Below are positions 1 through 64,000 of a DNA stretch of 64,000 nt, piece by piece; positions within the stretch are counted from its first letter, which is position 1; each line of letters begins with the position of its first letter. This DNA is from Streptomyces sp. BA2 (GTDB taxonomy: Bacteria > Actinomycetota > Actinomycetes > Streptomycetales > Streptomycetaceae). The notes beneath the pieces were generated by a model. The model searched no databases. It saw nothing but the letters and a program-made list of their open reading frames with translations, and was not told where the DNA came from. The stretch is from positions 7,489,001 through 7,553,000 of the forward strand of contig NZ_WSRO01000002.1 in assembly GCF_009769735.1 (NCBI RefSeq). Reading direction: 5' to 3'. The position numbers and the translations under genes were made by a program.

Positions 1-1
1 G

Positions 2-52
2 AAGTTCGCCGCGTCCGCGATCACGACACCCAGTAGTCACAACGCTGAGTAA
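2..52 (+). CDS. C-terminal tail of an upstream gene (partial)
   Basis: An open frame enters from the left edge and stops at a TAA at 50-52, leaving 16 visible residues. Its stop overlaps the AAGGAG ribosome site (51-56) of the next gene, so the two are probably co-transcribed. The tail is too short to name; membership of the same arsenic-type operon is inference from position only. Confidence 0.35.
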   Translation, partial: KFAASAITTPSSHNAE

Positions 53-61
53 GGAGTACTG

Positions 62-262
62 ATGCACTGCCTCGACTGCCGAGAGCGGGCGACGACCAGC
101 ACGGCCGTCGGCGTCTGCCACGACTGCGGAGCCGCCGTCTGCGAGACGCACGCGCGCGTGGACGCACGGCCTGTTCGGCGCGGGACGGTGCTCGGTGCTC
201 CGGACGAAGCCGTGGCACGCACCGTGCGCTGCCCCAAGTGCGCGGAGGCACGAGCGGCGTGA
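62..262 (+). CDS. small zinc-ribbon protein, DUF2180-like
   Basis: The product is a 66-residue soluble protein with three cysteine pairs: C3/C6, C19/C22 followed by C27 and H30, and C57/C60. This spacing is that of a small treble or double zinc ribbon and resembles the actinobacterial DUF2180 family. An AAGGAG site lies 5 bases before the ATG. The stop codon overlaps the GTG start of the ArsO-like gene (GTGA at 259-262), so the two are translationally coupled. This argues for a role with that flavoprotein, for example metal or metalloid handling, but the function is unknown. Confidence 0.7.
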   Translation: MHCLDCRERATTSTAVGVCHDCGAAVCETHARVDARPVRRGTVLGAPDEAVARTVRCPKCAEARAA

Positions 263-1317
263 CACAGCACGCTGACGTGGTGGTGATCGGCGGCGGCCAG
301 TCCGGGCTCGCCGCCGGCTACTACCTGCGCCGCCTGGGCCTGGACTTCGTCATCCTCGATGCGGGGTCCGAGCCGGGCGGCGCGTGGCAGCACGCCTGGG
401 ACTCTCTCCACCTGTTCTCCCCGGCAGCCTTCTCGTCCCTGCCGGGCCGCCCCATGCCCGTACAGAGCGGCGAGATGTACCCGGACGCCGGTCACGTCGT
501 CCACTACCTGGCCGACTACGAGCAGCGGTACGGACTCCCGGTCGTGCGGCCGGTGTCCGTGCGCGGCGTCCACCGCGACGGGGCCTTCCTGCGGGTGGAG
601 GGCGACACCGGCACCTGGCTGGCCCGCGCCGTCATCAGCGCGACCGGCACCTGGTGGCGGCCTTTCCTTCCCGCTGTCCCAGGTCGGGACGTCTTCGGGG
701 GCCGCCAACTGCACACCGTCGAGTACCGCACACCGCGCGACTTCGCCGGGCAGCGCGTTGTCGTGGTCGGAGGCGGCAACTCGGGCGCGCAGATCGCCGC
801 CGATCTCGCGTATGACACCGAGCTGACCTGGGTCACCCAGCGTCCACCGCGCTTCCTCGCCGACAACATCGACGGCCGCGCCCTGTTCGACGCGGCGACC
901 GCCCGCCGCCGAGCCCTCGAAGAGGGCCGCAGCGACACGGGCGGCGTGGCCTCCCTGGGCGACATCGTCGCCGTACCGCCGGTGCGCGAGGCCCGCGACG
1001 CGGGGCTCCTCAAGGCGTCACCGATGTTCACCCGCCTCACGCCGCATGGCGTGCAGTGGGCCGACGGCACCCTCGCCGAGGCCGAAGCGGTCATCTGGTG
1101 CACGGGCTTCCGCCCCGCCCTCTCCCACCTGGCCCCGCTCCAACTCCGAGGCTCACGCGGCCACATCCCCACCACTGGGACGCGCGCCATCGACGAACCT
1201 CGACTCCATCTCCTCGGCTATGGCGACTGGACGGGGCCCGCCTCCGCCACCCTCATCGGCGTCGGCCGCCCGGCCCGCGATGCCACCCGAGAAATCGCCG
1301 AACTGCTCACGCCGTAG
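259..1317 (+). CDS. arsO: ArsO-like NAD(P)H-dependent flavin monooxygenase
   Basis: A 352-residue two-dinucleotide-domain flavoprotein. The N-terminal FAD fold shows GGGQSG at residues 11-16. A second Rossmann motif, VVVVGGGNSG, sits near residue 167 and should bind NADPH. The ATG-type motif of flavin monooxygenases appears as SATGTW near residue 130 and CTGFRP near 280. Length and layout fit the ArsO family found in Streptomyces arsenic operons; the exact substrate of ArsO proteins is not settled. The GTG at 259 is chosen because it forms a GTGA overlap with the preceding zinc-ribbon gene; an earlier in-frame ATG at 238 would run deep into that gene. The next gene is convergent, 26 bp away. 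Confidence 0.82.
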   Translation: MTQHADVVVIGGGQSGLAAGYYLRRLGLDFVILDAGSEPGGAWQHAWDSLHLFSPAAFSSLPGRPMPVQSGEMYPDAGHVVHYLADYEQRYGLPVVRPVSVRGVHRDGAFLRVEGDTGTWLARAVISATGTWWRPFLPAVPGRDVFGGRQLHTVEYRTPRDFAGQRVVVVGGGNSGAQIAADLAYDTELTWVTQRPPRFLADNIDGRALFDAATARRRALEEGRSDTGGVASLGDIVAVPPVREARDAGLLKASPMFTRLTPHGVQWADGTLAEAEAVIWCTGFRPALSHLAPLQLRGSRGHIPTTGTRAIDEPRLHLLGYGDWTGPASATLIGVGRPARDATREIAELLTP

Positions 1318-1343
1318 AGCTGATCCGCGTACGCCACGATCCG

Positions 1344-2492
1344 TCAGGAGAGCGTGCGCACCACGTGACGCACCTGGTCCGCGAGGGACCTCGGCAGTGG
1401 AGCGTAGTGAATCCGGGAGAGGTGCTTCTGCCCCTCCTCGCTCGCGGTGTACGTCAGGAAGGACTTGAGGGCGGGCAGGGTCTCCTTCTGGTTGCCCTTG
1501 TCGCACACGATCTCGTACGTGACCAAGGAGATCGGATAGGCGCCAGGCGCAGAGGTCCGATAGCGGAACTTCAGGGTCATGTCCTTGCCCCTGCCAGCGA
1601 CTTGGGCCGCAGCGATACCGTCTGATGCGGTCTGGGGTGTCGGGACGACGGGCTCGGGCGCCCCCGTGTCGATGCTGACGGTCTTGATATGGCTGGCCGC
1701 GGCGAAGGACAGCTCGAAGTATCCGATCGCGCCAAATCCCGAGGTCACCTCCGAGGCGACACCGCTCGACCCGCTGGCGGATTCACCGCCCCTGCCCTGC
1801 CAGGACTTCTCTGCCGGATACGACCACACCTCAGGGGCGGCGCCCGCGAGGTACGCCTGGAAGTTCTGCGTAGTGCCTGAGTCGTCCGACCGGTGCACGG
1901 GCCGCACTGGAATCGACGGCAGCTTGGCGCCGGGGTTCAGCTCCTGGATCTCAGGGTCGTCCCACCTGGTGATCCGCTTGTCGAAGATCTTGGCAAGGGT
2001 CGGTGCGTCCAGGACGAGGTCGTCCACGCCGGGCACGTCGTACCCGATCGCGATAGGACCACCCACCATCGGCAGGTCGATCGCTCTGCCGCCCGGGCAC
2101 ACTTCCTTCGACTGCTGGATCTGATCGGGCTTCAGCGCGCTGTCGGAGCCGCCGAATGCGGTCGCACCCCGCAGGAACTGGGCGCCGCCGGCTCCGGAGC
2201 CGAGCGGGTTGTAGGCGATCTGCACGCCGGGGCAGGCGCGTTGGTACTGCTTGATCCAGTACTTCATCGCGTTCTGCTGGGCGGTCGACCCGGATCCGGA
2301 AACCTGGCCCTTCTTCACGCAATCGATCCCGGCGACGGCAGCATGGTCGGCGGACGCGCGGCCCTCACCGCCGTCGTCGTCCTCGCCGAAGCCCGCCAAC
2401 CCGCAACCGGCCAGCGACAGCACGGTCGCCAGTGAGATCGCAGCGATCGATCCGATGCCTTGATACGTACGTCTTGGGCGTGCGCTCCGCAC
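1344..2492 (-). CDS. pstS: phosphate-binding lipoprotein PstS (orphan)
   Basis: A 382-residue periplasmic-binding-type lipoprotein. The signal peptide ends in a lipobox, LAGC, with Cys30 as the lipidated residue. The phosphate-site motifs of PstS are all recognisable: GSGSTAQQNAM after the acidic linker, LGSGAGGAQFL, and SDDSGTTQNFQAYL. The family delivers phosphate to PstCAB, but none of those genes is present here. It lies downstream of arsR on the same strand, separated by 126 bp, and convergent with arsO. A second PstS inside an arsenic-type island could discriminate phosphate from arsenate or keep phosphate uptake going under arsenate; that is inference. The start is the first ATG before a basic n-region. 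Confidence 0.88.
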   Translation of the reverse strand: MRSARPRRTYQGIGSIAAISLATVLSLAGCGLAGFGEDDDGGEGRASADHAAVAGIDCVKKGQVSGSGSTAQQNAMKYWIKQYQRACPGVQIAYNPLGSGAGGAQFLRGATAFGGSDSALKPDQIQQSKEVCPGGRAIDLPMVGGPIAIGYDVPGVDDLVLDAPTLAKIFDKRITRWDDPEIQELNPGAKLPSIPVRPVHRSDDSGTTQNFQAYLAGAAPEVWSYPAEKSWQGRGGESASGSSGVASEVTSGFGAIGYFELSFAAASHIKTVSIDTGAPEPVVPTPQTASDGIAAAQVAGRGKDMTLKFRYRTSAPGAYPISLVTYEIVCDKGNQKETLPALKSFLTYTASEEGQKHLSRIHYAPLPRSLADQVRHVVRTLS

Positions 2493-2618
2493 CGTTGTCC
2501 CCCTCGGGATGCCGCGAATGGAACATAGATGCTCGCCGATTAATGAAGTCGAAGGGTGGCGTCAAGGCGAACATCGAGCGACGCGCTGCGGTACGGGGGG
2601 CAAGGGGAGGCCCCGGCT

Positions 2619-2984
2619 TCAGCGGGCGACGGTGAGTACACCTGCCAGGACGGTCAGCGCCTGCGGGGCGACCTTGTAGTAGACCCAGGTGCCGCGCCGC
2701 TCCGAAGTGAGCAGGCCCGCATCCCTGAGCTTCTTCAGGTGGTGGCTGACCGTCGGCTGGGACACGCCGACGTCGGAGATGTCGCACACGCACGCCTCGC
2801 CGCCCGCGTGCGAGGCGACCTTCGAGAACAGGCGGAGCCGCACCGGATCGCCGAGCGCCTTGAACATCGCCGAGATCCGCTCGGCGTCCGGCGCGGACAG
2901 TTCCTTCTCGACCACGGGAGGGCAGCACACCATGCCGCCGTCGGTCACGACGGGGGTGAGCTCCAGCACCTTTATATTCGACAT
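2619..2984 (-). CDS. arsR: ArsR/SmtB-family metalloid repressor
   Basis: A 121-residue winged-helix repressor. After the start comes a vicinal pair, MVCC, around residue 19. The dimerisation helix is followed by the recognition element ACVCDISDVGVSQPTVSHHL. The CVC in this position is the classical As(III)/Sb(III) site of ArsR proteins. The reading frame continues upstream to 3224, but the ATG at 2984 gives the family length and leaves room for a divergent promoter. The gene is transcribed away from the four-cysteine peptide, flavoprotein and MFS genes, and towards pstS, so it probably controls both sides. Confidence 0.88.
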   Translation of the reverse strand: MSNIKVLELTPVVTDGGMVCCPPVVEKELSAPDAERISAMFKALGDPVRLRLFSKVASHAGGEACVCDISDVGVSQPTVSHHLKKLRDAGLLTSERRGTWVYYKVAPQALTVLAGVLTVAR

Positions 2985-3056
2985 ACGTCTATGTTGACAC
3001 TCGTCTATGTAGATGGCAAGCTCGGCCCCATCACGCCGCATCGATAGATGTCGAAT
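2978..3056. promoter_or_regulatory. divergent arsR / small-peptide promoter with ArsR-type dyads
   Basis: The gap between arsR and the 3070 gene is A/T-rich for this genome and holds related half-sites. CGACATA and TATGTTG form an imperfect dyad at about 2979-2996. TCTA and TAGA flank a short centre at about 3004-3013. A further ATAGATGTCGA lies at about 3043-3054. Such repeats are what ArsR dimers bind; assignment to this ArsR is inference from position. Confidence 0.5.
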
Positions 3057-3069
3057 CAGGGAGGCCGTC

Positions 3070-3246
3070 ATGGCCATACGTATCCGCACGCTGCTGAGCG
3101 ACACCAGTGCCCGCATCGCCGCCCGCCACCTGGCCCGCACCAGCTTCTGCGACAGCTGCTCGCAGGTCTGCGACGCCGCCTGCCGCTCCACCGCCCACCG
3201 GCGCCGCACGGAGCTTTCGGTCACTCACTTCAGTCCGCTCCGCTGA
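3070..3246 (+). CDS. 58-residue four-cysteine peptide in the arsenic-type island
   Basis: An ATG at 3070 opens a 58-residue basic protein with cysteines at 27, 30, 34 and 38 (CX2CX3CX3C) in the segment FCDSCSQVCDAAC. The spacing is suited to binding a soft metal or metalloid with three or four thiolates. It is the first gene on the right of the divergent arsR promoter and 77 bp upstream of the flavoprotein gene, so it is likely ArsR-controlled. No known family was recognised with certainty. The same frame is open from 3013, but an earlier start would lie inside the promoter repeats. It could be a small metallochaperone or sensor; the function is unknown. Confidence 0.55.
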   Translation: MAIRIRTLLSDTSARIAARHLARTSFCDSCSQVCDAACRSTAHRRRTELSVTHFSPLR

Positions 3247-3323
3247 CCCGCCACCCCGGCGCTCCCGTTTCACCTTCGCCCGCCCAGCCATACGCAACAT
3301 CCGTGCATGAGGAGACAGCAGTC

Positions 3324-4676
3324 ATGAGTGAGCAGCAGCTTCCGGTAGTCGTCATCGGTGCGGGCCCCATTGGCCTGGCCGCCGCCGCGCACCTGGTCGA
3401 CCGCGGCCTGGAACCGCTGGTCCTGGAGGCCGGCCCGTCCGCGGGCGCGGCGGTGCGTGAGTGGTCGCACGTGCGGCTGTTCTCGACCTGGGCCGAGGTT
3501 GTGGACCCGGCGGCGGAGAAGCTCCTGGCCCCGATGGGCTGGGTGAAGCCGGACGGTGCGACGTATCCCTCCGGTGGCGACTGGGCCTCCCGCTACCTTC
3601 AGCCGCTCGCGGACGTGCTCGGCGACAAGGTCCGCTTCGGCGCCCGGGTCACCGGTGTCTCCCGCGTCGGCCGTGACCGTGTCGTCGACGCCGAACGCGA
3701 GCAGCAGCTCTTCACCGTCCACGTGGTGAACGCCGACGGGACGGAGCAGCGGCTCACGGCCCGCGCGGTGATCGATGCCTCCGGCACATGGAGCACTCCC
3801 AGTCCGGCGGGCGGCGACGGCCTCCCCGCCCTCGGCGAGAAGGCCGCCGCCGAGCACATCTCGTACCGCGTCCCGGACTTCAAGGACCCTGCCGTACGGG
3901 CCCGCTACGCGGGCAAGCGCACCGCGGTCGTCGGCTCCGGCGCCTCGGCCTTCACCGCCCTCGCGTACCTGGCAGACCTGGCGAAGGAGGCCCCCGGCAC
4001 ACACGCCGTGTGGATCCTGCGACGCGGCATCGGCGGCTCGACCTTCGGCGGCGGCGAGTCCGACCAGCTCCCCGCGCGCGGCGCCCTCGGCCTGCGAGCC
4101 AAGGCCGCCGTCGACGACGGATACGCCAGCGCGGTCACCGGCTTCCGCACCCAGGCCGTGGAACGCGACGCGGAGCAGCTCGTCCTGGTCGGGGAAGACG
4201 GCCGCCGCCTCGACCCCATCGATGAAGCCATCGTCCTCACCGGCTTCCGCCCCGACACCTCGGTCCTGGCCGAACTGCGCCTGAACCTGGACGAGCGCCT
4301 TGAGGCCCCGGTCGAACTCGCACCGCTGATCGACCCCAACGTCCACTCCTGCGGCACCGTGTACCCCCACGGCGCGAAGGAGCTCGCACACCCCGAGCAG
4401 GACGTGTACGTCGTCGGCATGAAGAGCTACGGCCGCGCGCCCACCTTCCTCGCCATGACCGGATACGAGCAGGTCCGCTCGATCACCGCGGCGCTCGCAG
4501 GCGACCAAGACGCCGCCGAGCGCGTGGAGTTGACGCTCCCCGAAAGCGGCGTCTGCGGCGGGGCCGGACTGTTCGACGAGCCCGAGAGCGCGGAGGAGTC
4601 CGGCGGGGGCTGCTGCGCCACCCCGGCCGTGGTGCAGCTCGGCGTCGGCGCGCCAATCACCTCCGGCGGTTGCTGA
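3324..4676 (+). CDS. FAD/NAD(P)-binding oxidoreductase with cysteine-rich tail
   Basis: A 450-residue flavoprotein. It has an N-terminal FAD motif (VVIGAGPIGLAA, residues 7-18) and a second Rossmann motif (AVVGSGASA) near residue 200. The NADP-type motif LTGFRPD lies near residue 307, and SYGRAPTFLAMTGYEQ near 370 is a C-terminal FAD contact. Unusually it ends in a thiol-rich tail: Cys near 409, a vicinal CC near 429-430 within GGGCC, and Cys450 as the last residue. The start at 3324 follows a GGAG site at 3311. Its stop overlaps the start region of the MFS gene. The cysteine tail next to arsR suggests that it senses or reduces a metalloid, or accepts electrons from thiols; this is inference. 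Confidence 0.8.
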   Translation: MSEQQLPVVVIGAGPIGLAAAAHLVDRGLEPLVLEAGPSAGAAVREWSHVRLFSTWAEVVDPAAEKLLAPMGWVKPDGATYPSGGDWASRYLQPLADVLGDKVRFGARVTGVSRVGRDRVVDAEREQQLFTVHVVNADGTEQRLTARAVIDASGTWSTPSPAGGDGLPALGEKAAAEHISYRVPDFKDPAVRARYAGKRTAVVGSGASAFTALAYLADLAKEAPGTHAVWILRRGIGGSTFGGGESDQLPARGALGLRAKAAVDDGYASAVTGFRTQAVERDAEQLVLVGEDGRRLDPIDEAIVLTGFRPDTSVLAELRLNLDERLEAPVELAPLIDPNVHSCGTVYPHGAKELAHPEQDVYVVGMKSYGRAPTFLAMTGYEQVRSITAALAGDQDAAERVELTLPESGVCGGAGLFDEPESAEESGGGCCATPAVVQLGVGAPITSGGC

Positions 4677-4681
4677 CCACC

Positions 4682-5932
4682 GTGTCCCGCACCGACGCAG
4701 ACGCAGACGCGGCCGCGACCGGAACACCGGACCGCTCGCGGCCGCGCGCTGTTCTGCCCGCGCTGTGCGCCACCCAGATCACCAGCTGGGGCATCGTCTA
4801 CTACGCCTTCCCCGTCCTGAACTCCCACATCACCGCCGACACGGGATGGTCGACGGCGGCCACAACCGCAGCCTTCTCAGGGGCCCTTCTCGTATCCGCC
4901 GCCGCTGGAATACCCGTGGGGCGCGCCCTCGATCGCCGCGGCCCGCACATGGTGATGACCGCGGGCTCGGTCATTGCCGTGACGGCTGTACTGGCCATCG
5001 CGGCCGCCCCGAACCTGGCGGCCTTCGTCGCGGCCTGGCTGCTCGCCGGGGTAGCCATGGCGGCCACCTTCTACCACCCGGCGTTCGCTGCCCTCACCCG
5101 GTGGTGGGGCCCGCACCGCGTGCGCGCCCTCACCGTGGTGACCCTCGCGGGCGGCCTTGCCTCCACCGTCTTCGCCCCGCTGACCGCTGTCCTGGCGGAC
5201 CACCTGAGCTGGCGTGCGACCTACGCAGTCCTCGCCGCGATCCTCGCCCTCATCACGATCCCCGCCCACGCCCTCGCACTGCGCGCACCCTGGCCACCGG
5301 CGCCACCACAACCCGACCATCTGACGGCCGAAGGGCACCGCAGCATCGCGCGCGGGCGCCCCTTCCTCTTGCTCGCCGCCGCCTTCACCCTGTCGGGATT
5401 CGCCGTGTACGGGGTCGTCATCGGCCTCGTACCACTCCTGACGGAACGTGGCGCAGATCCGACAACGGCAGCCTGGGCCCTGGGACTTGGCGGAGCCGGA
5501 CAGACCCTGGGCCGCACCCTCTACGCCACCCTCGCCCGCCGCACGGGCGTTGCCACCCGCACCGCCGCGCTGCTCGCAGCCGGCGGGGCCACCACACTGG
5601 CGCTCGGCCTCGTCCCAGGCCCCATCCCGCTCCTCATCCTCCTGGCCGTCCTGGCCGGCATCGTCCGAGGCAACCTCACCCTCCTCCAGGCAACCGCCAT
5701 CACCGACCGCTGGGGCACCACCCACTACGGCCGCCTGTCCGGACTCCTGGCCGCCCCGGCGACCGTCGCCGCAGCACTGGCACCCTGGGCCGGAGCGAGC
5801 CTGGCCCAACAACTGGGCGGCTACGCCGAGTTGTTCACCGTGCTCTCCGTGACCTCGCTCGCCGCAGCGCTCCTGGCGGTCGGCTCCGCCAGCCTCCAGC
5901 GCAACCGAGAGGCCGAGTCTCAGATTCGCTAG
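4682..5932 (+). CDS. MFS transporter of the arsenic-type island
   Basis: A 416-residue protein with about 12 hydrophobic segments. The MFS motif after helix 2 is GRALDRRGP, followed by a long inter-half loop around residues 205-225. The N-terminus is hydrophilic and Asp/Ala-rich. GTG at 4682 is used; a TTG at 4670, inside the stop of the flavoprotein gene, is the alternative. Either way the two genes are tightly coupled. Co-transcription with the cysteine-tailed flavoprotein under a divergent arsR suggests efflux of the flavoprotein's product, but the sequence does not show the substrate. It does not look like ArsB or Acr3. Confidence 0.8.
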   Translation: MSRTDADADAAATGTPDRSRPRAVLPALCATQITSWGIVYYAFPVLNSHITADTGWSTAATTAAFSGALLVSAAAGIPVGRALDRRGPHMVMTAGSVIAVTAVLAIAAAPNLAAFVAAWLLAGVAMAATFYHPAFAALTRWWGPHRVRALTVVTLAGGLASTVFAPLTAVLADHLSWRATYAVLAAILALITIPAHALALRAPWPPAPPQPDHLTAEGHRSIARGRPFLLLAAAFTLSGFAVYGVVIGLVPLLTERGADPTTAAWALGLGGAGQTLGRTLYATLARRTGVATRTAALLAAGGATTLALGLVPGPIPLLILLAVLAGIVRGNLTLLQATAITDRWGTTHYGRLSGLLAAPATVAAALAPWAGASLAQQLGGYAELFTVLSVTSLAAALLAVGSASLQRNREAESQIR

Positions 5933-6135
5933 CGCCCACTCCGCACATAGCGGTGCTGCCGATCTTGGGGGCCCGAGCCCAGGGGGTCGCTCTGGGAGGA
6001 ACACAGGTCTGCCGCAACGCGTACGTCCCTGCTGCGTCTCTTCTATGCGCGTTTCCTGCCATTTCCGAACGCCAGCCGCCATATGGCCTCGGTCGACGGT
6101 CGAGTTGGAACACGAGGGGTGCGGGTGTTGTGAGA

Positions 6136-6675
6136 GGGCGGGAGGATGGGCGGGTGCTGTCCCGGGTCCGGGGTCTGACTCAGGTGTTGTTTGACCGTGG
6201 TGTCTTGGTGTCACAGTGTCGGCTGTTGGCCGGGGACGGTGCGTTGTCGGTGCCGGGCCGGCGGGGTGTGTCCCGATAGGGGCCTGCCGATCATTGTGGC
6301 GTCCTCACGTTTCTGACCGCCTGACGCAGCCCGGTACCGGCAACGCGACGCGCAGTCGGACCGGAAGGGGAACAGGCATGTCCGGATCGACCATGCGCAC
6401 AAAGATCACGTCGAATACGCCGTCTGCTCCGTAGATCCGTCGTCGTCGCCCTGCGGGGGATGTGGTGCTGGGAGTGGACACGCACCAGGATGCCCATGTG
6501 GCTGCGGTGCTCTCCTTGACAGCGACAGTGCTCGCCGTCGGCGAGTTCCCGGCCACCGCGGCGGGATACCGCGATCTGCTGAAGTGGGCCAGGAATTGGG
6601 GAGCCCTGAGGCGACCCGAAAGGTCTTCCACCTGGTCATACAGTTACAGCCAGGACCCCGGTCATAGGGGCTGTG
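6136..6675 (+). mobile_element. internally deleted IS110-type relic (copy A) with upstream shared flank
   Basis: This stretch matches 52255-52835 at both its ends. The octamer ATAGGGGC occurs at 6276-6283 and again at 6664-6671, as a direct repeat at the two presumed element ends. Between the left octamer and the transposase start lie about 178 non-coding bases. This is where IS110 elements encode their guide (bridge) RNA, and about the right length. Only the first ~45 and last ~18 codons of the transposase remain. About 140 bp to the left of the octamer is also shared with copy B and may be a common target or part of a longer end. The element cannot move by itself. Confidence 0.6.
6462..6667 (+). 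pseudogene. IS110-type transposase, N- and C-terminal scraps joined out of frame
   Basis: The GTG at 6462 begins VLGVDTHQDAHVAAV, the DEDD-type N-terminal motif of IS110 transposases (G-D-T/P-H-K-D-x-H). The match continues to about residue 45 (GYRDLLKWARNW). After a deletion at about 6600-6610 another frame reads ATRKVFHLVIQL and ends PGPRS at a TAG (6665-6667). The same ending is found in copy B. The central DEDD and the Ser-containing Tnp_20 domain are lost, so no active recombinase can be made. Confidence 0.65.
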
Positions 6676-6676
6676 A

Positions 6677-7257
6677 CAGCTTCTGCGTGCCCTCGGCGTC
6701 ATCTTCCACAACGCCCGCTGAGTCGGCGTCCGGCCGCAAGACAGCATCCGAGGGCTGAAGACCTCGAACGCACCCAGCTCCGTCCCCTTACGACATGGTC
6801 GGCTATTGAGTGGATCAGCTCATGACATGGCTAAAGGCACCTCCACTGAGCCTCCGCCAACTTGACGCCGCAGGTCAAAGGGCTGGTGTGACCGGTTCGC
6901 GAGAGGCTCACGCTGGTCGTCGACGGCTGTCTGCGGAGTAGATCGTCTGACGAGTTGTCCCGGGAGCGGATCAAGTGTCAGGCCAGGCTATTGAGCTTTG
7001 AAGGTAGTGGTCGGGCAGGGTGGAAGGATGCCTGAGTCGTTTTTGCGGCGAGGGCGTCGGACGCGACCGCTCCGGGGAATGCCTGCCAAAGCCTGCGTGA
7101 GCCGCAGCTACGCACCCACCTCCGGCGAACCGCGCACCCGGTGACAGCACCGGATGGGGGAAGCGCGGGTGCGCCTGACTCCCGGCATCTGAACGAGAGT
7201 CTGTACCGAGTACGCCACGCGCCGTCGGTGAGCGGTAACGTGGCCGGACCGGTCGGC
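6677..7257. other. gene-free stretch between the IS110 relic and the amidohydrolase
   Basis: No reading frame here has convincing codon use or a recognisable motif on either strand. The composition is less G/C-biased at third positions than the neighbouring genes, which fits decayed DNA. The 3' end of the amidohydrolase gene lies immediately to the right. No strong hairpin terminator was seen. Confidence 0.4.
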
Positions 7258-8628
7258 TCAGGCGGGGAGCGGCAGGCCGGCGGCGTGGAACAGCCGGTCA
7301 CGGGAGGCCGTGGCCTCGTCGAAGACGGCGTCCCCGGCCTTCAGCACACCGTTCTCCTTCAGGACCTCACCCGCCACCATGACCAGGTCGACGTTGCCGG
7401 CGTGGCCGCCCGCGACGATCGTGGCGGCGAAGTCCGTGGCGGGCAGCGTGTTGGTGTGGTCGAGGCGGATCATGATCAGGTCGGCCTCCTTGCCGGGGGT
7501 CAGACTGCCGGTGCGGTTGTCGATGCCCGCGGCCCGTGCGCCCTCGATGGTCGCGAAGGACAGCAGGTCGGCGGCGTCGAAGGTCGGCAGCCCGGGGACG
7601 CGGTCCATGGGCCCGGCCGCGCCGGCGAGGATCAGCTGCTGGTAGGCGAGCGTTGCCCGCATGACGCCGAACATGTCACCGCTCACGATCGTTTCGGTGT
7701 CCACGCTGAGGCTCGGCCGGACACCGGCGGCCAGCAGCCGGTTGGTGGCCGGCTGGCCGAGGCCCGGCATGAAGACCTCCAGGGCGCCGGCCACGGACGC
7801 GGTGGCCCCGTGCGCCGCCAGCATCCTCAACTCGTCGTCGGTCGAGGTGCACAGGTGGATGAACGTCATGTCCGAGGCGAGCAGCCCCGACTCCTCCAGC
7901 TGCCGTACGGCCTGCTGCTGCGAGCCCCACTCACCGAGCCCCACGTGCATGCTGATCCGCAGGCCCAGCTCCCGGGCCAGCCGGATGTCGTGCGCGGAGA
8001 CGTCGGGGGTGGACAGCTCCGGTCCGCGAAGCATCGCGTTCAGCGTGACCCGCGCCGAATCGTCGGACAGCACCTCGTCGCGGATGCGCTGGATGTCGGC
8101 GGGATGGGTGCGATCGCTGCCGAACTGCCACTGCTCGGCCTCCGTCGACGGCCAGCCGTGGTCGAAGACGGCGCGGATGCCCGACTCCCAGTGCGCCGCG
8201 ATCGCCGCGTCCGAATGCTCGGGGCTGTTGCTGATGTGGGACTCGTCCCGCACGGTCGTCACCCCGGAGTCGAGGGACATCAGGTCCGCCGCCAGGTTGC
8301 CGACGTGGACGTCCCGAGGCTCGAAGTGCTGGCCGAGGCCGATCTGTACGTTGCGGCGGTACTCCTCGTAGGTCCAGGCGGGGCCCAGGTTGCGCAGTGC
8401 CCCCTGCCAGTTGTGGCGGTGGGTGTCGATGAAGCCGGGCAGCACGGCGTTCCCCGTGCCGTCGACGACCCGGGCCCGGTCGTCGGACAGCTCCCGGCCG
8501 ACTTCGACGATCCTGCCGTCGGCGACGAGGACGTCGCCCACGAAGTTGCCGAGCTTGTCGTCCTGCGTCATCAGGTACGCGCCCTTGATCAGGATGCGTT
8601 CCTTGTTCTGTGGCTGGTTGTGGGACAT
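7258..8628 (-). CDS. amidohydrolase / TrzA-SsnA-type deaminase or hydrolase
   Basis: A 456-residue metal-dependent hydrolase of the amidohydrolase superfamily. The N-terminal beta-domain ends at GNAVLPGFIDTHRHNW, giving the HxH metal pair. ISMHVG supplies the next His and FIHLCTS the fourth, and LSVDTE carries the metal Asp. The C-terminal sandwich closes with GSLTPGKEADLIMI. This is the cytosine deaminase/TrzA/SsnA branch, so an aminohydrolase acting on a heterocycle is likely, but the substrate cannot be read. The ATG at 8628 has an AGGAA site; upstream in-frame starts have none. It is the promoter-distal gene of a three-gene minus-strand set with a transporter and an NmrA-like gene. Confidence 0.85.
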   Translation of the reverse strand: MSHNQPQNKERILIKGAYLMTQDDKLGNFVGDVLVADGRIVEVGRELSDDRARVVDGTGNAVLPGFIDTHRHNWQGALRNLGPAWTYEEYRRNVQIGLGQHFEPRDVHVGNLAADLMSLDSGVTTVRDESHISNSPEHSDAAIAAHWESGIRAVFDHGWPSTEAEQWQFGSDRTHPADIQRIRDEVLSDDSARVTLNAMLRGPELSTPDVSAHDIRLARELGLRISMHVGLGEWGSQQQAVRQLEESGLLASDMTFIHLCTSTDDELRMLAAHGATASVAGALEVFMPGLGQPATNRLLAAGVRPSLSVDTETIVSGDMFGVMRATLAYQQLILAGAAGPMDRVPGLPTFDAADLLSFATIEGARAAGIDNRTGSLTPGKEADLIMIRLDHTNTLPATDFAATIVAGGHAGNVDLVMVAGEVLKENGVLKAGDAVFDEATASRDRLFHAAGLPLPA

Positions 8629-8726
8629 CTGTTGTTCCTTCCGTGCCGCGGGCAGCACTGTGTTGCTTGTCCGTTGAGAAAGAGACGGTGGGTCAGGTCC
8701 GCGCCCGGTCCGGACACGGACGTGGA

Positions 8727-9764
8727 TCACTTGCCGGTGGTGCCACGTGGGCGCCGGGAGGCGATCCAGACAGCGACGAAGGTGAGCAACGCCCCGAAAA
8801 CGGTGAGGACGGAGGGGGACTGGCCGCCGGAGGGTGCCAGGAAGTCCAGGGCGATCGAACTGGCCAGCTGTCCCGCGATCGAGGCCATGCTCAGCAGCAG
8901 GACACCGATCCGGCGTACGAGAAATGCCGAGGCGCCGATGAACACCATGCCGCACAGGCCGCCGAGGTAGACCCACCAGCTGGTGGGCAGCGGATGCCCC
9001 GACGTTCCCTGGACGAGAGTCTTCACGCCCCAGGCGGCGGTGAGAAACACCGCTCCGACGAAGAAGTTGAGCCAGGTCGCGGCGAGCGGCGACCCCGACG
9101 CGGCGGTCGACGCACCGTTCAGGGCCTGCTGCACGCCGAGCATGCAGCCGGCGGCTATCGCGGCGAGGGCTGGCAGGACGATGGTGGCTGGCGCTGGGGT
9201 GTCGGCGAAGCGGGGCAGCGCGGACACGACTGCGGCCACCAGGATGACGGCCGCTCCCGTGAGCCGGGCGGCGCCCGGGTGTTGTCTCAAGCCGCCGCCG
9301 ATGCCCTGGGCGTCCACGATCAGACCGGCGAGGGTCTGACCGGCGATGGCCGACACGGTGAACACGGCGATGCCGGTGATCAGCGCGGCGGTGGACTGGG
9401 CCAGCGCGAACGTGCCGCCCAGTACACCGGCCAGCAGATATCGGCGGGGAAGCCGGCCGTCCCTGGCGGCCTCGGCCATTCGGCGCAGCGCGCCACGCAG
9501 TCCGGAGGAGAAGACCGCAACGAGGGACAGCAGGACGAATCCACCCGAGAAGCTGATCGCCGCTGCGGCGATACCGTCATCGAGGTGCTGGCTCAGTTCG
9601 CCGTTGAGCCGGGCCTGTATCGGTACCACCATTCCGGCGGCGATGGCCGCCGCGACGGCCAGGAAACCGCCGCGGGCCGCGGACGGGCGGGAGTGCCCCG
9701 GTGACGGCGGACCGGATCCGGCAGGACGGCGGTCTGACGCAGGCGGTGCGGTGGGTATGGTCAT
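8727..9764 (-). CDS. DMT-superfamily transporter, YdcZ (DUF606) duplicated
   Basis: A 345-residue membrane protein with about ten hydrophobic helices. It is built from two similar halves, each starting with a small-residue-rich helix (AAIAAGMVVPIQARLNGEL, then AAIAAGCMLGVQQALNG). The halves match the YdcZ/DUF606 unit, here fused in one chain. The ATG at 9764 precedes a Pro/Ser-rich cytosolic tail of about 30 residues. It lies 98 bp upstream of the amidohydrolase gene and about 115 bp downstream of the NmrA-like gene. Import or export of the amidohydrolase substrate is inferred from this grouping. Confidence 0.83.
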   Translation of the reverse strand: MTIPTAPPASDRRPAGSGPPSPGHSRPSAARGGFLAVAAAIAAGMVVPIQARLNGELSQHLDDGIAAAAISFSGGFVLLSLVAVFSSGLRGALRRMAEAARDGRLPRRYLLAGVLGGTFALAQSTAALITGIAVFTVSAIAGQTLAGLIVDAQGIGGGLRQHPGAARLTGAAVILVAAVVSALPRFADTPAPATIVLPALAAIAAGCMLGVQQALNGASTAASGSPLAATWLNFFVGAVFLTAAWGVKTLVQGTSGHPLPTSWWVYLGGLCGMVFIGASAFLVRRIGVLLLSMASIAGQLASSIALDFLAPSGGQSPSVLTVFGALLTFVAVWIASRRPRGTTGK

Positions 9765-9878
9765 GTCGAAGCCCTTCAGTAAGGCAGGAAGGGGGCGGCC
9801 GGACAGGGCCTTGTGTCCGGCCACTGGGTGTCGGTCGGGCCCCACCCGCCGCGGAGCCCGGGGTGACGCGGTTCTCGC

Positions 9879-10757
9879 TCAGAAGTCCGTACGCGCGATG
9901 TCGTCGAGGATCGACGGCCCTTGGGGCGACCAGCCGAGCACGCGCCGGGCGGTGTCGCCCGAGGCCTGCTGGTCGAGCAGGAGGGCCTCGCCGAGCAGGC
10001 CGAGCCGGTCGAGTGTCTGCACGACGGGCTCGGGCTCGACCCGTCCGGCCAGACCGACGGAGCGGCTCACCGCTTCGGTGATCTCCCGTACGGTCGGGTT
10101 CACGCCGTCGGCTCCGAAGAAGTACGAACCGGCCGGGGCCTTCTCCAGCGCGAGCACGTACAGCTCGGCCAGGTCGTCCACGTGCACGGTGCTCCAGTGC
10201 TGGTCACCGGGCCCGACCATGGTGAGGGCCGGGGCGTCCCCCGCGGTGCGCGGGCCGGCGGCCACGAGATTCAGCAGGCCGCCGCCGTGCCCGTGCACCA
10301 CCGCCGGTGCGATGACTGAGGTCCTGACGCCCTGCGCGTCACGTACTTGCTTGGCAAGCGGCACCCGCCAGGCGGTCAGGCGCGGGGCGTTCATGGCGGT
10401 CGACTCGGTGATCGCGGAACCGCTGCCATGCAGCCAGACGCCGGTGGTGTAGACAAAGGGCCGGCCCGTGTCCCGCAGTGCGCGCAGAAAGCCGGTGACG
10501 GCTACCTCGTCGACGGTCGCACTGCTCTCGTCACCCGGTGACGCCACGTGGATCACGCCGTCGCTCGCGGCCGCGAGCCCCCGGAGGGCCTCACCGTCGG
10601 ACAGGTCGGCAATCGCTGGCGCCGCGCCCTTGGCCCGCACCAGTTCGGCCTTCTCTGCGGAGCGGACCACGGCCGTCACCTGGTGGCCGCCGGAGGTGAG
10701 CCGGTCGAGCACCGAGGCTCCGATGTAGCCGGTGCCGCCGGTGAGCAGTACACGCAT
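9879..10757 (-). CDS. NAD(P)-binding epimerase / NmrA-like protein
   Basis: A 292-residue extended short-chain dehydrogenase fold beginning MRVLLTGGTGYIG, the glycine-rich NAD(P) motif. It also has VIHVASPG and a threonine-rich YTTGVW segment where the catalytic Tyr of true epimerases would stand. The usual YxxxK is not clear, as in atypical members that act as redox sensors or as reductases of unknown substrate. The ATG at 10757 has AAAGAGG six bases upstream; an ATG two codons earlier would leave no spacing. It is divergent from a LysR gene across a 124-bp gap and heads the minus-strand set. Confidence 0.8.
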   Translation of the reverse strand: MRVLLTGGTGYIGASVLDRLTSGGHQVTAVVRSAEKAELVRAKGAAPAIADLSDGEALRGLAAASDGVIHVASPGDESSATVDEVAVTGFLRALRDTGRPFVYTTGVWLHGSGSAITESTAMNAPRLTAWRVPLAKQVRDAQGVRTSVIAPAVVHGHGGGLLNLVAAGPRTAGDAPALTMVGPGDQHWSTVHVDDLAELYVLALEKAPAGSYFFGADGVNPTVREITEAVSRSVGLAGRVEPEPVVQTLDRLGLLGEALLLDQQASGDTARRVLGWSPQGPSILDDIARTDF

Positions 10758-10826
10758 GGTCATCCTCTTTCGCTGATGTCACTGACGTTTTCCTGGACGA
10801 AGTGGTGGCCCGCACGCAACGGTCGC

Positions 10827-10874
10827 CCCGATTGGCTATCGTGTCCAACGAATGTTTCCGAAAGTCCAATCGGG
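10827..10874. promoter_or_regulatory. LysR-type operator between the NmrA-like and LysR genes
   Basis: CCCGATTGG at 10827-10835 and CCAATCGGG at 10866-10874 are perfect 9-bp inverted arms. A further TTGG...CCAA pair (about 10833-10849) lies inside, of the T-N11-A kind bound by LysR proteins. The site spans the divergent promoter and ends just before the LysR start codons, suggesting autorepression plus activation of the minus-strand set. Confidence 0.6.
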
Positions 10875-10881
10875 AATGACG

Positions 10882-11796
10882 ATGAATGAGGGATCGGTGG
10901 ACCAGAAAAAACTGGAGTACTTCATCACGGTCGCCGAGGAACTGAACTTCACCCGGGCGGCCCAGCAACTGCACGTCACACAGTCCACGCTCTCGGCCGG
11001 AATCAAGGCCCTGGAGCAGGAGCTGAGGGCCGAACTGCTCATCCGCTCCACCCGGTCGGTCAGTCTGACGGAGGCCGGTTCGGCGTTCCTGCCCGAGGCG
11101 CGTAGCGCGATCGAGGCCCTCGACCGGGCCAGAGCCGCGGTGGAGCCGCTCTCCACGGGGCTGCGTGGCAGCCTCACCGTGGGCGTTCTCAGCGGGCTGA
11201 CCGTTATCGACGTGCCCGCACTGGCGGGCGACTTCCACCGGCGTCATCCGGAGGTCCGGTTGCGTACCGAGACCTCCCAGCGGGGGACCTCCGGGCTGAT
11301 CGAAAAGATGAAGGAAGGCCACGTCGACGTGGCCTTCGTGGGAGCCGACATCACGGATGCGTACATCAGGGTGTGGGCCGTCAAGAGGTACCAGGTCCAG
11401 TTGCTGGTTCCCGCCGGTCACCCACTGGCTCTCCGCGAGAGCGTGCGGCTGAGGGACGTAGCCGGGGAACTCTTTGTCGACATGCCCATAGGGTTCGGGC
11501 AGCGCCAGATCGTGGACGACGCCTTCACGAGGGCGGAGCTGTCCCGGCGCGTCCTGATCGAGGTATCGGACATCACCACGATCGCGGAGTACGTGGCGCA
11601 CGGTCTGGGCGTCGCACTGCTGCCCCCGGACTTCGCGACGGCGGCCGGGGACGCGGTACGTTCCGTCCCCCTCGCGGACGAATGTCTGTCCTGGACGCTC
11701 AGCGTGGTCGCCTCGGCGACGCGTCCGCCGACCCGGGCGCTGCACGCCTTCCTCGACCTCATCCCGCACCACATCCGGCGCGACCGCGTGTTCTGA
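10882..11796 (+). CDS. LysR-family transcriptional regulator
   Basis: About 304 residues. The first 60 form the LysR helix-turn-helix (LEYFITVAEELNFTRAAQQL, then QSTLSAGIKALE). An effector domain follows, starting LRGSLTVGVLSG. Several starts are possible (ATG 10876, ATG 10882, GTG 10897). ATG 10882 is preferred because CGGGA lies six bases before it. It is transcribed away from the NmrA-like gene over a shared inverted-repeat operator, the usual arrangement for LysR control of the neighbouring operon. Confidence 0.88.
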   Translation: MNEGSVDQKKLEYFITVAEELNFTRAAQQLHVTQSTLSAGIKALEQELRAELLIRSTRSVSLTEAGSAFLPEARSAIEALDRARAAVEPLSTGLRGSLTVGVLSGLTVIDVPALAGDFHRRHPEVRLRTETSQRGTSGLIEKMKEGHVDVAFVGADITDAYIRVWAVKRYQVQLLVPAGHPLALRESVRLRDVAGELFVDMPIGFGQRQIVDDAFTRAELSRRVLIEVSDITTIAEYVAHGLGVALLPPDFATAAGDAVRSVPLADECLSWTLSVVASATRPPTRALHAFLDLIPHHIRRDRVF

Positions 11797-12144
11797 GCGC
11801 GCCCGGCCGGGTCTGTGGGCGCGCCCGCTAAGGTGGATCCTGCTCCGGGGAGCGCAGTTGAAGAGTGCGGACGTGGCGCCTTCCGTCGCCCTCGCCGGCA
11901 AGCACGCCACGGTCCGGCGGGCCGTCAGCCGCTATGGCCGTAGCCCGGTCCTCAGCATCCAGCGGCATGCCGCCTGCGACGCCAGCCCGAACGCCTCGTC
12001 GAGGTGCTCACCGACTTCCTGGTCCCCACCGGAGCGGCGCTTCTCCGCGCGTGGACCGAGTGCGCGGGCGAGGAGTGGATCCGGGCGCGCCGCCCGCGGG
12101 AAGCCGAGGCCGCGCCATCCCGGACCCCGGCTCTCACTCCGCCG

Positions 12145-12329
12145 GAAGCGCCGGGGAGGGCGCTGCGAGGTGCATCGACCCTGCCGCGGCCAACGCCGCG
12201 GCGATCCGCTGTTACAGCAAGGTCGGGTTCAAACCCGTGGGGGTCATACGCGCTTACGGACGCGATCACCGCACAGGCGCCTGGCAGAACGGCCTGCTGA
12301 TGGATCTGCTCGCAGGCGAACTGGCCTGA
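12145..12329 (+). pseudogene. GNAT acetyltransferase C-terminus, AAC(6')-like
   Basis: The frame ending at the TGA of 12327-12329 reads CIDPAAANAAAIRCYSKVGF and then VGVIRAY..GLLMDLLAGEL. This is the acetyl-CoA-binding end of AAC(6')-like acetyltransferases. Upstream, in 11800-12140, the frame loses any resemblance to the family and the other frames contain only short scraps. The N-terminal half and the start are missing. It was probably truncated when the adjacent transposase-containing DNA arrived. Confidence 0.6.
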
Positions 12330-12390
12330 CGCGCTTCCCCTCGAAACCCTCCGGGCGTGACGTGACAAGGGCCGCACGGGTTCTTCGGGT

Positions 12391-13415
12391 GTGAAGACGA
12401 AGTGGGCCCGTGCAGCCCTGTCCCATCCTGCCTTCTGCGGCCTCTCCCCAACACATCTAGGCGGTTTGATCGAGGAGTTGGCTGGCCCATGGCAGGCGCG
12501 ACGGGAATCCGCGCTACGTGAACGACGCGGAGGTGACCGGCGCCGACAGGCCGGGGTCGGTCGAAAGCACGAGCTGGTGTTCACCGACCGGGTCCTTCTC
12601 ACCCTCGCCCACCTGCGCACCCAGCTCCCGCACGCCGCGCTCGACGAGCTGTACGCAGTGGGCCGCTCCACCGTCACCGAGGCCATCGGCGAGATCCGGC
12701 CCTTGCTCGCCAGCCGGGGCTTCGCCGTCCCCGACCGGCCCGGAATCCGGCTGCAAACCCTGGCAGACGTTTTCGCCTACGCCGATGCCGAAGGCGTGAA
12801 GTTACGGATCGACGGCACCGAAACCCATATCCGCCGCCCCAAAGCCCACCAGGCGGGTCGTTGCGCCTTCATCTCCGGGAAAAGAAGAAGAACACCTGCA
12901 AGACCACCACAATCAGCGACTCCCAGGGCCGCACCTTGTGGTCCTGGGTCGATCGCCCGGGACGGACGCACGACCAGACTTCGGTCCGTACCGAAGGCAT
13001 CGCTGAGCAACTCCGGTTGCGCCCGAATGTGAAGGCTGAGGTCGACGAGGGATACCGCGGACTGGCCAACGAGTTCCCAGAGCAGATCACTGCCCCACCC
13101 CGTAAGTCGAAGGACGATGCCCCGCTCGGCGACCAGCACGCCTGGCGTGAGCAACGGCGCCGTCAGTCTTCTGCACGGATCTGTGTTGAGCACGCCAATG
13201 CCGAGCACAAACAGTGGCGCCCGCTACAACGGTTTCTCGGACACCGCGGAACCTACGCCGCCACGCACCGAGCAGTTGCCAGCCTGGTCTCCGACCGCGC
13301 CGCCCAGCGGGCCACCCGTCGCAGGGCAAGTACCGAGCTCGTATCCGTAAGCACCCTGGCCCGCTGGAACACCCACCAGCCGAACTTCCAGGTCAGCAAA
13401 CCCGAACATCAATAG
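12391..13415 (+). pseudogene. IS5-type (DDE_Tnp_4-like) transposase with one frameshift
   Basis: The first frame encodes the helix-turn-helix region (ALSHPAFCGLSPTHLGGLIE), then VGRKHELVFTDRVLLTLAHL and the first catalytic region LRIDGTETHIRRP. At the A-rich run near 12880-12890 (GGGAAAAGAAGAAG) the coding sense moves to the -1 frame. There it continues NTCKTTTISDSQGRTL, a second acidic region, VDEGYRGLANEFP, and the C-terminal EHANAEHKQWRPLQRF. One added A would restore a single ~340-residue protein, so this is either a 1-base deletion or a frameshifting site. No terminal inverted repeats were found. Confidence 0.7.
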
Positions 13416-13477
13416 CCGACACCGTCGTTACAGGGGGCGGAGCGGCTCCTTCGCTGGGACTCGACCCGCGGGACTGG

Positions 13478-14065
13478 TCAGGATCGCTCCGCAGCGGCGA
13501 GGAGAGCCAGGGCGGCCTGGCGAGCCAGCTCACCCGCCCGCGCAGAGCTGTGATGGTCGGCCACGACGGTGGCACCCTCCGCAAGAATGAGCAGTTGCAG
13601 CGCGAGGCGGTGCGGATCGTCGGCGCCGGCCCTCTCGGCGATGCCGGTGAGCAGTTCGAGGTAACGCTCGACATGGCGCGCGACGATGGCGCGGACGGCG
13701 TCAGTGTGGTGTTGCGTGGCGGCGTTGATCAACGCACAGCCGCGGAACTCAGGACCGTCGTACCAGCCCTGGAGAGCCCGGAACAGAGCTGTGAGCTGGT
13801 CGGCAGGACGGTCTCCGCTCGATGAGACCGTATCCGTCAGCCAGTGGATGACCCGGTCGCTTCGCGTGTCGAGCACCGCGTGCACCAGCCCGTCCTTGGT
13901 GCCGAAGTGCCGGTAGAGCGTCTCCTTGGACACGCCAAGACGTGCGCAGAGCTCCGCCACCCCGATGCCGTCCAGCCCCCGCTCGTACAGCACCCGGGTG
14001 GCCGCGTGCACGATCGTGGCGCGGGTTCGCTGGGGGTCGATGGTCGAACCTTTGGCAACAGGCAT
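13478..14065 (-). CDS. TetR-family regulator
   Basis: A 195-residue regulator. The helix-turn-helix is clear (VAELCARLGVSKETLYRHFG, about residues 37-56). The ligand domain contains GCALINAATQHH and RLALQLLILAEGA, as in TetR proteins of the AcrR/YxaF-like group. It is divergent from the YbfB-like MFS gene. Two direct repeats lie in the gap and are the likely operator, so it presumably represses that exporter and perhaps the downstream flavoprotein gene. Confidence 0.88.
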   Translation of the reverse strand: MPVAKGSTIDPQRTRATIVHAATRVLYERGLDGIGVAELCARLGVSKETLYRHFGTKDGLVHAVLDTRSDRVIHWLTDTVSSSGDRPADQLTALFRALQGWYDGPEFRGCALINAATQHHTDAVRAIVARHVERYLELLTGIAERAGADDPHRLALQLLILAEGATVVADHHSSARAGELARQAALALLAAAERS

Positions 14066-14071
14066 GAGGTG

Positions 14072-14129
14072 ATGGTACCAACCGGTTCGATCGTGGTGCT
14101 AGCCTCAGATGGTACTGATCGGTTCGATC
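14072..14129. promoter_or_regulatory. tandem operator between TetR and YbfB-like genes
   Basis: Two 21-bp direct repeats, ATGGTAC-N4-CGGTTCGATC, start at 14072 and 14109 (period 37 bp). The second contains the palindrome GATCG-GTT-CGATC and the first AACCGGTT. They fill the divergent promoter. The second copy covers an ATG (14109) that would otherwise be taken as the MFS start, supporting the start at 14142. Confidence 0.6.
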
Positions 14130-14141
14130 CTGGGAGTGGGT

Positions 14142-15312
14142 ATGGCCACCGCCGTGCGGCTGTCGCTGGGGACCGCGTCAGCGCTGGGTCCCGCCCGCTT
14201 CGCCTATGGACTGCTCGTGCCGGCGATGCCGGGTGGTCTGGGGTGGACCCTGGCCGACGCGGGCGCATTGAGCACCGCGAACGGACTCGGTTACGTGGTG
14301 GGTGCGGTGCTGACTGCTGCCTTGGTACGCAGGTGGGGCACCGCGTCCGTCTTCCGTTGGGGAATGGCCGCCACCGCGGTGACGCTGGCGGGCACGGCGG
14401 CGAGTAACGAGTTCGTGGTACCGGTGGCGATGCGCGCCCTGGCCGGAGCGGCGGGGGCTGCGGTGTTCATCGCGGGTGGCGTGATTGCGGCCCGGCTGGC
14501 CGCTCGTGCCGGCTCCAGCGCCCCCGTCGCCGTCTACTTCGCTGGCACGGGCGCAGGAATCGTCCTGAGCGGTGCGGCGATCCCGGCCCTGGGTGATCAC
14601 TGGTGGGCTGCATGGATTGGCTTGGGCATCGCGGCGGGGATTGCAACGCTGATCAGTTGGTCGGCGACGGGCCCGGATGAGGAGAAAGCCACCGATGGAG
14701 CGGGGCGGGCGCGGGTACGCCCACTGCGGCGCGTGGCCCTGGCCTACCTCCTTTTTGCGGTCGGCTACATCACCTGCATCACCTTCCTGTCCGTCTACCT
14801 CGCTGATCGACACGCCTCGGTCCTTCAGGAGATCCTGACCTGGACGGTGCTGGGAGGCGGAGTCATGGCAACCCCGTTCCTGTGGAGCCGCCCGATGACC
14901 CGCTGGCCCGGCACACGTGTCCTGGCTGCCGTGCTGGGCGGGCCTCGCCGGTGGCGCGGCCCTGCCTCTGCTGTCATCCTCGGCGATTGCGGTGGTCGCC
15001 TCGGCGGCGGCTTACGGCGTGACGTTCATGGCAGTCCCGGCGGCTGTCACCGCCTGCATCCGGACCGTGCCCCAGCCTGTCGACTGGACCGCGGCATTGG
15101 CAGCGTTCACGACCTTGTTCGCCGCGGGACAGACCGTGGGGCCGTGGCTGGCAGGCGTTCTCGCCGAACACACCACCACCGCCGCGCCACTGGCGTGGAC
15201 CGCCCTCCTGAGTGCCGGCGCGGCCGTGCTTTCGGCAATCCCGAGCAGGCCGGAACCCCGCACCGAGGCACCTTTTGGGACCAACGCCCAGAACATGGGT
15301 TCTCGACGATGA
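14142..15312 (+). pseudogene. YbfB/YjiJ-like MFS transporter, single frameshift
   Basis: From ATG 14142 (GGGAG site 14132-14136) the frame encodes MFS helices 1-8, with the YbfB-type opening GPARFAYGLLVPAM and ANGLGYVVGAVL. Near 14936-14945 (the run GGGCGGGCC) the homologous sequence continues in another frame: GLAGGAALPLLSSS, VASAAAYGVTFMAVP and TLFAAGQTVGPWLAGVL, to a stop at 15310-15312. One base would restore about 390 residues, the family length. No other damage is seen, so a sequencing error is as likely as real decay. It lies downstream of the tandem TetR operator. Confidence 0.7.
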
Positions 15313-15358
15313 ACAGCCCAGCGGTTCTCGCAGAACCACCGTGGGAGGAGAAGAGCCT

Positions 15359-17416
15359 ATGACGACGAATCTTTCGCACTCGCGGCCCCAGTGGCACGAG
15401 GGTGAAGAAGCCATGCACCGGCTTCTCAAGGTGCCGTACGAATTCAATCCCACGGCTCCCGGGCTGCCCATGGAGTACGTGCCCTGGATGACGCAGAGCC
15501 CTCTCATCGCACTGGGGGCGGTCGACCGGAACGGCCGCGTATGGACAACGGTGCTCGGCGGGCAACCAGGTACCACGCTTCCCTTGGCCAGAGGCGTGTT
15601 GAAGGTGACTTCGCTGGCTCACGTCGCGCACCAGCCCGGGGGACGAAGTGAGGGCACGCTCGGATATGACCCGGCACTGGAGGCGCTGTTCTCCGACGAG
15701 GACGGCCACATGCACCGAGCAAGCAGCGAGGAGAAGGAGAGGGATGAGGAAGGGCGCGACCGCGACGGGATCCTCGTCAGGCACGAGGACGGGGGAAGGC
15801 TGGCCGCCGGCCTGGTGATCGACCTGGAAACCAGGACGCGGGTCAAAATTGCCGGGAGAGTGCTCGGCGGAGCGGTTCTGGCCAGGCCGTTGGAGAAGAA
15901 TATGGTGGCCGGGAGGGCTGGAGGGCCTGCGGAAGTGCAGGTGGCCCTCGCTGTGGACGAGACACTGGGGAACTGCCCGAAGTACCTGAACAGGAAAACC
16001 GTCCAGCCTCATGAAGCATTTCCTCACCTGGTCGGCGACCGGCTTCCGCTGCCGCCCGAGGCGGTGCAACTCATCGCCAAGTCCGACCTCTTTTTCATCT
16101 CAAGCAGGCACGGCGCTGAGAGCATGGACACCAACAACCGGGGTGGAGCTCCCGGGTTCGTGCGAGTACACACGAACTCCGATGCAGACGGTGTCGTCCT
16201 GGTGTATCCCGAGTATTCAGGGAATCGCCTCTTCCAGACATTGGGAAACATCAAGTCCGACCCTGTCGTGGGAATTACCTTTCCCGACTTCGAAACCGGC
16301 GACGTCCTCTACCTGACAGGACGGGCAGAGATCTTGGCCCGCGCCGACGCCACATCCATGATCCCGCACAGCAAACTCGCTGTCCGCGTGCGGGTGGAGG
16401 CAGCTCGATTCGTGAAGGACGGGCTGCCGTTCCGTGGGCAACTGCTGGACCAGTCGCCCTACAACCCGCCGGTACGCAGGTTGGCTCACGAAATCAGCGG
16501 AGCGGAGTCCCGCTCAGCCGACAGCGTCGACGCGGACGGCCGACCGGTAGGGAAAGCGACGGCGACATTGATCCGCGCACACCATCTGACGCCGACGATC
16601 TCGCGATACACCTTCCGGCTCGCCCCCGATCTGTCCACCCCACGGTCGAGCGCAGAGTTCCAGCAGCTCGAACCATGGCGCGCGGGGCAGCACGTCACTC
16701 TTGATTTTTCCGCCACGCTCGATCGCGGATGGTCACACATGCGCGACCACGACCCCCGCTCACTCAACGACGATTACATCCGGGCCTTCACCATCTCGAG
16801 CCCAACGCTTCCCACCCCTGAAGAACGCACCGCAGGAACGGAACACCGCGGACCGCTGAGCGGGGCCGAATTCGAGGTCACTGTCCGGAGGAACGGGCCA
16901 GTCACGTCACTCCTGGCCAAGTGGAAGCCCGGTGCGCCGCTTTCCGCCACCGTTTTGGACTTCGGCGGCGAAGAAGAGGTGAGGTACGCCGACGCAGCCA
17001 AGGGGTCGCGCACCGATGACGACATCATCGTGGTGGCTGCTGGAGTAGGAATCACACCTCTCATGGCGCAGGCGCAGCCCGTGCTGGAATCCGGTCGGAG
17101 GATGAGAATCCTCTGGAGCCTGAAAACGGATGACCTGCCGCTGGCAGTCGACGTCCTGGAAAAAGTCGACGGCCTGGGAGCGGTAACGGAGCTGTTCGTG
17201 ACCCGATCGGTCGACGGAAAACAAAACGCAGAAATCGACAGGATCCGCCGGCTCGGCACAGTAGTACGCACCCGACGGATCCAGAAGAACGACGTTCTGA
17301 CCAAGGGCACAGCGGCTCGGCGGCGATTCTATGTGTGTACAGGTCCCGGCCTGAGGAGGTCGGTCCTGGAATGGACGGCAGGGGAATACGTACAGTTCGA
17401 GAAGTTCGACTACTGA
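15359..17416 (+). CDS. PNPOx-like FMN domain fused to ferredoxin-NADP reductase-like domain
   Basis: A 685-residue flavoprotein. Residues 1-~385 hold a pyridoxamine-phosphate-oxidase-like split barrel (DLFFISSRHG near 243, then TNNRGGAPGFVRV). From about residue 410 an FNR-type module follows: an FAD motif RAFTISS near 476, an NAD(P) glycine motif GVGITPLMAQ near 562, and YVCTGPG near the end. No CX4CX2C plant-type [2Fe-2S] motif follows, so FMN and FAD would be the only redox centres. A GGAGGAG site precedes the ATG. It follows the YbfB-like MFS gene and precedes a FabH-like gene. An NAD(P)H-driven FMN reduction or nitro/oxygen chemistry is possible; the substrate is unknown. Confidence 0.78.
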   Translation: MTTNLSHSRPQWHEGEEAMHRLLKVPYEFNPTAPGLPMEYVPWMTQSPLIALGAVDRNGRVWTTVLGGQPGTTLPLARGVLKVTSLAHVAHQPGGRSEGTLGYDPALEALFSDEDGHMHRASSEEKERDEEGRDRDGILVRHEDGGRLAAGLVIDLETRTRVKIAGRVLGGAVLARPLEKNMVAGRAGGPAEVQVALAVDETLGNCPKYLNRKTVQPHEAFPHLVGDRLPLPPEAVQLIAKSDLFFISSRHGAESMDTNNRGGAPGFVRVHTNSDADGVVLVYPEYSGNRLFQTLGNIKSDPVVGITFPDFETGDVLYLTGRAEILARADATSMIPHSKLAVRVRVEAARFVKDGLPFRGQLLDQSPYNPPVRRLAHEISGAESRSADSVDADGRPVGKATATLIRAHHLTPTISRYTFRLAPDLSTPRSSAEFQQLEPWRAGQHVTLDFSATLDRGWSHMRDHDPRSLNDDYIRAFTISSPTLPTPEERTAGTEHRGPLSGAEFEVTVRRNGPVTSLLAKWKPGAPLSATVLDFGGEEEVRYADAAKGSRTDDDIIVVAAGVGITPLMAQAQPVLESGRRMRILWSLKTDDLPLAVDVLEKVDGLGAVTELFVTRSVDGKQNAEIDRIRRLGTVVRTRRIQKNDVLTKGTAARRRFYVCTGPGLRRSVLEWTAGEYVQFEKFDY

Positions 17417-17608
17417 CGTAGGCCCGGTCAACCTCCCCCGGAACCCGTCCACGGGGTGGGTGAGGCCAGTTGGCGCCTCGCCTTGACCCATCCCGGGGAC
17501 ACCGCAGGTCCCATTCTCGAAACAGCAGAAAGGCAGAGTTGAAATGACTACGTCGTCGCCGCAGCCGGGAGCCCGAATCGTGGGCGTAGGCCACTACCAG
17601 CCCCGCGG

Positions 17609-18523
17609 GTGGTGAGCAACGACGAGATCGCGCGCATGGTCGATACCAAAGACGAATGGATCAGACAGCGCGTCGGGATCGTCAGCCGGCGCTTCGCGGA
17701 CACTGAGTCCGTCGCCGGCATGGCGTCCGAGGCAGCCCGCGCTGCTCTCGCTGATGCCCGTGTCCACGGTGAAGAAGTCGACCTGGTGATCGTCGCGACC
17801 TGCTCGAATGTGAACCGTTCACCCAGTACGGCCGGGAGAGTCATCGAGTCCTTGGGCCTGACGGGCGCGGCAGGATTCGACGTCAATGCCGCCTGCTCCG
17901 GATTCGTCCACGCACTGGAGACTGCCCGGCAACTGCTCGCCGGCGGCGCCACGCGCACCGTCATCGTGGTCGGCGCCGAGCGGATGACAGACGTCACCGA
18001 CTTCACCGACCGCTCCACCTGCATCCTTGTCGGTGATGGCGCAGGCGCTGTTGTCCTCTGCGCGAGCGCGCACGACACGTTCGGACCCATCGTCTGGGGC
18101 ACTGTGCCCGGCCTCGCCGACGCGGCGCGCATCGAGGCGCCGGAGGGCACTTTCGTCCAGGAAGGCCGCAAGGTGTTCCGCTGGGCGATCACAGAAGCCG
18201 CCCCTCACGCCAGAAAAGCACTGGAAGCCGCGAACCTCCGTCCTGACCAGGTGGCGGCGTTCATCCCGCATCAGGCGAATCTCCGCATCGTTGAGCACCT
18301 TGCCGACCAGCTTCAGTTGACGGACGCGGTCGTCGCAACCGACGTCCAGGAATCAGGTAACACGTCCGCGGCAAGTATCCCCCTGGCTCTGTCGAAACTA
18401 CTCCGGCAGCACTCGATCCCGTCCGGCGCGCCCCTTCTCCTGTTTGGCTTCGGTGGGGGTTTCTCCTACGCGGGCCTCGTGGTCGCCGCACCGCAATATC
18501 CGTCCGAAGAGGGCAGCCTGTGA
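17609..18523 (+). CDS. FabH-like 3-oxoacyl-ACP synthase III, N-terminus frameshifted
   Basis: The body is a KAS III with the full triad: Cys in NAACSGF, His in IPHQANLR and Asn in ESGNTSAA. The GTG at 17609 gives 304 residues but omits the first strand. Upstream, an ATG at 17544 reads TTSSPQPGARIVGVGHYQP, a proper FabH N-terminus, and hits a stop at 17613. One extra base near 17601-17608 (CCCCGCGGG) would join them into about 326 residues, the family size. It follows the fusion flavoprotein by 127 bp (to 17544) and has no acyl carrier protein nearby. Such lone KAS III enzymes act in fatty-acid priming or in tailoring acyl transfer; the role here is open. Confidence 0.75.
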   Translation: MVSNDEIARMVDTKDEWIRQRVGIVSRRFADTESVAGMASEAARAALADARVHGEEVDLVIVATCSNVNRSPSTAGRVIESLGLTGAAGFDVNAACSGFVHALETARQLLAGGATRTVIVVGAERMTDVTDFTDRSTCILVGDGAGAVVLCASAHDTFGPIVWGTVPGLADAARIEAPEGTFVQEGRKVFRWAITEAAPHARKALEAANLRPDQVAAFIPHQANLRIVEHLADQLQLTDAVVATDVQESGNTSAASIPLALSKLLRQHSIPSGAPLLLFGFGGGFSYAGLVVAAPQYPSEEGSL

Positions 18524-18910
18524 CAGTTCTCCCCGCACTTGCTGCTCGTCGCTACCGCGGCCTCGTCGGCGGATGTGGACGGTACGGAGCCGGAGCTCAT
18601 CCGCGGTGATGTTCAGGCTGCCGGCATCGAGGGGAGGAGGACCGTGACGCCGCCCATGTTAGGTCTCTGTCGGTGGTGGAAGACCGGTTCGGTCTGAGTC
18701 TTCCCCGAAGGCAGATACTGGAAGGGCTGCTGCCCGCCGCGACGATCTGACACGAAAGCCCCAGCCGGTATATCCGGACGCTGAGGTGAAAACCTCCTGC
18801 AGTTGGTCGTCAGGCTGCGTGAGGTCCGGCGGCGGGGCTGTACTGCGTCGAGAGCGGCTCAGTAGCTGGCGTCTGTGTGAGCTAGACCGGCGCGGGCTGT
18901 CTCTTCCGAG
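18524..18910. other. intergenic stretch with a short coding-like remnant
   Basis: Directly after the FabH-like stop, one plus-strand frame reads HLLLVATAASSADVDGTEPE and then LIRGDVQAAGI to about 18690. This resembles the opening of an ATP-grasp-type enzyme (a start-of-domain strand followed by a helix), but it breaks off and has no good start. The rest shows no gene. If real, it is the truncated third gene of the flavoprotein/FabH operon, cut by the IS5-type element. Confidence 0.25.
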
Positions 18911-19822
18911 GCTCGCATAGACCTCGTAACGCGATCTTGAGTGAGTGTGCTGGTCGAGCGTGTCCGGTGTGATGATCTGGCCGTTGATGGCCGTGTGAGT
19001 ACTCGGCCGTGGATCGTGGACGATGACCTGTGGGAGCTGATCGAGCCTCTGCTGCCGCCCTGGCCCGAGCGGTCGCCGGGGCCGAAGCCGGTGGACGACC
19101 GGCTCTGTCTGCAGGGGATCCTGTACGTCCTGCACCAGGACATCGCCTGGCAACTCCTGCCCCCGGAGCTAGGGTTCGGCTCCGGGCAGACCTGTTGGCG
19201 CCGCCTGGACCGCTGGCAACAGGCAGGCGTCTTCGACCAATTGCACCGGATCCTGCTCGCGAAGCTGCACGCGGCTGGCGAACTCGACTGGTCCCGCGCG
19301 TGCGTAGACGGCTCCCACATCCGCGCGAAAAAGGGGGAGCAGCAACCGGCCCGTCGCCGGTCGACCGGCGGAAGACTGGCAGCAAACACCACTTGATCTG
19401 CGACGGGAAGGGGACCCCGCTGCACGTCATCACCACCGCCGCGAACGTCAACGACATCACCCAGACCCTCGCTCTGGTCGACGGCATCCCGCCAGTGGCC
19501 GGACGTCCCGGCCGTCCCCGCCGACGTCCCGATGCCGCACTCGGCGACAAGGCGTACGACTCCCGGGCCATGCGCCGCGAACTGCGCAGGCGTCGGGTCC
19601 TGCCAGTGATCTCCCGCAAGGGCTCTCCGAATATCAAGGGCCTGGGCAGGATCCGCTACGTTCGAGCAAACCTTCGCCCTGCTTCACCAATTCAAACGCC
19701 TCGCCGCCCGCTGGGAGCGACGCCTTGAACTCCACGAAGCCTTCGTCTTGTTGGGCTGCAGCCTCATCTGCTTCAGGCGGCTGAAGAAGGCCAGATCGCA
19801 GGACCCCGTTACGAGCTTATGA
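18911..19822 (+). mobile_element. decayed IS5-type insertion sequence
   Basis: The left end reads, on the opposite strand, CAAGATCGCGTTACGAG (18911-18940 region). The right end carries CCCGTTACGAGCTTATGAG (about 19803-19822). These share the core CGTTACGAG in inverted orientation. They bracket a transposase gene broken by two frameshifts. A third, solo copy of the same end lies at 20365-20390. The right tip overlaps the last codons and stop of the cytidylyltransferase gene on the other strand. Confidence 0.6.
18941..19822 (+). pseudogene. IS5-type transposase, two frameshifts
   Basis: Frame 1 (to 19396) gives WIVDDDLWELIEPLLPPWPE, ILYVLHQDIAWQLLPPELG and the first catalytic segment CVDGSHIRAKKG. 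The sense then shifts to another frame (KHHLICDGKGTPLHV, then ALGDKAYDSRAMRREL with the second Asp). It shifts again near 19660 to EQTFALLHQFKRLAARWERR and ends VTSL at 19822. The DDE residues survive but on three frames, so it is inactive unless bases were lost in sequencing. Confidence 0.7.
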
Positions 19823-20260
19823 GGTCGCCGCGCCCCCTGATGAAGAGGACGCCGCGCGACACCGTCGGATGAGCTCGGTCGTGGAGACGCCGGCTGTGTA
19901 CCGCACAAGGCGCAGCTTCCCCGCGTCGGCCACTGGACCGAAGACTTCTTTGAGCGCGTCAGCCGTGAGGTCGTCCCCGTGCACGACCACGTCGATGCCG
20001 TGCCGGTCCAGGAACTCGTTCGTGACACGGTAGGGCGCGTTCGGAAGCACCACGTCGACGTACCGGCATGCCTCGATCACCTCCACCCGCTCCGCCAGCG
20101 TCATGATGGGCTTGCGCTTGTATGCGGCCACGTCCTCGTCAGAGAGCACTCCGACGATCAGCCGCTCCCCGAAAGCTCGCGCGGCCCTGAGTAGAGCGAC
20201 GTGCCCCGGGTGAAACAGGTCCCCGACCATGTCGACGTAGACGTTCCCGTACTCAGTCAT
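19817..20260 (-). CDS. cytidylyltransferase-like nucleotidyltransferase (TagD/RfaE2 type)
   Basis: A 147-residue HIGH-superfamily nucleotidyltransferase. FHPGHVALLRAAR (about residues 16-28) holds the HxGH nucleotide-binding motif. YKRKPIMTLAERVEVIEACR is the substrate loop, and GVSTTELIRR near the end is the STT-type phosphate motif. Family members join CTP or ATP to a phosphorylated alcohol or sugar (glycerol-3-phosphate, phosphoethanolamine, heptose). No partner gene is nearby. An AGGG site precedes ATG 20260; the longer upstream frame lacks one. The stop codon lies in the tip of the IS5-type element, so the last residues may have been replaced on insertion. Confidence 0.82.
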   Translation of the reverse strand: MTEYGNVYVDMVGDLFHPGHVALLRAARAFGERLIVGVLSDEDVAAYKRKPIMTLAERVEVIEACRYVDVVLPNAPYRVTNEFLDRHGIDVVVHGDDLTADALKEVFGPVADAGKLRLVRYTAGVSTTELIRRCRAASSSSGGAATS

Positions 20261-20364
20261 GCTTGTTGCCCTCTCGACGGCTCCAAGCTGACCAAGACTG
20301 GGCCAACCGCCCCGCTCCGTCAACCATTCACCATCGACACCGAAGCGGCTAAAGAAGGTTCACC

Positions 20365-20390
20365 CAAGATCCTGTTACGAGCTCTTTGCA
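20365..20390 (-). repeat. solo end of the IS5-type element
   Basis: CAAGATCCTGTTACGAGCTC at 20365-20384 and its next bases match the reverse complement of the left end at 18911-18940 at about 21 of 26 positions. No transposase remains beside it. It lies about 105 bp upstream of the cytidylyltransferase start, so that gene is bracketed by two ends of the same element type. Confidence 0.5.
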
Positions 20391-20532
20391 GTGCCTGAGA
20401 GCTGACCCTGTAGGTGCTGTCCTACCGGACGCCATTGGGGCACCCCTGTCCCATCCACCAAACACCGAACATCGCCCCCCTCGCCGCCCGGCCGCAGCGC
20501 TGACCTCCTGTGCGACTTCCGTGAGCGGGCGC

Positions 20533-21849
20533 CTACCCCAACGGCTGAGGCTCGGCTCCGAGCCCCAGGCACCGCGCGTCGCGCTCTGGGCGGATTGCCG
20601 CCAGGGCGAAGGCACCGGCCGTGAGCATCACCGCGCCGGCACCGAGGAATGCGGTGGTGTAGCCGATGGACGGGGTGTCGGCCGCGTCGATGAGATGGCC
20701 GGTCAAGAAGGGCGCCACGAGGCCGGGCAGGGTGCCGACGCCGGCGACGATGCCGAAGACGGCGCCGCGCTGGGCAGGGGGAACGACCTCGGCGGTCGTC
20801 ATGTAGTGGAGCGGGATGGCGACCGCGGTGCCGCCGAAGGCCAGCGCGATCAGCACGAGCCGCGGACCGGAAGCGTCGATGAACGGGAAGGCCGCCATCG
20901 CGCACCCGGCCACACACACGGCGATGCTCTGCCCCGCCCCGCTGGACCAACGGCTGCTCACTCCACGGGACTTCAGCGCGTCCATGAACGGGGAGACCGC
21001 CAGTAGCAGCACCAGCCCGAAGCCGGACATGACACTGATTGCGGTCGCGGAAGCCGCCGCCGACATGTCCATCTGCGTCCTGAAGTAGGCGGGCAGCCAG
21101 GCATGGCTGAGGGACAGCGCCCATGCCGCGCCGAAGGCACTGGAAATGCTGCCGAGCACGGTTCCGGTCAGCAGGATCTTGCGGTAAGGCAATCTGGGCT
21201 CACTGGATCCCCCGGCTGTGCGCTTGTGGTCGTACGGGCCGTCGTGGCCGACGCGCCACCACAGCAGTGCCCAGGTCGCGCTCACGGCAGCGAGGACGGC
21301 GTAGGCCGAGCGCCAGCCGAATCCCTCGATCAGCCAGGTGACCACAGGTGCCGCGATGAGGGTGCCCAGGGCCGCACCGCCGATCTGGAGGGCCGAGGGA
21401 AAGCCGCGGCGCTCCGGCGGAAACCACTTGTACAGGGCGTGCATGGACATGGACGCCGCCGGTCCCTCGGCGGCGCCGAGCAGGATACGGCCGGCCATCA
21501 GGGTCGGGACCGACGCCAGGAACAGGACCGGGAGTTGGGCAACGGCCCACAGCAGGGTCATGCCGAAGAGCAGGACCCGGCTGGAGATGCGGGTGGAGAG
21601 GAAGCCGACGAGGAGTCCGGAGATGCTGAAGAGGAAGTAGAAGGAGCTGGAGATCAGGCCGTAGGTGCTGTTGCTCAGGTCGAGTTCCTCCATGATCGGA
21701 ACGGCGGCGAGGCCGAGGACCGACTTGTCGGCGAAGTTGATGACCATGAAGGTCACGATCATCGCCGTGATCAGCCAGGCTCTGCGGCTGTCAGCGGCGG
21801 GGGCGGGGGCGGGGGCGTGCTGGGACTGCGTGGCGGTATGGGGTGCCAT
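20533..21849 (-). CDS. MFS transporter (aromatic/organic acid symporter type)
   Basis: A 438-residue twelve-helix transporter. Helix 1 contains MIVTFMVINFADKSVLGLAA, with the Asp typical of the anion:cation symporter branch. RISSRVLLFG follows helix 2 and ILLGAAEGPAASMS lies in helix 4. An AGGAG site sits seven bases before the ATG. It is 126 bp downstream of the acyl-CoA dehydrogenase gene on the same strand. With the acyl-CoA synthetase it would import a carboxylic acid for CoA activation; the acid is not identifiable. Confidence 0.85.
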   Translation of the reverse strand: MAPHTATQSQHAPAPAPAADSRRAWLITAMIVTFMVINFADKSVLGLAAVPIMEELDLSNSTYGLISSSFYFLFSISGLLVGFLSTRISSRVLLFGMTLLWAVAQLPVLFLASVPTLMAGRILLGAAEGPAASMSMHALYKWFPPERRGFPSALQIGGAALGTLIAAPVVTWLIEGFGWRSAYAVLAAVSATWALLWWRVGHDGPYDHKRTAGGSSEPRLPYRKILLTGTVLGSISSAFGAAWALSLSHAWLPAYFRTQMDMSAAASATAISVMSGFGLVLLLAVSPFMDALKSRGVSSRWSSGAGQSIAVCVAGCAMAAFPFIDASGPRLVLIALAFGGTAVAIPLHYMTTAEVVPPAQRGAVFGIVAGVGTLPGLVAPFLTGHLIDAADTPSIGYTTAFLGAGAVMLTAGAFALAAIRPERDARCLGLGAEPQPLG

Positions 21850-21975
21850 GGGGCAACTCCTGCGGATGCGGGTGGGAGCAGGGGGGTCGTACAGGTGGGC
21901 GGTTGTCCCCCGAGGCCGCGGGCCCGCTCGCCGAAGCGGGGGCCCGCGGCACCGCCCTGGGCACCAAGGGGTGGG

Positions 21976-23145
21976 TCAGATCAGGCCCTTGGCGATCGCG
22001 TTCTTGTGGATCTCGGTGGTGCCGGTGACGATCCGGAACATCCGCAGGCTGCGGAAGATCTGCTCGACCTCGTTGCCGCGGGTCAGCCCGGCCTTGCCGT
22101 GGATCTGGACGGCCTGGTCGGCGACGCGGAAGGACGCCTCGGAGGTGAAGAGCTTGCACATGTTGGCTTCGACGGAGACGTTGTCTCCCCGGTCGGCCTT
22201 GGCGGCGGTGGCCATCACCATCGCGCGGGCGGCGTAGATCTCGGTGGCCATCTCGGCGATCTTGTGGTGGATCGCCTGATGGGCGAGGAGCGGCTGGCCG
22301 AAGACGGTGCGGTTCATGGCGTAGTGCACCGACAGGTCCCAGGCGCGGCGGGCGGCGCCGATGAGGGACGGGCAGTGCAGCAGGCGGTTGAGGGTGATGC
22401 GGCCGATGCCGATGCGCAGCCCTTGGCCGATCTCGCCGAGCAGGTTGGCGGCGGGGATGCGGCAGTCCTCGAAGACGAGGTCGCCCTCCATCTGCTGCCC
22501 GGACATGGGGACTTCACCGTCGAGAACCGTGCAGCCGGGGGTGTCCAGGTCGACGAGGAAGGCGCTGTACGCCTCTTCGGTGCCGGCCATGCGGGCGACG
22601 ACGATCGCGAAGTCCGCGAAGGGGGCGGCCGAGCTGAACACCTTCTTGCCGTTGAGGACATAGGTGTCCCCATCCGGGGTGGCGGTCGTCGTCATGCGGC
22701 GTACGTCGGAGCCCGCGTCCTCCTCCGTGATGGAGAAGCAACAGGCTCGCTCGCCCCGGACCACGGGCAGCAGGTAGCGCTCCCGTTGTTCCTCGGTGGC
22801 GTACTTCACGATCGCGCCGACGCGCAGCGGGCCGCCCATGTCGCCCAGCACGGAGTGGGAGAGGGCGGCGCCGGAGGCGGTCAGCTCCTCTTTGAGGGCG
22901 CACAGTTCGTAGAAGCTCAGGCCCTGGCCGCCCAGTTCGGGGGGCAGGCTGATGCCGTAGAAGCCGAGTTCGGCGCTGCGCTTCCAGACGTGTTCCAGTG
23001 TGGTGCGGTCGAGCTTGGTCTCCGCGGTGATGCCGTGCTCGCGCTCGTAGGGGATGAGCTCGTCGGTGAGGTAGGCGCGCAGGCGGACGACGAGCTCCTG
23101 GAGGCGAGGGTTGTCGTCATAGGAGGGTTCGAGGGTGAAGGGCAT
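21976..23145 (-). CDS. acyl-CoA dehydrogenase
   Basis: A 389-residue flavoenzyme with the standard three-part fold: helical N-domain (LPPELGGQGLSFYEL), beta-domain with FSITEEDAGSD, and C-terminal helices with QIHGKAGLTRGNEVEQ and a closing VTGTTEIHKN. It oxidises an acyl-CoA at the alpha-beta bond and passes electrons to an electron-transfer flavoprotein. No etf gene is in this window. An AGGA site precedes ATG 23145. It starts 11 bp after the stop of the acyl-CoA synthetase gene, so the two form one catabolic operon. Confidence 0.92.
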   Translation of the reverse strand: MPFTLEPSYDDNPRLQELVVRLRAYLTDELIPYEREHGITAETKLDRTTLEHVWKRSAELGFYGISLPPELGGQGLSFYELCALKEELTASGAALSHSVLGDMGGPLRVGAIVKYATEEQRERYLLPVVRGERACCFSITEEDAGSDVRRMTTTATPDGDTYVLNGKKVFSSAAPFADFAIVVARMAGTEEAYSAFLVDLDTPGCTVLDGEVPMSGQQMEGDLVFEDCRIPAANLLGEIGQGLRIGIGRITLNRLLHCPSLIGAARRAWDLSVHYAMNRTVFGQPLLAHQAIHHKIAEMATEIYAARAMVMATAAKADRGDNVSVEANMCKLFTSEASFRVADQAVQIHGKAGLTRGNEVEQIFRSLRMFRIVTGTTEIHKNAIAKGLI

Positions 23146-23156
23146 GCCAGTCCTGT

Positions 23157-24713
23157 TCAGTTGACGCGGCGCTCGGCGCCCGCCCAGTGGGGGTCGCGGA
23201 TGGCGCGGCGGTCGATCTTGCCGTTGGGGTTGTGGGGCAGGGCGTCGACGAAGTCGATGGAGCGGGGCTTCTTCATGCGGGCCAGGTGCTCGGAGCAGAA
23301 GGCGATGAGCTCGGCCTCCGTGAGGGGGGCGCCGTCGCGCGTCACGACGACGGCCTTGACGGCCTCGCCCCACTGCTCGTCCGGGACGCCGACGACGGCG
23401 GCCTCGTAGACGTCGGGGTGTTGGTGCAGGACGGACTCGACCTCGACGGCGTAGATGTTGAATCCGCCGGAGACGATCATGTCCTTCTTGCGGTCGACGA
23501 TGAAGACGTAGCCGTCCGCGCGGCGTCGGGCGACGTCGCCGGTGAGGAACCAGCCGTCCCGGAAGCTCTCCGCGGTGAGGGAAGGTTCGTTGTAGTAGCC
23601 GGGGACGACATCGGGGCCGCGGACGGCGATCTCTCCGATCTCTCCGTCGGCGACGGGCTGTCCGCTGTCGTCGACGATGGCGACCTCGGCCTCGGCGAGC
23701 GCACGTCCGCAGGACAGCAGCAGCTCCTCGTCCTCGCCCTCGATCGCGCGCCGGTGGTCCTCTGTGGAGAGGAAGAGCACACCGGAGGTGGTCTCGCCAC
23801 AGCCGTATCCCTGGGAGAGGACAGGGCCGAAGAGGCCCCAGGCGGCCCTGATCCGGGACGGTGACATCGGTGCGGCGCCGTAGATCAGCTGGCGCAGGGT
23901 GGAGACGTCGTAGTCGCGGGCGTTCGGCAGCGCGAGCACGGTGTTGACCATCGTCGGCACGACGAAGGCATGGGTGGCACGCTCGCGCTGGACCGTGGCG
24001 AGGAACTCCTCGGCGTCCCAGCGCGGCAGTACGACCGCACAGCCGCCGGCGAAGAAGATGCCCATCAGCGGCATGCCCGAGGCGTGGGTGACCGGCCCGG
24101 CCAGGATCTGCCGGCTCCCGGGGCCGACCCTCGTGTCGGCGCTCATCACCGACTTGCGCAGCAGCGCCAGCCGGTTGCCGTACGTCTGAACCGCCGCCTT
24201 GAGCTTGCCGGTGGAGCCCGAGGTGAAGTGCAGTACGGCGATGTCATCCTCACCGCACTCCGTGTCGACGGGTTCCGGCTCGGTGCCCGCGAGGGTCTCG
24301 GCGTACCCCGGACCGAGATCGCTCGGGCCGTCGTAGCCAAGAACGGCCTTCACCCCCGTACCGGGCACCGCGGCGCGGGCGATGTCCAGATGGGCCGCGT
24401 CCATCAGCAGTAGCCGCGCGTCGGACTCGGCGAGCAGGTGGGCCACCTCGGCGGCGCCGAGCCTGGCGTTGATCGGTGCACGGGCCAGGCCGGCCTTGTA
24501 GAGGGCGACTTCCGTGACGACCAGTTCGGCGCGGTTGCCGACGAGGGTCGCAACCCGGTCGCCCCGGCTCAGGCCGAGTGCGCGCAGGGCCGTCGCGAGC
24601 CGGTCGCTGTGGTCGTCGAGTTCCGCGTACGTCAGCCGAACGGGTCCGCAGACCACCGCCTCGGCATCGGGTTGGTGGCCGGCAGTCCGGCGTACGTACC
24701 GTCCGAGGTTCAT
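23157..24713 (-). CDS. acyl-CoA synthetase (AMP-forming)
   Basis: A 518-residue ANL-superfamily ligase. Core motifs in order: FTSGSTGKLKAAVQ (A3), YGAAPMSPSRI, GYGCGETTS (A5), DGWFLTGDVARR (A7), DRKKDMIVSGGFNIYAVEVE (A8) and NPNGKIDRR with the catalytic Lys (A10). A3 has Leu where most enzymes have Pro. GGAGG lies five bases before ATG 24713. It is the first gene of the ligase/dehydrogenase/MFS operon and is divergent from a TetR gene across an inverted-repeat operator. It activates an unknown carboxylic acid for the dehydrogenase. Confidence 0.92.
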   Translation of the reverse strand: MNLGRYVRRTAGHQPDAEAVVCGPVRLTYAELDDHSDRLATALRALGLSRGDRVATLVGNRAELVVTEVALYKAGLARAPINARLGAAEVAHLLAESDARLLLMDAAHLDIARAAVPGTGVKAVLGYDGPSDLGPGYAETLAGTEPEPVDTECGEDDIAVLHFTSGSTGKLKAAVQTYGNRLALLRKSVMSADTRVGPGSRQILAGPVTHASGMPLMGIFFAGGCAVVLPRWDAEEFLATVQRERATHAFVVPTMVNTVLALPNARDYDVSTLRQLIYGAAPMSPSRIRAAWGLFGPVLSQGYGCGETTSGVLFLSTEDHRRAIEGEDEELLLSCGRALAEAEVAIVDDSGQPVADGEIGEIAVRGPDVVPGYYNEPSLTAESFRDGWFLTGDVARRRADGYVFIVDRKKDMIVSGGFNIYAVEVESVLHQHPDVYEAAVVGVPDEQWGEAVKAVVVTRDGAPLTEAELIAFCSEHLARMKKPRSIDFVDALPHNPNGKIDRRAIRDPHWAGAERRVN

Positions 24714-24731
24714 CGCACCTCCAGAAGTTTC

Positions 24732-24744
24732 GAACAGTGTGTTC
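24732..24744. promoter_or_regulatory. inverted-repeat operator GAACA-N3-TGTTC
   Basis: The perfect dyad GAACAgtgTGTTC lies 19 bp upstream of the acyl-CoA synthetase start and 77 bp upstream of the TetR start. A GTTAAC palindrome follows immediately. Its position over the synthetase promoter points to repression by the divergent TetR protein. Confidence 0.6.
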
Positions 24745-24820
24745 GTTAACAAGCTTGGTGTGCGGCAACGTAAAGGCAGCGTTAGGGTCAGGTCAACGGT
24801 TCGGACGAGAAGGAAACGAA

Positions 24821-25453
24821 GTGGACATGAAGCCCGCGGGAGACCGCCGCGTCCGCAGGACGCGAGCCGCACTGCGCCAGGCCCTGGTCGCACTGGTCCT
24901 GGAGAAGGGGTTCCACGCGGTCACGGTCGAGGAGATCACCGAACGCGCCGATATCGGCCGGGCCACCTTCTACGCCCACTACCGAGACAAGGAGGACCTC
25001 CTGGTCGGCATTGTCCGCGACCTGGCCGAGGACCGGGACCGCCTCCTGCCGGCGGTCCGGCAGGCGCACGTGGAGGGGTTCACCGGACTGCCGGTGAAGT
25101 ACATCTTCGAACACGCCGAGCAGGAGAAACCCGTCTACAGAGTCGTCCTGCGAGGCGAGGGCGACGGCCGGGCCCTGCGGGAGTTCACGGACCTCATCTG
25201 CGCCCACGCCGAGGCCGCCTTCCGCACCCGGACCGAGCAGCTCGCGGTGACCCCGCGCATCCCCCTCGACGTCGTCGCCCGGGCATGGACCGGTGAACTC
25301 ATCGGCCTGCTCACCTGGTGGGTCGAGAACGACACCGGCTACAGCGCCGCCGAAATCACCGCGCATCTGCGCGACCTCTCGGTCTATGGCCGCGTCTGGG
25401 CCACCGGAGTCACCCCGTCCGACGCCCCGGGAGCTCTCGACCTCACCCCCTGA
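24821..25453 (+). CDS. TetR-family regulator of the acyl-CoA operon
   Basis: About 210 residues. The helix-turn-helix is TVEEITERADIGRATFYAHY (about residues 35-54). The ligand domain ends with a C-terminal tail rich in Pro and Asp. GTG 24821 is chosen because AGGA lies six bases upstream; ATG 24827 is possible. It is transcribed away from the acyl-CoA synthetase gene, so it probably responds to an acyl-CoA or to the imported acid. Confidence 0.85.
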   Translation: MDMKPAGDRRVRRTRAALRQALVALVLEKGFHAVTVEEITERADIGRATFYAHYRDKEDLLVGIVRDLAEDRDRLLPAVRQAHVEGFTGLPVKYIFEHAEQEKPVYRVVLRGEGDGRALREFTDLICAHAEAAFRTRTEQLAVTPRIPLDVVARAWTGELIGLLTWWVENDTGYSAAEITAHLRDLSVYGRVWATGVTPSDAPGALDLTP

Positions 25454-25493
25454 ACCACGCCTGCACCACGGCCCTCGCCTGCTGACTGACCGA

Positions 25494-25536
25494 TCTGGTC
25501 GAGTTATCGAACAGCATGTACTGTAACTCGACCAGA
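25494..25536. promoter_or_regulatory. 13-bp perfect inverted repeat upstream of the serine-hydrolase remnant
   Basis: TCTGGTCGAGTTA (25494-25506) and TAACTCGACCAGA (25524-25536) are exact reverse complements separated by 17 bp. The site begins 41 bp after the TetR stop and ends 30 bp before the hydrolase ATG. It could be an operator for an unlinked regulator. It is unlikely to be a simple terminator because the loop is long and no T-run follows. Confidence 0.55.
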
Positions 25537-25566
25537 CGGTGCATGCCGGAAGAGCGGAGCGGACGC

Positions 25567-26387
25567 ATGACAGGCACATCGTCGCTGGCCGACCGGATAT
25601 GGGCCCGGGGGTACACCGATCCGGCCTGGGCCCGACGCCACACGACCTCAGGGCGCGAACTCGTTCCGAGCCGCAGTGTCTGGCGAGGCTCCGCCGGCCC
25701 GTCCCCACTGCCCGCCTCGCCGGCTGGCGCCCTCGACGACCTGACCTTCACAGGACCACACGGTCAGTCCCTCACTCTCGCGGAGCTGCTCGCCCGGGCC
25801 GAGACCGACGCTCTGCTGGTCATGCACCGCGGACTCCTCGTGCACGAGGAGTACCTCCACGGGTACGAGCCCATGTCCCGCACTTCAACGCCTCGGCCGC
25901 CTCGGCCGCCAAGTCCTACCTCGGACTCGTCGCAGCGGCCCTCGCCCACGAAGGGCAGCTCGACCGCGGCGCCCAAGTCTCGAAATACATTCCCGAGCTC
26001 GCCGGAACCGCCTTCGGCGACGCCCAGGTCGACCACCTCCTCCACATGGGCACGCAGATGACCTACGCGGGCCGCCCGTACGACAAGGCACTCGAAGCCC
26101 AGCGCTACTTCGCCGTCCTCGCCCCCCAACTGCGCCCCTACGGCTACACCGGGCCGGACACGATCCGCGAACACCTCGGCACCGCCCGGGCGACCGCCGA
26201 GCCGGGTACCGCATTCCGCTACGAGAACGGCAACGTCGAAGCCCTCGCCGAGGTCCTGCGGCGTGTCACCGGCACCACCACCTCCGCCCTGTAGTCCGAG
26301 ATGATCTGGTCCCGGATCGGCGCGGAGGAGGACGCGTACTACCTCCTCGACTCGGAAGGCTCCGAGGCCGCCTGCGGCGGCTTCAGA
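25567..26387 (+). pseudogene. serine hydrolase (beta-lactamase / NylB-like), broken
   Basis: The first frame encodes the N-terminal region to LLVMHRGLLVHEEYLHGYEP. Near 25875-25885 the sense moves to another frame, which gives the catalytic stretch SAASAAKSYLGLVAAALAHE with an SxxK motif. It continues with VDHLLHMGTQMTYAGRPYD and AFRYENGNVEALAEVL, then a TAG at 26292-26294. The same frame continues past that stop as SEMIWSRIGAEEDAYYLLDS, the normal next segment of this family, to about 26385. There, unrelated sequence begins. So it has one frameshift, one nonsense codon and a 3' truncation. Confidence 0.65.
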
Positions 26388-26918
26388 CGTCGTTTCTTTT
26401 GGCAGTTCTCGGTCGAGCTGTGCAGGGATACTGCTGTGGTGCTGTTGACGTGGATCGCTGAGGTGGCGGACGAGCCGCTGGTACTGGAGCCGGCTGACCG
26501 ACGGGCGGAGTGGGAGACCAACACCTGGTCGCTGGGCGCGACTGAGGAGGACAGGAGTTCGCTGTCCGTCGCCGAGGTGGTGGCCGCCTTCGAGTGGACT
26601 GCTGCCGCCATCCGGGAACGCATTCGAGATCTGAGCTTCTCTGAGGTTGCGACGTTCTACGTGTGGCACGACAAACTGGCAGGACAGCTCCGGTGCTCAA
26701 CCGGTTCTGTGTCCCCGGATGCGTTGCCGTTCAGCGGTATCTATGTGGCTTCCGACGACCTCGGTCCGATCGTCGAGGGCTTTCTGGCCGACAGCGAGCC
26801 AGGCTCCATCGCCTGGTCGAACATGGACGACGCGCAGAGCCTCTCGGAGCAGACCAAGGCCGAGTGGGAGAGCAGGCCCTTCGGGGTCTGGGTCAGCAGT
26901 GTCGGAGCCTCAGACTGA
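26301..26918 (+). pseudogene. chimeric frame: hydrolase scrap fused to the end of an unknown protein
   Basis: The ATG at 26301 lies inside the hydrolase remnant (IWSRIGAEEDAYYLLD). From about residue 29 the sequence changes to an acidic protein of about 175 residues: WQFSVELCRDTAVVLLTWIA, FEWTAAAIRERIRDL, TFYVWHDKLAGQLRCSTGS and a C-terminal FLADSEPGSIAWSNM. This second part has normal codon use and looks like the C-terminal two-thirds of a soluble actinobacterial protein I cannot name. Whether the fused frame is translated is unknown; the only RBS-like context is poor. Confidence 0.45.
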
Positions 26919-27251
26919 CTGGTGCTGCCCGTCCATACGGACGAGTCGGCGGTGGCAGATGACGGTTGCGGCTATGGCGGTGAAGGCGAGGAAGTGCTCT
27001 GCCTTGCATTCGTAGCGGCGGTGGAGCCGGCGGCAGCCGGCGAGCCAGGACACGGTCCTCTCAACAACCCACCGGTGGCGGCCGAGCCGCTGTGAGGACT
27101 CGATCCCCTTGCGGGCGATGCGGTGGCGGATGCCGCGCTTGTGGAGCCATCGGCGCAGGTGGTCGTAGTCGTAGCCCTTGTCGGCGTGCAGCTTCGACGG
27201 GCGGCGGCGACGGGGTCCGCGGGGAGAACGAATGGGCGGGATGCCACGCAC
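26910..27251 (-). pseudogene. IS5-type transposase, C-terminal half
   Basis: The minus-strand frame contains KLHADKGYDYDHLRRWLHKR, HRIARKGIESSQRLGRHRW and VVERTVSWLAGCRRLHRRYE, the second catalytic Asp region and terminal Glu region of IS5-type transposases. The frame is open upstream to about 27350 (GIPPIRSPRGPRRRRP), but the N-terminal half is not found. The subfamily differs from those at 12.4 and 18.9 kb. Confidence 0.7.
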
Positions 27252-27299
27252 GAGCGGCTGAAGGCCCTGGCAGGACGGCTTCGAATCGGGTGTGAGCGC

Positions 27300-27861
27300 G
27301 TCGGCCGCTGGCGATGTTGGTCCAGCCGGCGCGCAATGCAGAGCAGTTGAATCAGACGATCAGTTACGCTCCGCAGAGCGCCAGGCCGCAGGTGAGCCTG
27401 CGCAAGTAGATCGACCGCACCGCCTCCCAGCAACCAACCTGGGTTCTGCTCGCTCTTGCTCTGCTCGTTTCGGTGCTGCTGGCACTTCTGGTCGCTGTCG
27501 GAGCCGGTCTGTTGGCCCGCATCGACGGTGCGTCGCTTCCTGCCTCCATGCAAAGGGCAGGTGTCCAGTTCGCGGCACAGTGACCCTACTGATCGGGGTG
27601 TTGGCTATGGGGCGAGCATTCTCAAGTAGCGGAACACCGAGGAACGACGACCGGCCTGATACACCCTGAGCCTCCGCCGACTGGAGCCGCAGATCACATC
27701 GTGCGTGCGCACTTCGGCACTCCTGGATGGTCCGTTCGCGCGCATGGCCGCGGAGTTGTGCCTGCTCCAGATCGCCGCGTTCGCGGTGGGGCTCATCGCT
27801 CGCGACCTGCTCCGGGCCATCGCCACGGAACTCGCCGCCGTGGACGCGCAGCCCTGACCGC
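27300..27861. other. debris with one coding-like scrap
   Basis: No complete gene is visible. A plus-strand frame at about 27726-27854 reads DGPFARMAAELCLLQIAAFA and then VGLIARDLLRAIATELAAVD, with normal codon bias. It stops just before the TetR gene of the next module. It is probably the 3' end of a lost gene. The remainder has no bias in any frame. Confidence 0.35.
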
Positions 27862-28455
27862 CTACTGGTCCGCGGCCCTCAGGATCGCCGGCAGAAACCG
27901 GCGCTGCAGTTCACCCGGTGGCAGCCGATCGGGTTCGACGAGCGACTGCATCAACGCGCCTTCGTGGAGGGCGATGAGCAGGCGGGCGAGCGAGTCGAGG
28001 TCGGGGTTCCCGTGCCGCCCTACGCGTGCGAAGAATCCCGTGAGAAGTTCGGTGAGCCGGGCCCGCAGCAGGCGATCGTGCTCGGCGAGCCGCTCGGCGG
28101 TCTGCGGGTGCCGGATCGCGTGGAGGGTGAATTCTGTGGACGCGAGGAACCACAGTCGTTCCTCGTCGCTGTTCGCGTCGCCCGTCAGGCCGTCGAGTGC
28201 CTCCTCGACCGTTGAGGCATCCGAGACCGCCGCGTCCAGGCGGGCCACCTCACGGTCGGCGTGTTCGTCGAACAGGGCGAAGAACAGGGCTTCCTTGTCT
28301 TCGAAGTTCGAGTAGAACGCCCCTCGTGACAGCCCGGCTCGCGTGCAGATCTCTTCGATCGACGTGCCGTGGAAGCCGCGCTCCGCGAACACCTTGAGTG
28401 CCGCTGCCTGCAGTCTCGACACGCTTCGCGCGCGAGTCTGCGCACCCTTCGCCAT
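27862..28455 (-). CDS. TetR-family regulator of the aldolase module
   Basis: A 197-residue TetR protein. The helix-turn-helix is SIEEICTRAGLSRGAFYSNF (about residues 31-50), followed by DKEALFFALFDEH. Two ATG codons lie six bases apart. The GGGGAGG site is directly joined to the upstream one and correctly spaced (six bases) for ATG 28455, which is therefore taken. It is divergent from the class II aldolase gene and probably represses the aldolase/MFS/esterase set. Confidence 0.88.
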   Translation of the reverse strand: MAKGAQTRARSVSRLQAAALKVFAERGFHGTSIEEICTRAGLSRGAFYSNFEDKEALFFALFDEHADREVARLDAAVSDASTVEEALDGLTGDANSDEERLWFLASTEFTLHAIRHPQTAERLAEHDRLLRARLTELLTGFFARVGRHGNPDLDSLARLLIALHEGALMQSLVEPDRLPPGELQRRFLPAILRAADQ

Positions 28456-28514
28456 GGGCATCCTCCCCGATCCATTGACGGTGCCTGCGGCGCGTGCCAG
28501 AGTACCGGCCAGCC

Positions 28515-28539
28515 ATAAATGAACAGGCGCGTATTTTAT
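28515..28539. promoter_or_regulatory. A/T-rich dyad between TetR and aldolase genes
   Basis: ATAAAT and ATTTTAT bracket the G/C centre gaacaggcgcgt at about 28515-28539, immediately before the aldolase ribosome site. It is the only A/T-rich dyad in the 94-bp divergent gap and is the best candidate operator. The symmetry is imperfect. Confidence 0.4.
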
Positions 28540-28549
28540 GGAGGGCTCC

Positions 28550-29356
28550 ATGGAGACACTCGCAGCCCACACGCAGGCGGCTCTTGGCACCGAAGAACAG
28601 ATCGCGGCTCTGAACCTGCGTCCCGCCGGTCTTTCGGTCGAGGACGAGCGGCAGCTGCGCAAGCAGGAACTCGCCGCATCGTTCCGGCTGTTCGGCAAGC
28701 TCGGATTCGGCGAGGGAGTCGCCGGACACATCACCGCACGCGACCCCGGCGACCCGGACCGCTTCTGGGTCAACCCGTTCGGCATGAGCTTCCGGCACAT
28801 CCGGGTCTCCGACCTGCTTCTGGTCGACGGCGCGGGCAATGTCGTGGGGGGAAAGCGCCCGGTGAACCGCGCGGCGTTCTGCATCCACTCCGAGGTGCAC
28901 CGCGCCCGCCCCGACGTCGTCGCCGCGGCTCACGCCCACTCGACGTACGGCAAAGCCTTCTCCAGCCTGGGGGTCCGACTCGACCCGCTGACCCAGGACG
29001 CCTGTGCCTTCTACGAGGACCACGGCCTTTACGCGGATTACCAGGGTGTCGTCAACGACACCGAGGAGGGACGGCGCATCGGGCGGGCGCTCGGCCCGAA
29101 CAAGGCCGTCATCCTCCAGAACCACGGAAACCTCACCGTGGGCCAGACCGTTCCGGAAGCGGCCTGGTGGTTCATCACCATGGAGCGTTCCTGCCAGGCG
29201 CAGCTTCTCGCGATGGCCGCCGGCACTCCGAAACACATTGACCACGACGGTGCGGTCGTGGTCCGGGAACAGATCGGCACCCCCCTTTCGGGGTGGTTCC
29301 AGCTGCGTCCCCTGTGGGACGAGATCGTCCGGGACGAACCCGACCTCTTCGAGTAG
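28550..29356 (+). CDS. class II aldolase/adducin-domain protein
   Basis: A 268-residue protein with the fold of fuculose/ribulose phosphate aldolases and related decarboxylases. The zinc histidines appear in AHAHSTYG and in LQNHGNLTVGQ. RFWVNPFGMSFRHIRVSDLL is the substrate-loop region. ATG 28550 has GGAGG five bases upstream; ATG 28538 has no site. The MFS transporter gene follows after 50 bp and an esterase gene after that. The enzyme may cleave or decarboxylate the imported compound; members of the family without a phosphate partner are common in such clusters. Confidence 0.88.
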   Translation: METLAAHTQAALGTEEQIAALNLRPAGLSVEDERQLRKQELAASFRLFGKLGFGEGVAGHITARDPGDPDRFWVNPFGMSFRHIRVSDLLLVDGAGNVVGGKRPVNRAAFCIHSEVHRARPDVVAAAHAHSTYGKAFSSLGVRLDPLTQDACAFYEDHGLYADYQGVVNDTEEGRRIGRALGPNKAVILQNHGNLTVGQTVPEAAWWFITMERSCQAQLLAMAAGTPKHIDHDGAVVVREQIGTPLSGWFQLRPLWDEIVRDEPDLFE

Positions 29357-29406
29357 CGCATCAGCGAGCCCGCCGTCCCCGGCAAGTGCGGTCCCAGGAG
29401 GCCAGG

Positions 29407-30750
29407 ATGAGCACACAGCAGACGACCATCCGCGATCAGGCGGCCAGGAAAGTCATGGTCCGTCTCATCCCCTTGCTGATGGTCGTGTATTTCACGGCCA
29501 GCATCGACAAGGCGAACATCGCCATGGCAAAGGACTCGCTGGGGGCGGACATCGGGCTGTCCGCCGCCGCCTACGGTCTGGGCGCCGGCATCTTCTTCAT
29601 CAGCTACATGCTGCTGGAAATCCCCAGCAACCTCATCCTGCACAAGGTCGGACCACGGTGGTGGATCGGACGTATCTCCGTCACCTGGGGCGTCGTCACC
29701 GCTGCCACCATGTTCGTCCACGACGAATGGACCTTCTACCTCGCCCGCGTCCTGCTCGGCGCGGCCGAGGCCGGGCTCTACGGGCTCATGTACCTCGTCA
29801 GCGTCTGGCTCCCACAAGCGAAGCGGGCCAAGGCCGTCGGCCTCCTGCTGGCGTCGGCGACGACCGCCGGCATCGCCGGGGCACCGATCGGCAGCGGCCT
29901 GCTCTCCCTGGACGGAACGTCCGGGCTGCACGGGTGGCAGTGGATGTTCCTGATCGAGGGAGCCGCCAGTGTCGTCATCGGCATCGTGGTGTGGGTGCGG
30001 CTTCCCTCCCGGCCCGAGAATGCGCGCTGGCTACGGGCAGAAGAAGCGTCGGCGCTCACCGAGGCCGCCGCCGAGCGGGGGCCGACGGACCCGGCTCCCG
30101 CCTCTACGATCAGCGCTTCGCTGACCAACCCGACCGTCCTGATCAGCGCCGCTGTCTACCTGCTTCTCCAGGCCGCCCTCTCCGGTCCCGTGTTCTTCGG
30201 TCCTGCGATGGTCGAAGAGATGGGGGTGAGCGGCACCCCGGCCATCGGCGGCGTGGTCGCCCTGGTCACCGTCGGCCCTCTGCTCGGCGTACTGCTGCTT
30301 CCACGGATCTACCGTCGGACGGGCACGGGAAGCGAGTGGGCGCTGATCGCGGGATCCATGAGCGCGGCACTCGCGGCGAGCCTCGCGCTGCCCAGCGCCC
30401 GTGGAGTCGTCGCGCAGGCACTGCTGCTCGGCATCGCGATGCTGCTCGTCATGGGGATCGCGACCGTCGTGTGGGCCTTCGCCATGACGGCGACGTCCGG
30501 CGTCGGTGCCGCAGCCGCCCTGGCCGCTGTCAACTCCATCGGGGCGCTGGGGGCCTTCGCCGGTCCGTTCGCGTTCGGCTCCATCGAACAGTCGACGGGA
30601 TCGGCACTGAACGGCATGTATCTCGTGGCCGCTCTGGCAGCGGCCATCGTGGTGCTCACTCCGCTCGTCCGCTCCCGGCAGCGCTCGACGGCAGCCGCCT
30701 CCACCGGCACCACCAGAGTCCAACTGCCGGGCCTCGCAGAGGCCGACTGA
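29407..30750 (+). CDS. MFS transporter, anion:cation symporter type
   Basis: A 447-residue twelve-helix carrier of the phthalate/tartrate-type branch. Helix 1 has VVYFTASIDKANIAMA, with the charged D-K pair. The conserved helix-2 region is ISYMLLEIPSNLILHKVGP, and helix 4 has LARVLLGAAEAGLYGLMYL. An AGGAGG site lies upstream of ATG 29407. It sits between the aldolase and esterase genes with short gaps, so import of an organic acid or its ester as the cluster substrate is likely. Confidence 0.88.
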   Translation: MSTQQTTIRDQAARKVMVRLIPLLMVVYFTASIDKANIAMAKDSLGADIGLSAAAYGLGAGIFFISYMLLEIPSNLILHKVGPRWWIGRISVTWGVVTAATMFVHDEWTFYLARVLLGAAEAGLYGLMYLVSVWLPQAKRAKAVGLLLASATTAGIAGAPIGSGLLSLDGTSGLHGWQWMFLIEGAASVVIGIVVWVRLPSRPENARWLRAEEASALTEAAAERGPTDPAPASTISASLTNPTVLISAAVYLLLQAALSGPVFFGPAMVEEMGVSGTPAIGGVVALVTVGPLLGVLLLPRIYRRTGTGSEWALIAGSMSAALAASLALPSARGVVAQALLLGIAMLLVMGIATVVWAFAMTATSGVGAAAALAAVNSIGALGAFAGPFAFGSIEQSTGSALNGMYLVAALAAAIVVLTPLVRSRQRSTAAASTGTTRVQLPGLAEAD

Positions 30751-30786
30751 TGCCGGCCGTCCCGCACGCCAACTCAGGAGTACGCC

Positions 30787-31722
30787 ATGCCTCTTGATCC
30801 CTTGCTCGCATCGCTCGTCAAGCAACTGCCCGCCCCGGCCACGGAGATCGACGACCTGGAGCAGTTCCGCACGGCGAAACGCCAACTGTTCGACCGGCTG
30901 TCCGGGGAGTACATGGAACCTGCTCCCGCTGTCGCAGAAGTGCGCCTGGTGCGACTGCCGGTCACGGGCGGCGAAATTGCCCTGAGGGTGTACCGCCCGG
31001 CCGGTCCGGGCCCTCATCCGATCCATCTCTACCTGCATGGCGGCGCCTGGATCTCGGGGTCGATCTTCGAGAACTCGACCGTCGTCTGCTGTCGCGAGCG
31101 TGCCGCCGGTGCCGGCCGGGTCGTCGTGGCGGTCAATTACCGAAAGGCTCCGGAGAACCGGTTCCCCACCGGTCTCGAAGACTGCTACGCCGCCCTGCTC
31201 TGGGCTGCCGAGCATGCGGCGCAGATCGGTGGCCGGGCCGACAGCATCAGCATCGGAGGGGTGTCCGCGGGCGCGAATCTCGCGGCCGCACTCTCGGCCA
31301 AGGTCCGCGACGAGGGCGGTCCCGACATCCGCCTCCAGATCCTGGAGGTCCCCGTGACAGACCTGGCGGGGGAGTTTGAATCCCACCGACAGTTCGGGGA
31401 GGGCTTCGCACTGTCCGCGACCACTATGGCTCTGGCCAAGGCCGCCTATGTCGCCTCGCCCGAGGAGCGTTCCCACCCGCTCGCCTCGCCGCTTCGGGCG
31501 ACCGACTTCTCCGGCCTCCCGCGGACGCACGTGATGACCGCCGAGTACGACATGCTGCGAGACGAAGGAGTGGCGTACGCCGAACGCCTAGGCACAGCAG
31601 GAGTCGAGGTGTCCCACACGCTGGGCCAAGGCCATGTGCACACGTCGATGATGCTCACCGCCGCCCTGCCTTCCGCTCGTCAGTGGCGCGCCGAAGTCCT
31701 GGACGTCCTGCGGTCATCCTGA
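30787..31722 (+). CDS. alpha/beta-hydrolase, HSL-type esterase
   Basis: A 311-residue esterase. LHGGAW near residue 82 forms the oxyanion hole. GGVSAGANLAA holds the nucleophile Ser in GxSAG. AEYDMLRDEG gives the acid and GQGHVHTS the His. This is the hormone-sensitive-lipase family. AGGAG lies six bases before the ATG. It is the last gene of the TetR-divergent module and could release the acid metabolised by the neighbouring aldolase-fold enzyme. Confidence 0.9.
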   Translation: MPLDPLLASLVKQLPAPATEIDDLEQFRTAKRQLFDRLSGEYMEPAPAVAEVRLVRLPVTGGEIALRVYRPAGPGPHPIHLYLHGGAWISGSIFENSTVVCCRERAAGAGRVVVAVNYRKAPENRFPTGLEDCYAALLWAAEHAAQIGGRADSISIGGVSAGANLAAALSAKVRDEGGPDIRLQILEVPVTDLAGEFESHRQFGEGFALSATTMALAKAAYVASPEERSHPLASPLRATDFSGLPRTHVMTAEYDMLRDEGVAYAERLGTAGVEVSHTLGQGHVHTSMMLTAALPSARQWRAEVLDVLRSS

Positions 31723-31781
31723 ACCAGGCGGTCACACGGTCAGCCACAGCAGCAGAGCACGCCGTGTTGCCTTGCCAGACC

Positions 31782-32360
31782 TCACCTCCTGGTGATGGGC
31801 GCCTCGCCCACGTCGATGACGTGTGCCACGAATTCGTCGGGGGGCGTGAGCGGGTCCGAGGAGGCGGTGGCGATCAGGCTCTCCCGGTCCGCCAGCGCGT
31901 ACGTGACAAAGCTGGCCAGGAACATCCAGCGTTCGTGACGCTGCTGAGGCGGGACCCAGTCGAGCCTGGCCAGCACGCGCCGCTGCACGTCGGTCCACGG
32001 GGGCCCTGCCCGTACGGCAGTTCGGCGATGATCCGTCCCACTTCGCGGTCGCTGAACGCCTGTGCCAGGAACCGGAGGTACCAGCGGGGCCGCCCCGGCT
32101 CGCCCAGCTGCGTCACCAGCGGCAGCACCCCAGCGCCTCGACGAGGGTGCGGGTCTCAAGGGCCGTCCCCTCGCCCGCCTTGGCTTCGGCGAGGAACGCC
32201 GCGCGCGCCTCGTTGGCCGGCACCATGCGCCGCGCGATGACGGCCTCCAGCAACTCCGGCTTCGAGCCGAAGTGGTAACGCACGGCCCCGGTATTGCGCT
32301 GCCCCGCGGCAGCCTCGATCTCGCGCAGCGACACCCCGTTCACGCCGCGCTCCGCACTGC
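31782..32360 (-). pseudogene. TetR-type regulator, N-truncated and frameshifted
   Basis: Read on the minus strand, SAERGVNGVSLREIEAAAGQ and NTGAVRYHFGSKPELLEAVI give the helix-turn-helix. VTQLGEPGRPRWYLRFLAQA continues in a second frame. DVQRRVLARLDWVPPQQRHE and then FVAHVIDVGEAPITRR end it in a third. The first ~20 residues are missing where the frame enters unrelated sequence near 32360. Two frameshifts near 32125 and 32000 make it non-functional. Confidence 0.6.
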
Positions 32361-32399
32361 TCGGAGGGCTGCGCGGAGGCTCCGGACCTGCCTCCTCCG

Positions 32400-32575
32400 T
32401 CACGTTCGGCCCCGCCTACCTGGCCTGCGCCGCATTCGCGCTCACCATGGCGGCACTGATGCGCCACGGCCGGGATCCGGCAACCGGCGGCACCGGCGCG
32501 CCCGCACTCCGCCGGAACCTCAACTCCCGTACCACGCACACCCCTTCATCCACGACGAAGGAGAATCCCGCATGA
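32400..32575 (+). pseudogene. last transmembrane helix of an MFS-type transporter
   Basis: The plus-strand frame reads VTFGPAYLACAAFALTMAAL followed by a basic hydrophilic tail and a TGA at 32573-32575. This looks like the final helix and cytosolic tail of a transporter whose body is absent. Its stop overlaps an ATG (ATGA), as in an operon with the next, also truncated, gene. Confidence 0.4.
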
Positions 32576-32742
32576 CCACCACACGCCCTGACCCCGAAGC
32601 CGCCACCGAGGCACTCGGTGCCGACGGCTTCCCTGTTCACACCGTCAGAATGCCGCTGACCCCGTGGGAGTTCCGCTCAGGCGGAGCCGACGGCTCCCGC
32701 ACACGTACGGACGCATACGTCTCACCCCGCAGTCCCGTGTGA
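32572..32742 (+). pseudogene. truncated ORF after the MFS scrap
   Basis: An ATG with an AAGGAG site opens a 56-residue frame (TTTRPDPEAATEALGADGFP, then VHTVRMPLTPWEF). It loses coding character where the ATPase fragment begins near 32693. The start region is convincing; the protein cannot be identified from about 40 residues. Confidence 0.35.
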
Positions 32743-33178
32743 TCGGCGTCTACCTGGCGCCGCTGCGAGATGCTCAGCGGGAGTTGGACTCCTCGGACGG
32801 GAATCGGCTGCTGCGGATCATCGGGGAGGCCGAGCAGGAAGGGTTCCGCGCGCAGGCCAACGAGTCGTTCACGAAGCTCAAGGACCACCCTGTCCTGACC
32901 GCCACGACCAGCGAGATCCAGGGGCACCTGGGCGAACTGACGGATTCGGTCCGGGGGCAGACTGTTGAGGTCACCTTTGCCGAGTACGAGCTGCACCGTC
33001 TGGCTCGGAGCCTGCGGGTGAAGATGGCCGAGGCCGGTATCGCGCCGGCCGACCTCACCGAGTCGGGTCTCGGCTACGCCAACCTGCTCTTCATCGCGAC
33101 GGTCATCCTGGAGCTGCGCAACGCCCAGCACATGGAGCTGACGCTCTTCCTCGTCGAGGAGCCCGAGGCTCACCTTTT
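32693..33178 (+). pseudogene. internal fragment of an OLD-family ATPase/nuclease-like protein
   Basis: The frame reads VIGVYLAPLRDAQRELDSSD, EIQGHLGELTDSVRGQTVEV, SGLGYANLLFIATVILELRN and ends LTLFLVEEPEAHLLP. The signature-like SGLGYANLL and the Walker-B-like FLVEEPEAHL are typical of OLD/RecF-like ATPases, a family used in phage defence. Walker A and the C-terminal Toprim nuclease domain are both missing. It joins an AraC fragment in another frame at about 33175. Confidence 0.6.
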
Positions 33179-33490
33179 ACCCGGACCTTCACCCGCGACA
33201 TCGGCACCACCCCGGCGCGCTACCTCGAGCAGGTCCGGGTACGCGCCGCCCAGCGTTTCCTGGAGAGCGCCGACATCGACACCGAGGCGATCGCCCGCCG
33301 CTGTGGCTTCGGTTCGGCCGAGAGGATGCGCCGCTCCTTCCAACGTGTCCTCGGGATCTCCCCGTCCGCCTACCGCGAACGTTTCCGTTCGGGCTGTCCT
33401 GTCGACCACCCCGCCCTCCTGGTCGGCGGCCATCCCGGAGCGGCCGAACAGCCGTGGTACGTCCTTGCCGACGACGCCCGGGCGCCGTGA
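33175..33490 (+). pseudogene. C-terminal DNA-binding domain of an AraC/GlxA-type regulator
   Basis: The frame gives FTRDIGTTPARYLEQVRVRA, ARRCGFGSAERMRRSFQRVL and GISPSAYRERF, the second helix-turn-helix of AraC proteins. It then runs to a TGA at 33488-33490. The sensor domain and first recognition helix are gone. The join to the OLD fragment is abrupt and out of frame. Confidence 0.65.
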
Positions 33491-33589
33491 CCACCATCGC
33501 CCGCACCTGTTCGACCAGGGATAGTCGGTTGCCGATACGGGTCCCCATGCGCAGACATGGCGTCCGTACCGTGCCTTCGACCATGATCC

Positions 33590-35152
33590 TCAGTCCATCG
33601 GTTCCAGCAGGGCGAACCGCACGCGGAAGGTGCAGCCCTCGCCCGGGGCGGTGTCGACCTCGATGTCGCCGCCGTGAGCCGTGACGAGGGAGTGCACGAT
33701 CGAAAGGCCGAGGCCCGCACCGGCGCCGGTGGTGCGGCTGCGGGATGCGTCGGCGCGGTAGAACCGCTCGAAGACCCGCAGTCGTTCCTCGGGAGAAAGG
33801 CCCGGCCCTCGGTCGGCCACCTCCAGGACCGCGAGCCCGTCCTTGACGCCCACGCCGATCCGGACCGGCGTCCCGTCGGGGGAGTGCGCGACGGCGTTGC
33901 CGACCAGGTTGGTGACGACCTGCCGCAGGCGTTCCTCGTCCGCGAGCGTCGGGGCGGTGGCTGGTCTGCCGCCGTCCGGTCCGGTGAGTGTGACGGGGCG
34001 GCTGGGGTCCAGGGCCCGTACGTCGTGCAGTGCGTCGGCGGCCAGCGTGCGCAGGTCCATCGGGGCGCGCTCCAGCGGGAAGGCGGGAGCCGGGCCGATT
34101 CCGAGGGCTGGGCCCTGTGCGGCCTCGTCCAGGCGGGCGAGCAGGAGCATGTCCCCCACGAGACGGGTCAGGCGCCCGGACTCCTCGGCGATCCGCGTCA
34201 TGATGTGGTCGGTCTCCTGCCGGGTCTGTGAGGCCCCCATGCGGTACAGGTCGGTGTATCCCTTGATGCCGACGAGCGGGGTGCGTAGTTCGTGGCTGGC
34301 GTCCGCGAAGAAGCGCCGCATCCGTGACTCCGCTTCCGCGCGGGCGCGGAACGCGGTGTCGATCTGGTCGAGCATCCGGTTCAGGCAGGTGGTCAGGCGT
34401 CCCACCTCGGTCTGTGAACCGGCGGTCTCGGGGATCCGGTGCGAGAAGTCGCCCGAGGTGATGGCCTCGGCGGTGTCCTCGATGCGGGTCAGCGGCCGAA
34501 GGCCGGAGCGGATGGCGAACCAGCCGACCAGGGCCAGTACGGCGAGCAGGACCCCGCCGGCGGTCAGGGAGACGGTCCGGGTCTTCTGGACGGTGCGGTC
34601 CACCTCGTCGAGGGAGGTCGCGATGACGACGCTGCCGTTGCCGGCCGGTTGGTCCGCTGACTCGATCAGCTGGTCGGGACGGGTGAGCGCGACGGCCCTC
34701 CACCTGTGGTCGCCGTCGCGGGCCGAGACGGTGAAGGGCTGTCCCGAGCGGTCGAGGACGGCGTCCCGGTCGAGATCCGGTAGCTGGGGCCCGCCTCCGG
34801 GAGCGGCGGTGGTGGAGTCGAAGGTGCTGTGGGCGGCGCCCGTGTCGTCCACGTACGACACCGTGGTGTCCTCGAAGGAGCTCAGGACGCGGACGTTCTG
34901 CGGGGACTCGGTGCCCGGCGGTGGTGTGATGCGGGCGGCGATCTGCGCCGTGGTCTGCAGGCGCGCGTCGACACGCCCTTCCAGGTAGCCGTGGAGAGTG
35001 GTGCTGACGACAGCCCCCGCCGCGAGGAGGCCGGTGGCGACCAGGGCGGTGGCCAGGCACAGCAGGCGTGTGCGCAGGGACATGCGCGCGAGGACATGCC
35101 GCGCGCTGCCCATCGGGGAGCGCCGGTTGTGGAGCGGTCCTGGCGCCGTCAT
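33590..35152 (-). CDS. sensor histidine kinase
   Basis: A 520-residue membrane kinase. Two helices (about residues 30-52 and 195-215) flank an extracytoplasmic domain of about 140 residues. A HAMP linker follows, then the H-box ADASHELRTPL with the phospho-His near 287. The N-box LVGNAVAHSP lies near 417 and the G-boxes DRGPGLS and GAGAGLGLSIVHS near 450-485. Its ATG overlaps the stop of the response-regulator gene (ATGA at 35149-35152), so the pair is translationally coupled. The upstream neighbours are a streptophobe gene and an MMPL exporter gene on the same strand, suggesting the system controls them. Confidence 0.93.
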   Translation of the reverse strand: MTAPGPLHNRRSPMGSARHVLARMSLRTRLLCLATALVATGLLAAGAVVSTTLHGYLEGRVDARLQTTAQIAARITPPPGTESPQNVRVLSSFEDTTVSYVDDTGAAHSTFDSTTAAPGGGPQLPDLDRDAVLDRSGQPFTVSARDGDHRWRAVALTRPDQLIESADQPAGNGSVVIATSLDEVDRTVQKTRTVSLTAGGVLLAVLALVGWFAIRSGLRPLTRIEDTAEAITSGDFSHRIPETAGSQTEVGRLTTCLNRMLDQIDTAFRARAEAESRMRRFFADASHELRTPLVGIKGYTDLYRMGASQTRQETDHIMTRIAEESGRLTRLVGDMLLLARLDEAAQGPALGIGPAPAFPLERAPMDLRTLAADALHDVRALDPSRPVTLTGPDGGRPATAPTLADEERLRQVVTNLVGNAVAHSPDGTPVRIGVGVKDGLAVLEVADRGPGLSPEERLRVFERFYRADASRSRTTGAGAGLGLSIVHSLVTAHGGDIEVDTAPGEGCTFRVRFALLEPMD

Positions 35153-35889
35153 GCCCGGGGTCCGCGCAGTACATATCCGATCCGGTGCACGGTGTGGATG
35201 AGCTTGGGCCCGGACTGGTCCACCTTGCGGCGCAGATAGCTGATGTAGGTGTCGACGATGCTGGGGTCGCCCTCGAAGTCGTAACGCCAGACGTTTTCCA
35301 GAATCTGGGCCTTGGACATGGTCAGCCCGGCGTTGGCCATCAGGAAGTGCAGCAGGCGGAACTCGGTGGGGGAGAGGCGAACCGGCTGCCCGGCCCGGGT
35401 CACCAGGTGTCCCTCGGGGTCGAGTTCGAGGTCGCCGACGGCCAGTGCGTCGGACGCCTCGCCCTTGGTGCGGCGCAGCACCGCGTGGATGCGGGCGATC
35501 AGCTCCTCGAGGTCGAAGGGTTTGGTGATGTAGTCGTCGCCGCCCAGGGTGAGGCCGGCGATCCGGTCCTGCCGGGTTTCCCGGGCGGTGACGAACAGGA
35601 CCGGCACGTCGCCGCCGAACCCTTGGCCGGTCCTGCGGGGTTGGGCGCGCAGCCGCCGGATGACCTCGAAGCCGTCGATGCCCGGGAGCATCACGTCCAG
35701 GAGCACCAGGTCCGGGGGACGACGGGCCGCCACCTGAAGGGCCTCTTCCCCGTCGGCCGCGACATCGACGTCGAACCCCGCGTAGCGCAGGGCGGCCGGA
35801 AGGAGTTCGCGGACGGTCGGTTCGTCGTCGACGACGAGCAGGTGGCCCTTGGGCGGGGTGCCGCGGCGTGCCGCACGGGCTGATGTCAT
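35149..35889 (-). CDS. OmpR-family response regulator
   Basis: A 246-residue two-domain regulator. The receiver has the acidic pair in VVDDE, the phospho-Asp in LVLLDVMLPG near residue 65, and the Lys in YITKPF. The winged-helix C-domain has LSPTEFRLLHFLMANAG, VWRYDF and VDTYISYLRRKVD. ATG 35889 is the first start giving a normal N-terminus; the ribosome site is weak. It is coupled to the kinase by ATGA and lies 148 bp after the streptophobe gene. Confidence 0.93.
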   Translation of the reverse strand: MTSARAARRGTPPKGHLLVVDDEPTVRELLPAALRYAGFDVDVAADGEEALQVAARRPPDLVLLDVMLPGIDGFEVIRRLRAQPRRTGQGFGGDVPVLFVTARETRQDRIAGLTLGGDDYITKPFDLEELIARIHAVLRRTKGEASDALAVGDLELDPEGHLVTRAGQPVRLSPTEFRLLHFLMANAGLTMSKAQILENVWRYDFEGDPSIVDTYISYLRRKVDQSGPKLIHTVHRIGYVLRGPRA

Positions 35890-36037
35890 GGCTGGTTCGT
35901 TCCGCTTCGCTGTACGGGGGCTGGTACCGGGGAGCTGGTCCGGCCGATCGGTGACGCCGATCGGCCGAGCCGGCTCCCCGGCACATGTCATGTCCTGGTG
36001 TCCGTCACGCGGACGGGAACTCGGCTCCGAGGAAACC

Positions 36038-37567
36038 TCACGAACCTGTGCGTGGTCGCGGACGCACCTGCCGCTGCCCACCGGCCCGTACCGTGTGGAG
36101 GCGACTGCCCGCGTAGCAGGTCAGGCCGGCCAGGACGAAGCCGGTGAGCGCCGGGAGCCGTACCGATCCGTCGAGCCCGGCGTCCATCCCGCCCATCTCG
36201 TTGCCCATGAGGGAGAAGCCGATACCCACCGAGACCTGAGAGACCAGGCCAAGGACCACGACGCAGAGGCCCACAGCCACACCGGCGCGCAGCGCGATCT
36301 CCAGGTGGCGGCCCAACAGAGCGTCGGTTTCTTCGCGGGCCGTGCGCGCGGGGGTGCGGGCGGCGGTGCGGTAACCCGCGTACACGAGCAGGCACACCAG
36401 GAGCGTCAGGCCGATCAGCCACAGCGGGAGGCCCGCCACCGCCCTGCCGCTCACGTCGACCTGCTTGGCCCCTGCGCCGGCACCGGAGCCGGCCGCTGCA
36501 CCGAGGCCGCCGGCACCTCCGCCCATACCGCCCATCATGCCGCCGCCCTCAGGCTGCCGGCGCTCCATACCGGCCTGCCAGGAGGCGCCCAGGCCGGAGG
36601 TGAGGACCCCTGAGATCAGGTTCGGGGCGGCCAGGAGCAGCGCACCCGCGGCCTTCGCCGCCTGATCGCGGCCGGTCGCCGCGGCAGCTCCTGCGAGCAG
36701 TGCGAGGAACAGGGCGAGCGTGCACAGGGTGGTGAAGATGCCGGTCAGGGTGGAGGTGACCGGGTTCCACTTGAGGCGTGCCCGGCTGAGCGCGACGGGG
36801 CCCGGCAGCGATGTACGGCGGGCTGCCACACAGCCGAGGCCGATGACGAGCGCCACTTCGAGCACCGCGAGAAACCCGGTCAGGACGATGTCCGTGGTGA
36901 AGTCGACGGAGGGGATTCCTTCGCCGCCCGTCAGCTTGCCCAGTCCGCCGCCCGAGCCGCCGCCCTTGCCGAGTTTCTCCGAGACGCTCTGGGGAAGACT
37001 GAGCGAGCCGCGTGCCAGGGACGCCATTACGGGCGCGATGACGGCGGTGACACCGAGCGCCCCGCCGGTGCGGGCGATCAGCAGCGCCGGTGCCGGACGC
37101 CTGCGACGGCGCAGCGGCCGGAAGAAGCACCAGCCCAGGACGGCCGCTCCCAGGAAGCTGAGCATCAGCGGCATGGCCCACACCTGACCGGCGACACCGA
37201 GGCTGAGACCGCCACCGCCACCGAGCATGTCGAGCATGCCTCCGCCGGCACCGGCCTTCGGCGCGACGTCGGCGGTCAGGTCGATCTTCCCGCCGAGGGC
37301 GAGGCTGATGACGGCCGGGACGAGTTGGGTCAGCGGTGCGCTGCCGTCGCCGCCGAGGGCGCGCAGCGCCAGGTATCCGGCGACTGCCATGGCCGCGAGC
37401 GCGGCGACGGCGGCCGCCCCTCCTTCGGCCGCGTGGCGCGGGGCACCCCCGCTGGGCCTGAGCGGGGCCTGTTCCCCTCCCGTCCTGTCCTGCCTGCTGC
37501 CGGGTGCCGGGGCAGGCTCGGTTCGTGCCGTGGACCGGGCCGACCGTGTCGTGGTTGTACGGCTCAT
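36038..37567 (-). CDS. streptophobe-family membrane protein
   Basis: A 509-residue, very hydrophobic protein with about ten helices separated by Gly-rich loops (for example MLGGGGGLSLGVAGQVWAM and GGGMMGGMGGGAGG). It has a basic, Pro/Arg-rich N-terminal cytosolic tail of about 65 residues. These traits match the streptomycete 'streptophobe' family, whose function is unknown. ATG 37567 lies 4 bp after the MMPL stop, so the two are one operon. An assembly or accessory role for the MMPL exporter is inferred from that. Confidence 0.82.
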   Translation of the reverse strand: MSRTTTTRSARSTARTEPAPAPGSRQDRTGGEQAPLRPSGGAPRHAAEGGAAAVAALAAMAVAGYLALRALGGDGSAPLTQLVPAVISLALGGKIDLTADVAPKAGAGGGMLDMLGGGGGLSLGVAGQVWAMPLMLSFLGAAVLGWCFFRPLRRRRRPAPALLIARTGGALGVTAVIAPVMASLARGSLSLPQSVSEKLGKGGGSGGGLGKLTGGEGIPSVDFTTDIVLTGFLAVLEVALVIGLGCVAARRTSLPGPVALSRARLKWNPVTSTLTGIFTTLCTLALFLALLAGAAAATGRDQAAKAAGALLLAAPNLISGVLTSGLGASWQAGMERRQPEGGGMMGGMGGGAGGLGAAAGSGAGAGAKQVDVSGRAVAGLPLWLIGLTLLVCLLVYAGYRTAARTPARTAREETDALLGRHLEIALRAGVAVGLCVVVLGLVSQVSVGIGFSLMGNEMGGMDAGLDGSVRLPALTGFVLAGLTCYAGSRLHTVRAGGQRQVRPRPRTGS

Positions 37568-37571
37568 GGCG

Positions 37572-39818
37572 TCAGCGCACCTCGAACGGCTCGGCGGGTA
37601 CCTCGACGCTGTCCGGCCGCCCCGTGTCGGTCGGTGCCGCCTCGGCCCGTGCCGGCTCGGACGTCTGGAGGTTCTCACCCTCCACATCGACGTGCGGCAC
37701 CCAGCGGTCCAGCCATCGCGGCAGCCGCCAGGCGCGGTGGCCGAGCAGGGCGAGCACCGCAGGCACGAGCGTCATGCGGACGACGAAGGCGTCGAAGAGG
37801 ACGGCGATCGCCAGGCCGAACCCGATGGTCTTGACCATCTGCTCGTTCGACCCCATGAACCCGGCGAACACCGCGATCATGATCATCGCGGCGGCCGCCA
37901 CGACCCGGGCGCTGTGCCTGAACCCACTGACCACGGCACGCAGCGGCTGTCGGTGGGCAACGTAGGACTCACGCATTCGGGTCACCAGGAAGACCTCGTA
38001 GTCCATGGCCAGACCGAACACGACGCCGACCATGAAGATCGGCATGATGGACATCACAGGGCCGGGCACCTCGACCCCGAACAGGGCGCCCAGCCAGCCC
38101 CACTGGAAGACGGCGACCACTGCGCCGAGCCCGGCGGTGATGGACAACAGGAAGCCGAGCGCGGCCTTCAGCGGCACCAGGATCGAGCGGAACACGGCGA
38201 TCAACAGCAGGAACGCAAGGCCCACGACGAGCGCGATGTAGGGCAGCAGCGCGTCGGCGAGCTTCTGCGAGACATCGATGTTCATCGCGGTCGTGCCCGC
38301 GATCAGCACCTCGGCGTCCTCTCCCTCGGTCTCGGGCGCGCGTAGCGTGTGGACGAGGTCGGAGGTCTCCTCGCTGCCGGGCGCCGTGGTCGGGACGACG
38401 GTGAGTACGGCGGTGTCCTTGGTGTCGTTGAAACGTGGCGGCGTCACTGTGGCCACGCCGTCCGTGTCATTGATCCGGGTGGCGGCGTCGCGTGCGGCGG
38501 CCTGGGCGTCTCCGCCGTCGTCGGCTCGTACGACCGCGGTCAGGGGGCCGTTGAAGCCGGGGCCGAAGCCGTCGGCGAGCAGGTCATAGGCGCGGCGCTG
38601 GGTCGTGGACGTCGGCTTGGACTCGTCGCCGGGAAGGCCGAGTTCGAGCGAGGCGGCGGGCACCGCGACGGTGATCAGGGCGGTGGTGCCAAGGAGCAGA
38701 ACCGCGAGGGGGCGCCGGGTGATGAACCGGACCCAGCGCACGCCCAGGCCGGGACGTGACTCCGCCCCTGACGGTGCGTCGCCGGTTCGGCGCTCGCGGC
38801 GGCGGGGGCGGGCAGGCTTGACGCGCTTCCCGGCGATGCCGAGCAGGGCCGGGATCAGCGTGACGGCGATCAGCACGGCCAGGGCGACGGTTCCGGCCGC
38901 GGCGAGACCCATCTGGGACAGCACCGGGATGCCGACGACAGGCAGCGCCGCGAGGGCGATCACCACGGTCAGGCCGGCGAAGACGACCGCGGAGCCCGCC
39001 GTGCCCACCGCGTGGGCGGCGGCGTCCTCACGGCTCCTGCCGCGGGCCAGCTCGTCGCGGTAGCGGGAGACGACGAACAGCGCGTAGTCGATGCCGACGG
39101 CCAGGCCCAGCATGGAGGCCAATACGGACGTGGTGCCGCCCAGGTCGAGCGGCGCCGCGAGCGCCTTGATCGCGCTGGTGGCGATGCCGACGCCGAGCAG
39201 CGCGGTGAGCAGCGGCAGTCCGGCCGCGATCAGCGCGCCGAAGGTGATGACGAGTACGACGGCGGCCACCGCGAGTCCGATGGCCTCCGAGGAGTGGCCG
39301 CCCGCGGCCTTCTCGGAGACCGCGTTGCCGCCGGCCTCGACCGTGAGGCCCGGCGAGCGCATCTCCTCCACGGTGTCCGTCAGCGCCTCGCGCGAGGTGT
39401 CCGCGAGCTCGGTGACCGTTACACCGTATGACACCTGCGCGTAGGCGGTGGTGCCGTCCTTGCTGACGGAGCCCGTCTTGAACGGGTCGGTCACCCGCTC
39501 CACCTGCGGTGCCTCGCCGAGCGCCCGCACGGCGTCCTCGATGGCCTGCTTCTGGTCCGGAGCGGTCACCTTGCCGTCGTCGGCCTTGAAGACGACACGC
39601 GCGGTGGCCCCGTCCGCCTTTATCTCGGGGAAGCGCTGCTCCAGGAGGTCATAGGCTTCCTGTGCCTCGGTTCCCGGCACGGAGAAATCGTTCGGCGGCG
39701 CGGCGTCGGCGCGGGAGGCGAGCAGCCCTGCCGTCACGAGCAGTCCCGCCCACAGGACGGTGACCCACCACCTGCATCGGTAGGAGAACTTGCCGGTTTT
39801 GTAGAGGAAAGCAGCCAC
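37572..39818 (-). CDS. MMPL-family RND-type exporter
   Basis: A 748-residue transporter with the duplicated RND layout: one helix, a large external domain (about residues 35-170), helices 2-6, a second external domain (about 390-520), helices 8-12 and a cytosolic tail. The proton-relay Asp-Tyr pairs appear as GIDYALFVVSRYRDE in the first half and AMDYEVFLVTRMRE in the second. In actinomycetes such proteins export lipids or hydrophobic compounds. It is the first gene of the MMPL/streptophobe/two-component set; a 133-bp gap with a hairpin separates it from the next minus-strand gene upstream. Confidence 0.92.
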   Translation of the reverse strand: MAAFLYKTGKFSYRCRWWVTVLWAGLLVTAGLLASRADAAPPNDFSVPGTEAQEAYDLLEQRFPEIKADGATARVVFKADDGKVTAPDQKQAIEDAVRALGEAPQVERVTDPFKTGSVSKDGTTAYAQVSYGVTVTELADTSREALTDTVEEMRSPGLTVEAGGNAVSEKAAGGHSSEAIGLAVAAVVLVITFGALIAAGLPLLTALLGVGIATSAIKALAAPLDLGGTTSVLASMLGLAVGIDYALFVVSRYRDELARGRSREDAAAHAVGTAGSAVVFAGLTVVIALAALPVVGIPVLSQMGLAAAGTVALAVLIAVTLIPALLGIAGKRVKPARPRRRERRTGDAPSGAESRPGLGVRWVRFITRRPLAVLLLGTTALITVAVPAASLELGLPGDESKPTSTTQRRAYDLLADGFGPGFNGPLTAVVRADDGGDAQAAARDAATRINDTDGVATVTPPRFNDTKDTAVLTVVPTTAPGSEETSDLVHTLRAPETEGEDAEVLIAGTTAMNIDVSQKLADALLPYIALVVGLAFLLLIAVFRSILVPLKAALGFLLSITAGLGAVVAVFQWGWLGALFGVEVPGPVMSIMPIFMVGVVFGLAMDYEVFLVTRMRESYVAHRQPLRAVVSGFRHSARVVAAAAMIMIAVFAGFMGSNEQMVKTIGFGLAIAVLFDAFVVRMTLVPAVLALLGHRAWRLPRWLDRWVPHVDVEGENLQTSEPARAEAAPTDTGRPDSVEVPAEPFEVR

Positions 39819-39911
39819 AGGCGGACCCCGGTCATATTGCCGATCAACAGAACGGGGGCAAGAGTTGCATCTCCACTTGACCGGTTCCGGAGTGATTCCT
39901 GGGAGTTTCCT

Positions 39912-39928
39912 GAGAGGGGTTCCCTCTC
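39912..39928. terminator. short hairpin in the gap before the MMPL operon
   Basis: GAGAGGG and CCCTCTC form a perfect 7-bp stem with a 3-base loop (GTT), 24 bp beyond the stop of the 39952 gene. No long T-run follows. It probably ends the upstream TetR/membrane-protein operon before the MMPL promoter. Confidence 0.45.
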
Positions 39929-39951
39929 GCCGGAGACCGGGAATTCTGAAC

Positions 39952-40215
39952 CTATGCGGAAGGCAGGTGGGCGAGTGCGCCGGCGGCTGCGGACCTGTAG
40001 AGGTTCGTTGCCATCAGGCTGGGTTCCTGGGTGCCGCGGTGGGTGTAGAGGGCGGCCACTGCTTGCGCGTTGGCGGGAAGGCCGTGTCCGGAACCCAGGG
40101 AGGCGAACCACATGTCCGCCGCGACCTCGACCGGACCGCCGGTCCAGAAGAACTTGGCGTCCTGCGGGGCCTGTTGGGCCGCCGACATCCACTGACTCGC
40201 GGGGTTCTCATCCAT
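39952..40215 (-). CDS. unknown 87-residue protein
   Basis: The product opens MDENPASQWMSAAQQAPQDA and continues with FFWTGGPVEVAADMWFAS. It is soluble, without cysteines, membrane segments or a signal peptide, and of neutral charge. The start overlaps the end of the membrane-protein gene by 8 bp, so it is translationally coupled to it. Codon use is normal for the genome. I do not recognise the family. Its constant company (TetR, membrane protein) suggests it works with the membrane protein. Confidence 0.6.
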   Translation of the reverse strand: MDENPASQWMSAAQQAPQDAKFFWTGGPVEVAADMWFASLGSGHGLPANAQAVAALYTHRGTQEPSLMATNLYRSAAAGALAHLPSA

Positions 40216-40594
40216 GTGCAGGGCTTCTCTGCCTCCGATGCCATGTCGGTCCTGCGACGGTGACCACGGCCGCGAGGGCCGCCGCGGTGATGAACGAGGC
40301 CCACGCGGTCAGCGGGTCCAGCAGCAGTTCCGCCACCACCGCGGCCGCCACGAGCAGGACCTTGGCGACGACCAGTTGCCGCAAGGGCAGGTGGCGAGCC
40401 GCCGAGCGCCGCCGCAGGCGGCTGCGTACGAGGTGCAGGGCGGGCGGTACGACCACCACGATCACGCACAGACGCAGCGCGTGCTCCCACAGCGGCATGT
40501 CCTTGCCGTACGCCCACGCTCCGCCGATGAGCAGCCCGGCGGTGGCATAAGCGAGACGCAGGCCGGTCGTGGTCGGTTCTGATCCCGGCGTCAT
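40208..40594 (-). CDS. small integral membrane protein
   Basis: A 128-residue protein with four hydrophobic segments: LAYATAGLLIGGAW, ALRLCVIVVVVPPALHLV, VVAKVLLVAAAVVAELLL and FITAAALAAVVTVAG. A strongly basic loop lies between the second and third (RSRLRRRSAARH). No family was recognised. It follows the TetR gene by 30 bp and overlaps the 87-residue gene, making a three-gene operon. Confidence 0.65.
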   Translation of the reverse strand: MTPGSEPTTTGLRLAYATAGLLIGGAWAYGKDMPLWEHALRLCVIVVVVPPALHLVRSRLRRRSAARHLPLRQLVVAKVLLVAAAVVAELLLDPLTAWASFITAAALAAVVTVAGPTWHRRQRSPAHG

Positions 40595-40624
40595 CCGAGA
40601 TTCCCCTTCTGTGACGCCCGGCCG

Positions 40625-41260
40625 TCACCGTTCGCCGGCGGGCCGGGCGGTGGTCTCGGCCGTGAGCAGGCCGGTGACCGCGTCGATCAACGCCGTCACG
40701 TACGAGTCGGGGTCCAACTCCGGTGCGGTGGAGGCCCCGTGTGATCCCTCCAGGTCGGCGAGGGCGGAGATGATCAGTTGGCCTGCCCACCTGATCCGGG
40801 GGCGCAGCGGCGGCTGGACCAGACCGGGGAGCCGTTCGGTGACCAGGCGCCCGACAGCCACCGCCTCCTCGAGCCCGCCCAGTTCCGGGAGGGCGGTGAC
40901 ATCGCGCCCGACGTACTCGAAGACGCGGTGCAGGAAGCGGACGTAGTAGCTGCTCACACGGGTCGCCTGCTCGGCCAGAGGGCGGACCAGGATCTCCACC
41001 AGTTCCCTCGGGTCGCCGAGACGGTCCCCGGACTCGGCGGATTTCAGCATCTCGCCGCGCCTGGCGTCTATGACGTCGAGTCGGTGATCGAAGATGGTTC
41101 TGACCAGTGTCACTTTATTCTGGAAGTGGTACTTCGCCGCTGCTGTATTGCGCTGCTGCGCTTCGGAGCTGACCTGCCGCAAGGAGGTCGCGTCGATTCC
41201 TTGAGTGGCGAACAGGCGCTCCGCGGTGAGCAGGATCTGCAATCGGGTCGATGATTCCAC
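40625..41260 (-). CDS. TetR-family regulator of the sulfatase-like module
   Basis: A 211-residue regulator. The helix-turn-helix is SLRQVSSEAQQRNTAAAKYH (about residues 26-45), then FQNKVTLVRTIFDHR. The C-terminal domain carries RWAGQLIISALADLEGSHGA. It is divergent from the alkyl-sulfatase-like gene. A perfect palindrome lies 22 bp before its start codon, so it likely represses both itself and the hydrolase/OYE operon. Confidence 0.88.
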   Translation of the reverse strand: MESSTRLQILLTAERLFATQGIDATSLRQVSSEAQQRNTAAAKYHFQNKVTLVRTIFDHRLDVIDARRGEMLKSAESGDRLGDPRELVEILVRPLAEQATRVSSYYVRFLHRVFEYVGRDVTALPELGGLEEAVAVGRLVTERLPGLVQPPLRPRIRWAGQLIISALADLEGSHGASTAPELDPDSYVTALIDAVTGLLTAETTARPAGER

Positions 41261-41282
41261 GGTCTTCCTTCTCTCTGTGGAT

Positions 41283-41306
41283 CGATTAAACCGCGTGGTT
41301 TAATCG
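41283..41306. promoter_or_regulatory. perfect 10-bp-arm palindromic operator
   Basis: CGATTAAACC (41283-41292) and GGTTTAATCG (41297-41306) are exact reverse complements around GCGT. The A/T-rich arms stand out in this G/C-rich DNA. The site lies 22 bp from the TetR start and 42 bp from the hydrolase start, covering both promoters. Confidence 0.75.
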
Positions 41307-41348
41307 GGGTCAACGCCTAGTCGAACATCGTGCAGCGAGGAGACTCCC

Positions 41349-42698
41349 GTGACCGATTCGTCCAACGCGCAGGCTGTCCGTGCGGAAGAGCCGTCCACCC
41401 CGGCGGACCGTCAACTGGGCCCAGGTGCACACGCGTTGATGCGGCAGAACTTCGGCAACATCGGCAACGCGCAGTTCCAGCACATCGCAGCGCGCGAGGT
41501 CGCCGCACCGCACCCGCCCCAGGTCGTGGAGATCGCCCCCCGCACCTTCATGATCCAGCCCGGCATGGCGAACGTCGCCCTGTTCGAGACGGACGAGGGC
41601 CTGCTGCTCGTCGACGCGGGCTGCGCGGGCGACGGCCCCGCACTCCTGCAAGCTGTGCGACAGAGCAGTGAACTCCCGCTGCACACTGTGGTGTTCACAC
41701 ACGGCCACATCGACCACGCCTTCGGCCTGTGGTCGTTCCTGGAGGCCGGCGAACGGCCCCGTGTCGTCGCCCACGAGAACTTGCTCACCCACTACGCCCG
41801 CTACGCGAAGACCGCGGGCCTGAACGCCGCGATCAACGGACAGCGCCCCGGTGCCAACGGCCGCAGCTGGCCGAGCGCGGCCGAGGACTTCGTCGTCCCG
41901 GACATCACGTTCCGCGACAGCCTCGAACTCCGCATCGGAGGCGAGCGGTTCGTGGTGCGGCACGCCAAGGGCGAGACCGACGACGCCGCGTGGGTGTGGG
42001 CACCGCGGCGCCGGGTGATCGCCGCCGGGGACCTCGTCGTCGGCTATCTGCCCAACGCCGGCAACCCACGCAAGGTCCAGCGGTATGCGGAGGAGTGGGC
42101 GGACGCTGCCGAGGAGATGGCCGCCCTCGGCGCGGACTGTGTGATCACCGGCCATGGTGAATGCGTACGAGGATCCGAGGCGATCCGCGACGAACTGCTG
42201 ACGATGGCCGCGTACCTCCGGCACATCGTGCGCCACACCCTCGACGGGCTCAACGCGGGCCTGCGGCCGGACGAGATCGTGCAGTCACTTGCGGTCCCCG
42301 AGCACCTGGCCGCCCACCCGCGCCTGCAACCGCGCTACGACCGGCCGGAGTTCATCTGCCGCAACGTGATCCGTCGTTACGGCGGCTGGTGGGACGGGCA
42401 CGCTGCGAACCTGCTGCCCGCACCGGTGGCCGCGCAGGCGCATGAGATCGCCCAACTGGCGGGCGGTGTGCCGGCGCTGGCCGCCCGCGCCCGCGAACTC
42501 GCCGACTCCGACCTGCAGTTGGCCTGCCACCTCGCCGAATGGGCGTACCTCGCCGAGCCGCAGTCGGAGGCGGCGCAAGAATGTTACGTGGAGGTGTTCG
42601 GGCGGCGCCGGGAGGCCGAGCCGTCACTGATGGGCAAGCTGGCGTTCTCAGAACCGCACCGGCGCGTGGCCGCACAGTGTGCGACATCCGGCCACTGA
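41349..42698 (+). CDS. alkyl-sulfatase-like metallo-beta-lactamase-fold hydrolase
   Basis: A 449-residue protein. The metal motif FTHGHIDHAFG (HxHxDH, near residue 117) and the later GHGE match the binuclear-zinc lactamase fold. From about residue 300 the helical dimerisation domain of SdsA1/BDS1-type alkyl sulfatases follows (FICRNVIRRYGGWWDGHAAN). The terminal sterol-carrier-like domain of full sulfatases is absent, so the protein is shorter than the ~650-residue enzymes and may act on another ester. GAGGAG lies before the GTG start. It shares a palindromic operator with the TetR gene, and an Old Yellow Enzyme gene follows. Confidence 0.82.
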   Translation: MTDSSNAQAVRAEEPSTPADRQLGPGAHALMRQNFGNIGNAQFQHIAAREVAAPHPPQVVEIAPRTFMIQPGMANVALFETDEGLLLVDAGCAGDGPALLQAVRQSSELPLHTVVFTHGHIDHAFGLWSFLEAGERPRVVAHENLLTHYARYAKTAGLNAAINGQRPGANGRSWPSAAEDFVVPDITFRDSLELRIGGERFVVRHAKGETDDAAWVWAPRRRVIAAGDLVVGYLPNAGNPRKVQRYAEEWADAAEEMAALGADCVITGHGECVRGSEAIRDELLTMAAYLRHIVRHTLDGLNAGLRPDEIVQSLAVPEHLAAHPRLQPRYDRPEFICRNVIRRYGGWWDGHAANLLPAPVAAQAHEIAQLAGGVPALAARARELADSDLQLACHLAEWAYLAEPQSEAAQECYVEVFGRRREAEPSLMGKLAFSEPHRRVAAQCATSGH

Positions 42699-42786
42699 GC
42701 GGAGACACCGCGGCCATGGAAATCGGTGGCGTGAGCCGCTAGAGATGACGCGCGGTCGAGGGACCATACCCAACTCAGGAGGTGGC

Positions 42787-43959
42787 ATGACAGACAGGGC
42801 GATTCCCGATGTGCTGTCGCCGGGCCGGATCGGCCCGTTGAAGCTCCGCAACCGCACCATCAAGGCCGCGACGTTCGAAGGGCGCAGCGACGGCGCCCTC
42901 GTCACCGATGCGCTGATCGATTTCCATCGGGCGGTAGCGGCGGGCGGAGTGGGTATGACCACCGTCGCCTACTGCGCCGTCGCGCCCGAGGGGCGTACGC
43001 AGTACGACCAGATCTGGATGCGGCCTGCCGCCGTCCCCGGCCTGCGGCGACTCACCGACGCCGTGCACGCCGAGGGGGCCGCCGTATCGGCGCAGCTCGG
43101 CCATGCCGGGCCGGTCGCGAACCCCCGGTCGAACCGGATGGCCGCACTCGGTCCGAGCCGGCGGTTCAACCAGCTGGGCGGGCGACTGACGCGCGCCGCC
43201 ACCGAGGATGACGTCGAGCGCATCTCGCGTGCCCACGGGACCGCCGCCGAGCTGGCCGTCGAGTCCGGGTTCGATGCGGTCGAGGTGCACCTCGGGCACA
43301 ACTACTTCGCCAGCTCCTTCCTCAGCCCGCGGATCAACAAGCGCATGGACGCGTACGGCGGTTCGCTGCACAACCGGGCGAAGGTGGCCCGCGCGGCGGG
43401 GCGCGCGGTGCGGGACGCGGTGGGTGACCGGATCGCGATCCTGGCGAAGTTCAACATGGACGACGGGGTCGGCGGAGGATTCTGGCTGGACGAGGCACTG
43501 CAGGTCGCCCGCTGGATCGAGGCCGACGGCACCGTCGACGCCCTTGAGCTGACCGTCGGCAGCTCGCTGCTCAACCCCATGTATCTGTTCAAGGGCAGGG
43601 CGCCGATACGGGACTTCGCGGCCGCGCTGCCGCAGCCGCAGCGTCTGGGCGTACGGATGCTCGGTCACCGCTTCCTGCGCGAGTACCCCTACCGTGACGC
43701 GTACCTCCTTGAGGAGGCCCGCCAGTTCCGGGCCGCCCTCGACCTGCCACTGATCCTCCTCGGCGGCATCACCGGCCGGGAGTCCATGGATCTGGCCATG
43801 GCGGAGGGGTTCCAGTTCGTCGCGATGGCCCGCGCGCTGCTGCGCGAGCCGGACTTCGTCAACCGCGTACGGGAGGAAAGCGCAGCCCGATCGCTGTGCG
43901 TGCACTGCAACAAGTGCATGCCGACCAACTTCTCCGGTACACGCTGCGTCCTGGCGTGA
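42787..43959 (+). CDS. Old Yellow Enzyme-family NADH:flavin oxidoreductase
   Basis: A 390-residue FMN TIM-barrel. VSAQLGHAGP, AVEVHLGHNYFASSFLSPRI and NKRMDAYGGSLHNR are the substrate and flavin motifs. LILLGGITGRESMD and FVAMARALLREPDF bind the FMN phosphate. It ends with CVHCNKCMPTNFSGTRC, the start of the [4Fe-4S] motif of dienoyl-CoA-reductase-like members, but stops before any second nucleotide domain. An AGGAGGT site precedes the ATG. It probably reduces an activated C=C in the pathway begun by the sulfatase-like enzyme. Confidence 0.88.
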   Translation: MTDRAIPDVLSPGRIGPLKLRNRTIKAATFEGRSDGALVTDALIDFHRAVAAGGVGMTTVAYCAVAPEGRTQYDQIWMRPAAVPGLRRLTDAVHAEGAAVSAQLGHAGPVANPRSNRMAALGPSRRFNQLGGRLTRAATEDDVERISRAHGTAAELAVESGFDAVEVHLGHNYFASSFLSPRINKRMDAYGGSLHNRAKVARAAGRAVRDAVGDRIAILAKFNMDDGVGGGFWLDEALQVARWIEADGTVDALELTVGSSLLNPMYLFKGRAPIRDFAAALPQPQRLGVRMLGHRFLREYPYRDAYLLEEARQFRAALDLPLILLGGITGRESMDLAMAEGFQFVAMARALLREPDFVNRVREESAARSLCVHCNKCMPTNFSGTRCVLA

Positions 43960-44008
43960 CCGTCGGCGACCGGACTGCCGCTCCTAATGGACAGGGGCGC
44001 TGAATACG

Positions 44009-44578
44009 GTGCCCGTCGACCAGTCGAGGGCAGAGAACCTCCGCCCGGACCTGGCCTGTCCGGTCCGTGCACCGAAACCCTCAACACCCGGACCAGGCCG
44101 GCCCCGTGGGCCCAGAAATCGTCGCCCCACGACCCGCAATGACGTCGGGAAGACGACCAGACGCCCCGAGACAATCATCGAGCGGGACAGCCTCAGCTTC
44201 CCCGATACCGGTGACCTGCGGGCCGACCTGCTGACCCAGATGGAGGCGCTGCTACGTGGCCTGTTCGGCAGTCCGCGCTTCGGCCGCGCGCTCATCGGCC
44301 TGATCGCGGACAGCCACCACCACGTCGACCTGGCTCAGGGCATGCAGGAAGTGCTCTTCCAGCCGCGCATCGACGACGGCCGCGCCCGCCTGGCCAAGGC
44401 CCGTGAGGCCGGCCAGCTCCACGCCGACGCCGACCTCGGCCTGGCCGTGGAACTCCTCTACGGCCCGGTCTACTACCGACTCCTCCTCCACCAGGGCGGC
44501 TTGCACAGCCCGGCCGAACTGGAGACCCTCGTCGACCACGCGTTGCGGGCCCTTGCGCCCGACACCACGCTGGAGTGA
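44009..44578 (+). pseudogene. TetR-type regulator, DNA-binding half lost
   Basis: The C-terminal ~130 residues are a standard TetR ligand domain: LLTQMEALLRGLFGSPRFGR, RLAKAREAGQLHADADLGLA and YGPVYYRLLLHQGG. Upstream only NDVGKTT survives of the recognition-helix region and is joined directly to RRPETIIERDSLSFPDTGD. The YRRW segment and the first helices are missing, and the N-terminal 50 residues are Pro/Arg noise. No good start is present. An internal deletion is the simplest explanation. Confidence 0.6.
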
Positions 44579-44606
44579 CGGGCGAGAGCCGGGAGCGACA
44601 GCATGC

Positions 44607-44996
44607 TCAGGATTCGAGCGCGGCCAGCAGGGATGCAGGGGCGTTGAGGAAGACCTCCAGGCCGAGCAGCCGGCCGTCTGCGACCCGCCAGATGTGCAGT
44701 TCCCGGACGGTGGTTGCCGCGCCGGTGCCCCTGGGGGTGATCCGGGCGTCGCCCACGACGACGATGTGCTCGTCACCCTCGATGAACTGGGACGGTTCGT
44801 AGGTGGCGTCGGCACGTTCGGCGACCTTGCCGAACATCTCCCGGACGCCGTCGTGTCCCTGGTAGGTGCCGTGCCATGGGACTGCGTCCGACTGCCGGGA
44901 GACGAAATCAGGGGCGAGCGACTCGATGAACCCGTCGAGGTCGCCGTCGGTGAACGCCTGGTAAACGTCCCGGACCGCCTGCATGTTTCTGGACAT
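44607..44996 (-). CDS. NTF2-like / SnoaL-fold protein
   Basis: A 129-residue single-domain protein: MQAVRDVYQAFTDGDLDGFI (helix 1-2), MFGKVAERA, and a beta-sheet with FIEGDEHIVVVGDARITPRG and ELHIWRVADGRLLGLEVFL. This is the NTF2/SnoaL cone fold used by many small isomerases, hydrolases and binding proteins. ATG 44996 is used; a GTG three codons earlier lacks spacing. It is divergent from the MarR gene over a palindrome and is probably its target. Confidence 0.82.
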   Translation of the reverse strand: MSRNMQAVRDVYQAFTDGDLDGFIESLAPDFVSRQSDAVPWHGTYQGHDGVREMFGKVAERADATYEPSQFIEGDEHIVVVGDARITPRGTGAATTVRELHIWRVADGRLLGLEVFLNAPASLLAALES

Positions 44997-45016
44997 GGGC
45001 AACACCTTCCTCGATA

Positions 45017-45045
45017 TCTCTTCCTAGTAAGATACCTAGAAGAGA
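45017..45045. promoter_or_regulatory. MarR-type palindrome between the NTF2-like and MarR genes
   Basis: TCTCTTCCTAG (45017-45027) and CCTAGAAGAGA (45035-45045) form a nearly perfect dyad; they pair except for one extra C/G position. The spacer is A/T-rich. It lies within the 68-bp divergent gap, covers both promoters, and fits autorepression by the MarR protein. Confidence 0.6.
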
Positions 45046-45064
45046 CTAGCAAGGGAGGTTCGAG

Positions 45065-45565
45065 ATGGGCGACGCCGTCGACGCAGTGATGCACGCCTGG
45101 CGCCGGGAACGCCCCGACGTGGACATCTGGCCGATCGGAGTGGTGGGCCGGATCCAGCGCCTAGCCCGACTGCTTGAGGCGGAGATCCAGGACTTCTTCC
45201 GCCAGTACGGCCTGGACAACAGTGAGGCCGACGTCCTGACCACGCTCCGGAGGTCCGGCGAGCCCTACGAACTGACCCCAGGCCAGCTCGTCAGGGCGAC
45301 CATGGTCACTTCGGGAGCCGTCACCAAACGCATCGACCGCATGGTCACCAAGAACCTTGTCGAACGGGTCCCGGACGCCAACGACCGCCGCACGGTGCGG
45401 ATCCGGCTCACCGCACACGGCCGCCAGACCGTCGACGACCTGTTCGCCCTGCACATCGCCAACGAGGTACGCCTGCTCCAGGCCCTCGACCGCGACCAAG
45501 CGGATGGACTGGCCGACGCGCTGCGCACCCTGCTCCAGTCACTCGGCGACACCACCCTCACCTGA
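45065..45565 (+). CDS. MarR-family regulator
   Basis: A 166-residue winged-helix regulator. LDNSEADVLTTLRRSGEPYE precedes the recognition region TPGQLVRATMVTSGAVTKRI, followed by the wing PDANDRRTVRIRLT. A GGGAGG site lies before the ATG. Divergent orientation and the shared palindrome indicate control of the NTF2-like gene. Confidence 0.9.
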   Translation: MGDAVDAVMHAWRRERPDVDIWPIGVVGRIQRLARLLEAEIQDFFRQYGLDNSEADVLTTLRRSGEPYELTPGQLVRATMVTSGAVTKRIDRMVTKNLVERVPDANDRRTVRIRLTAHGRQTVDDLFALHIANEVRLLQALDRDQADGLADALRTLLQSLGDTTLT

Positions 45566-45684
45566 GGTGAGCATCCCGGCGGCGAGACCGGACACAAGTC
45601 AGGCTGACGGCCCACATCAAGGGCTGGCCGACGGAAAGCAAGACACAGACGCCCGACGCAGGAACGAACAAGGGAGCGCAACCA

Positions 45685-46209
45685 GTGGCCAGCGACACCC
45701 GCATAGACCCGCCGATTTTCGGGAGGGAACGCGACATGCTGCGGGCCTACCTCGACTACCACCGCGCGACGCTCGCCATGAAATGCGAAGGACTTACCGA
45801 CGAGGAGCTGCGCCGGCAGTCGATGCCTCCCTCCACACTCTCGCTGCTCGGCCTGGTACGGCACATGGCAGAGGTGGAGCGGGCTTGGTTCCGTCGAGCG
45901 TTCGAGAACCATGACGCGCCCATGGTCTGGTCCGACAGGATCGACTTCCAGGCGGCGTACGACGCGAGCGCATCGACCGGACAGGAGGCGTTCGCAGCCT
46001 GGGAAGCCGAGGTGAAGAACTCGCGCCGTATCGAGCGGGAAGCCGAGTCCCTCGACCAGGCCGGGTATCAGCCGAGATGGGACGAGAACGTGTCACTGCG
46101 GATGGTGATGGTGCACGTACTCCTGAGTACGGCCGCCACAACGGGCACGCGGACTTTCTCCGCGAGGGCATTGACGGGACCGTGGGCGCCTAAACACTGC
46201 ATGTCGTGA
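45685..46209 (+). CDS. DinB-like (DUF664) protein, frameshifted near the end
   Basis: The frame encodes a four-helix DinB/DUF664 protein: LRAYLDYHRATLAMKCEGLT, STLSLLGLVRHMAEVERAWF with the metal His, and SLRMVMVHVL. At about 46122 the expected ending (EYGRHNGHADFLREGIDGTV, with the third metal His) continues in a different frame to a TAA at 46191-46193. The original frame runs on as nonsense to 46209. One base inserted in CTCCTGAG would restore a 170-residue protein of normal length. The GTG start follows AAGGGAG. These proteins are thiol- or metal-dependent transferases of mostly unknown substrate. Confidence 0.75.
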   Translation: MASDTRIDPPIFGRERDMLRAYLDYHRATLAMKCEGLTDEELRRQSMPPSTLSLLGLVRHMAEVERAWFRRAFENHDAPMVWSDRIDFQAAYDASASTGQEAFAAWEAEVKNSRRIEREAESLDQAGYQPRWDENVSLRMVMVHVLLSTAATTGTRTFSARALTGPWAPKHCMS

Positions 46210-46349
46210 GGTTGTGACTCCGGGGCCAGGGACCCGCGGCGCCCCGAGCCATGCCGCGACAGCTGCGCGGGCATGACGGGCTGGGGCAGGATCGCCACTG
46301 ATGTCGGCCGTCATGATGGCCCCTTCGAGGAGGAAGACCGGTTCAGCCA

Positions 46350-46610
46350 CCGTTAGGGCCTGTTGCGAAAGTGGATCTTGGTCGTGGATGATCACATCTC
46401 GTGGGGCGTGGTGATCTGACGAACGACCAGTGGGTCCGGCTGGAGCCGTTGTTGCCGAAGGGCATCAAGTCGGGCCGTCCACCGATGTGGACACGGTGGC
46501 AGCTGGTAGACGGCATACGGTGGCGGACAGGGTTGGGGCGTGCTTCCAGGTGTTGCCGGGTTCGGTGCGGCGACTTGCGGGCCGTCAGAGGGCTTCTGCA
46601 GGGCTGTTGA
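46350..46610 (+). mobile_element. N-terminal remnant of another IS5-type element
   Basis: The frame from 46401 reads GDLTNDQWVRLEPLLPKG, then GRPPMWTRWQLVDGIRWRTG, the start of IS5-type transposases. After that it degenerates. The preceding GGGCCTGTTGCGAAAG (about 46356) resembles the terminal repeat of such elements. No catalytic region or right end is present. Confidence 0.6.
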
Positions 46611-46838
46611 AGCCAGTGTCCCGCCGAGGTGCCTGGCAGGAAGGCATCCCGCTCCCGTCGTCCGTAGCTTCGACTGCATGGGCCGTGTAGCGTCCAAGTC
46701 AGCAGTCATGGTTCCGAAGTACCGCCCATGGACGTGAGTTCATGGGCAGCTTGCTGTTCAGCGTCTCTGAGGACCAGGACGACCACCTCGGGCCCCTGCA
46801 AAGTGCGGGAGCCGACTTCGAGTCCCCTTGGAGGACAC

Positions 46839-47042
46839 ATGGCCACCGGAACCGTCAAGTGGTTCAATGCGGAAAAGGGCTTCGGCTTCATCGAACAGGA
46901 CGGTGGAGGCCCGGACGTCTTCGCCCACTACTCGAACATCAACGCCTCCGGCTTCCGTGAGCTCCAGGAAGGCCAGAAGGTGAACTTCGACATCACCCAG
47001 GGCCAGAAGGGCCCGCAGGCGGAGAACATCACCCCCGCCTGA
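46839..47042 (+). CDS. cold-shock domain protein (CspA type)
   Basis: A 67-residue OB-fold protein with both RNA-binding motifs, KGFGFI and DVFAHY, in the usual places (residues 13-18 and 27-32), opening [20 protein letters not shown]. It acts as an RNA chaperone or transcription antiterminator in the cytosol. GGAGG lies before the ATG. A strong terminator follows 13 bp after the stop, so it is a monocistronic gene. The DNA before it is IS debris, so its promoter should lie within about 46610-46838. Confidence 0.95.
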
Positions 47043-47055
47043 GCTGTCCAACTCC

Positions 47056-47091
47056 GTGACGCCCGCCTCGGTTCACCGAGGCGGGCGTCAC
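47056..47091 (+). terminator. terminator of the cold-shock gene
   Basis: A perfect 16-bp stem (GTGACGCCCGCCTCGG at 47056-47071 and its complement at 47076-47091) closes on the tetraloop TTCA. It begins 13 bp after the stop codon. No U-tract follows, as is common in Streptomyces. Confidence 0.85.
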
Positions 47092-47630
47092 GCGTCAGCA
47101 CGGGGCTTGTCCTCGGTGGAGGGCGAGCCGTCACGTGAACGGCCTTTCGTAGGTTTGCCACCGGCGGGCACGTAGACCACTTGCGCGCGATCGTTGCCGT
47201 CAACGAACGCCAGCTTTCGCGTAGGTTTTGACAGCGGTCGAGTGCGTAAACAGGCAGGAGCCTGCCGATTGTTGTGGCGTTTTCACGGGCGACGGTGACG
47301 CCCAGTCCGGTGAGCACGCGCCCGGTTGCCGCGTCCATCCGGCGGCGAACTGCCACGCCCACGCAGCCAGTCGCCGATGCGTCCTGCTAGGACACCGAAC
47401 ATCCCTTCGGCCGGGAACTCCCGGACCATCAGGACGCCGCCGAGGATGGCGGACTACAGCCGACGACGACGGCATTGACGGCCTGGCCGCTCTTACGGTT
47501 ACGGATCATCTGGACACTGGGTAGATCAGGTACCCGGCCCCGCCTCCGAAGCACCGCGGAACTACGACAAGGGGCAGCCCCCGGCTCGGGGCGCGGTCCC
47601 CTGAGGGTGCGGGGAGAGTTAGCTTCCCCG
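47092..47630. other. debris with a third IS110-type left-end fragment
   Basis: At about 47259-47320 the sequence GCCTGCCGATTGTTGTGGCG, followed by TCACGGGCGAC and GCCCAGTCCGGTGA, follows the left-end sequence of the relics at 6.28 and 52.41 kb. A minus-strand frame at about 47100-47230 has coding-like character (KLAFVDGNDRAQVVYVPAGG, then a basic Ser-rich tail). It has no start and may be the end of a lost gene. The rest shows nothing. Confidence 0.35.
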
Positions 47631-47755
47631 CTATTTCAGGTGGTACTTGCAGCCCTTCGCGGACTCGCCCCCTGCGTACTCGGCGACGGTTTTGCCGTCG
47701 ACCTTGATGCTGCACGGGGGGGGGGAAAGCCGCAGCAGAACGAAGGCAGCGGTGG
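47631..47755 (-). pseudogene. C-terminal end of a small cysteine-containing exported protein
   Basis: On the minus strand the frame ending at TAG 47631-47633 reads CSIKVDGKTVAEYAGGESAK and then GCKYHLK, two cysteines in a compact domain. It is preceded by a hydrophobic ATAAFVLLRL stretch like a signal peptide. A run of ten C (ten G on the plus strand, 47706-47715) lies between these parts. No start codon is found upstream before a stop. The homopolymer may have changed length. Confidence 0.4.
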
Positions 47756-47770
47756 CTCTCGCTCAGGAGC

Positions 47771-48196
47771 TCAGGCTGCGGCTCCGTGGGGAGCCTCATC
47801 CTCTTCCGGGGAGCCGCCACGGGAAGTCCCTGATACGTGGGTTTGGCCAGTTGGAAGGTCTTCACCAGTCGCGTCCTTGTACGCCGCCCTGCGCTCCTCG
47901 CTGGCGTGTTGACCGTCCGGGAGTGTCCTTAGGTGATCGATTACGACATGAAGGACAGAGGGCTCGCGTGGCTGGCGCGCGTCTACAGAGCCAGAGGTCG
48001 ACTCGTAGTCTTCGTTGTCCTCGGCGGCCTGCCTCTCGGAAAGACGGGCGGCCACGCCGACGACCGCCAGGCCCACAGCGGCCCCGACGACGCCGATCTT
48101 CGTCTTGTGCTTCTTGACCCAGGTCTTCGCAGTCTCGGCGAAGGAGGCGGGCTCGCCGTCCTCGGGGGTGGGCTCGCTGGGCGTGGACTCAGTCAC
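47771..48196 (-). CDS. small protein with one transmembrane helix
   Basis: About 141 residues. An acidic N-terminus (TESTPSEPTPEDGE) leads to WVKKHKTKIGVVGAAVGLAV and VGVAARLSERQAAEDN, a single membrane helix after a basic anchor. An acidic C-terminal tail contains LRTLPDGQHASEERRAAYKD. GTG 48196 is used; the frame is open to a GTG at 48226. No family was recognised. Codon use is normal, so it is probably real, although it lies in debris. Confidence 0.5.
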   Translation of the reverse strand: MTESTPSEPTPEDGEPASFAETAKTWVKKHKTKIGVVGAAVGLAVVGVAARLSERQAAEDNEDYESTSGSVDARQPREPSVLHVVIDHLRTLPDGQHASEERRAAYKDATGEDLPTGQTHVSGTSRGGSPEEDEAPHGAAA

Positions 48197-48226
48197 CCGC
48201 ACAGATCTACCGGACCCATCCCTCAC

Positions 48227-49367
48227 CTGTCAGGTAATCACACGACATCGCCCGTTCAAGTTCCGTAGTGGGTGTCTGAGAAGCCCCGTTCAGGGCAGGG
48301 TTCTCGCCGCTGTGCGGTGCAGTAGCAGCATGACCGTCGCCATCGGCGGGACGGACACGGCAGGCAACGTTCAAGTGCTGTGCCGTGGACGCCACCAGCT
48401 CAAGACGAGCACGGAGTTCGTGGCCGCTCGTTCTGTGTAAAACCACTGTCTTGCCTGGGCCTTGACCGGTTCGACTGGGGCGAGGGCGAGGGCGAGGGCG
48501 GGGTGCGGGTGCGTCTTCGACGGGAAGACGCACGGCGAACGAATCAAATTCAGCCTCGCTTCGGATGAGGCGAGGCAAGCCTTTGACCTGGTGCGATATC
48601 GTTGTCGCCCTCCTTGGAGGGCCAGGCGGAAAGGTGTCTGCCGTCACGGTCCGTGCGCAGTTCGTAAAATATGGGGCCCGTGGCCGATATTTTTGCCATG
48701 AGGATTTGAACTGATCACATGCCCCTGCTTCGCTTTACGCATGACGCAGATTCCGGCAGTATCAGCCGCTTTGTCGTTCGTCGCGTTGGTTAGTGCGCTT
48801 GCCCTCTTGGCAACAACACACCACGATCCGGAGCTCAGGGGGCGCGCGCTTCGCGTTCTGGAAGTGCTGTTTTCGTTTGGCCGCGAACGCTAGGGCGTGA
48901 ACCGCTCTGTATGCATGCGGAAGGGGCGCGGAGTAGGCACGCACACTGCCCCGAGTGGCCCCGACTTACCATCGGGGCCACTATCGATCTTGCAGAAAGT
49001 GGAAGCAGCCCACAACCCCCACCCCTTGCGCCGGCAGCCCGCACCTGAAGGACGTGACCCTGGAACTGCTGCAGGACCTGGTCGCCGACCATCCCGCATC
49101 CAGTGCACGACGCCGCGGGTTCTTCAAGATGTCCCGGGTCCTGGCGGCCAACGGCTGCATTTCCGCGCCGCTGGTCAACGGGCACCAGCAGCGCGGAACG
49201 CGTCGGAGACCGTGGCCTCGGTCCCGCCAGAGCGGTTGGAGATGGTCCTGCGCTGGCGGAAGTTCAGCACCAACGAGCCCGGCACCGTCCGCACCAAGTG
49301 CCCCTTGCTGCTGGGCGCTGGGCAGCTGAGCGGCACCCAGAGGCGACGAGCCCGCAAGCCTGGACGC
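48227..49367. other. gene-poor stretch with simple repeats
   Basis: GAGGGC-type hexamers repeat at about 48480-48502. A perfect 10-bp hairpin (GTGCGTCTTC / GAAGACGCAC, loop GACGG) lies at 48511-48535. Two plus-strand scraps at about 49050-49180 and 49200-49320 (LKDVTLELLQDLVADHPASS and PPERLEMVLRWRKFSTNEPG) have coding-like bias. They sit in different frames and could not be named. Nothing else is supported. Confidence 0.3.
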
Positions 49368-49660
49368 GCGGGGTGTTGTGGCTCCCGGCCAGCCCGCCCA
49401 TCGGCACCGGACTCGGTGGCTACGAATCGCTCACCGTACGAATGCACCGCGGCACCACTCTGCTGCTGTACACCGACGGCCTGGTAGAACGACGCGGCAC
49501 AGACATCGACATCTCGGTGCAGGCGCGTGAGATGGTGAGCCTGCCAGCGGACTGCCCTCTCGACGACATGCTCGACACGTTCCTGGCCCTGCTGGCGAAC
49601 GGTGCGTACGAGGACGCCGTCGCGATCCTCGCCGCTCGCCAGCACGACGGAAATGAATGA
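49368..49660 (+). pseudogene. C-terminal fragment of a SpoIIE/PP2C-type phosphatase
   Basis: The frame reads PPIGTGLGGYESLTVRMHRG, TTLLLYTDGLVERRGTDID and ends FLALLANGAYEDAVAILAAR. The segment LLLYTDGLVE, with its metal Asp, is diagnostic of SpoIIE-type phosphatases, which in Streptomyces regulate anti-sigma-factor networks. The sensor domains and the first half of the catalytic domain are absent; the frame upstream has no family resemblance. Confidence 0.65.
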
Positions 49661-49719
49661 CCCTCCTCGCTCAGCCTTCGATGAGAAACGCTCATCCTTC
49701 GCTGCGACAGAGCAGGAGC

Positions 49720-49862
49720 TGTCCCGTCTCAAGTGATCTGGTCCGAAGCCGCGGCTGTGACCTGGGGCGACCAGAACGGTTGAGACACCTGGGTAGCCGC
49801 AAATCTCAGTTGATCTGGACCCTGGCGCATGAATACTGGCTGTCGTCTCAGTTGATCTGGTC
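49720..49862 (+). repeat. left iterated terminal repeats of the cassette (3 copies)
   Basis: Copies are GTCTCAAGTGATCTGGTCC (from 49726), TCTCAGTTGATCTGGACC (from 49804) and GTCTCAGTTGATCTGGTC (from 49845). A diverged copy in opposite orientation, CCAGAACGGTTGAGACA, lies at 49771-49787. The spacing of about 40-80 bp resembles transposase-binding arrays. Confidence 0.75.
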
Positions 49863-49912
49863 TGCTTCCGGCGTTTCGAACTGGACTAGTGGAAGGGCCT
49901 GCGAGGATGACC

Positions 49913-50803
49913 ATGCACGATGACCAAGTGGACGTGACCACCGAAACCGTTGCGACTCTGATCGAGGAACAGTTCCCTCAGTGGAGCGGCAAGGCGATCC
50001 AACTCCTGCCGTCGACCGGGACGGTCAACGCTATCTTCCGCATCGGGAACGACCTCTCGGCGCGTTTCCCACTGCGTTTGGCCGATGCTGCCGAGGCTCT
50101 GGCGGTGCTGGAACAGGAAGCCCAGGCGAGCGCGGAGCTGGCGCAGGTGTCTCGATTCCCCGCCCCGGAACCCGTCGCCTTGGGAAAGCCTGGAGCGGGT
50201 TACCCCATGCCATGGTCGGTCCAGACATGGCTACCGGGGACGGTCGCCTTTGATGCCGACCCGAGCGGGTCGGATGCTTTTGCCGAGGACCTTGCGGCCT
50301 TCATCGCAGCCCTGCGGGAGGCCGAGACGCGGGGGCGGCTCTTCAGCGGCGAGGGTCGTGGCGGCGTTCTCGCTCACCACGACGATTGGATGGCGAAGTG
50401 CTTCGAGGAGAGCAAGGGGCTGCTCGACGTGCCCCGGTTGCGCCAAGTGTGGGGCCTCTTTCGGGAGTTGCCACGCACGGGTGTCGACGTGATGAGCCAT
50501 GGTGACTTGATTCCCGGCAATGTACTGGTTACTGGGGGCCGGCTCAGCGGCGTACTCGACGCCGGCGGCTTCGGCCCGGCCGACCCTGCGCTGGATCTGG
50601 TCAGTGCCTGGCACCTGTTGCAGCCAGGCCCGCGGGAAGTGCTTCGGCGGATACTGGTCTGTGACGAACTGGAGTGGGAGCGCGGCAAGGCATGGGCGTT
50701 CCAACAGGCGATGGGCGTTGTCTGGTACTACGTCGAAAGTAATCCGACGATGAGCAGAATGGGGCGCCGGACACTCGACCGCATTCTGGAGTCGATGGAG
50801 TGA
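49913..50803 (+). CDS. aminoglycoside-phosphotransferase-family kinase, cassette passenger
   Basis: A 296-residue APH-fold kinase. The N-lobe strand TGTVNAIFRIGNDLSARFPL holds the nucleotide-contacting region. MSHGDLIPGNVLV near residue 193 is the catalytic loop (HGDxxxxN). GVLDAGGFGPADPALDL stands for the metal-binding DFG-like loop, with Asp retained but the usual Trp replaced by Ala-Gly. ATG 49913 has GAGG six bases upstream; ATG 49907 and GTG 49889 are alternatives. The nearest left repeat ends about 50 bp upstream, so promoter and passenger travel together. Antibiotic, hydroxyurea or small-metabolite substrates are possible; none is shown by the sequence. Confidence 0.85.
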   Translation: MHDDQVDVTTETVATLIEEQFPQWSGKAIQLLPSTGTVNAIFRIGNDLSARFPLRLADAAEALAVLEQEAQASAELAQVSRFPAPEPVALGKPGAGYPMPWSVQTWLPGTVAFDADPSGSDAFAEDLAAFIAALREAETRGRLFSGEGRGGVLAHHDDWMAKCFEESKGLLDVPRLRQVWGLFRELPRTGVDVMSHGDLIPGNVLVTGGRLSGVLDAGGFGPADPALDLVSAWHLLQPGPREVLRRILVCDELEWERGKAWAFQQAMGVVWYYVESNPTMSRMGRRTLDRILESME

Positions 50804-50870
50804 TGTCGCCCCGGTTATAGGCCGTGATAAAGAAGATCGCTTGCCGCCCCCACCGACAACCGCACGAACG

Positions 50871-50947
50871 GGAACAGATCATCTGAGACGACGAGTGAAT
50901 CGGGCCAGATCATTTGAGACAGGGATCAGATCGACTGAGACGGAACA
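50871..50947 (-). repeat. right iterated terminal repeats of the cassette (3 copies, inverted)
   Basis: Read on the plus strand the copies are CAGATCATCTGAGACG (from 50874), CCAGATCATTTGAGACAG (from 50905) and CAGATCGACTGAGACGG (from 50927). They are the reverse complements of the left-end motif and stand about 25-30 bp apart, closer than on the left. Confidence 0.75.
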
Positions 50948-51049
50948 GGAGCCTCATGCACCGGGCCCTTCAGGGTGCCTGTCCGTTGTCAGCGAAGTTA
51001 GTCGCTGTGTCAGTGAACGCAGTCGCCCTCACGTGTCCGGGTCGCCAGC

Positions 51050-51775
51050 TCACGCGTCACGAAGAGGTTCGGGCCGAATGAAGTCCTCCGGATCTTGGCT
51101 AATCCGCATCTCGCTTGTCCGTCTAGAGGGCAACTCCACCCCGACCAGAGGCGTGTCGTCCGGATGATGGAAGACCGCGGATCGCGCACTGAACGCGAAC
51201 CGCTGATTGAAGTCCTGGGCTAGTGCCGCAGTCGGCGCCCCCGTGCGGTCCGGAGCTCCGGGAGCCGACATCAGCAGCACCACCTGCCTGGCGAGGGGAA
51301 TCGCGACCCCAGCGGCCGTTGCCAGGCCCACGCCTATCCAGGGCGGTCTCCGAGGGTCACGTATTAGGGTCACGGGGTGGTCCGACGTGATCAACCTTTT
51401 GCGCTTGAATCGGTACAAAACCCAACCGCGCTGCATCAGGACATCAGCTGCCGCCGGGATGCCGCTAGCCATGTTCGCCAGGTGGTGTACGACTGGGGGC
51501 TTCACGGTGTAGCTGGAGAAGTCCGTCTTCTCGGCCCACTTCCGCTCGACCTCTTCGTCACAGACCGGTCCGCCAGACTCCGATTCGAGCCGTTCGCGCA
51601 ACCCCTGCTTTCCCTCGATCGCCAACGTGATCTTCGTCAGGTGGTCGAACACCTCGTTGGCAGCCCGCCTCCTGGCCGGGACCCGCAAAAACTGTGCAGC
51701 GACCCAGTCCGTCATCGTCTTTCGTTCGGCTGCTGGTAGCGGCCAGCAGTCTTCATCGACCACCATTCGGAGCAC
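51050..51775 (-). pseudogene. DUF4238-like protein, 5'-truncated
   Basis: The minus-strand frame has the DUF4238-type layout: VLRMVVDEDCWPLPAAERKT, LTKITLAIEGKQGL, then KRKRLITSDHPVTLIRDP and IPLARQVVLLMSAPG. The family normally has about 90 further N-terminal residues, starting with a His-Val-Pro motif. Here the frame is open only to about 51835 (FTDPLEGEAAHV) and then ends. The remaining part shows no internal damage. Family function is unknown. Confidence 0.6.
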
Positions 51776-51915
51776 GTGGGCGGCTTCCCCCTCCAGCGGG
51801 TCTGTAAAGCTAACGGTGTTTCTGGGGTTGTTGGGGATTCAGCGACGGGCGGCGGAGAGCCGAGCGCCGGGTTCTCCGGGCCAACGTCGAGTACAGCCCT
51901 TCGCGAGCTGACCTG

Positions 51916-52254
51916 TCAGGAGACCGTCGACTGCGGCAGCTTGTCGAGGTCTTCGCGATAGACGATCTCGTCGAAGCGCAGGCCAGACCGTGCTTGGTGG
52001 GCAGCTCGGTGACGATAGCGTCGAGCTGTGCGCAGTGTTCCTTGGTGCGGCTGCATGTACGCCTGGCTCGGTTCGTCGGCGAGTACGTCGTTCGTGCGCT
52101 CGCGGATCTATCAGGGGCCGCTCCATGGGTTCGAGGTGCTCTGAACGTGACGCCGTGTTTTTTTCCCTGTTCTGGTCGGCCGGTATCAGGGGTGGGCTGT
52201 TGAGTGAGGGCGATTGCGCAAGTTCTGCGGCGTCCGAGCAGAGGCGAGCTAGGA
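51916..52254 (-). other. debris with the end of an unidentified gene
   Basis: The minus-strand frame ending at TGA 51916-51918 reads LRFDEIVYREDLDKLPQSTV, with good codon bias. Just upstream, in another frame, HCAQLDAIVTELPTKHG continues the sense. It looks like the last ~45 codons of a frameshifted gene. The remaining bases to the IS110 relic show no gene. Confidence 0.35.
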
Positions 52255-52835
52255 GCGGGAGGGCGGGTGGGTGTCCCGGGTCGGGGGTCTGACTCATGAC
52301 TTGCCTGACCGAAAAGTGTGACCGAAAAGTGTCCGAGTGTCACAGTGTCGGCTGTTGGCCGGGGATGGTGTGTTGTCGGTGCCGGGCTGGCGGGGCGTGT
52401 CCCGATAGGGGCCTGCCGATCACCACGGCCTACTCACGAACCTGACCGTCCGACGCGGCCCGGTACCGGCAGCACAGTCACACGTCATCGGACGGGAAGG
52501 GGAGCGGGCTTAGCCAGTTCGACCAAGTTCAGAACGGCTCGGCGATGAGGCGTCGTTGGCACGCTTCATTCGGGGTCACCTCGTTGCACCTTCCTTGAGC
52601 CGCCGGCAGTTCCTCACCTCAACCGCGACGGCGGCCGGCAGGCCGATGCCGTGCTGCACCGGGTCGGCTTTCCCGTGCCCGCCGGTGGCCCCTGCACCGC
52701 CGACTACTATTGGCGCCGGATCAAGGGGGGCAAGGCCCGGCGTGAAAGCGTCCGTTGCACGGAATGTGATGCGGCCCGTGAGGTCTTCCAGCTGGTCGGA
52801 CGGCTACAGCACGGACCCCGCTCATAGGGGCTGTC
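52255..52835 (+). mobile_element. internally deleted IS110-type relic (copy B)
   Basis: ATAGGGGC occurs at 52405-52412 and 52824-52831, as in copy A. The non-coding left end (GCCTGCCGATCACCACGGCC and on to about 52505) and about 150 bp outside it match copy A. Here the N-terminal codons are gone, and about 73 C-terminal codons remain. A 13-bp tandem duplication (GACCGAAAAGTGT twice, about 52307-52332) distinguishes this copy. The right end abuts the pcaL start region. Confidence 0.6.
52600..52827 (+). pseudogene. IS110-type transposase C-terminus
   Basis: The frame reads PHLNRDGGRQADAVLHRVGF, TADYYWRRIKGGKARRESVR and ends AAREVFQLVGRLQHGPRS at TAG 52825-52827. The NRDGGRQA...LHR region and the basic ending are those of the IS110 Tnp_20 domain. 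The tail is the same as in copy A. The catalytic Ser region and the whole DEDD domain are missing. Confidence 0.65.
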
Positions 52836-52859
52836 GTGACAGATGAGAGGGTCAGGCGA

Positions 52860-54158
52860 GTGAGTGAGACACCGAAGAGCACCCTGCAGCACCGCTTTGA
52901 CGGGCCAGAAGACGCCCCTGTCCTGATCTTGGGTCCCTCACTGGGTACCACATGGCACATGTGGGACCGGCAGGTACCCGAGCTGGTCAAGCAGTGGCGC
53001 GTGTTCCGCTTCGACATGCCTGGACACGGGGGCGCCCCCGCGCACCCCTGTGGCTCGGTCGGTGAGCTCGCTCAGCGGCTTCTTGCCACGCTCGACGAAG
53101 TCGGCGTGCAGCGCTTCGGCTACGCGGGCTGCGCGTTCGGCGGCGCGATCGGCGCCGAGCTCGCCCTGCGGCACCCGCAGCGCGTCGCCTCCCTGGCGTT
53201 GATCTCCGCCTCGCCGCGCTTCGGCAGCGCCGACGAGTTCCGTCAGCGCGGGGTGATAGTGCGGAGCAATGGCCTCGACCCCATCGCGCGTACGTCCCCC
53301 GAGCGCTGGTTCACGCCCGGCTTCGCCGCCGCGCAGCCCGCGATCACCGACTGGGCCGTACAGATGGTGCGTACGACCGACCCGGGCTGCTACATCGCCG
53401 CCTGCGAGGCACTCGCCGCCTTCGACGTGCGTGCCGAGCTGGGGCGAATAGGGGTGCCCACTCTCGTTCTGGTCGGGTCCGAGGACCAGGTCACCGGGCA
53501 GGGCGAGGCCCGCACCCTCGTCGCGGGCATCCCCGACTCCCGCCTCGCCGTGGTGCCGGCGGCCTCCCACCTCGCTCCCGTCGAGCAGCCCGCGGCCGTC
53601 ACCGACCTTCTCGTACGTCACTTCTCCACCGCCTGGCCGCTCGCGCACGACGCCACCGGTTCGCACGCGGCGATCAGCGCCCCGCCGGTCAAGCCGGTCC
53701 TCGCCCCCTCGTCGCCCGTCTTCCCCGTCGCCGAGATCGGTCCCACGGAGCAGCCCGAGGCCGTGGGCGGCGGACGCCCCGACCCGTACGAAGTGGGGAT
53801 CAAGGTCCGCCGCGAGGTGCTCGGCGACGCGCACGTCGACCGCACGCTCGCCGAGGCCGACGACTTCTCCACGGACTACCAGGAGCTCATCACGCGCTAC
53901 GCGTGGGGCGAGGTCTGGAACCGGCCGGGCCTCGACCGGCGCTCCCGCAGCTGCGTCACCCTCACCGCGCTCGTCGCGGGCGGCCACCTCGACGAGCTGG
54001 CCTTCCACACCCGCGCGGCCCTGCGCAACGGCCTCACCCCGCAGGAGATCAAGGAAGTGCTGCTCCAGGCGGCCGTCTACTGCGGCGTACCCGCGGCGAA
54101 CTCCGCCTTCAAGGTCGCCCAGGCCGTGATCCGTGAGGAAACCACGCCTCAGGAGTAG
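52860..54158 (+). CDS. pcaL: 3-oxoadipate enol-lactonase / 4-carboxymuconolactone decarboxylase fusion
   Basis: A 432-residue two-domain protein. Residues 1-~255 are an alpha/beta-hydrolase (ILGPSLGTTWHMWDRQVPEL, then SHLAPVEQPAAV with the His). A Pro/Ala linker leads to the decarboxylase domain from about residue 310 (GIKVRREVLGDAHVDRTL, then YAWGEVWNRPGLDRRSRS and LQAAVYCGVPAAN). These are the two late steps of protocatechuate catabolism. The nucleophile elbow reads AGCAFGG, so the usual Ser is Ala here. GTG 52860 has an upstream GAGAGGG; GTG 52836 lies in the IS110 end. Other pca genes are absent; the IS110 relic may have removed them. Confidence 0.88.
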   Translation: MSETPKSTLQHRFDGPEDAPVLILGPSLGTTWHMWDRQVPELVKQWRVFRFDMPGHGGAPAHPCGSVGELAQRLLATLDEVGVQRFGYAGCAFGGAIGAELALRHPQRVASLALISASPRFGSADEFRQRGVIVRSNGLDPIARTSPERWFTPGFAAAQPAITDWAVQMVRTTDPGCYIAACEALAAFDVRAELGRIGVPTLVLVGSEDQVTGQGEARTLVAGIPDSRLAVVPAASHLAPVEQPAAVTDLLVRHFSTAWPLAHDATGSHAAISAPPVKPVLAPSSPVFPVAEIGPTEQPEAVGGGRPDPYEVGIKVRREVLGDAHVDRTLAEADDFSTDYQELITRYAWGEVWNRPGLDRRSRSCVTLTALVAGGHLDELAFHTRAALRNGLTPQEIKEVLLQAAVYCGVPAANSAFKVAQAVIREETTPQE

Positions 54159-54170
54159 CAGGATGGGGAC

Positions 54171-54824
54171 ATGACGACTGCCGCGAAGCGCATCAAGCTC
54201 ACGAAGAAGACGCACGCCTGTGTCCGCCTGGAGCGGGACGGCCGGAGTCTCGTCATCGACCCGGGCGGCTTCAGCGAGGAGGACGCGGCGCTCGGCGCCG
54301 ACGCGATCCTCGTCACGCACGAGCACCCCGACCACTTCAACGAGGACCGGCTGCGCGCGGGCCTGGAGGCCAACCCCGCCGCCGAGATCTGGACCCTGCG
54401 CTCCGTCGCGGAGAAGATCTCGGCGGCCTTCCCCGGGCGGGTGCACACCGTCGGGCACGGCGACACCTTCGAGGCCGCCGGGTTCGACGTGCAGGTGCAC
54501 GGCGAGCTGCACGCCGTGATCCATCCGGACATCCCGCGGATCACCAATGTCGGATATCTGGTGGAGGGCTCGGTCTTCCACCCGGGAGACGCGCTGACGG
54601 TGCCCGAGCAGCCGGTGGACACGCTGATGCTGCCGGTGATGGCGCCCTGGAACAAGATCTCCGAGGTCATCGACTACGTACGCGAGGTCAAGCCCCAGCG
54701 TGCCTACGACATCCACGACGCGCTGCTCACGGACCTGGCCCGGCCGATCTACGACTCCCAGATCGGGTCCCTCGGCGGCGCCGAGCACCTGCGGCTCACG
54801 CCGGGGGAGTCCGCGGAGCTGTGA
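54171..54824 (+). CDS. UlaG-like metallo-beta-lactamase-fold hydrolase
   Basis: A 217-residue protein: SLVIDPGGFSEED, ILVTHEHPDHFNEDRL (HxHxDH, near residue 51), GHGDTFEAAGFDVQVHGELH and VFHPGDALTVPEQPVD. This is the short UlaG/YtnP-like group without added domains. It starts 12 bp after the pcaL stop and is followed by xthA, in a plus-strand run. The substrate is unknown. Confidence 0.88.
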   Translation: MTTAAKRIKLTKKTHACVRLERDGRSLVIDPGGFSEEDAALGADAILVTHEHPDHFNEDRLRAGLEANPAAEIWTLRSVAEKISAAFPGRVHTVGHGDTFEAAGFDVQVHGELHAVIHPDIPRITNVGYLVEGSVFHPGDALTVPEQPVDTLMLPVMAPWNKISEVIDYVREVKPQRAYDIHDALLTDLARPIYDSQIGSLGGAEHLRLTPGESAEL

Positions 54825-54871
54825 CCGGGCGGGGCCCGGGACTGTCAGTGGCGCCCGGTAGGTTGTGAAGC

Positions 54872-55651
54872 ATGCGCATTGCCACCTGGAACGTGAACTC
54901 GATCACTGCTCGGCTGCCCAGGCTGCTCGCCTGGCTGGAGAGCAGCGGTACGGATGTGCTGTGCATCCAGGAGACCAAGACCACCGCGGAGCAGTTCCCC
55001 GCCGCCGAGCTGCGCGAGCTCGGCTACGAGTCGGTGGTGAACGCGACCGGCAGGTGGAACGGCGTCGCGCTGGTCTCCCGCGTGGGCCTCGACGACGTGA
55101 CGACGGGGCTGCCCGGCGGTCCCGACTACGACGGGATCCAGGAGCCGCGCGCGATCTCCGCCACCTGCGGCCCCGCCCGGGTCTGGTCGGTGTATGTGCC
55201 GAACGGCCGCGAGGTGGACCACGCGCACTACGCGTACAAGTTGCAGTGGTTCGAGGCGCTGAAGGCCGCGGTCGCCGCCGATTCGGCGGGCGACCGGCCG
55301 TTCGCGGTCCTCGGGGACTTCAACGTGGCGCCGACCGACGCGGACGTCTGGGACCCCGCCCTGTTCGAGGGCGCCACGCACGTGACACCCGCCGAGCGTG
55401 CGGCGCTCGCCGCGCTGCGGGAGGCGGGCCTCTCGGACGTCGTGCCGCGGCCCCTCAAGTACGACCACCCGTTCACGTACTGGGACTACCGCCAGCTCGG
55501 CTTCCCCAAGAACAAGGGGATGCGCATCGACCTGGTGTACGGGAACGAGGCGTTCACGAAGGCCGTGACGGACTCGTACGTGGACCGTGAGGAGCGCAAG
55601 GGCAAGGGCGCGTCCGATCACGCACCGGTCGTGGTGGACCTCGACGTGTGA
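54872..55651 (+). CDS. xthA: exodeoxyribonuclease III
   Basis: A 259-residue EEP-fold nuclease. MRIATWNVNSITARLPRLL supplies the first metal Asn, CIQETKT the Glu, and SVYVPNGREV the Tyr. FAVLGDFNVAPTDADVWD holds the D-x-N pair, RIDLVYGNEAF the Asp, and KGASDHAPVVVDL the terminal Asp-His. It acts as the AP endonuclease/3' exonuclease of base-excision repair. It has its own start 47 bp after the UlaG-like gene. Confidence 0.95.
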   Translation: MRIATWNVNSITARLPRLLAWLESSGTDVLCIQETKTTAEQFPAAELRELGYESVVNATGRWNGVALVSRVGLDDVTTGLPGGPDYDGIQEPRAISATCGPARVWSVYVPNGREVDHAHYAYKLQWFEALKAAVAADSAGDRPFAVLGDFNVAPTDADVWDPALFEGATHVTPAERAALAALREAGLSDVVPRPLKYDHPFTYWDYRQLGFPKNKGMRIDLVYGNEAFTKAVTDSYVDREERKGKGASDHAPVVVDLDV

Positions 55652-55656
55652 CGTGA

Positions 55657-55685
55657 AGCGGTGAGCGGTGAGCGGTGAGCGGTGC
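55657..55685. repeat. GCGGTGA tandem repeat
   Basis: Four units of GCGGTGA (the last incomplete) lie directly after the xthA stop, in the convergent gap before the SGNH gene. It may have arisen by slippage; no hairpin is formed by it. Confidence 0.6.
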
Positions 55686-55731
55686 CGCCGGGCCGGAGAC
55701 TTACCTGCCGGCGGCGCCCGCCGCCCGTTCC

Positions 55732-57513
55732 CTACGGCTCAAGCACCCGCAGATCCACCGACTCCGCGATCGCGGCGAGCCCCGCGTCCCCCGGATGCAG
55801 ATGGTCTCCGCTGTCGTACGCGGCCAGCATCCGCGCCGGATTCACCGGATCCCGCAGCACCGCGTCGAAGTCGAGGACGGCGTCGAAGTCATCGCCGCCC
55901 CGCAGATAGGCGTTGACCTTCACCCGCTCGGCATCCGCCGCCGCGGTGCACAGCGTCTCGCCCTGGCAGGGCGCGATCGTCGCGGCCACCACGCGCAGAC
56001 CCCGGGCGTGCGCCCGCTCGGCGATCTCCCGCATCCCGGCGACGACTTGATCCGCCGACGCACCCCACCGCACGTCATTGACGCCTTCGAAGACGACGAC
56101 CGTACGGGCCGACGTCTGGGCGAACACGTCACGGTCCAGGCGGTGCAGCGCGCTCACGCCGCCCGTGTCGGTGGAGACACCGTCGCCGGGGTAGCGGTCC
56201 GTGATCACGCGATTCGCCGAGATCCCCTGGTTGAGGACTCCAAAGCGCGGCACCTCGTCCTGCTGGAGCAGCCGTGTCGCAAGGACGTTGGGCCAGCGGT
56301 GGTTCGCGTCCTGCGTCGACTTCACGCCGTCCGTGACGGAGTCGCCGAGCAGCACCACGGACCCGGGACCACCGCCCACGTCGACCCCCGTGAGCAGCGG
56401 CCACGTAGAGATCATCGACGTGTACGCCGCCGGGGAGCCGTCGGCCGCGTGGTCGCCGGGGCCGCTCACGTACGAGCGCTGGATGGCCTGGCTGTGGACG
56501 GGCGCGGTCGTCACCGTCTCCGGGAGGTGGAAGCTCACCAGGAGATTGGTGTCCTCGGGCACATCGAAGTCGAGCGGATCGCTGAACGCCTGTGCCCCCG
56601 CGGGGATTTGGGTGCCCGCCTCGCCCCGGAACGACAGCCGCTCCGGCTCGCCCCGCGCCCCGGCACCGGCTTCCTGCACCGCCACCGTCGCGCTCCCGAT
56701 CCGTACCGGCGCCGAGGCGAAGGTGTTGTCGAGCCGGATCCGCACCCGAGGTCCGCCCGTGCTGGTGTGGACGACGAGCCGCACGGTCCGGTCGGCCCAC
56801 GGGCCCACTGCCGTGTACCCGGCCGTCGACGTCGACCAGCTGCCGGTCCACCCCTTGGCCGGCTGCCGCACGGAGAGCGAGAAGACGTGCAGATCCGGGG
56901 CGCCCGGGTCCTTCGGCAGGGTCACCGAAGCGACCTCGCGCCCGCGCGCCAGCGGCACGGTCACGGCGTACAGCCGTGCCTTCTCGGCGAGTTGGCCGCC
57001 CGGAGTGTTCACATGCGGCAGCGCGACCGCCTTCGTGGCGAGCGGGCCCGCGCGCCAGTCCGGTGCCGTCAGGCGGTACGTCCCCTTCGAACCGTCCCGG
57101 TAGCGCACCGTCCCCGTGCCGCTCGCCTCGCCGCCCGTGCCCGCGACCAGGAACGCCAGGGCGTCCCCGCGCCCGCGCACCCGTACGGACTGCCCGTCGG
57201 CGCGGACGTTGTCCGCCTCGCCCGCGGCCGTGCGGGGCAGGGTGAGCCGCGCCCCGTCCACCGCGAGCGAGCGGCCGGGTGTCCAGCCCGCCGCGTCGAG
57301 GTCCCGCGCCGACAGCGAGCCACCCGAGCCGTCGAAGTCCGCGTCGCCGGGGCGGGCGTCGTCACTGACCGCCCTGTTGTCGAAGAGCCGCTCCAAGGGG
57401 AGCGGCTCGGGTCTGTGCGGGGCGGCTTGCGCCGTCGCCACGGGGACGAGGCCGGCGAGTACCGCGAGAACGGCTGCCGCACCCCATGAACGCCGGCCTG
57501 GACGTTGGAGCAT
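55732..57513 (-). CDS. secreted SGNH/GDSL hydrolase with N-terminal beta domain
   Basis: About 593 residues. A signal peptide (basic start, AAAVLAVLAGLVPVATAQA) ends near residue 35. About 330 residues of beta-rich sequence follow. The SGNH hydrolase then has VVLLGDSVTDGVKS (block I Ser), NQGISANR (block II), FEGVNDVRW (block III) and GDHLHPGDAG (block V Asp-His). ATG 57513 has GGGGGTC five bases upstream; ATG 57525 has no site. Such enzymes deacetylate or de-esterify polysaccharides outside the cell. It is convergent with xthA. Confidence 0.88.
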   Translation of the reverse strand: MLQRPGRRSWGAAAVLAVLAGLVPVATAQAAPHRPEPLPLERLFDNRAVSDDARPGDADFDGSGGSLSARDLDAAGWTPGRSLAVDGARLTLPRTAAGEADNVRADGQSVRVRGRGDALAFLVAGTGGEASGTGTVRYRDGSKGTYRLTAPDWRAGPLATKAVALPHVNTPGGQLAEKARLYAVTVPLARGREVASVTLPKDPGAPDLHVFSLSVRQPAKGWTGSWSTSTAGYTAVGPWADRTVRLVVHTSTGGPRVRIRLDNTFASAPVRIGSATVAVQEAGAGARGEPERLSFRGEAGTQIPAGAQAFSDPLDFDVPEDTNLLVSFHLPETVTTAPVHSQAIQRSYVSGPGDHAADGSPAAYTSMISTWPLLTGVDVGGGPGSVVLLGDSVTDGVKSTQDANHRWPNVLATRLLQQDEVPRFGVLNQGISANRVITDRYPGDGVSTDTGGVSALHRLDRDVFAQTSARTVVVFEGVNDVRWGASADQVVAGMREIAERAHARGLRVVAATIAPCQGETLCTAAADAERVKVNAYLRGGDDFDAVLDFDAVLRDPVNPARMLAAYDSGDHLHPGDAGLAAIAESVDLRVLEP

Positions 57514-57740
57514 GAAGACCCCCATGGCTGTAGCTGACGCGACGACAGGTGCGCCATGAAGCTAAGGAGGTCGGGGAGAAGCGTCAATGAGGTGCGCGTG
57601 AACACGACCCGAACTCGCCGGGATGCCACGCACCGGCAGTTCGCCGACGCGTCGGGGCACTCGCATGATTCCGTGATCAACTGACGCAAGTTACATTCAT
57701 GGGACCGGCGAGCAGAGGCACCCTCACGGAGAGGCCGATC

Positions 57741-58181
57741 ATGAACATCTCCTTCTTCGGCAGGTGGCGCAGGCAGCAGTCCGCCGAACGGAGCCCAGGA
57801 CTCGCCTCGGCGTTCGACGAGGATCCGGCCGGTGTGGCCGAACTGCTCTCCGAATGCGAGCTGCTGCGCTCCCAGGCGGCCACCGCCGGGCTCGAACTCG
57901 ACGACTCCCCAGCCTCGTTGACCGCGCTCGACCAGCTCCTGCCGCGCTGGCGCGACGACCCCGAACTGCTGCCGTGGCTCGGCAACGACGCGGGTCTGTA
58001 CCTCGGTTCGGTCATCGTCCGCAGGGTGCCCGGCGCCACCTGGCACGTCTGGCCCGGCGGCAGCCCCGTCGTGCGGCTCTCCTCGGGGCGGGAGATCCAG
58101 GTGGTGGAGGCGGGGCTCGACTGGGCGGTGCAGGGCGCTCCCGAGCTGTCCCAGGTCTACGCGGAGGCGTCGGAGACGTAG
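57741..58181 (+). CDS. DUF6278-like small protein
   Basis: A 146-residue soluble protein: MNISFFGRWRRQQSAERSPG, LTALDQLLPRWRDDPELLPW, GNDAGLYLGSVIVRR and VWPGGSPVVRLSSGREIQVV. This is recognisable as a conserved actinobacterial family of unknown function (DUF6278). A GGAGAGG site precedes the ATG. It stands alone between the SGNH gene and the glutamate operon. No catalytic motif is evident. Confidence 0.8.
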   Translation: MNISFFGRWRRQQSAERSPGLASAFDEDPAGVAELLSECELLRSQAATAGLELDDSPASLTALDQLLPRWRDDPELLPWLGNDAGLYLGSVIVRRVPGATWHVWPGGSPVVRLSSGREIQVVEAGLDWAVQGAPELSQVYAEASET

Positions 58182-58302
58182 CCGCGGGATGACGTAAGTG
58201 CAAATACGGTTAATGCCCATAAGTGCGTGTCGTCCAGTAAGTCCCGTTTTCACGTGGATAGTTTGCGCGGACCGACACCGCTGAGAGTGGGCAGGGCAGG
58301 GC

Positions 58303-59046
<744 letters not shown>

Positions 59047-59059
59047 CGGGGGGACAGGC

Positions 59060-59968
59060 ATGATGCGTACGACACGTCTGCTCGCGGCGCTCGTCCTCGC
59101 CGCCTGCGCCGCGACCGCCTGCGGCAAGGAGGGCAGCCCTCCGGTGAAGGGGCCGCAGCCCGACGAACTGCCCAAGTACCAGGTGGCCACGGGGTTCACG
59201 CTGCCGGCCTCCGGCACCTGGAAGAAGGCCAAGAGGCGCGGCCACCTCGTCGTCGGGGCCAAGGAGGACCAGCCGTTCCTCGGCGAGAAGAACCCCGCCA
59301 CCGGGGCGTACACGGGATTCGACATCGAGATCGCCAAGATGATCTCGGCCTCGCTCGGCTTCGACCCGAAGTCGATCCGCTTCAGGACCATCGCGTCGGC
59401 GAACCGCGAGACCGCCCTGCAGAACGGGCAGATCGACTACTACGTCGGCACCTACACCATCAACGATCTCCGCAAGAAGCTCGTCGGCTTCGGCGGCCCC
59501 TACTACATGGCAGGACAGGGCCTGCTCGTGCGCTCCGACGAGGACGACATCAAGGGACCGCAGGACCTGGACGGCAAGAAAGTCTGCTCGGCGGCCGGGT
59601 CGACCCCCTTCCAGCGCATCCAGAAGGACTACCCGAAGGCGACGCTCGTCGCGTACGACACCTACTCGGTCTGTGTCGACAACCTGCTGACCTATCAGGT
59701 CGACGCCGTCACCACCGACGACGCCATCCTGATCGGCTACGCCGCCAAGGTGCCCGACGAGCTCAAGGTGGTCGGCAAGCCGTTCTCCGAGGAGCCCTAC
59801 GGCATCGGCGTCCCCAAGGGCGACAACGCCCTGCGGTTCGCCGTCGACGACGCCCTCGCCGCCCGGGAGAAGAACGGCGACTGGAAGAAGGCCTACGACG
59901 CCACCCTCGGCCTCTCCGGGGTCCCTGCGCCGAAGCCGCCCGCCATCGACCGCTACCCGGCGAGCTGA
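59060..59968 (+). CDS. gluB: glutamate-binding lipoprotein
   Basis: A 302-residue family-3 solute-binding protein. The signal peptide has a basic start (MMRTTRL), a hydrophobic core and a lipobox ending in Cys (candidates in LAACAATAC). The family signature appears as YTGFDIEIAKMISA. The C-lobe contains DLDGKKVCSAAGSTPFQRIQ. It captures glutamate outside the membrane and delivers it to GluCD. Confidence 0.95.
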   Translation: MMRTTRLLAALVLAACAATACGKEGSPPVKGPQPDELPKYQVATGFTLPASGTWKKAKRRGHLVVGAKEDQPFLGEKNPATGAYTGFDIEIAKMISASLGFDPKSIRFRTIASANRETALQNGQIDYYVGTYTINDLRKKLVGFGGPYYMAGQGLLVRSDEDDIKGPQDLDGKKVCSAAGSTPFQRIQKDYPKATLVAYDTYSVCVDNLLTYQVDAVTTDDAILIGYAAKVPDELKVVGKPFSEEPYGIGVPKGDNALRFAVDDALAAREKNGDWKKAYDATLGLSGVPAPKPPAIDRYPAS

Positions 59969-59977
59969 GGAGGCGTC

Positions 59978-60622
59978 GTGGACGTACTGACAGACAACTT
60001 CTCCACCTTCGGCGAAGGGTTCCTCGGCACCGTCGAACTCACCGTCTACGCCTCCCTCCTGGCCCTCGTGCTCGGCTTCATCATGGCGTCGTTCCGGGTG
60101 GCACCGGTCGGCTCCTTCCGGGCGTTCGGCACGGCATGGGTGACGGTCCTGCGCAACACCCCGCTCACGCTGCTCTTCTTCGCGGTGCTGCTCGGGCTCC
60201 CTCGCTTCGGACTCGTCCTGCCCTTCAAGGTGTTCGCCGTCCTCGCACTCGGCTGCTACACCTCCGCCTTCATCTGTGAGGCACTGCGCTCGGGCATCAA
60301 CACCGTCCCCAAGGGCCAGGGCGAGGCCGCCCGCAGCCTGGGGATGACCTTCGGGCAGACACTGTCCATGGTCGTGCTCCCGCAGGCCTTCCGGTCCGTC
60401 ATCTCACCGGTCGGCTCCAACCTCATCGCACTGGCCAAGAACTCGGCGATCGCGGGCGCGTTCAGCGTCACCGAGCTGCTCGGCACGTACAAGACGCTCA
60501 GTGAGCTCGGCTACAACATCATCTGGACGTTCGTCTGGATCGCCGTCGGCTACCTGATCATCACCCTCGCCATCAGCGCCATCTTCAATGTCCTCGAAAA
60601 GCGCTGGGGAGTCGCCCGATGA
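59978..60622 (+). CDS. gluC: glutamate ABC transporter permease
   Basis: A 214-residue permease with five helices. The EAA coupling loop is EALRSGINTVPKGQGEAARS followed by LGMTFGQTLSMVVLPQA. GTG start 9 bp after gluB. The stop overlaps the gluD start (ATGA at 60619-60622), giving translational coupling of the two permease subunits. Confidence 0.95.
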   Translation: MDVLTDNFSTFGEGFLGTVELTVYASLLALVLGFIMASFRVAPVGSFRAFGTAWVTVLRNTPLTLLFFAVLLGLPRFGLVLPFKVFAVLALGCYTSAFICEALRSGINTVPKGQGEAARSLGMTFGQTLSMVVLPQAFRSVISPVGSNLIALAKNSAIAGAFSVTELLGTYKTLSELGYNIIWTFVWIAVGYLIITLAISAIFNVLEKRWGVAR

Positions 60623-61488
60623 AAGCCCTCTCCCACGATTCCACCGCCCTCTACGACGTACCAGGCCCGAAGACCGAGCGCAGACACAAGCTCTACGGGC
60701 TGCTGTCCACCGTGGTCCTGCTCGCCCTCGTCGGGTGGATCCTCTACCTGCTCTTCGACACCGACCAGTTCACCGAGACGAAGTGGATGCCCTTCGAGTA
60801 CAAGGGCATCCAGGAACTCCTCCTGAGGGGCCTTGGGAACACCCTCAAGGCCTTCGCGATCTCCGCGGTGCTCGCGCTCGCGCTCGGCGGACTGCTCGCC
60901 ATGGGGCGGCTCTCCGAGCACCGGCCGGTGCGCTGGCTCGCCACGCTCTTCGTGGAGTTCTTCCGCGCGATGCCGGTCCTGGTGATGATCTTCTTCGTCT
61001 TCGTGGCGCTGAAGGTCCAGCCGCTGCCGGCCCTGGTCACCGGGCTCACGCTCTACAACGGCTCGGTGCTCGCCGAGGTCTTCCGATCGGGCGTCAACTC
61101 CGTGGAGCGCGGGCAGCGGGAGTCGGCGTACGCGCTCGGCATGCGCAAGACACAGGTCATGAGCTACGTCCTGGTGCCGCAGGCCCTGCGGGCCATGCTG
61201 CCCGCCATCATCAGCCAGTTGGTGGTGGCTCTGAAGGACACCTCACTCGGCTTTCTGATCACCTATGAGGAGTTCCTCCACGCCGGGAAGCTGATCGCGT
61301 CGAACCTCGACTACGATCTACCTTTCATCCCCGTGGTTCTGGTGATCTCGCCGATCTACATCGGGATGTGCATGCTGCTCTCGTGGTTCGCCCAGTGGGT
61401 GTCCAAGCGACAGCGGCGCAATCCCAAGACCGAGGCCGCGGAAGTGGCACCGGCCGAACCAGGGACGCTGCTGCCGGGTGTGCAGTAG
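60619..61488 (+). CDS. gluD: glutamate ABC transporter permease
   Basis: A 289-residue permease, longer than GluC because of an N-terminal helix and an extracytoplasmic loop (LLFDTDQFTETKWMPFEYKG). The EAA loop is EVFRSGVNSVERGQRESAYA with LGMRKTQVMSYVLVPQALR. It ends with a basic-acidic cytosolic tail. Last gene of the operon; the next gene is convergent 38 bp away. Confidence 0.95.
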   Translation: MKALSHDSTALYDVPGPKTERRHKLYGLLSTVVLLALVGWILYLLFDTDQFTETKWMPFEYKGIQELLLRGLGNTLKAFAISAVLALALGGLLAMGRLSEHRPVRWLATLFVEFFRAMPVLVMIFFVFVALKVQPLPALVTGLTLYNGSVLAEVFRSGVNSVERGQRESAYALGMRKTQVMSYVLVPQALRAMLPAIISQLVVALKDTSLGFLITYEEFLHAGKLIASNLDYDLPFIPVVLVISPIYIGMCMLLSWFAQWVSKRQRRNPKTEAAEVAPAEPGTLLPGVQ

Positions 61489-61526
61489 CTACAGGGGCCA
61501 GGGCCCGACCCGGCAGCAGCCGGTGA

Positions 61527-63131
61527 TCACTGTTCGCGCAGCGGGACCGACACGTACGACGGGTCGGACGCGGGCGAGGAGAAGGTCAGCTGTGCGCCGG
61601 ACGGGTTGTGCTCGATGTAGAGCGGGTCGACCGTGTCGACCACCAGGGCGAGCTTGTGTCCTGCCGGGACGTCGTAGGCCGTGGAGAACAACTCCAGGTC
61701 CACGCCGAACGGTTGGCCGGGGGTCTTGCCGTGGAAGGTGTACGGCGCGTTGCTGACCAGCTTGCCGAGGCCGAGCGGGCCCACGTCGTAGAGGTACGCG
61801 ACGAGGGTGCCGCTCTCCTTGGTGCTGGTGAGCGTGGTGTGCAGCTTCGCCGTCCCGCGTACCCGCTGGTCCGTCGCGTACTTCTCCGACTGCCAGACGC
61901 CCGCGTAGCGCCGCGGAAGCAGCGGCATCGAGGCCATCGGCGGGACCTTGAGGAACTGGTCGAGGGTGTTCGAGAGCAGCACGGTGCCGCCGTTGGCGCC
62001 CGAGTCGACGTTCGTGCGGAGCGTGGTGGAGCCCGCCAGGTCGATCTTCTTCTTCGTCGCGCCGACGGACTTCCAGTCGGGGTAGCCCTCGTAGCCGCCG
62101 GTGGAGCGTGACTTGAGCTGGACGGGCTGCTCGCCGTCGACGCCGTTCTTCTCGCCCTTGAGGTAGCGGTCGAACCAGCGCTGGGTCGAGGTCCAGGTGT
62201 CGTTGGGCAGCCCGAACAGGCCGGTCAGCTCCGCGGTCGCGTGGTCGCCCGGACGGAATTCGAGGCGCTTGGGGCCCGTCAACTGCTCGTAGAACTCGGC
62301 GTATTGGTTGGGCGGGAAGATCGTGTCGCCCCAGGCGTTGCCCAGCATGACGGCCGCGCCGTTCTTGTTGATCTGATCGATGTAGGTCGCGGGGGAGCGC
62401 TTCTTGCCCCACGCGATCATCTCGTCCTCCTTGTCCAGGTTGGACCCGAGGAAGTCCTTGAGGGTCTGCTGGAGTTCGGGGCTCGGACGGCCCGTGAGGA
62501 CACCGGCACCGCCGAGCAGCCCGGCGGCCTGGCGGTGCTGGGTACGGCCGCTGTAGATCGAGTCGATGAGGTTGCCCCAGCCGCTGAGGGCTGCCACGGC
62601 CTTGATCCGCTTGTCGTGCCCCGCGGCGAGCAGGCTGATGCCCGCGCCGTACGAGACGCCGCCCATGCCGATCTTCTCGGGGTCGGCCGGGGTGTTCTCC
62701 AGGGTCCAGTCGATGACCTTGGAGGCGTCGGCGATGTCCTCGGGACCGCCGGTCTCGATCTCGCCGCCGGACTGCCAGAAGCCGCGCGAGTTGTAACTGA
62801 CCACGACATAGCCGGAGTCGGCGAGTTTCTGGGCCTGGGCGACGTACTCGATCTGCGGCATGGCCCAGCTGGTGGGCAGCACGATCGCCGGGTACTTCGT
62901 GCCATCAGCACCCGCCTTCGCGCCCTTGGGCGTGAAGACGTTGGCCTTGAGGATCGTGCCGCCGTCGCCGGGGATGTCGACGAAGCGTACGTCCGTCGAG
63001 CTCGCCGCCTGCGGGGTCGCGGCCGGAGCCGCCTGGGCCGCCGGAGCGAGCCCGAAGGCGGCGCCGGCGACGAGAGTCGCCGACACGGCGCCCACGGTGG
63101 TCGTACGCAGAGCCTTGCGCGGTTGTCCCAC
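61527..63131 (-). CDS. secreted S15/CocE-type alpha/beta-hydrolase
   Basis: A 534-residue exported protein. The signal peptide ends AFGLAPAAQAAPA near residue 35. The hydrolase domain has SYNSRGFWQSGGEIETGG and the nucleophile motif GMGGVSYGAGISLLA. From about residue 370 a jelly-roll domain like the C-terminus of X-Pro dipeptidyl peptidases and cocaine esterase follows (KLHTTLTSTKESGTLVAYLY). AGGAG lies before the GTG start. A peptidase acting on Xaa-Pro tripeptides is likely by analogy with secreted Streptomyces S15 enzymes. Repeats lie in its promoter. Confidence 0.88.
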   Translation of the reverse strand: MGQPRKALRTTTVGAVSATLVAGAAFGLAPAAQAAPAATPQAASSTDVRFVDIPGDGGTILKANVFTPKGAKAGADGTKYPAIVLPTSWAMPQIEYVAQAQKLADSGYVVVSYNSRGFWQSGGEIETGGPEDIADASKVIDWTLENTPADPEKIGMGGVSYGAGISLLAAGHDKRIKAVAALSGWGNLIDSIYSGRTQHRQAAGLLGGAGVLTGRPSPELQQTLKDFLGSNLDKEDEMIAWGKKRSPATYIDQINKNGAAVMLGNAWGDTIFPPNQYAEFYEQLTGPKRLEFRPGDHATAELTGLFGLPNDTWTSTQRWFDRYLKGEKNGVDGEQPVQLKSRSTGGYEGYPDWKSVGATKKKIDLAGSTTLRTNVDSGANGGTVLLSNTLDQFLKVPPMASMPLLPRRYAGVWQSEKYATDQRVRGTAKLHTTLTSTKESGTLVAYLYDVGPLGLGKLVSNAPYTFHGKTPGQPFGVDLELFSTAYDVPAGHKLALVVDTVDPLYIEHNPSGAQLTFSSPASDPSYVSVPLREQ

Positions 63132-63207
63132 GGGTCACTCCTCACTTGTTCAAGCAAAGTGACCCGACGGTAACCTCGGGGCTTTACCGGGGGTAACCCG
63201 TCGGTAA
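63131..63207. promoter_or_regulatory. repeats in the promoter of the S15-type hydrolase
   Basis: CGGGTCACT (63131-63139) pairs perfectly with AGTGACCCG (63158-63166) over the ribosome-binding region. ACCCG(A/T)CGGTAA occurs twice, at 63162-63173 and 63196-63207, 34 bp apart. The first could sequester the ribosome site; the second pair could bind a regulator. Confidence 0.45.
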
Positions 63208-63279
63208 GTTACGCCCCGGTAACGATTGTTGAGCTGCCTGCTTCCAGTGCGGCTTCCAGTTCGGCTTTCGGCTCGGCTG

Positions 63280-64000
63280 TCAGCTCAGCGCGCTCTTCGT
63301 CTGCCAGTCGGCCCAGGAGATGTTCCACTCGCCGTAGCCGTTGCCCGGATCGGGCACGCCCTTCGAGCCGCTGCCGGAGACCTCGAAGGGGTCGCCGACC
63401 TGGACCTGGCCGTAGAGCCAGGAGGCGTCGCCGTCGCTCATGCCGATGCAGCCCGAGCTGTGGTTGGTGTTGCCGAAGTACGAGGCGTTCCAGGGGGCCG
63501 CGTGCGCGTACATGCCCGACCAGGTAAGACGCATCGAGTTGTCGACCATCTTGTCGTAGGCGTCACCGAGGCCGACCGTCTCGGAGCGCATGTTGATCGT
63601 GCCCTCCTTGGCCATCAGGACGGACGTGCCGCCCCAGGACGCCTTGTCGCCGCCGGGGGTGCCCGCCGACATCGGGACGGTCTTGACGCTCTGCCCGTCG
63701 CGCACGAGCGTCGCCTGCTTGCTGTCGAGGTCGACCTTGACCTTCTGGCTCTTGCCGACCGTGAAGCCGGTCACGTAGTCGCGGACGAACCAGCCGCCGT
63801 CGGTGCCCGAGTCGATCCCGCCGAGGCGGGCGTCGAGCTTCACCTTCGTGCCGGACTCCCAGTACTCCTTGGGGCGCCAGTCGACGCGGTCCTTGCCGTC
63901 GTAGTTCTTGATCCAGCCCCAGGACCCGGTGGTGTCGTTCGAGGTCGTCACCTTCAGGTGCTTCTCGACCTCCGCCTTGTTCTTCACCGGGTGGTCGAAG
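63280..64000 (-). CDS. L,D-transpeptidase (YkuD), C-terminal part
   Basis: At least 240 residues are visible; the frame is open at the right edge, so the N-terminus is outside. An Ig-like bacterial domain occupies the first ~90 residues (KEYWESGTKVKLDARLGGID). The catalytic YkuD domain has GLGDAYDKMVDNSMRLTWSG, the metal-free His in YAHAAPWN and the active-site NHSSGCIGMSDGD with its Cys. It makes 3-3 peptidoglycan cross-links at the outer membrane face. The next gene starts 148 bp downstream on the same strand. Confidence 0.93.
   Translation of the reverse strand, partial: FDHPVKNKAEVEKHLKVTTSNDTTGSWGWIKNYDGKDRVDWRPKEYWESGTKVKLDARLGGIDSGTDGGWFVRDYVTGFTVGKSQKVKVDLDSKQATLVRDGQSVKTVPMSAGTPGGDKASWGGTSVLMAKEGTINMRSETVGLGDAYDKMVDNSMRLTWSGMYAHAAPWNASYFGNTNHSSGCIGMSDGDASWLYGQVQVGDPFEVSGSGSKGVPDPGNGYGEWNISWADWQTKSALS

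Follow-up and report, generated by a model that had tools for sequence, protein, structure and literature searches.

The window analysed here, a stretch of 64,000 nucleotides from Streptomyces sp. BA2, contains a cassette-like element of 1228 bp (49720-50947) with TG...CA tips and iterated ends. It is bounded by two copies of a 5-bp target duplication, GGAGC, at 49715-49719 and 50948-50952, and its tips read TGTCCCGTCTCA and TGTTCCGTCTCA. A repeat search and a motif scan located GTCTCANNTGATCTG-like copies at 49726-49740, 49803-49817, and 49845-49859 on the plus strand and at 50927-50941, 50906-50920, and 50875-50889 on the minus strand. The far (TniQ/cargo-side) end of about 143 bp (49720-49862, plus strand) carries GTCTCANNTGATCTG four times, at end positions 7, 67(-), 84, and 126, the copy at 67 being inverted and the others direct; its extent follows from the repeat positions and from 77.6% identity over 143 bp to the far end of L153, a full element described below. 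The near (TnsA-side) end of about 77 bp (50871-50947, minus strand) has three copies at end positions 7, 28, and 59. When the whole window was searched with the core TCTCANNTGATCTG, allowing up to two mismatches, eight matches were obtained against a shuffle mean of 2.94, and one of 100 shuffles reached eight. These matches were the six end copies (0-1 mismatch), the inverted copy, and an unrelated site at 26295. In the 10-Mb host genome, a longer tip pattern with at most one mismatch occurred only at the two ends of the element, and a shorter core with one mismatch gave 12 further, scattered matches. The initial annotation had described the segment between the GGAGC copies, its tips, and three repeats per end, all of which we confirm; its list lacked the inverted copy, a weaker one at 49772-49786.

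The single gene of the element (49907-50803, plus strand; analysed from 49910) encodes an APH-like phosphotransferase (PF01636, 1.2e-29), annotated in plasmid copies of the cassette as an aminoglycoside phosphotransferase family protein. Queries for TnsA, TnsB, TnsC, and TniQ had no match inside the element. The earlier description of a bounded, passenger-bearing element with a target duplication and no transposase gene, which would need a transposase in trans, is upheld. A role in resistance, which the initial annotation had named as one possibility, is conjectural: the protein scored far under all curated NCBIfam cut-offs for resistance families, aminoglycoside and macrolide phosphotransferases included (best, 32.7 bits against 205), and the nearest solved chain was only weakly similar (3.2e-5). 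The dN/dS ratio was 0.14-0.28 between the window gene and 23 homologues, with a median of 0.25 over 276 pairs, indicating that the gene is under purifying selection.

The same cassette is present elsewhere, at several unrelated sites and each time with its own duplication. A blastn search of 72,556 plasmid records returned four with a match over at least 80% of the query, all from Streptomyces and 89.5-92.8% identical. Three of them have both ends and their own 5-bp duplication (L019, GGAGC; L020, ACGTC; L021, GCACT), and the fourth (L022) is truncated at the right end. Copies with duplications were also found at genome loci L161 (GCGAA), L168 (CCAGC), and L058 (GAGGG), the last with an APH gene that looks frameshifted. 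The copies in the window, L019, L021, and L168 are each 1228 bp long and align without gaps, and the alignments of L020, L022, L058, and L161 contain 5-66 gapped columns. Identity among the cassette copies was 89.5-94.5%. Comparison of up to 400 bp of flanking sequence gave no match longer than 25 bp; the sole matches, of 24-25 bp, were between the right flanks of the window and L168, between those of L161 and L168, and between the left flank of L161 and its own right flank.

The machinery that would move the cassette was sought in the host. A TnsB query had no match in the host genome, in a run that included no positive control. The TniB family gave one match (33.1 bits, in an 870-codon frame), as it did in most of the 39 genomes searched, and we take it for a housekeeping, generic AAA-like protein. 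TnsB relatives are present in 441 plasmid records, 119 of them from Streptomyces. The initial annotation had also proposed comparison with an empty site, which yielded none: the joined flanks of the window, searched against 392 genomes, had no junction-spanning match among the matches listed, where the best foreign match to the left flank was 85% over positions 8-310 (G062) and the best to the right flank 77% over 448-700 (G061). Empty sites of the four plasmid copies were likewise not seen among the matches listed; in one record, similarity to the left flank of L021 ends at the base preceding the element. Movement in trans is thus an inference, since neither a TnsB match nor a convincing TniB turned up in the host and an empty site was likewise missing. 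These host results, the many APH loci that lack one or both ends, and a level of identity among copies that shows no very recent move would also suit a dead relic, which moved long ago with an autonomous element and whose copies now spread by plasmid transfer and recombination. We regard that as improbable, since at least seven short-form copies lie in unrelated flanks with their own 5-bp duplications, which plasmid spread alone does not produce.

The ends are not confined to the kinase gene. The left end (163 bp) had a match at E <= 0.001 in 64 of 392 Streptomyces genomes. We scored far- and near-type ends by their architecture at a threshold of 33 (the maximum in three window shuffles and the reversed window was 25) and joined them into pairs up to 14 kb apart, leaving the duplication out of the criteria. 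The fetched loci contained 26 such pairs, 19 of which have an exact 5-bp duplication, expected by chance in about 1 in 1024 per pair; seven have none. Loci fetched afterwards provided seven pairs, six with a duplication; the seventh, L233, agrees in length and flanks with L077, counted before. No TnsA/B/C/TniQ match was found in 23 of the 26 pairs; of the other three, L126 and L153 have the full set and L087 matches TnsB.

Cargo was surveyed in 24 proteins picked by codon composition from the cassettes, with a few loci beyond the 26 pairs (L027, L099, L173) added; five of the 24 had no Pfam match. The cargo includes the pairs TetR plus NmrA-like, epoxide hydrolase plus WYL regulator, and alpha/beta hydrolase plus HTH, and, in an element without a duplication, short-chain dehydrogenase plus LysR. 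It further includes a methyltransferase, a mycothiol-S-transferase-like protein, GNAT, asparagine synthase, and a histidine kinase, as well as DUF6193 and a serine recombinase, both in elements without a duplication. Other passengers between ends of the same kind, as the initial annotation had predicted, do therefore occur. The 6.8-kb cassette at L083 (1023-7792) holds a histidine kinase gene and, by inspection, a response-regulator gene, and is possibly a mobile two-component system. An exact scan of genome contigs from 84,980 species for TGTCCCGTCTCANNTGATCTG recovered 30 stretches, 29 of them from Actinomycetota by title. The remaining one, L158, is from an Acetatifactor MAG; no paired end was found in the available stretch. 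A sister subtype with the tip TGTCCCGTCTCATTAGATCTT was seen at L098, L099, and L100. The cassette at L099 measures 1370 bp, has a GCATC duplication, and carries a gene with an MDMPI_N domain; L100 combines TnsABC-TniQ with a cargo gene of the transglutaminase-like kind.

It could be argued that the kinase gene is simply regulated through these repeats, as ordinary DNA of that function, and that the duplication arose by coincidence, and the initial annotation had itself named repeats conserved around the kinase without duplications as evidence against a mobile element. This picture does apply to decayed copies. Among 25 APH loci, five had both ends over the threshold, six the far end only, one the near end only, and 13 neither. 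For five of these 13, the sequence reached only about 0.6 kb downstream; L161 and L058 fell just below the threshold despite having duplications. In some tip-less copies, inner far-end repeats are still found upstream of APH. As a general explanation it is refuted by the same ends around unrelated genes, and the frequency of duplications given above speaks against coincidence; we give it practically no weight.

A full element with matching ends was identified at L153, a metagenome contig (Streptosporangiaceae MAG), where it spans 6602 bp between CCTGG duplications. Its near-end repeats start at 7, 28, and 59, exactly as in the window, and its far-end repeats at 7, 67(-), 83, and 125, compared with 7, 67(-), 84, and 126. 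L153 encodes TnsA (NF033179, 277.8 bits against a cut-off of 110), TnsB (rve, 31 bits against 32.6; Mu-transpos_C, 22.1 against 21.7), TniB/TnsC (56.6 bits against 22.4; 2.9e-15), and a TniQ-like protein with a weak match (25.1 bits against a gathering value of 27; 3e-5). The Pfam scores for TnsA, rve, and TniQ are slightly under gathering. The nearest solved relative of the TnsB is that of Tn6677 (1.8e-8). TnsB proteins 82%, 81%, and 92% identical to that of L153 occur at L126, L201, and L202, adjoined by ends of the same kind; both ends are present at these loci, and the flanks do not match as duplications.

Elements at L100, L111, L119/L120, L133, L140, and L142 were also considered as the closest autonomous partner and rejected, their genes being related but their end motifs different. 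The one at L111 (8617-15462) is a Tn7-like element with a GNAT gene beside the far end and two kinds of repeat in its TnsA-side end. L119 and L120 are two copies, in one genome (G311), of a 4997-bp Tn7-like element with TnsA, TnsB, TnsC, and TniQ matches; their differing 5-bp duplications (AGCGT, CTTCC) are a sign of recent activity in the clade.

TG...CA tips and iterated ends fit the IS21 family in general, and the initial annotation had read the ends in this way. On that reading, IS21 ends surround a passenger that IstA/IstB move in trans. IstB-family matches, many of them weak, do exist in all 38 genomes searched, and the host has three PF01695 matches, the best of 170.7 bits at G000:C2:245508. 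In L153, the protein at the TniQ position has an IS21-like stretch, its only NCBIfam match being an IS21 transposase model (56 bits; cut-off, 160), and the TnsB matched IS481 and IS21 NCBIfam models below cut-off. Against this, where matching ends occur together with transposition genes, these genes are TnsA/TnsB/TniB/TniQ-like; no tip lies near any of the IstB-like genes of the host, where the initial annotation had proposed to look for an IS21 element with the same end motif; and none of 32 delimited elements gave a match to an IstB query. The cassette resembles IS21 elements in its tips, iterated ends, and short duplication and differs in its partner genes, which are TnsABC-TniQ-like and not istA/istB. 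Because L153, with the same architecture, encodes TnsA, TnsB, TniB/TnsC, and a weak TniQ match, IS21 is not supported, and we consider an IS21-type cassette very improbable. The initial interpretation is in sum partly supported.

Instead, the window cassette very probably derives from an actinobacterial Tn7-like transposon and is non-autonomous, as judged from L153-type repeat arrays at both ends, the 5-bp duplication, and a partner with TnsA, TnsB, TnsC/TniB, and TniQ, the TniQ and rve scores of that partner being marginal. As no core genes lie inside, it is classed as a derivative and not as a full member. With the transposons recognised by NF033179 (TnsA_like_Actin) it shares the end architecture, the TnsA-TnsB-TniB-TniQ partner, and the 5-bp duplication; unlike them, it has none of the genes. 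Surveys based on core genes would for this reason not list it. PMC8649781, whose delimitation of elements starts from core genes, reports a TnsB clade dominated by Actinobacteria; none of the members that it names has been characterised experimentally. Actinobacterial Tn7-like transposons also include Tn7706 of Rhodococcus (PMC12915292).

Two kinds of known element come close, and the first is the mobile insertion cassette (MIC). The window element has a passenger gene and no transposase, ends related to those of an autonomous element, and a duplication, and movement in trans is proposed for it, all as in a MIC. Known MICs are built on insertion-sequence or Tn3-type ends, whereas the window cassette is built on Tn7-like ends. 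The second is the defective Tn402/tni transposon of class 1 integrons, in which TniABQ-type ends and 5-bp duplications surround cargo and the tni genes are partly or wholly lost. The cassette is similar in its TniABQ-type ends, its duplications around cargo, and its loss of genes; unlike Tn402 class 1 integrons, it belongs to another clade and has no integron, and the cassettes here mostly hold one or two genes. MICs are named in PMC4444841, PMC5444012, and PMC6542083. A MIC or defective Tn402-type transposon is a known kind of element. A literature search by title and the start of the abstract, with most subscription journals out of reach, found, among the papers listed, no transposase-less cassettes of this clade and no named element of this form, in agreement with the initial annotation.

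The origin of the cassettes was approached by blastn against L153. Similarity was mostly limited to about 77 bp of the TnsA-side end and about 143 bp of the other end; for the window copy at 1e-5, the far end aligned and the near end did not, whereas the near end of sister copies did. L208 has fragments of TnsA, TnsB, TnsC, and TniQ, followed by an APH gene (88%) and the far end, in the same order and orientation as in the window cassette and with a tip-to-gene distance of 191 bp compared with 190 bp. L069 has APH plus TnsB and TnsA fragments. L023 retains the near-end cargo gene of L153 (177 of 205 residues identical), and in L083, L070, L112, and L182 the alignment to L153 continues past the far end toward the interior and reaches the 3' part of the tniQ-like frame. 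Since such deletion intermediates exist, internal deletion of a full element is the best-supported origin; for other cassettes, capture of foreign cargo is possible.

The cassette in the window sits between end-like sequences of two other elements. One, which we call X (49665-49714, minus strand), has two spaced CGAA repeats, abuts the left GGAGC, and reads leftwards. A partial SpoIIE-type phosphatase frame (49103-49660, plus strand; profile positions 100-190 of 192) stops just left of X. The other, Y (50980-51024, plus strand), resembles the end of another Tn7-like element, with two GTCAGNGAANNNAGTC repeats and its tip 32 bp beyond the near end. No convincing second end of X or of Y was found in the window; the DUF4238 gene at 51050-51775 (minus strand) could be cargo of Y. 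Removal of the cassette and one copy of GGAGC leaves 32 bp from X to Y, as if, to judge from this spacing, one site had been used twice.

This arrangement recurs. Read outward from their near ends, many loci show another TGTCC-type tip at a distance of about 32-33 bp. A tip motif with at least 12 of 15 positions was present in 23 of 47 near flanks, 11 of these 23 at an offset of 32-33, compared with 4 of 53 far flanks and an average of 0.05 in shuffled near flanks. A unit TGNCANCGAA (at least 7 of 8 positions), a repeat belonging to another Tn7-like end, was found starting at 37-41 in 14 of 47 near and 1 of 53 far flanks (Fisher, 7e-5), an interval chosen after viewing the same flanks on which it was counted; in 12 matches the unit lies 39-40 bp outside the TnsA-side end. 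Applied unchanged to 34 later loci (10 near and 14 far flanks), a small sample, the rule gave 5 of 10 versus 0 of 14. In the pooled near flanks, 38 of 57 (two thirds) have no such unit. When the neighbours of 23 near ends were traced, four closed as elements with 5-bp duplications and TGNCANCGAA-type ends (L070, 2503 bp; L105, 1328 bp; L177, 740 bp; L024, 509 bp), apparently a second family of cassettes; several of the loci end soon after.

In Tn7, the TnsA-side end faces the TnsD site. The cassettes are like Tn7 in their 5-bp duplication and their short, asymmetric ends (about 143 and 77 bp in common here), and like attTn7 in the fixed distance of a proposed recognition sequence, the neighbouring tip being at +30 from the duplication centre. 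For Tn7 itself, 166 bp of the left end and 90 bp of the right suffice, and the TnsD site occupies +23 to +58, counted from the duplication centre (PMC2918618). In place of the glmS gene recognised in attTn7, the recognition sequence proposed here would be the end of another transposon, and we propose Y as that sequence in the window. The resemblance of the neighbour spacing to the TnsD site of Tn7 suggests that sibling Tn7-like ends can act as attachment sites. Transposon ends are insertion targets also for IS4321 and IS5075, two members of the IS110 group that use the ends of Tn21-type transposons; those elements have another transposase chemistry and insert inside the terminal repeat, whereas the cassettes would insert about 32 bp outside.

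Alternatively, the neighbouring end at about 32 bp may mark a shared hot spot or a reused region and not the recognition of an end. These arms and plasmids commonly contain nested arrays of mobile DNA, and in two far flanks another end directly abuts the duplication. The sharp offset of tips and units, the restriction to near and not far flanks, the recurrence of the pattern in later loci, and spacers that look unrelated by eye all argue against this explanation, which we hold to be unlikely, though far less so than the relic or the IS21-type cassette.

Taken together, the following course may be proposed on the basis of the sequence comparisons. A Tn7-like element with an APH gene beside its far end would have lost tnsABC-tniQ through internal deletion. 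TnsA and TnsB supplied in trans by a related element, for which a plasmid is a plausible source, would bind the repeats of the cassette, pair its ends of about 77 and 143 bp, and insert it with a 5-bp stagger. The site would often be picked by a TniQ/TnsD-like selector that recognises the end repeats of another Tn7-like element, which would place the TnsA-side end about 32 bp from the tip of the neighbouring element.

On balance, we lean toward a large hidden class of transposase-less Tn7-like cassettes in Actinobacteria, most of them with one or two cargo genes, moved in trans and arrayed by targeting of sibling ends at a fixed distance and in one orientation. If this is true, cassettes would stack into arrays because the selector recognises sibling Tn7-like terminal repeats; transposon ends would serve as attachment sites, and integron-like arrays would be built by Tn7-type transposition. 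Surveys based on transposase genes would miss such cassettes, although the far-end type is as widespread among Streptomyces genomes as noted above. The uncharacterised clade of PMC8649781, in so far as its named members represent it, would become directly testable with short common ends, matching transposition genes, and a candidate target rule. The ends could yield a compact integration tool for Streptomyces, an industrially important genus. The cassettes would also account for the movement of single genes and of regulator-enzyme pairs between the chromosomes and plasmids of Streptomyces.
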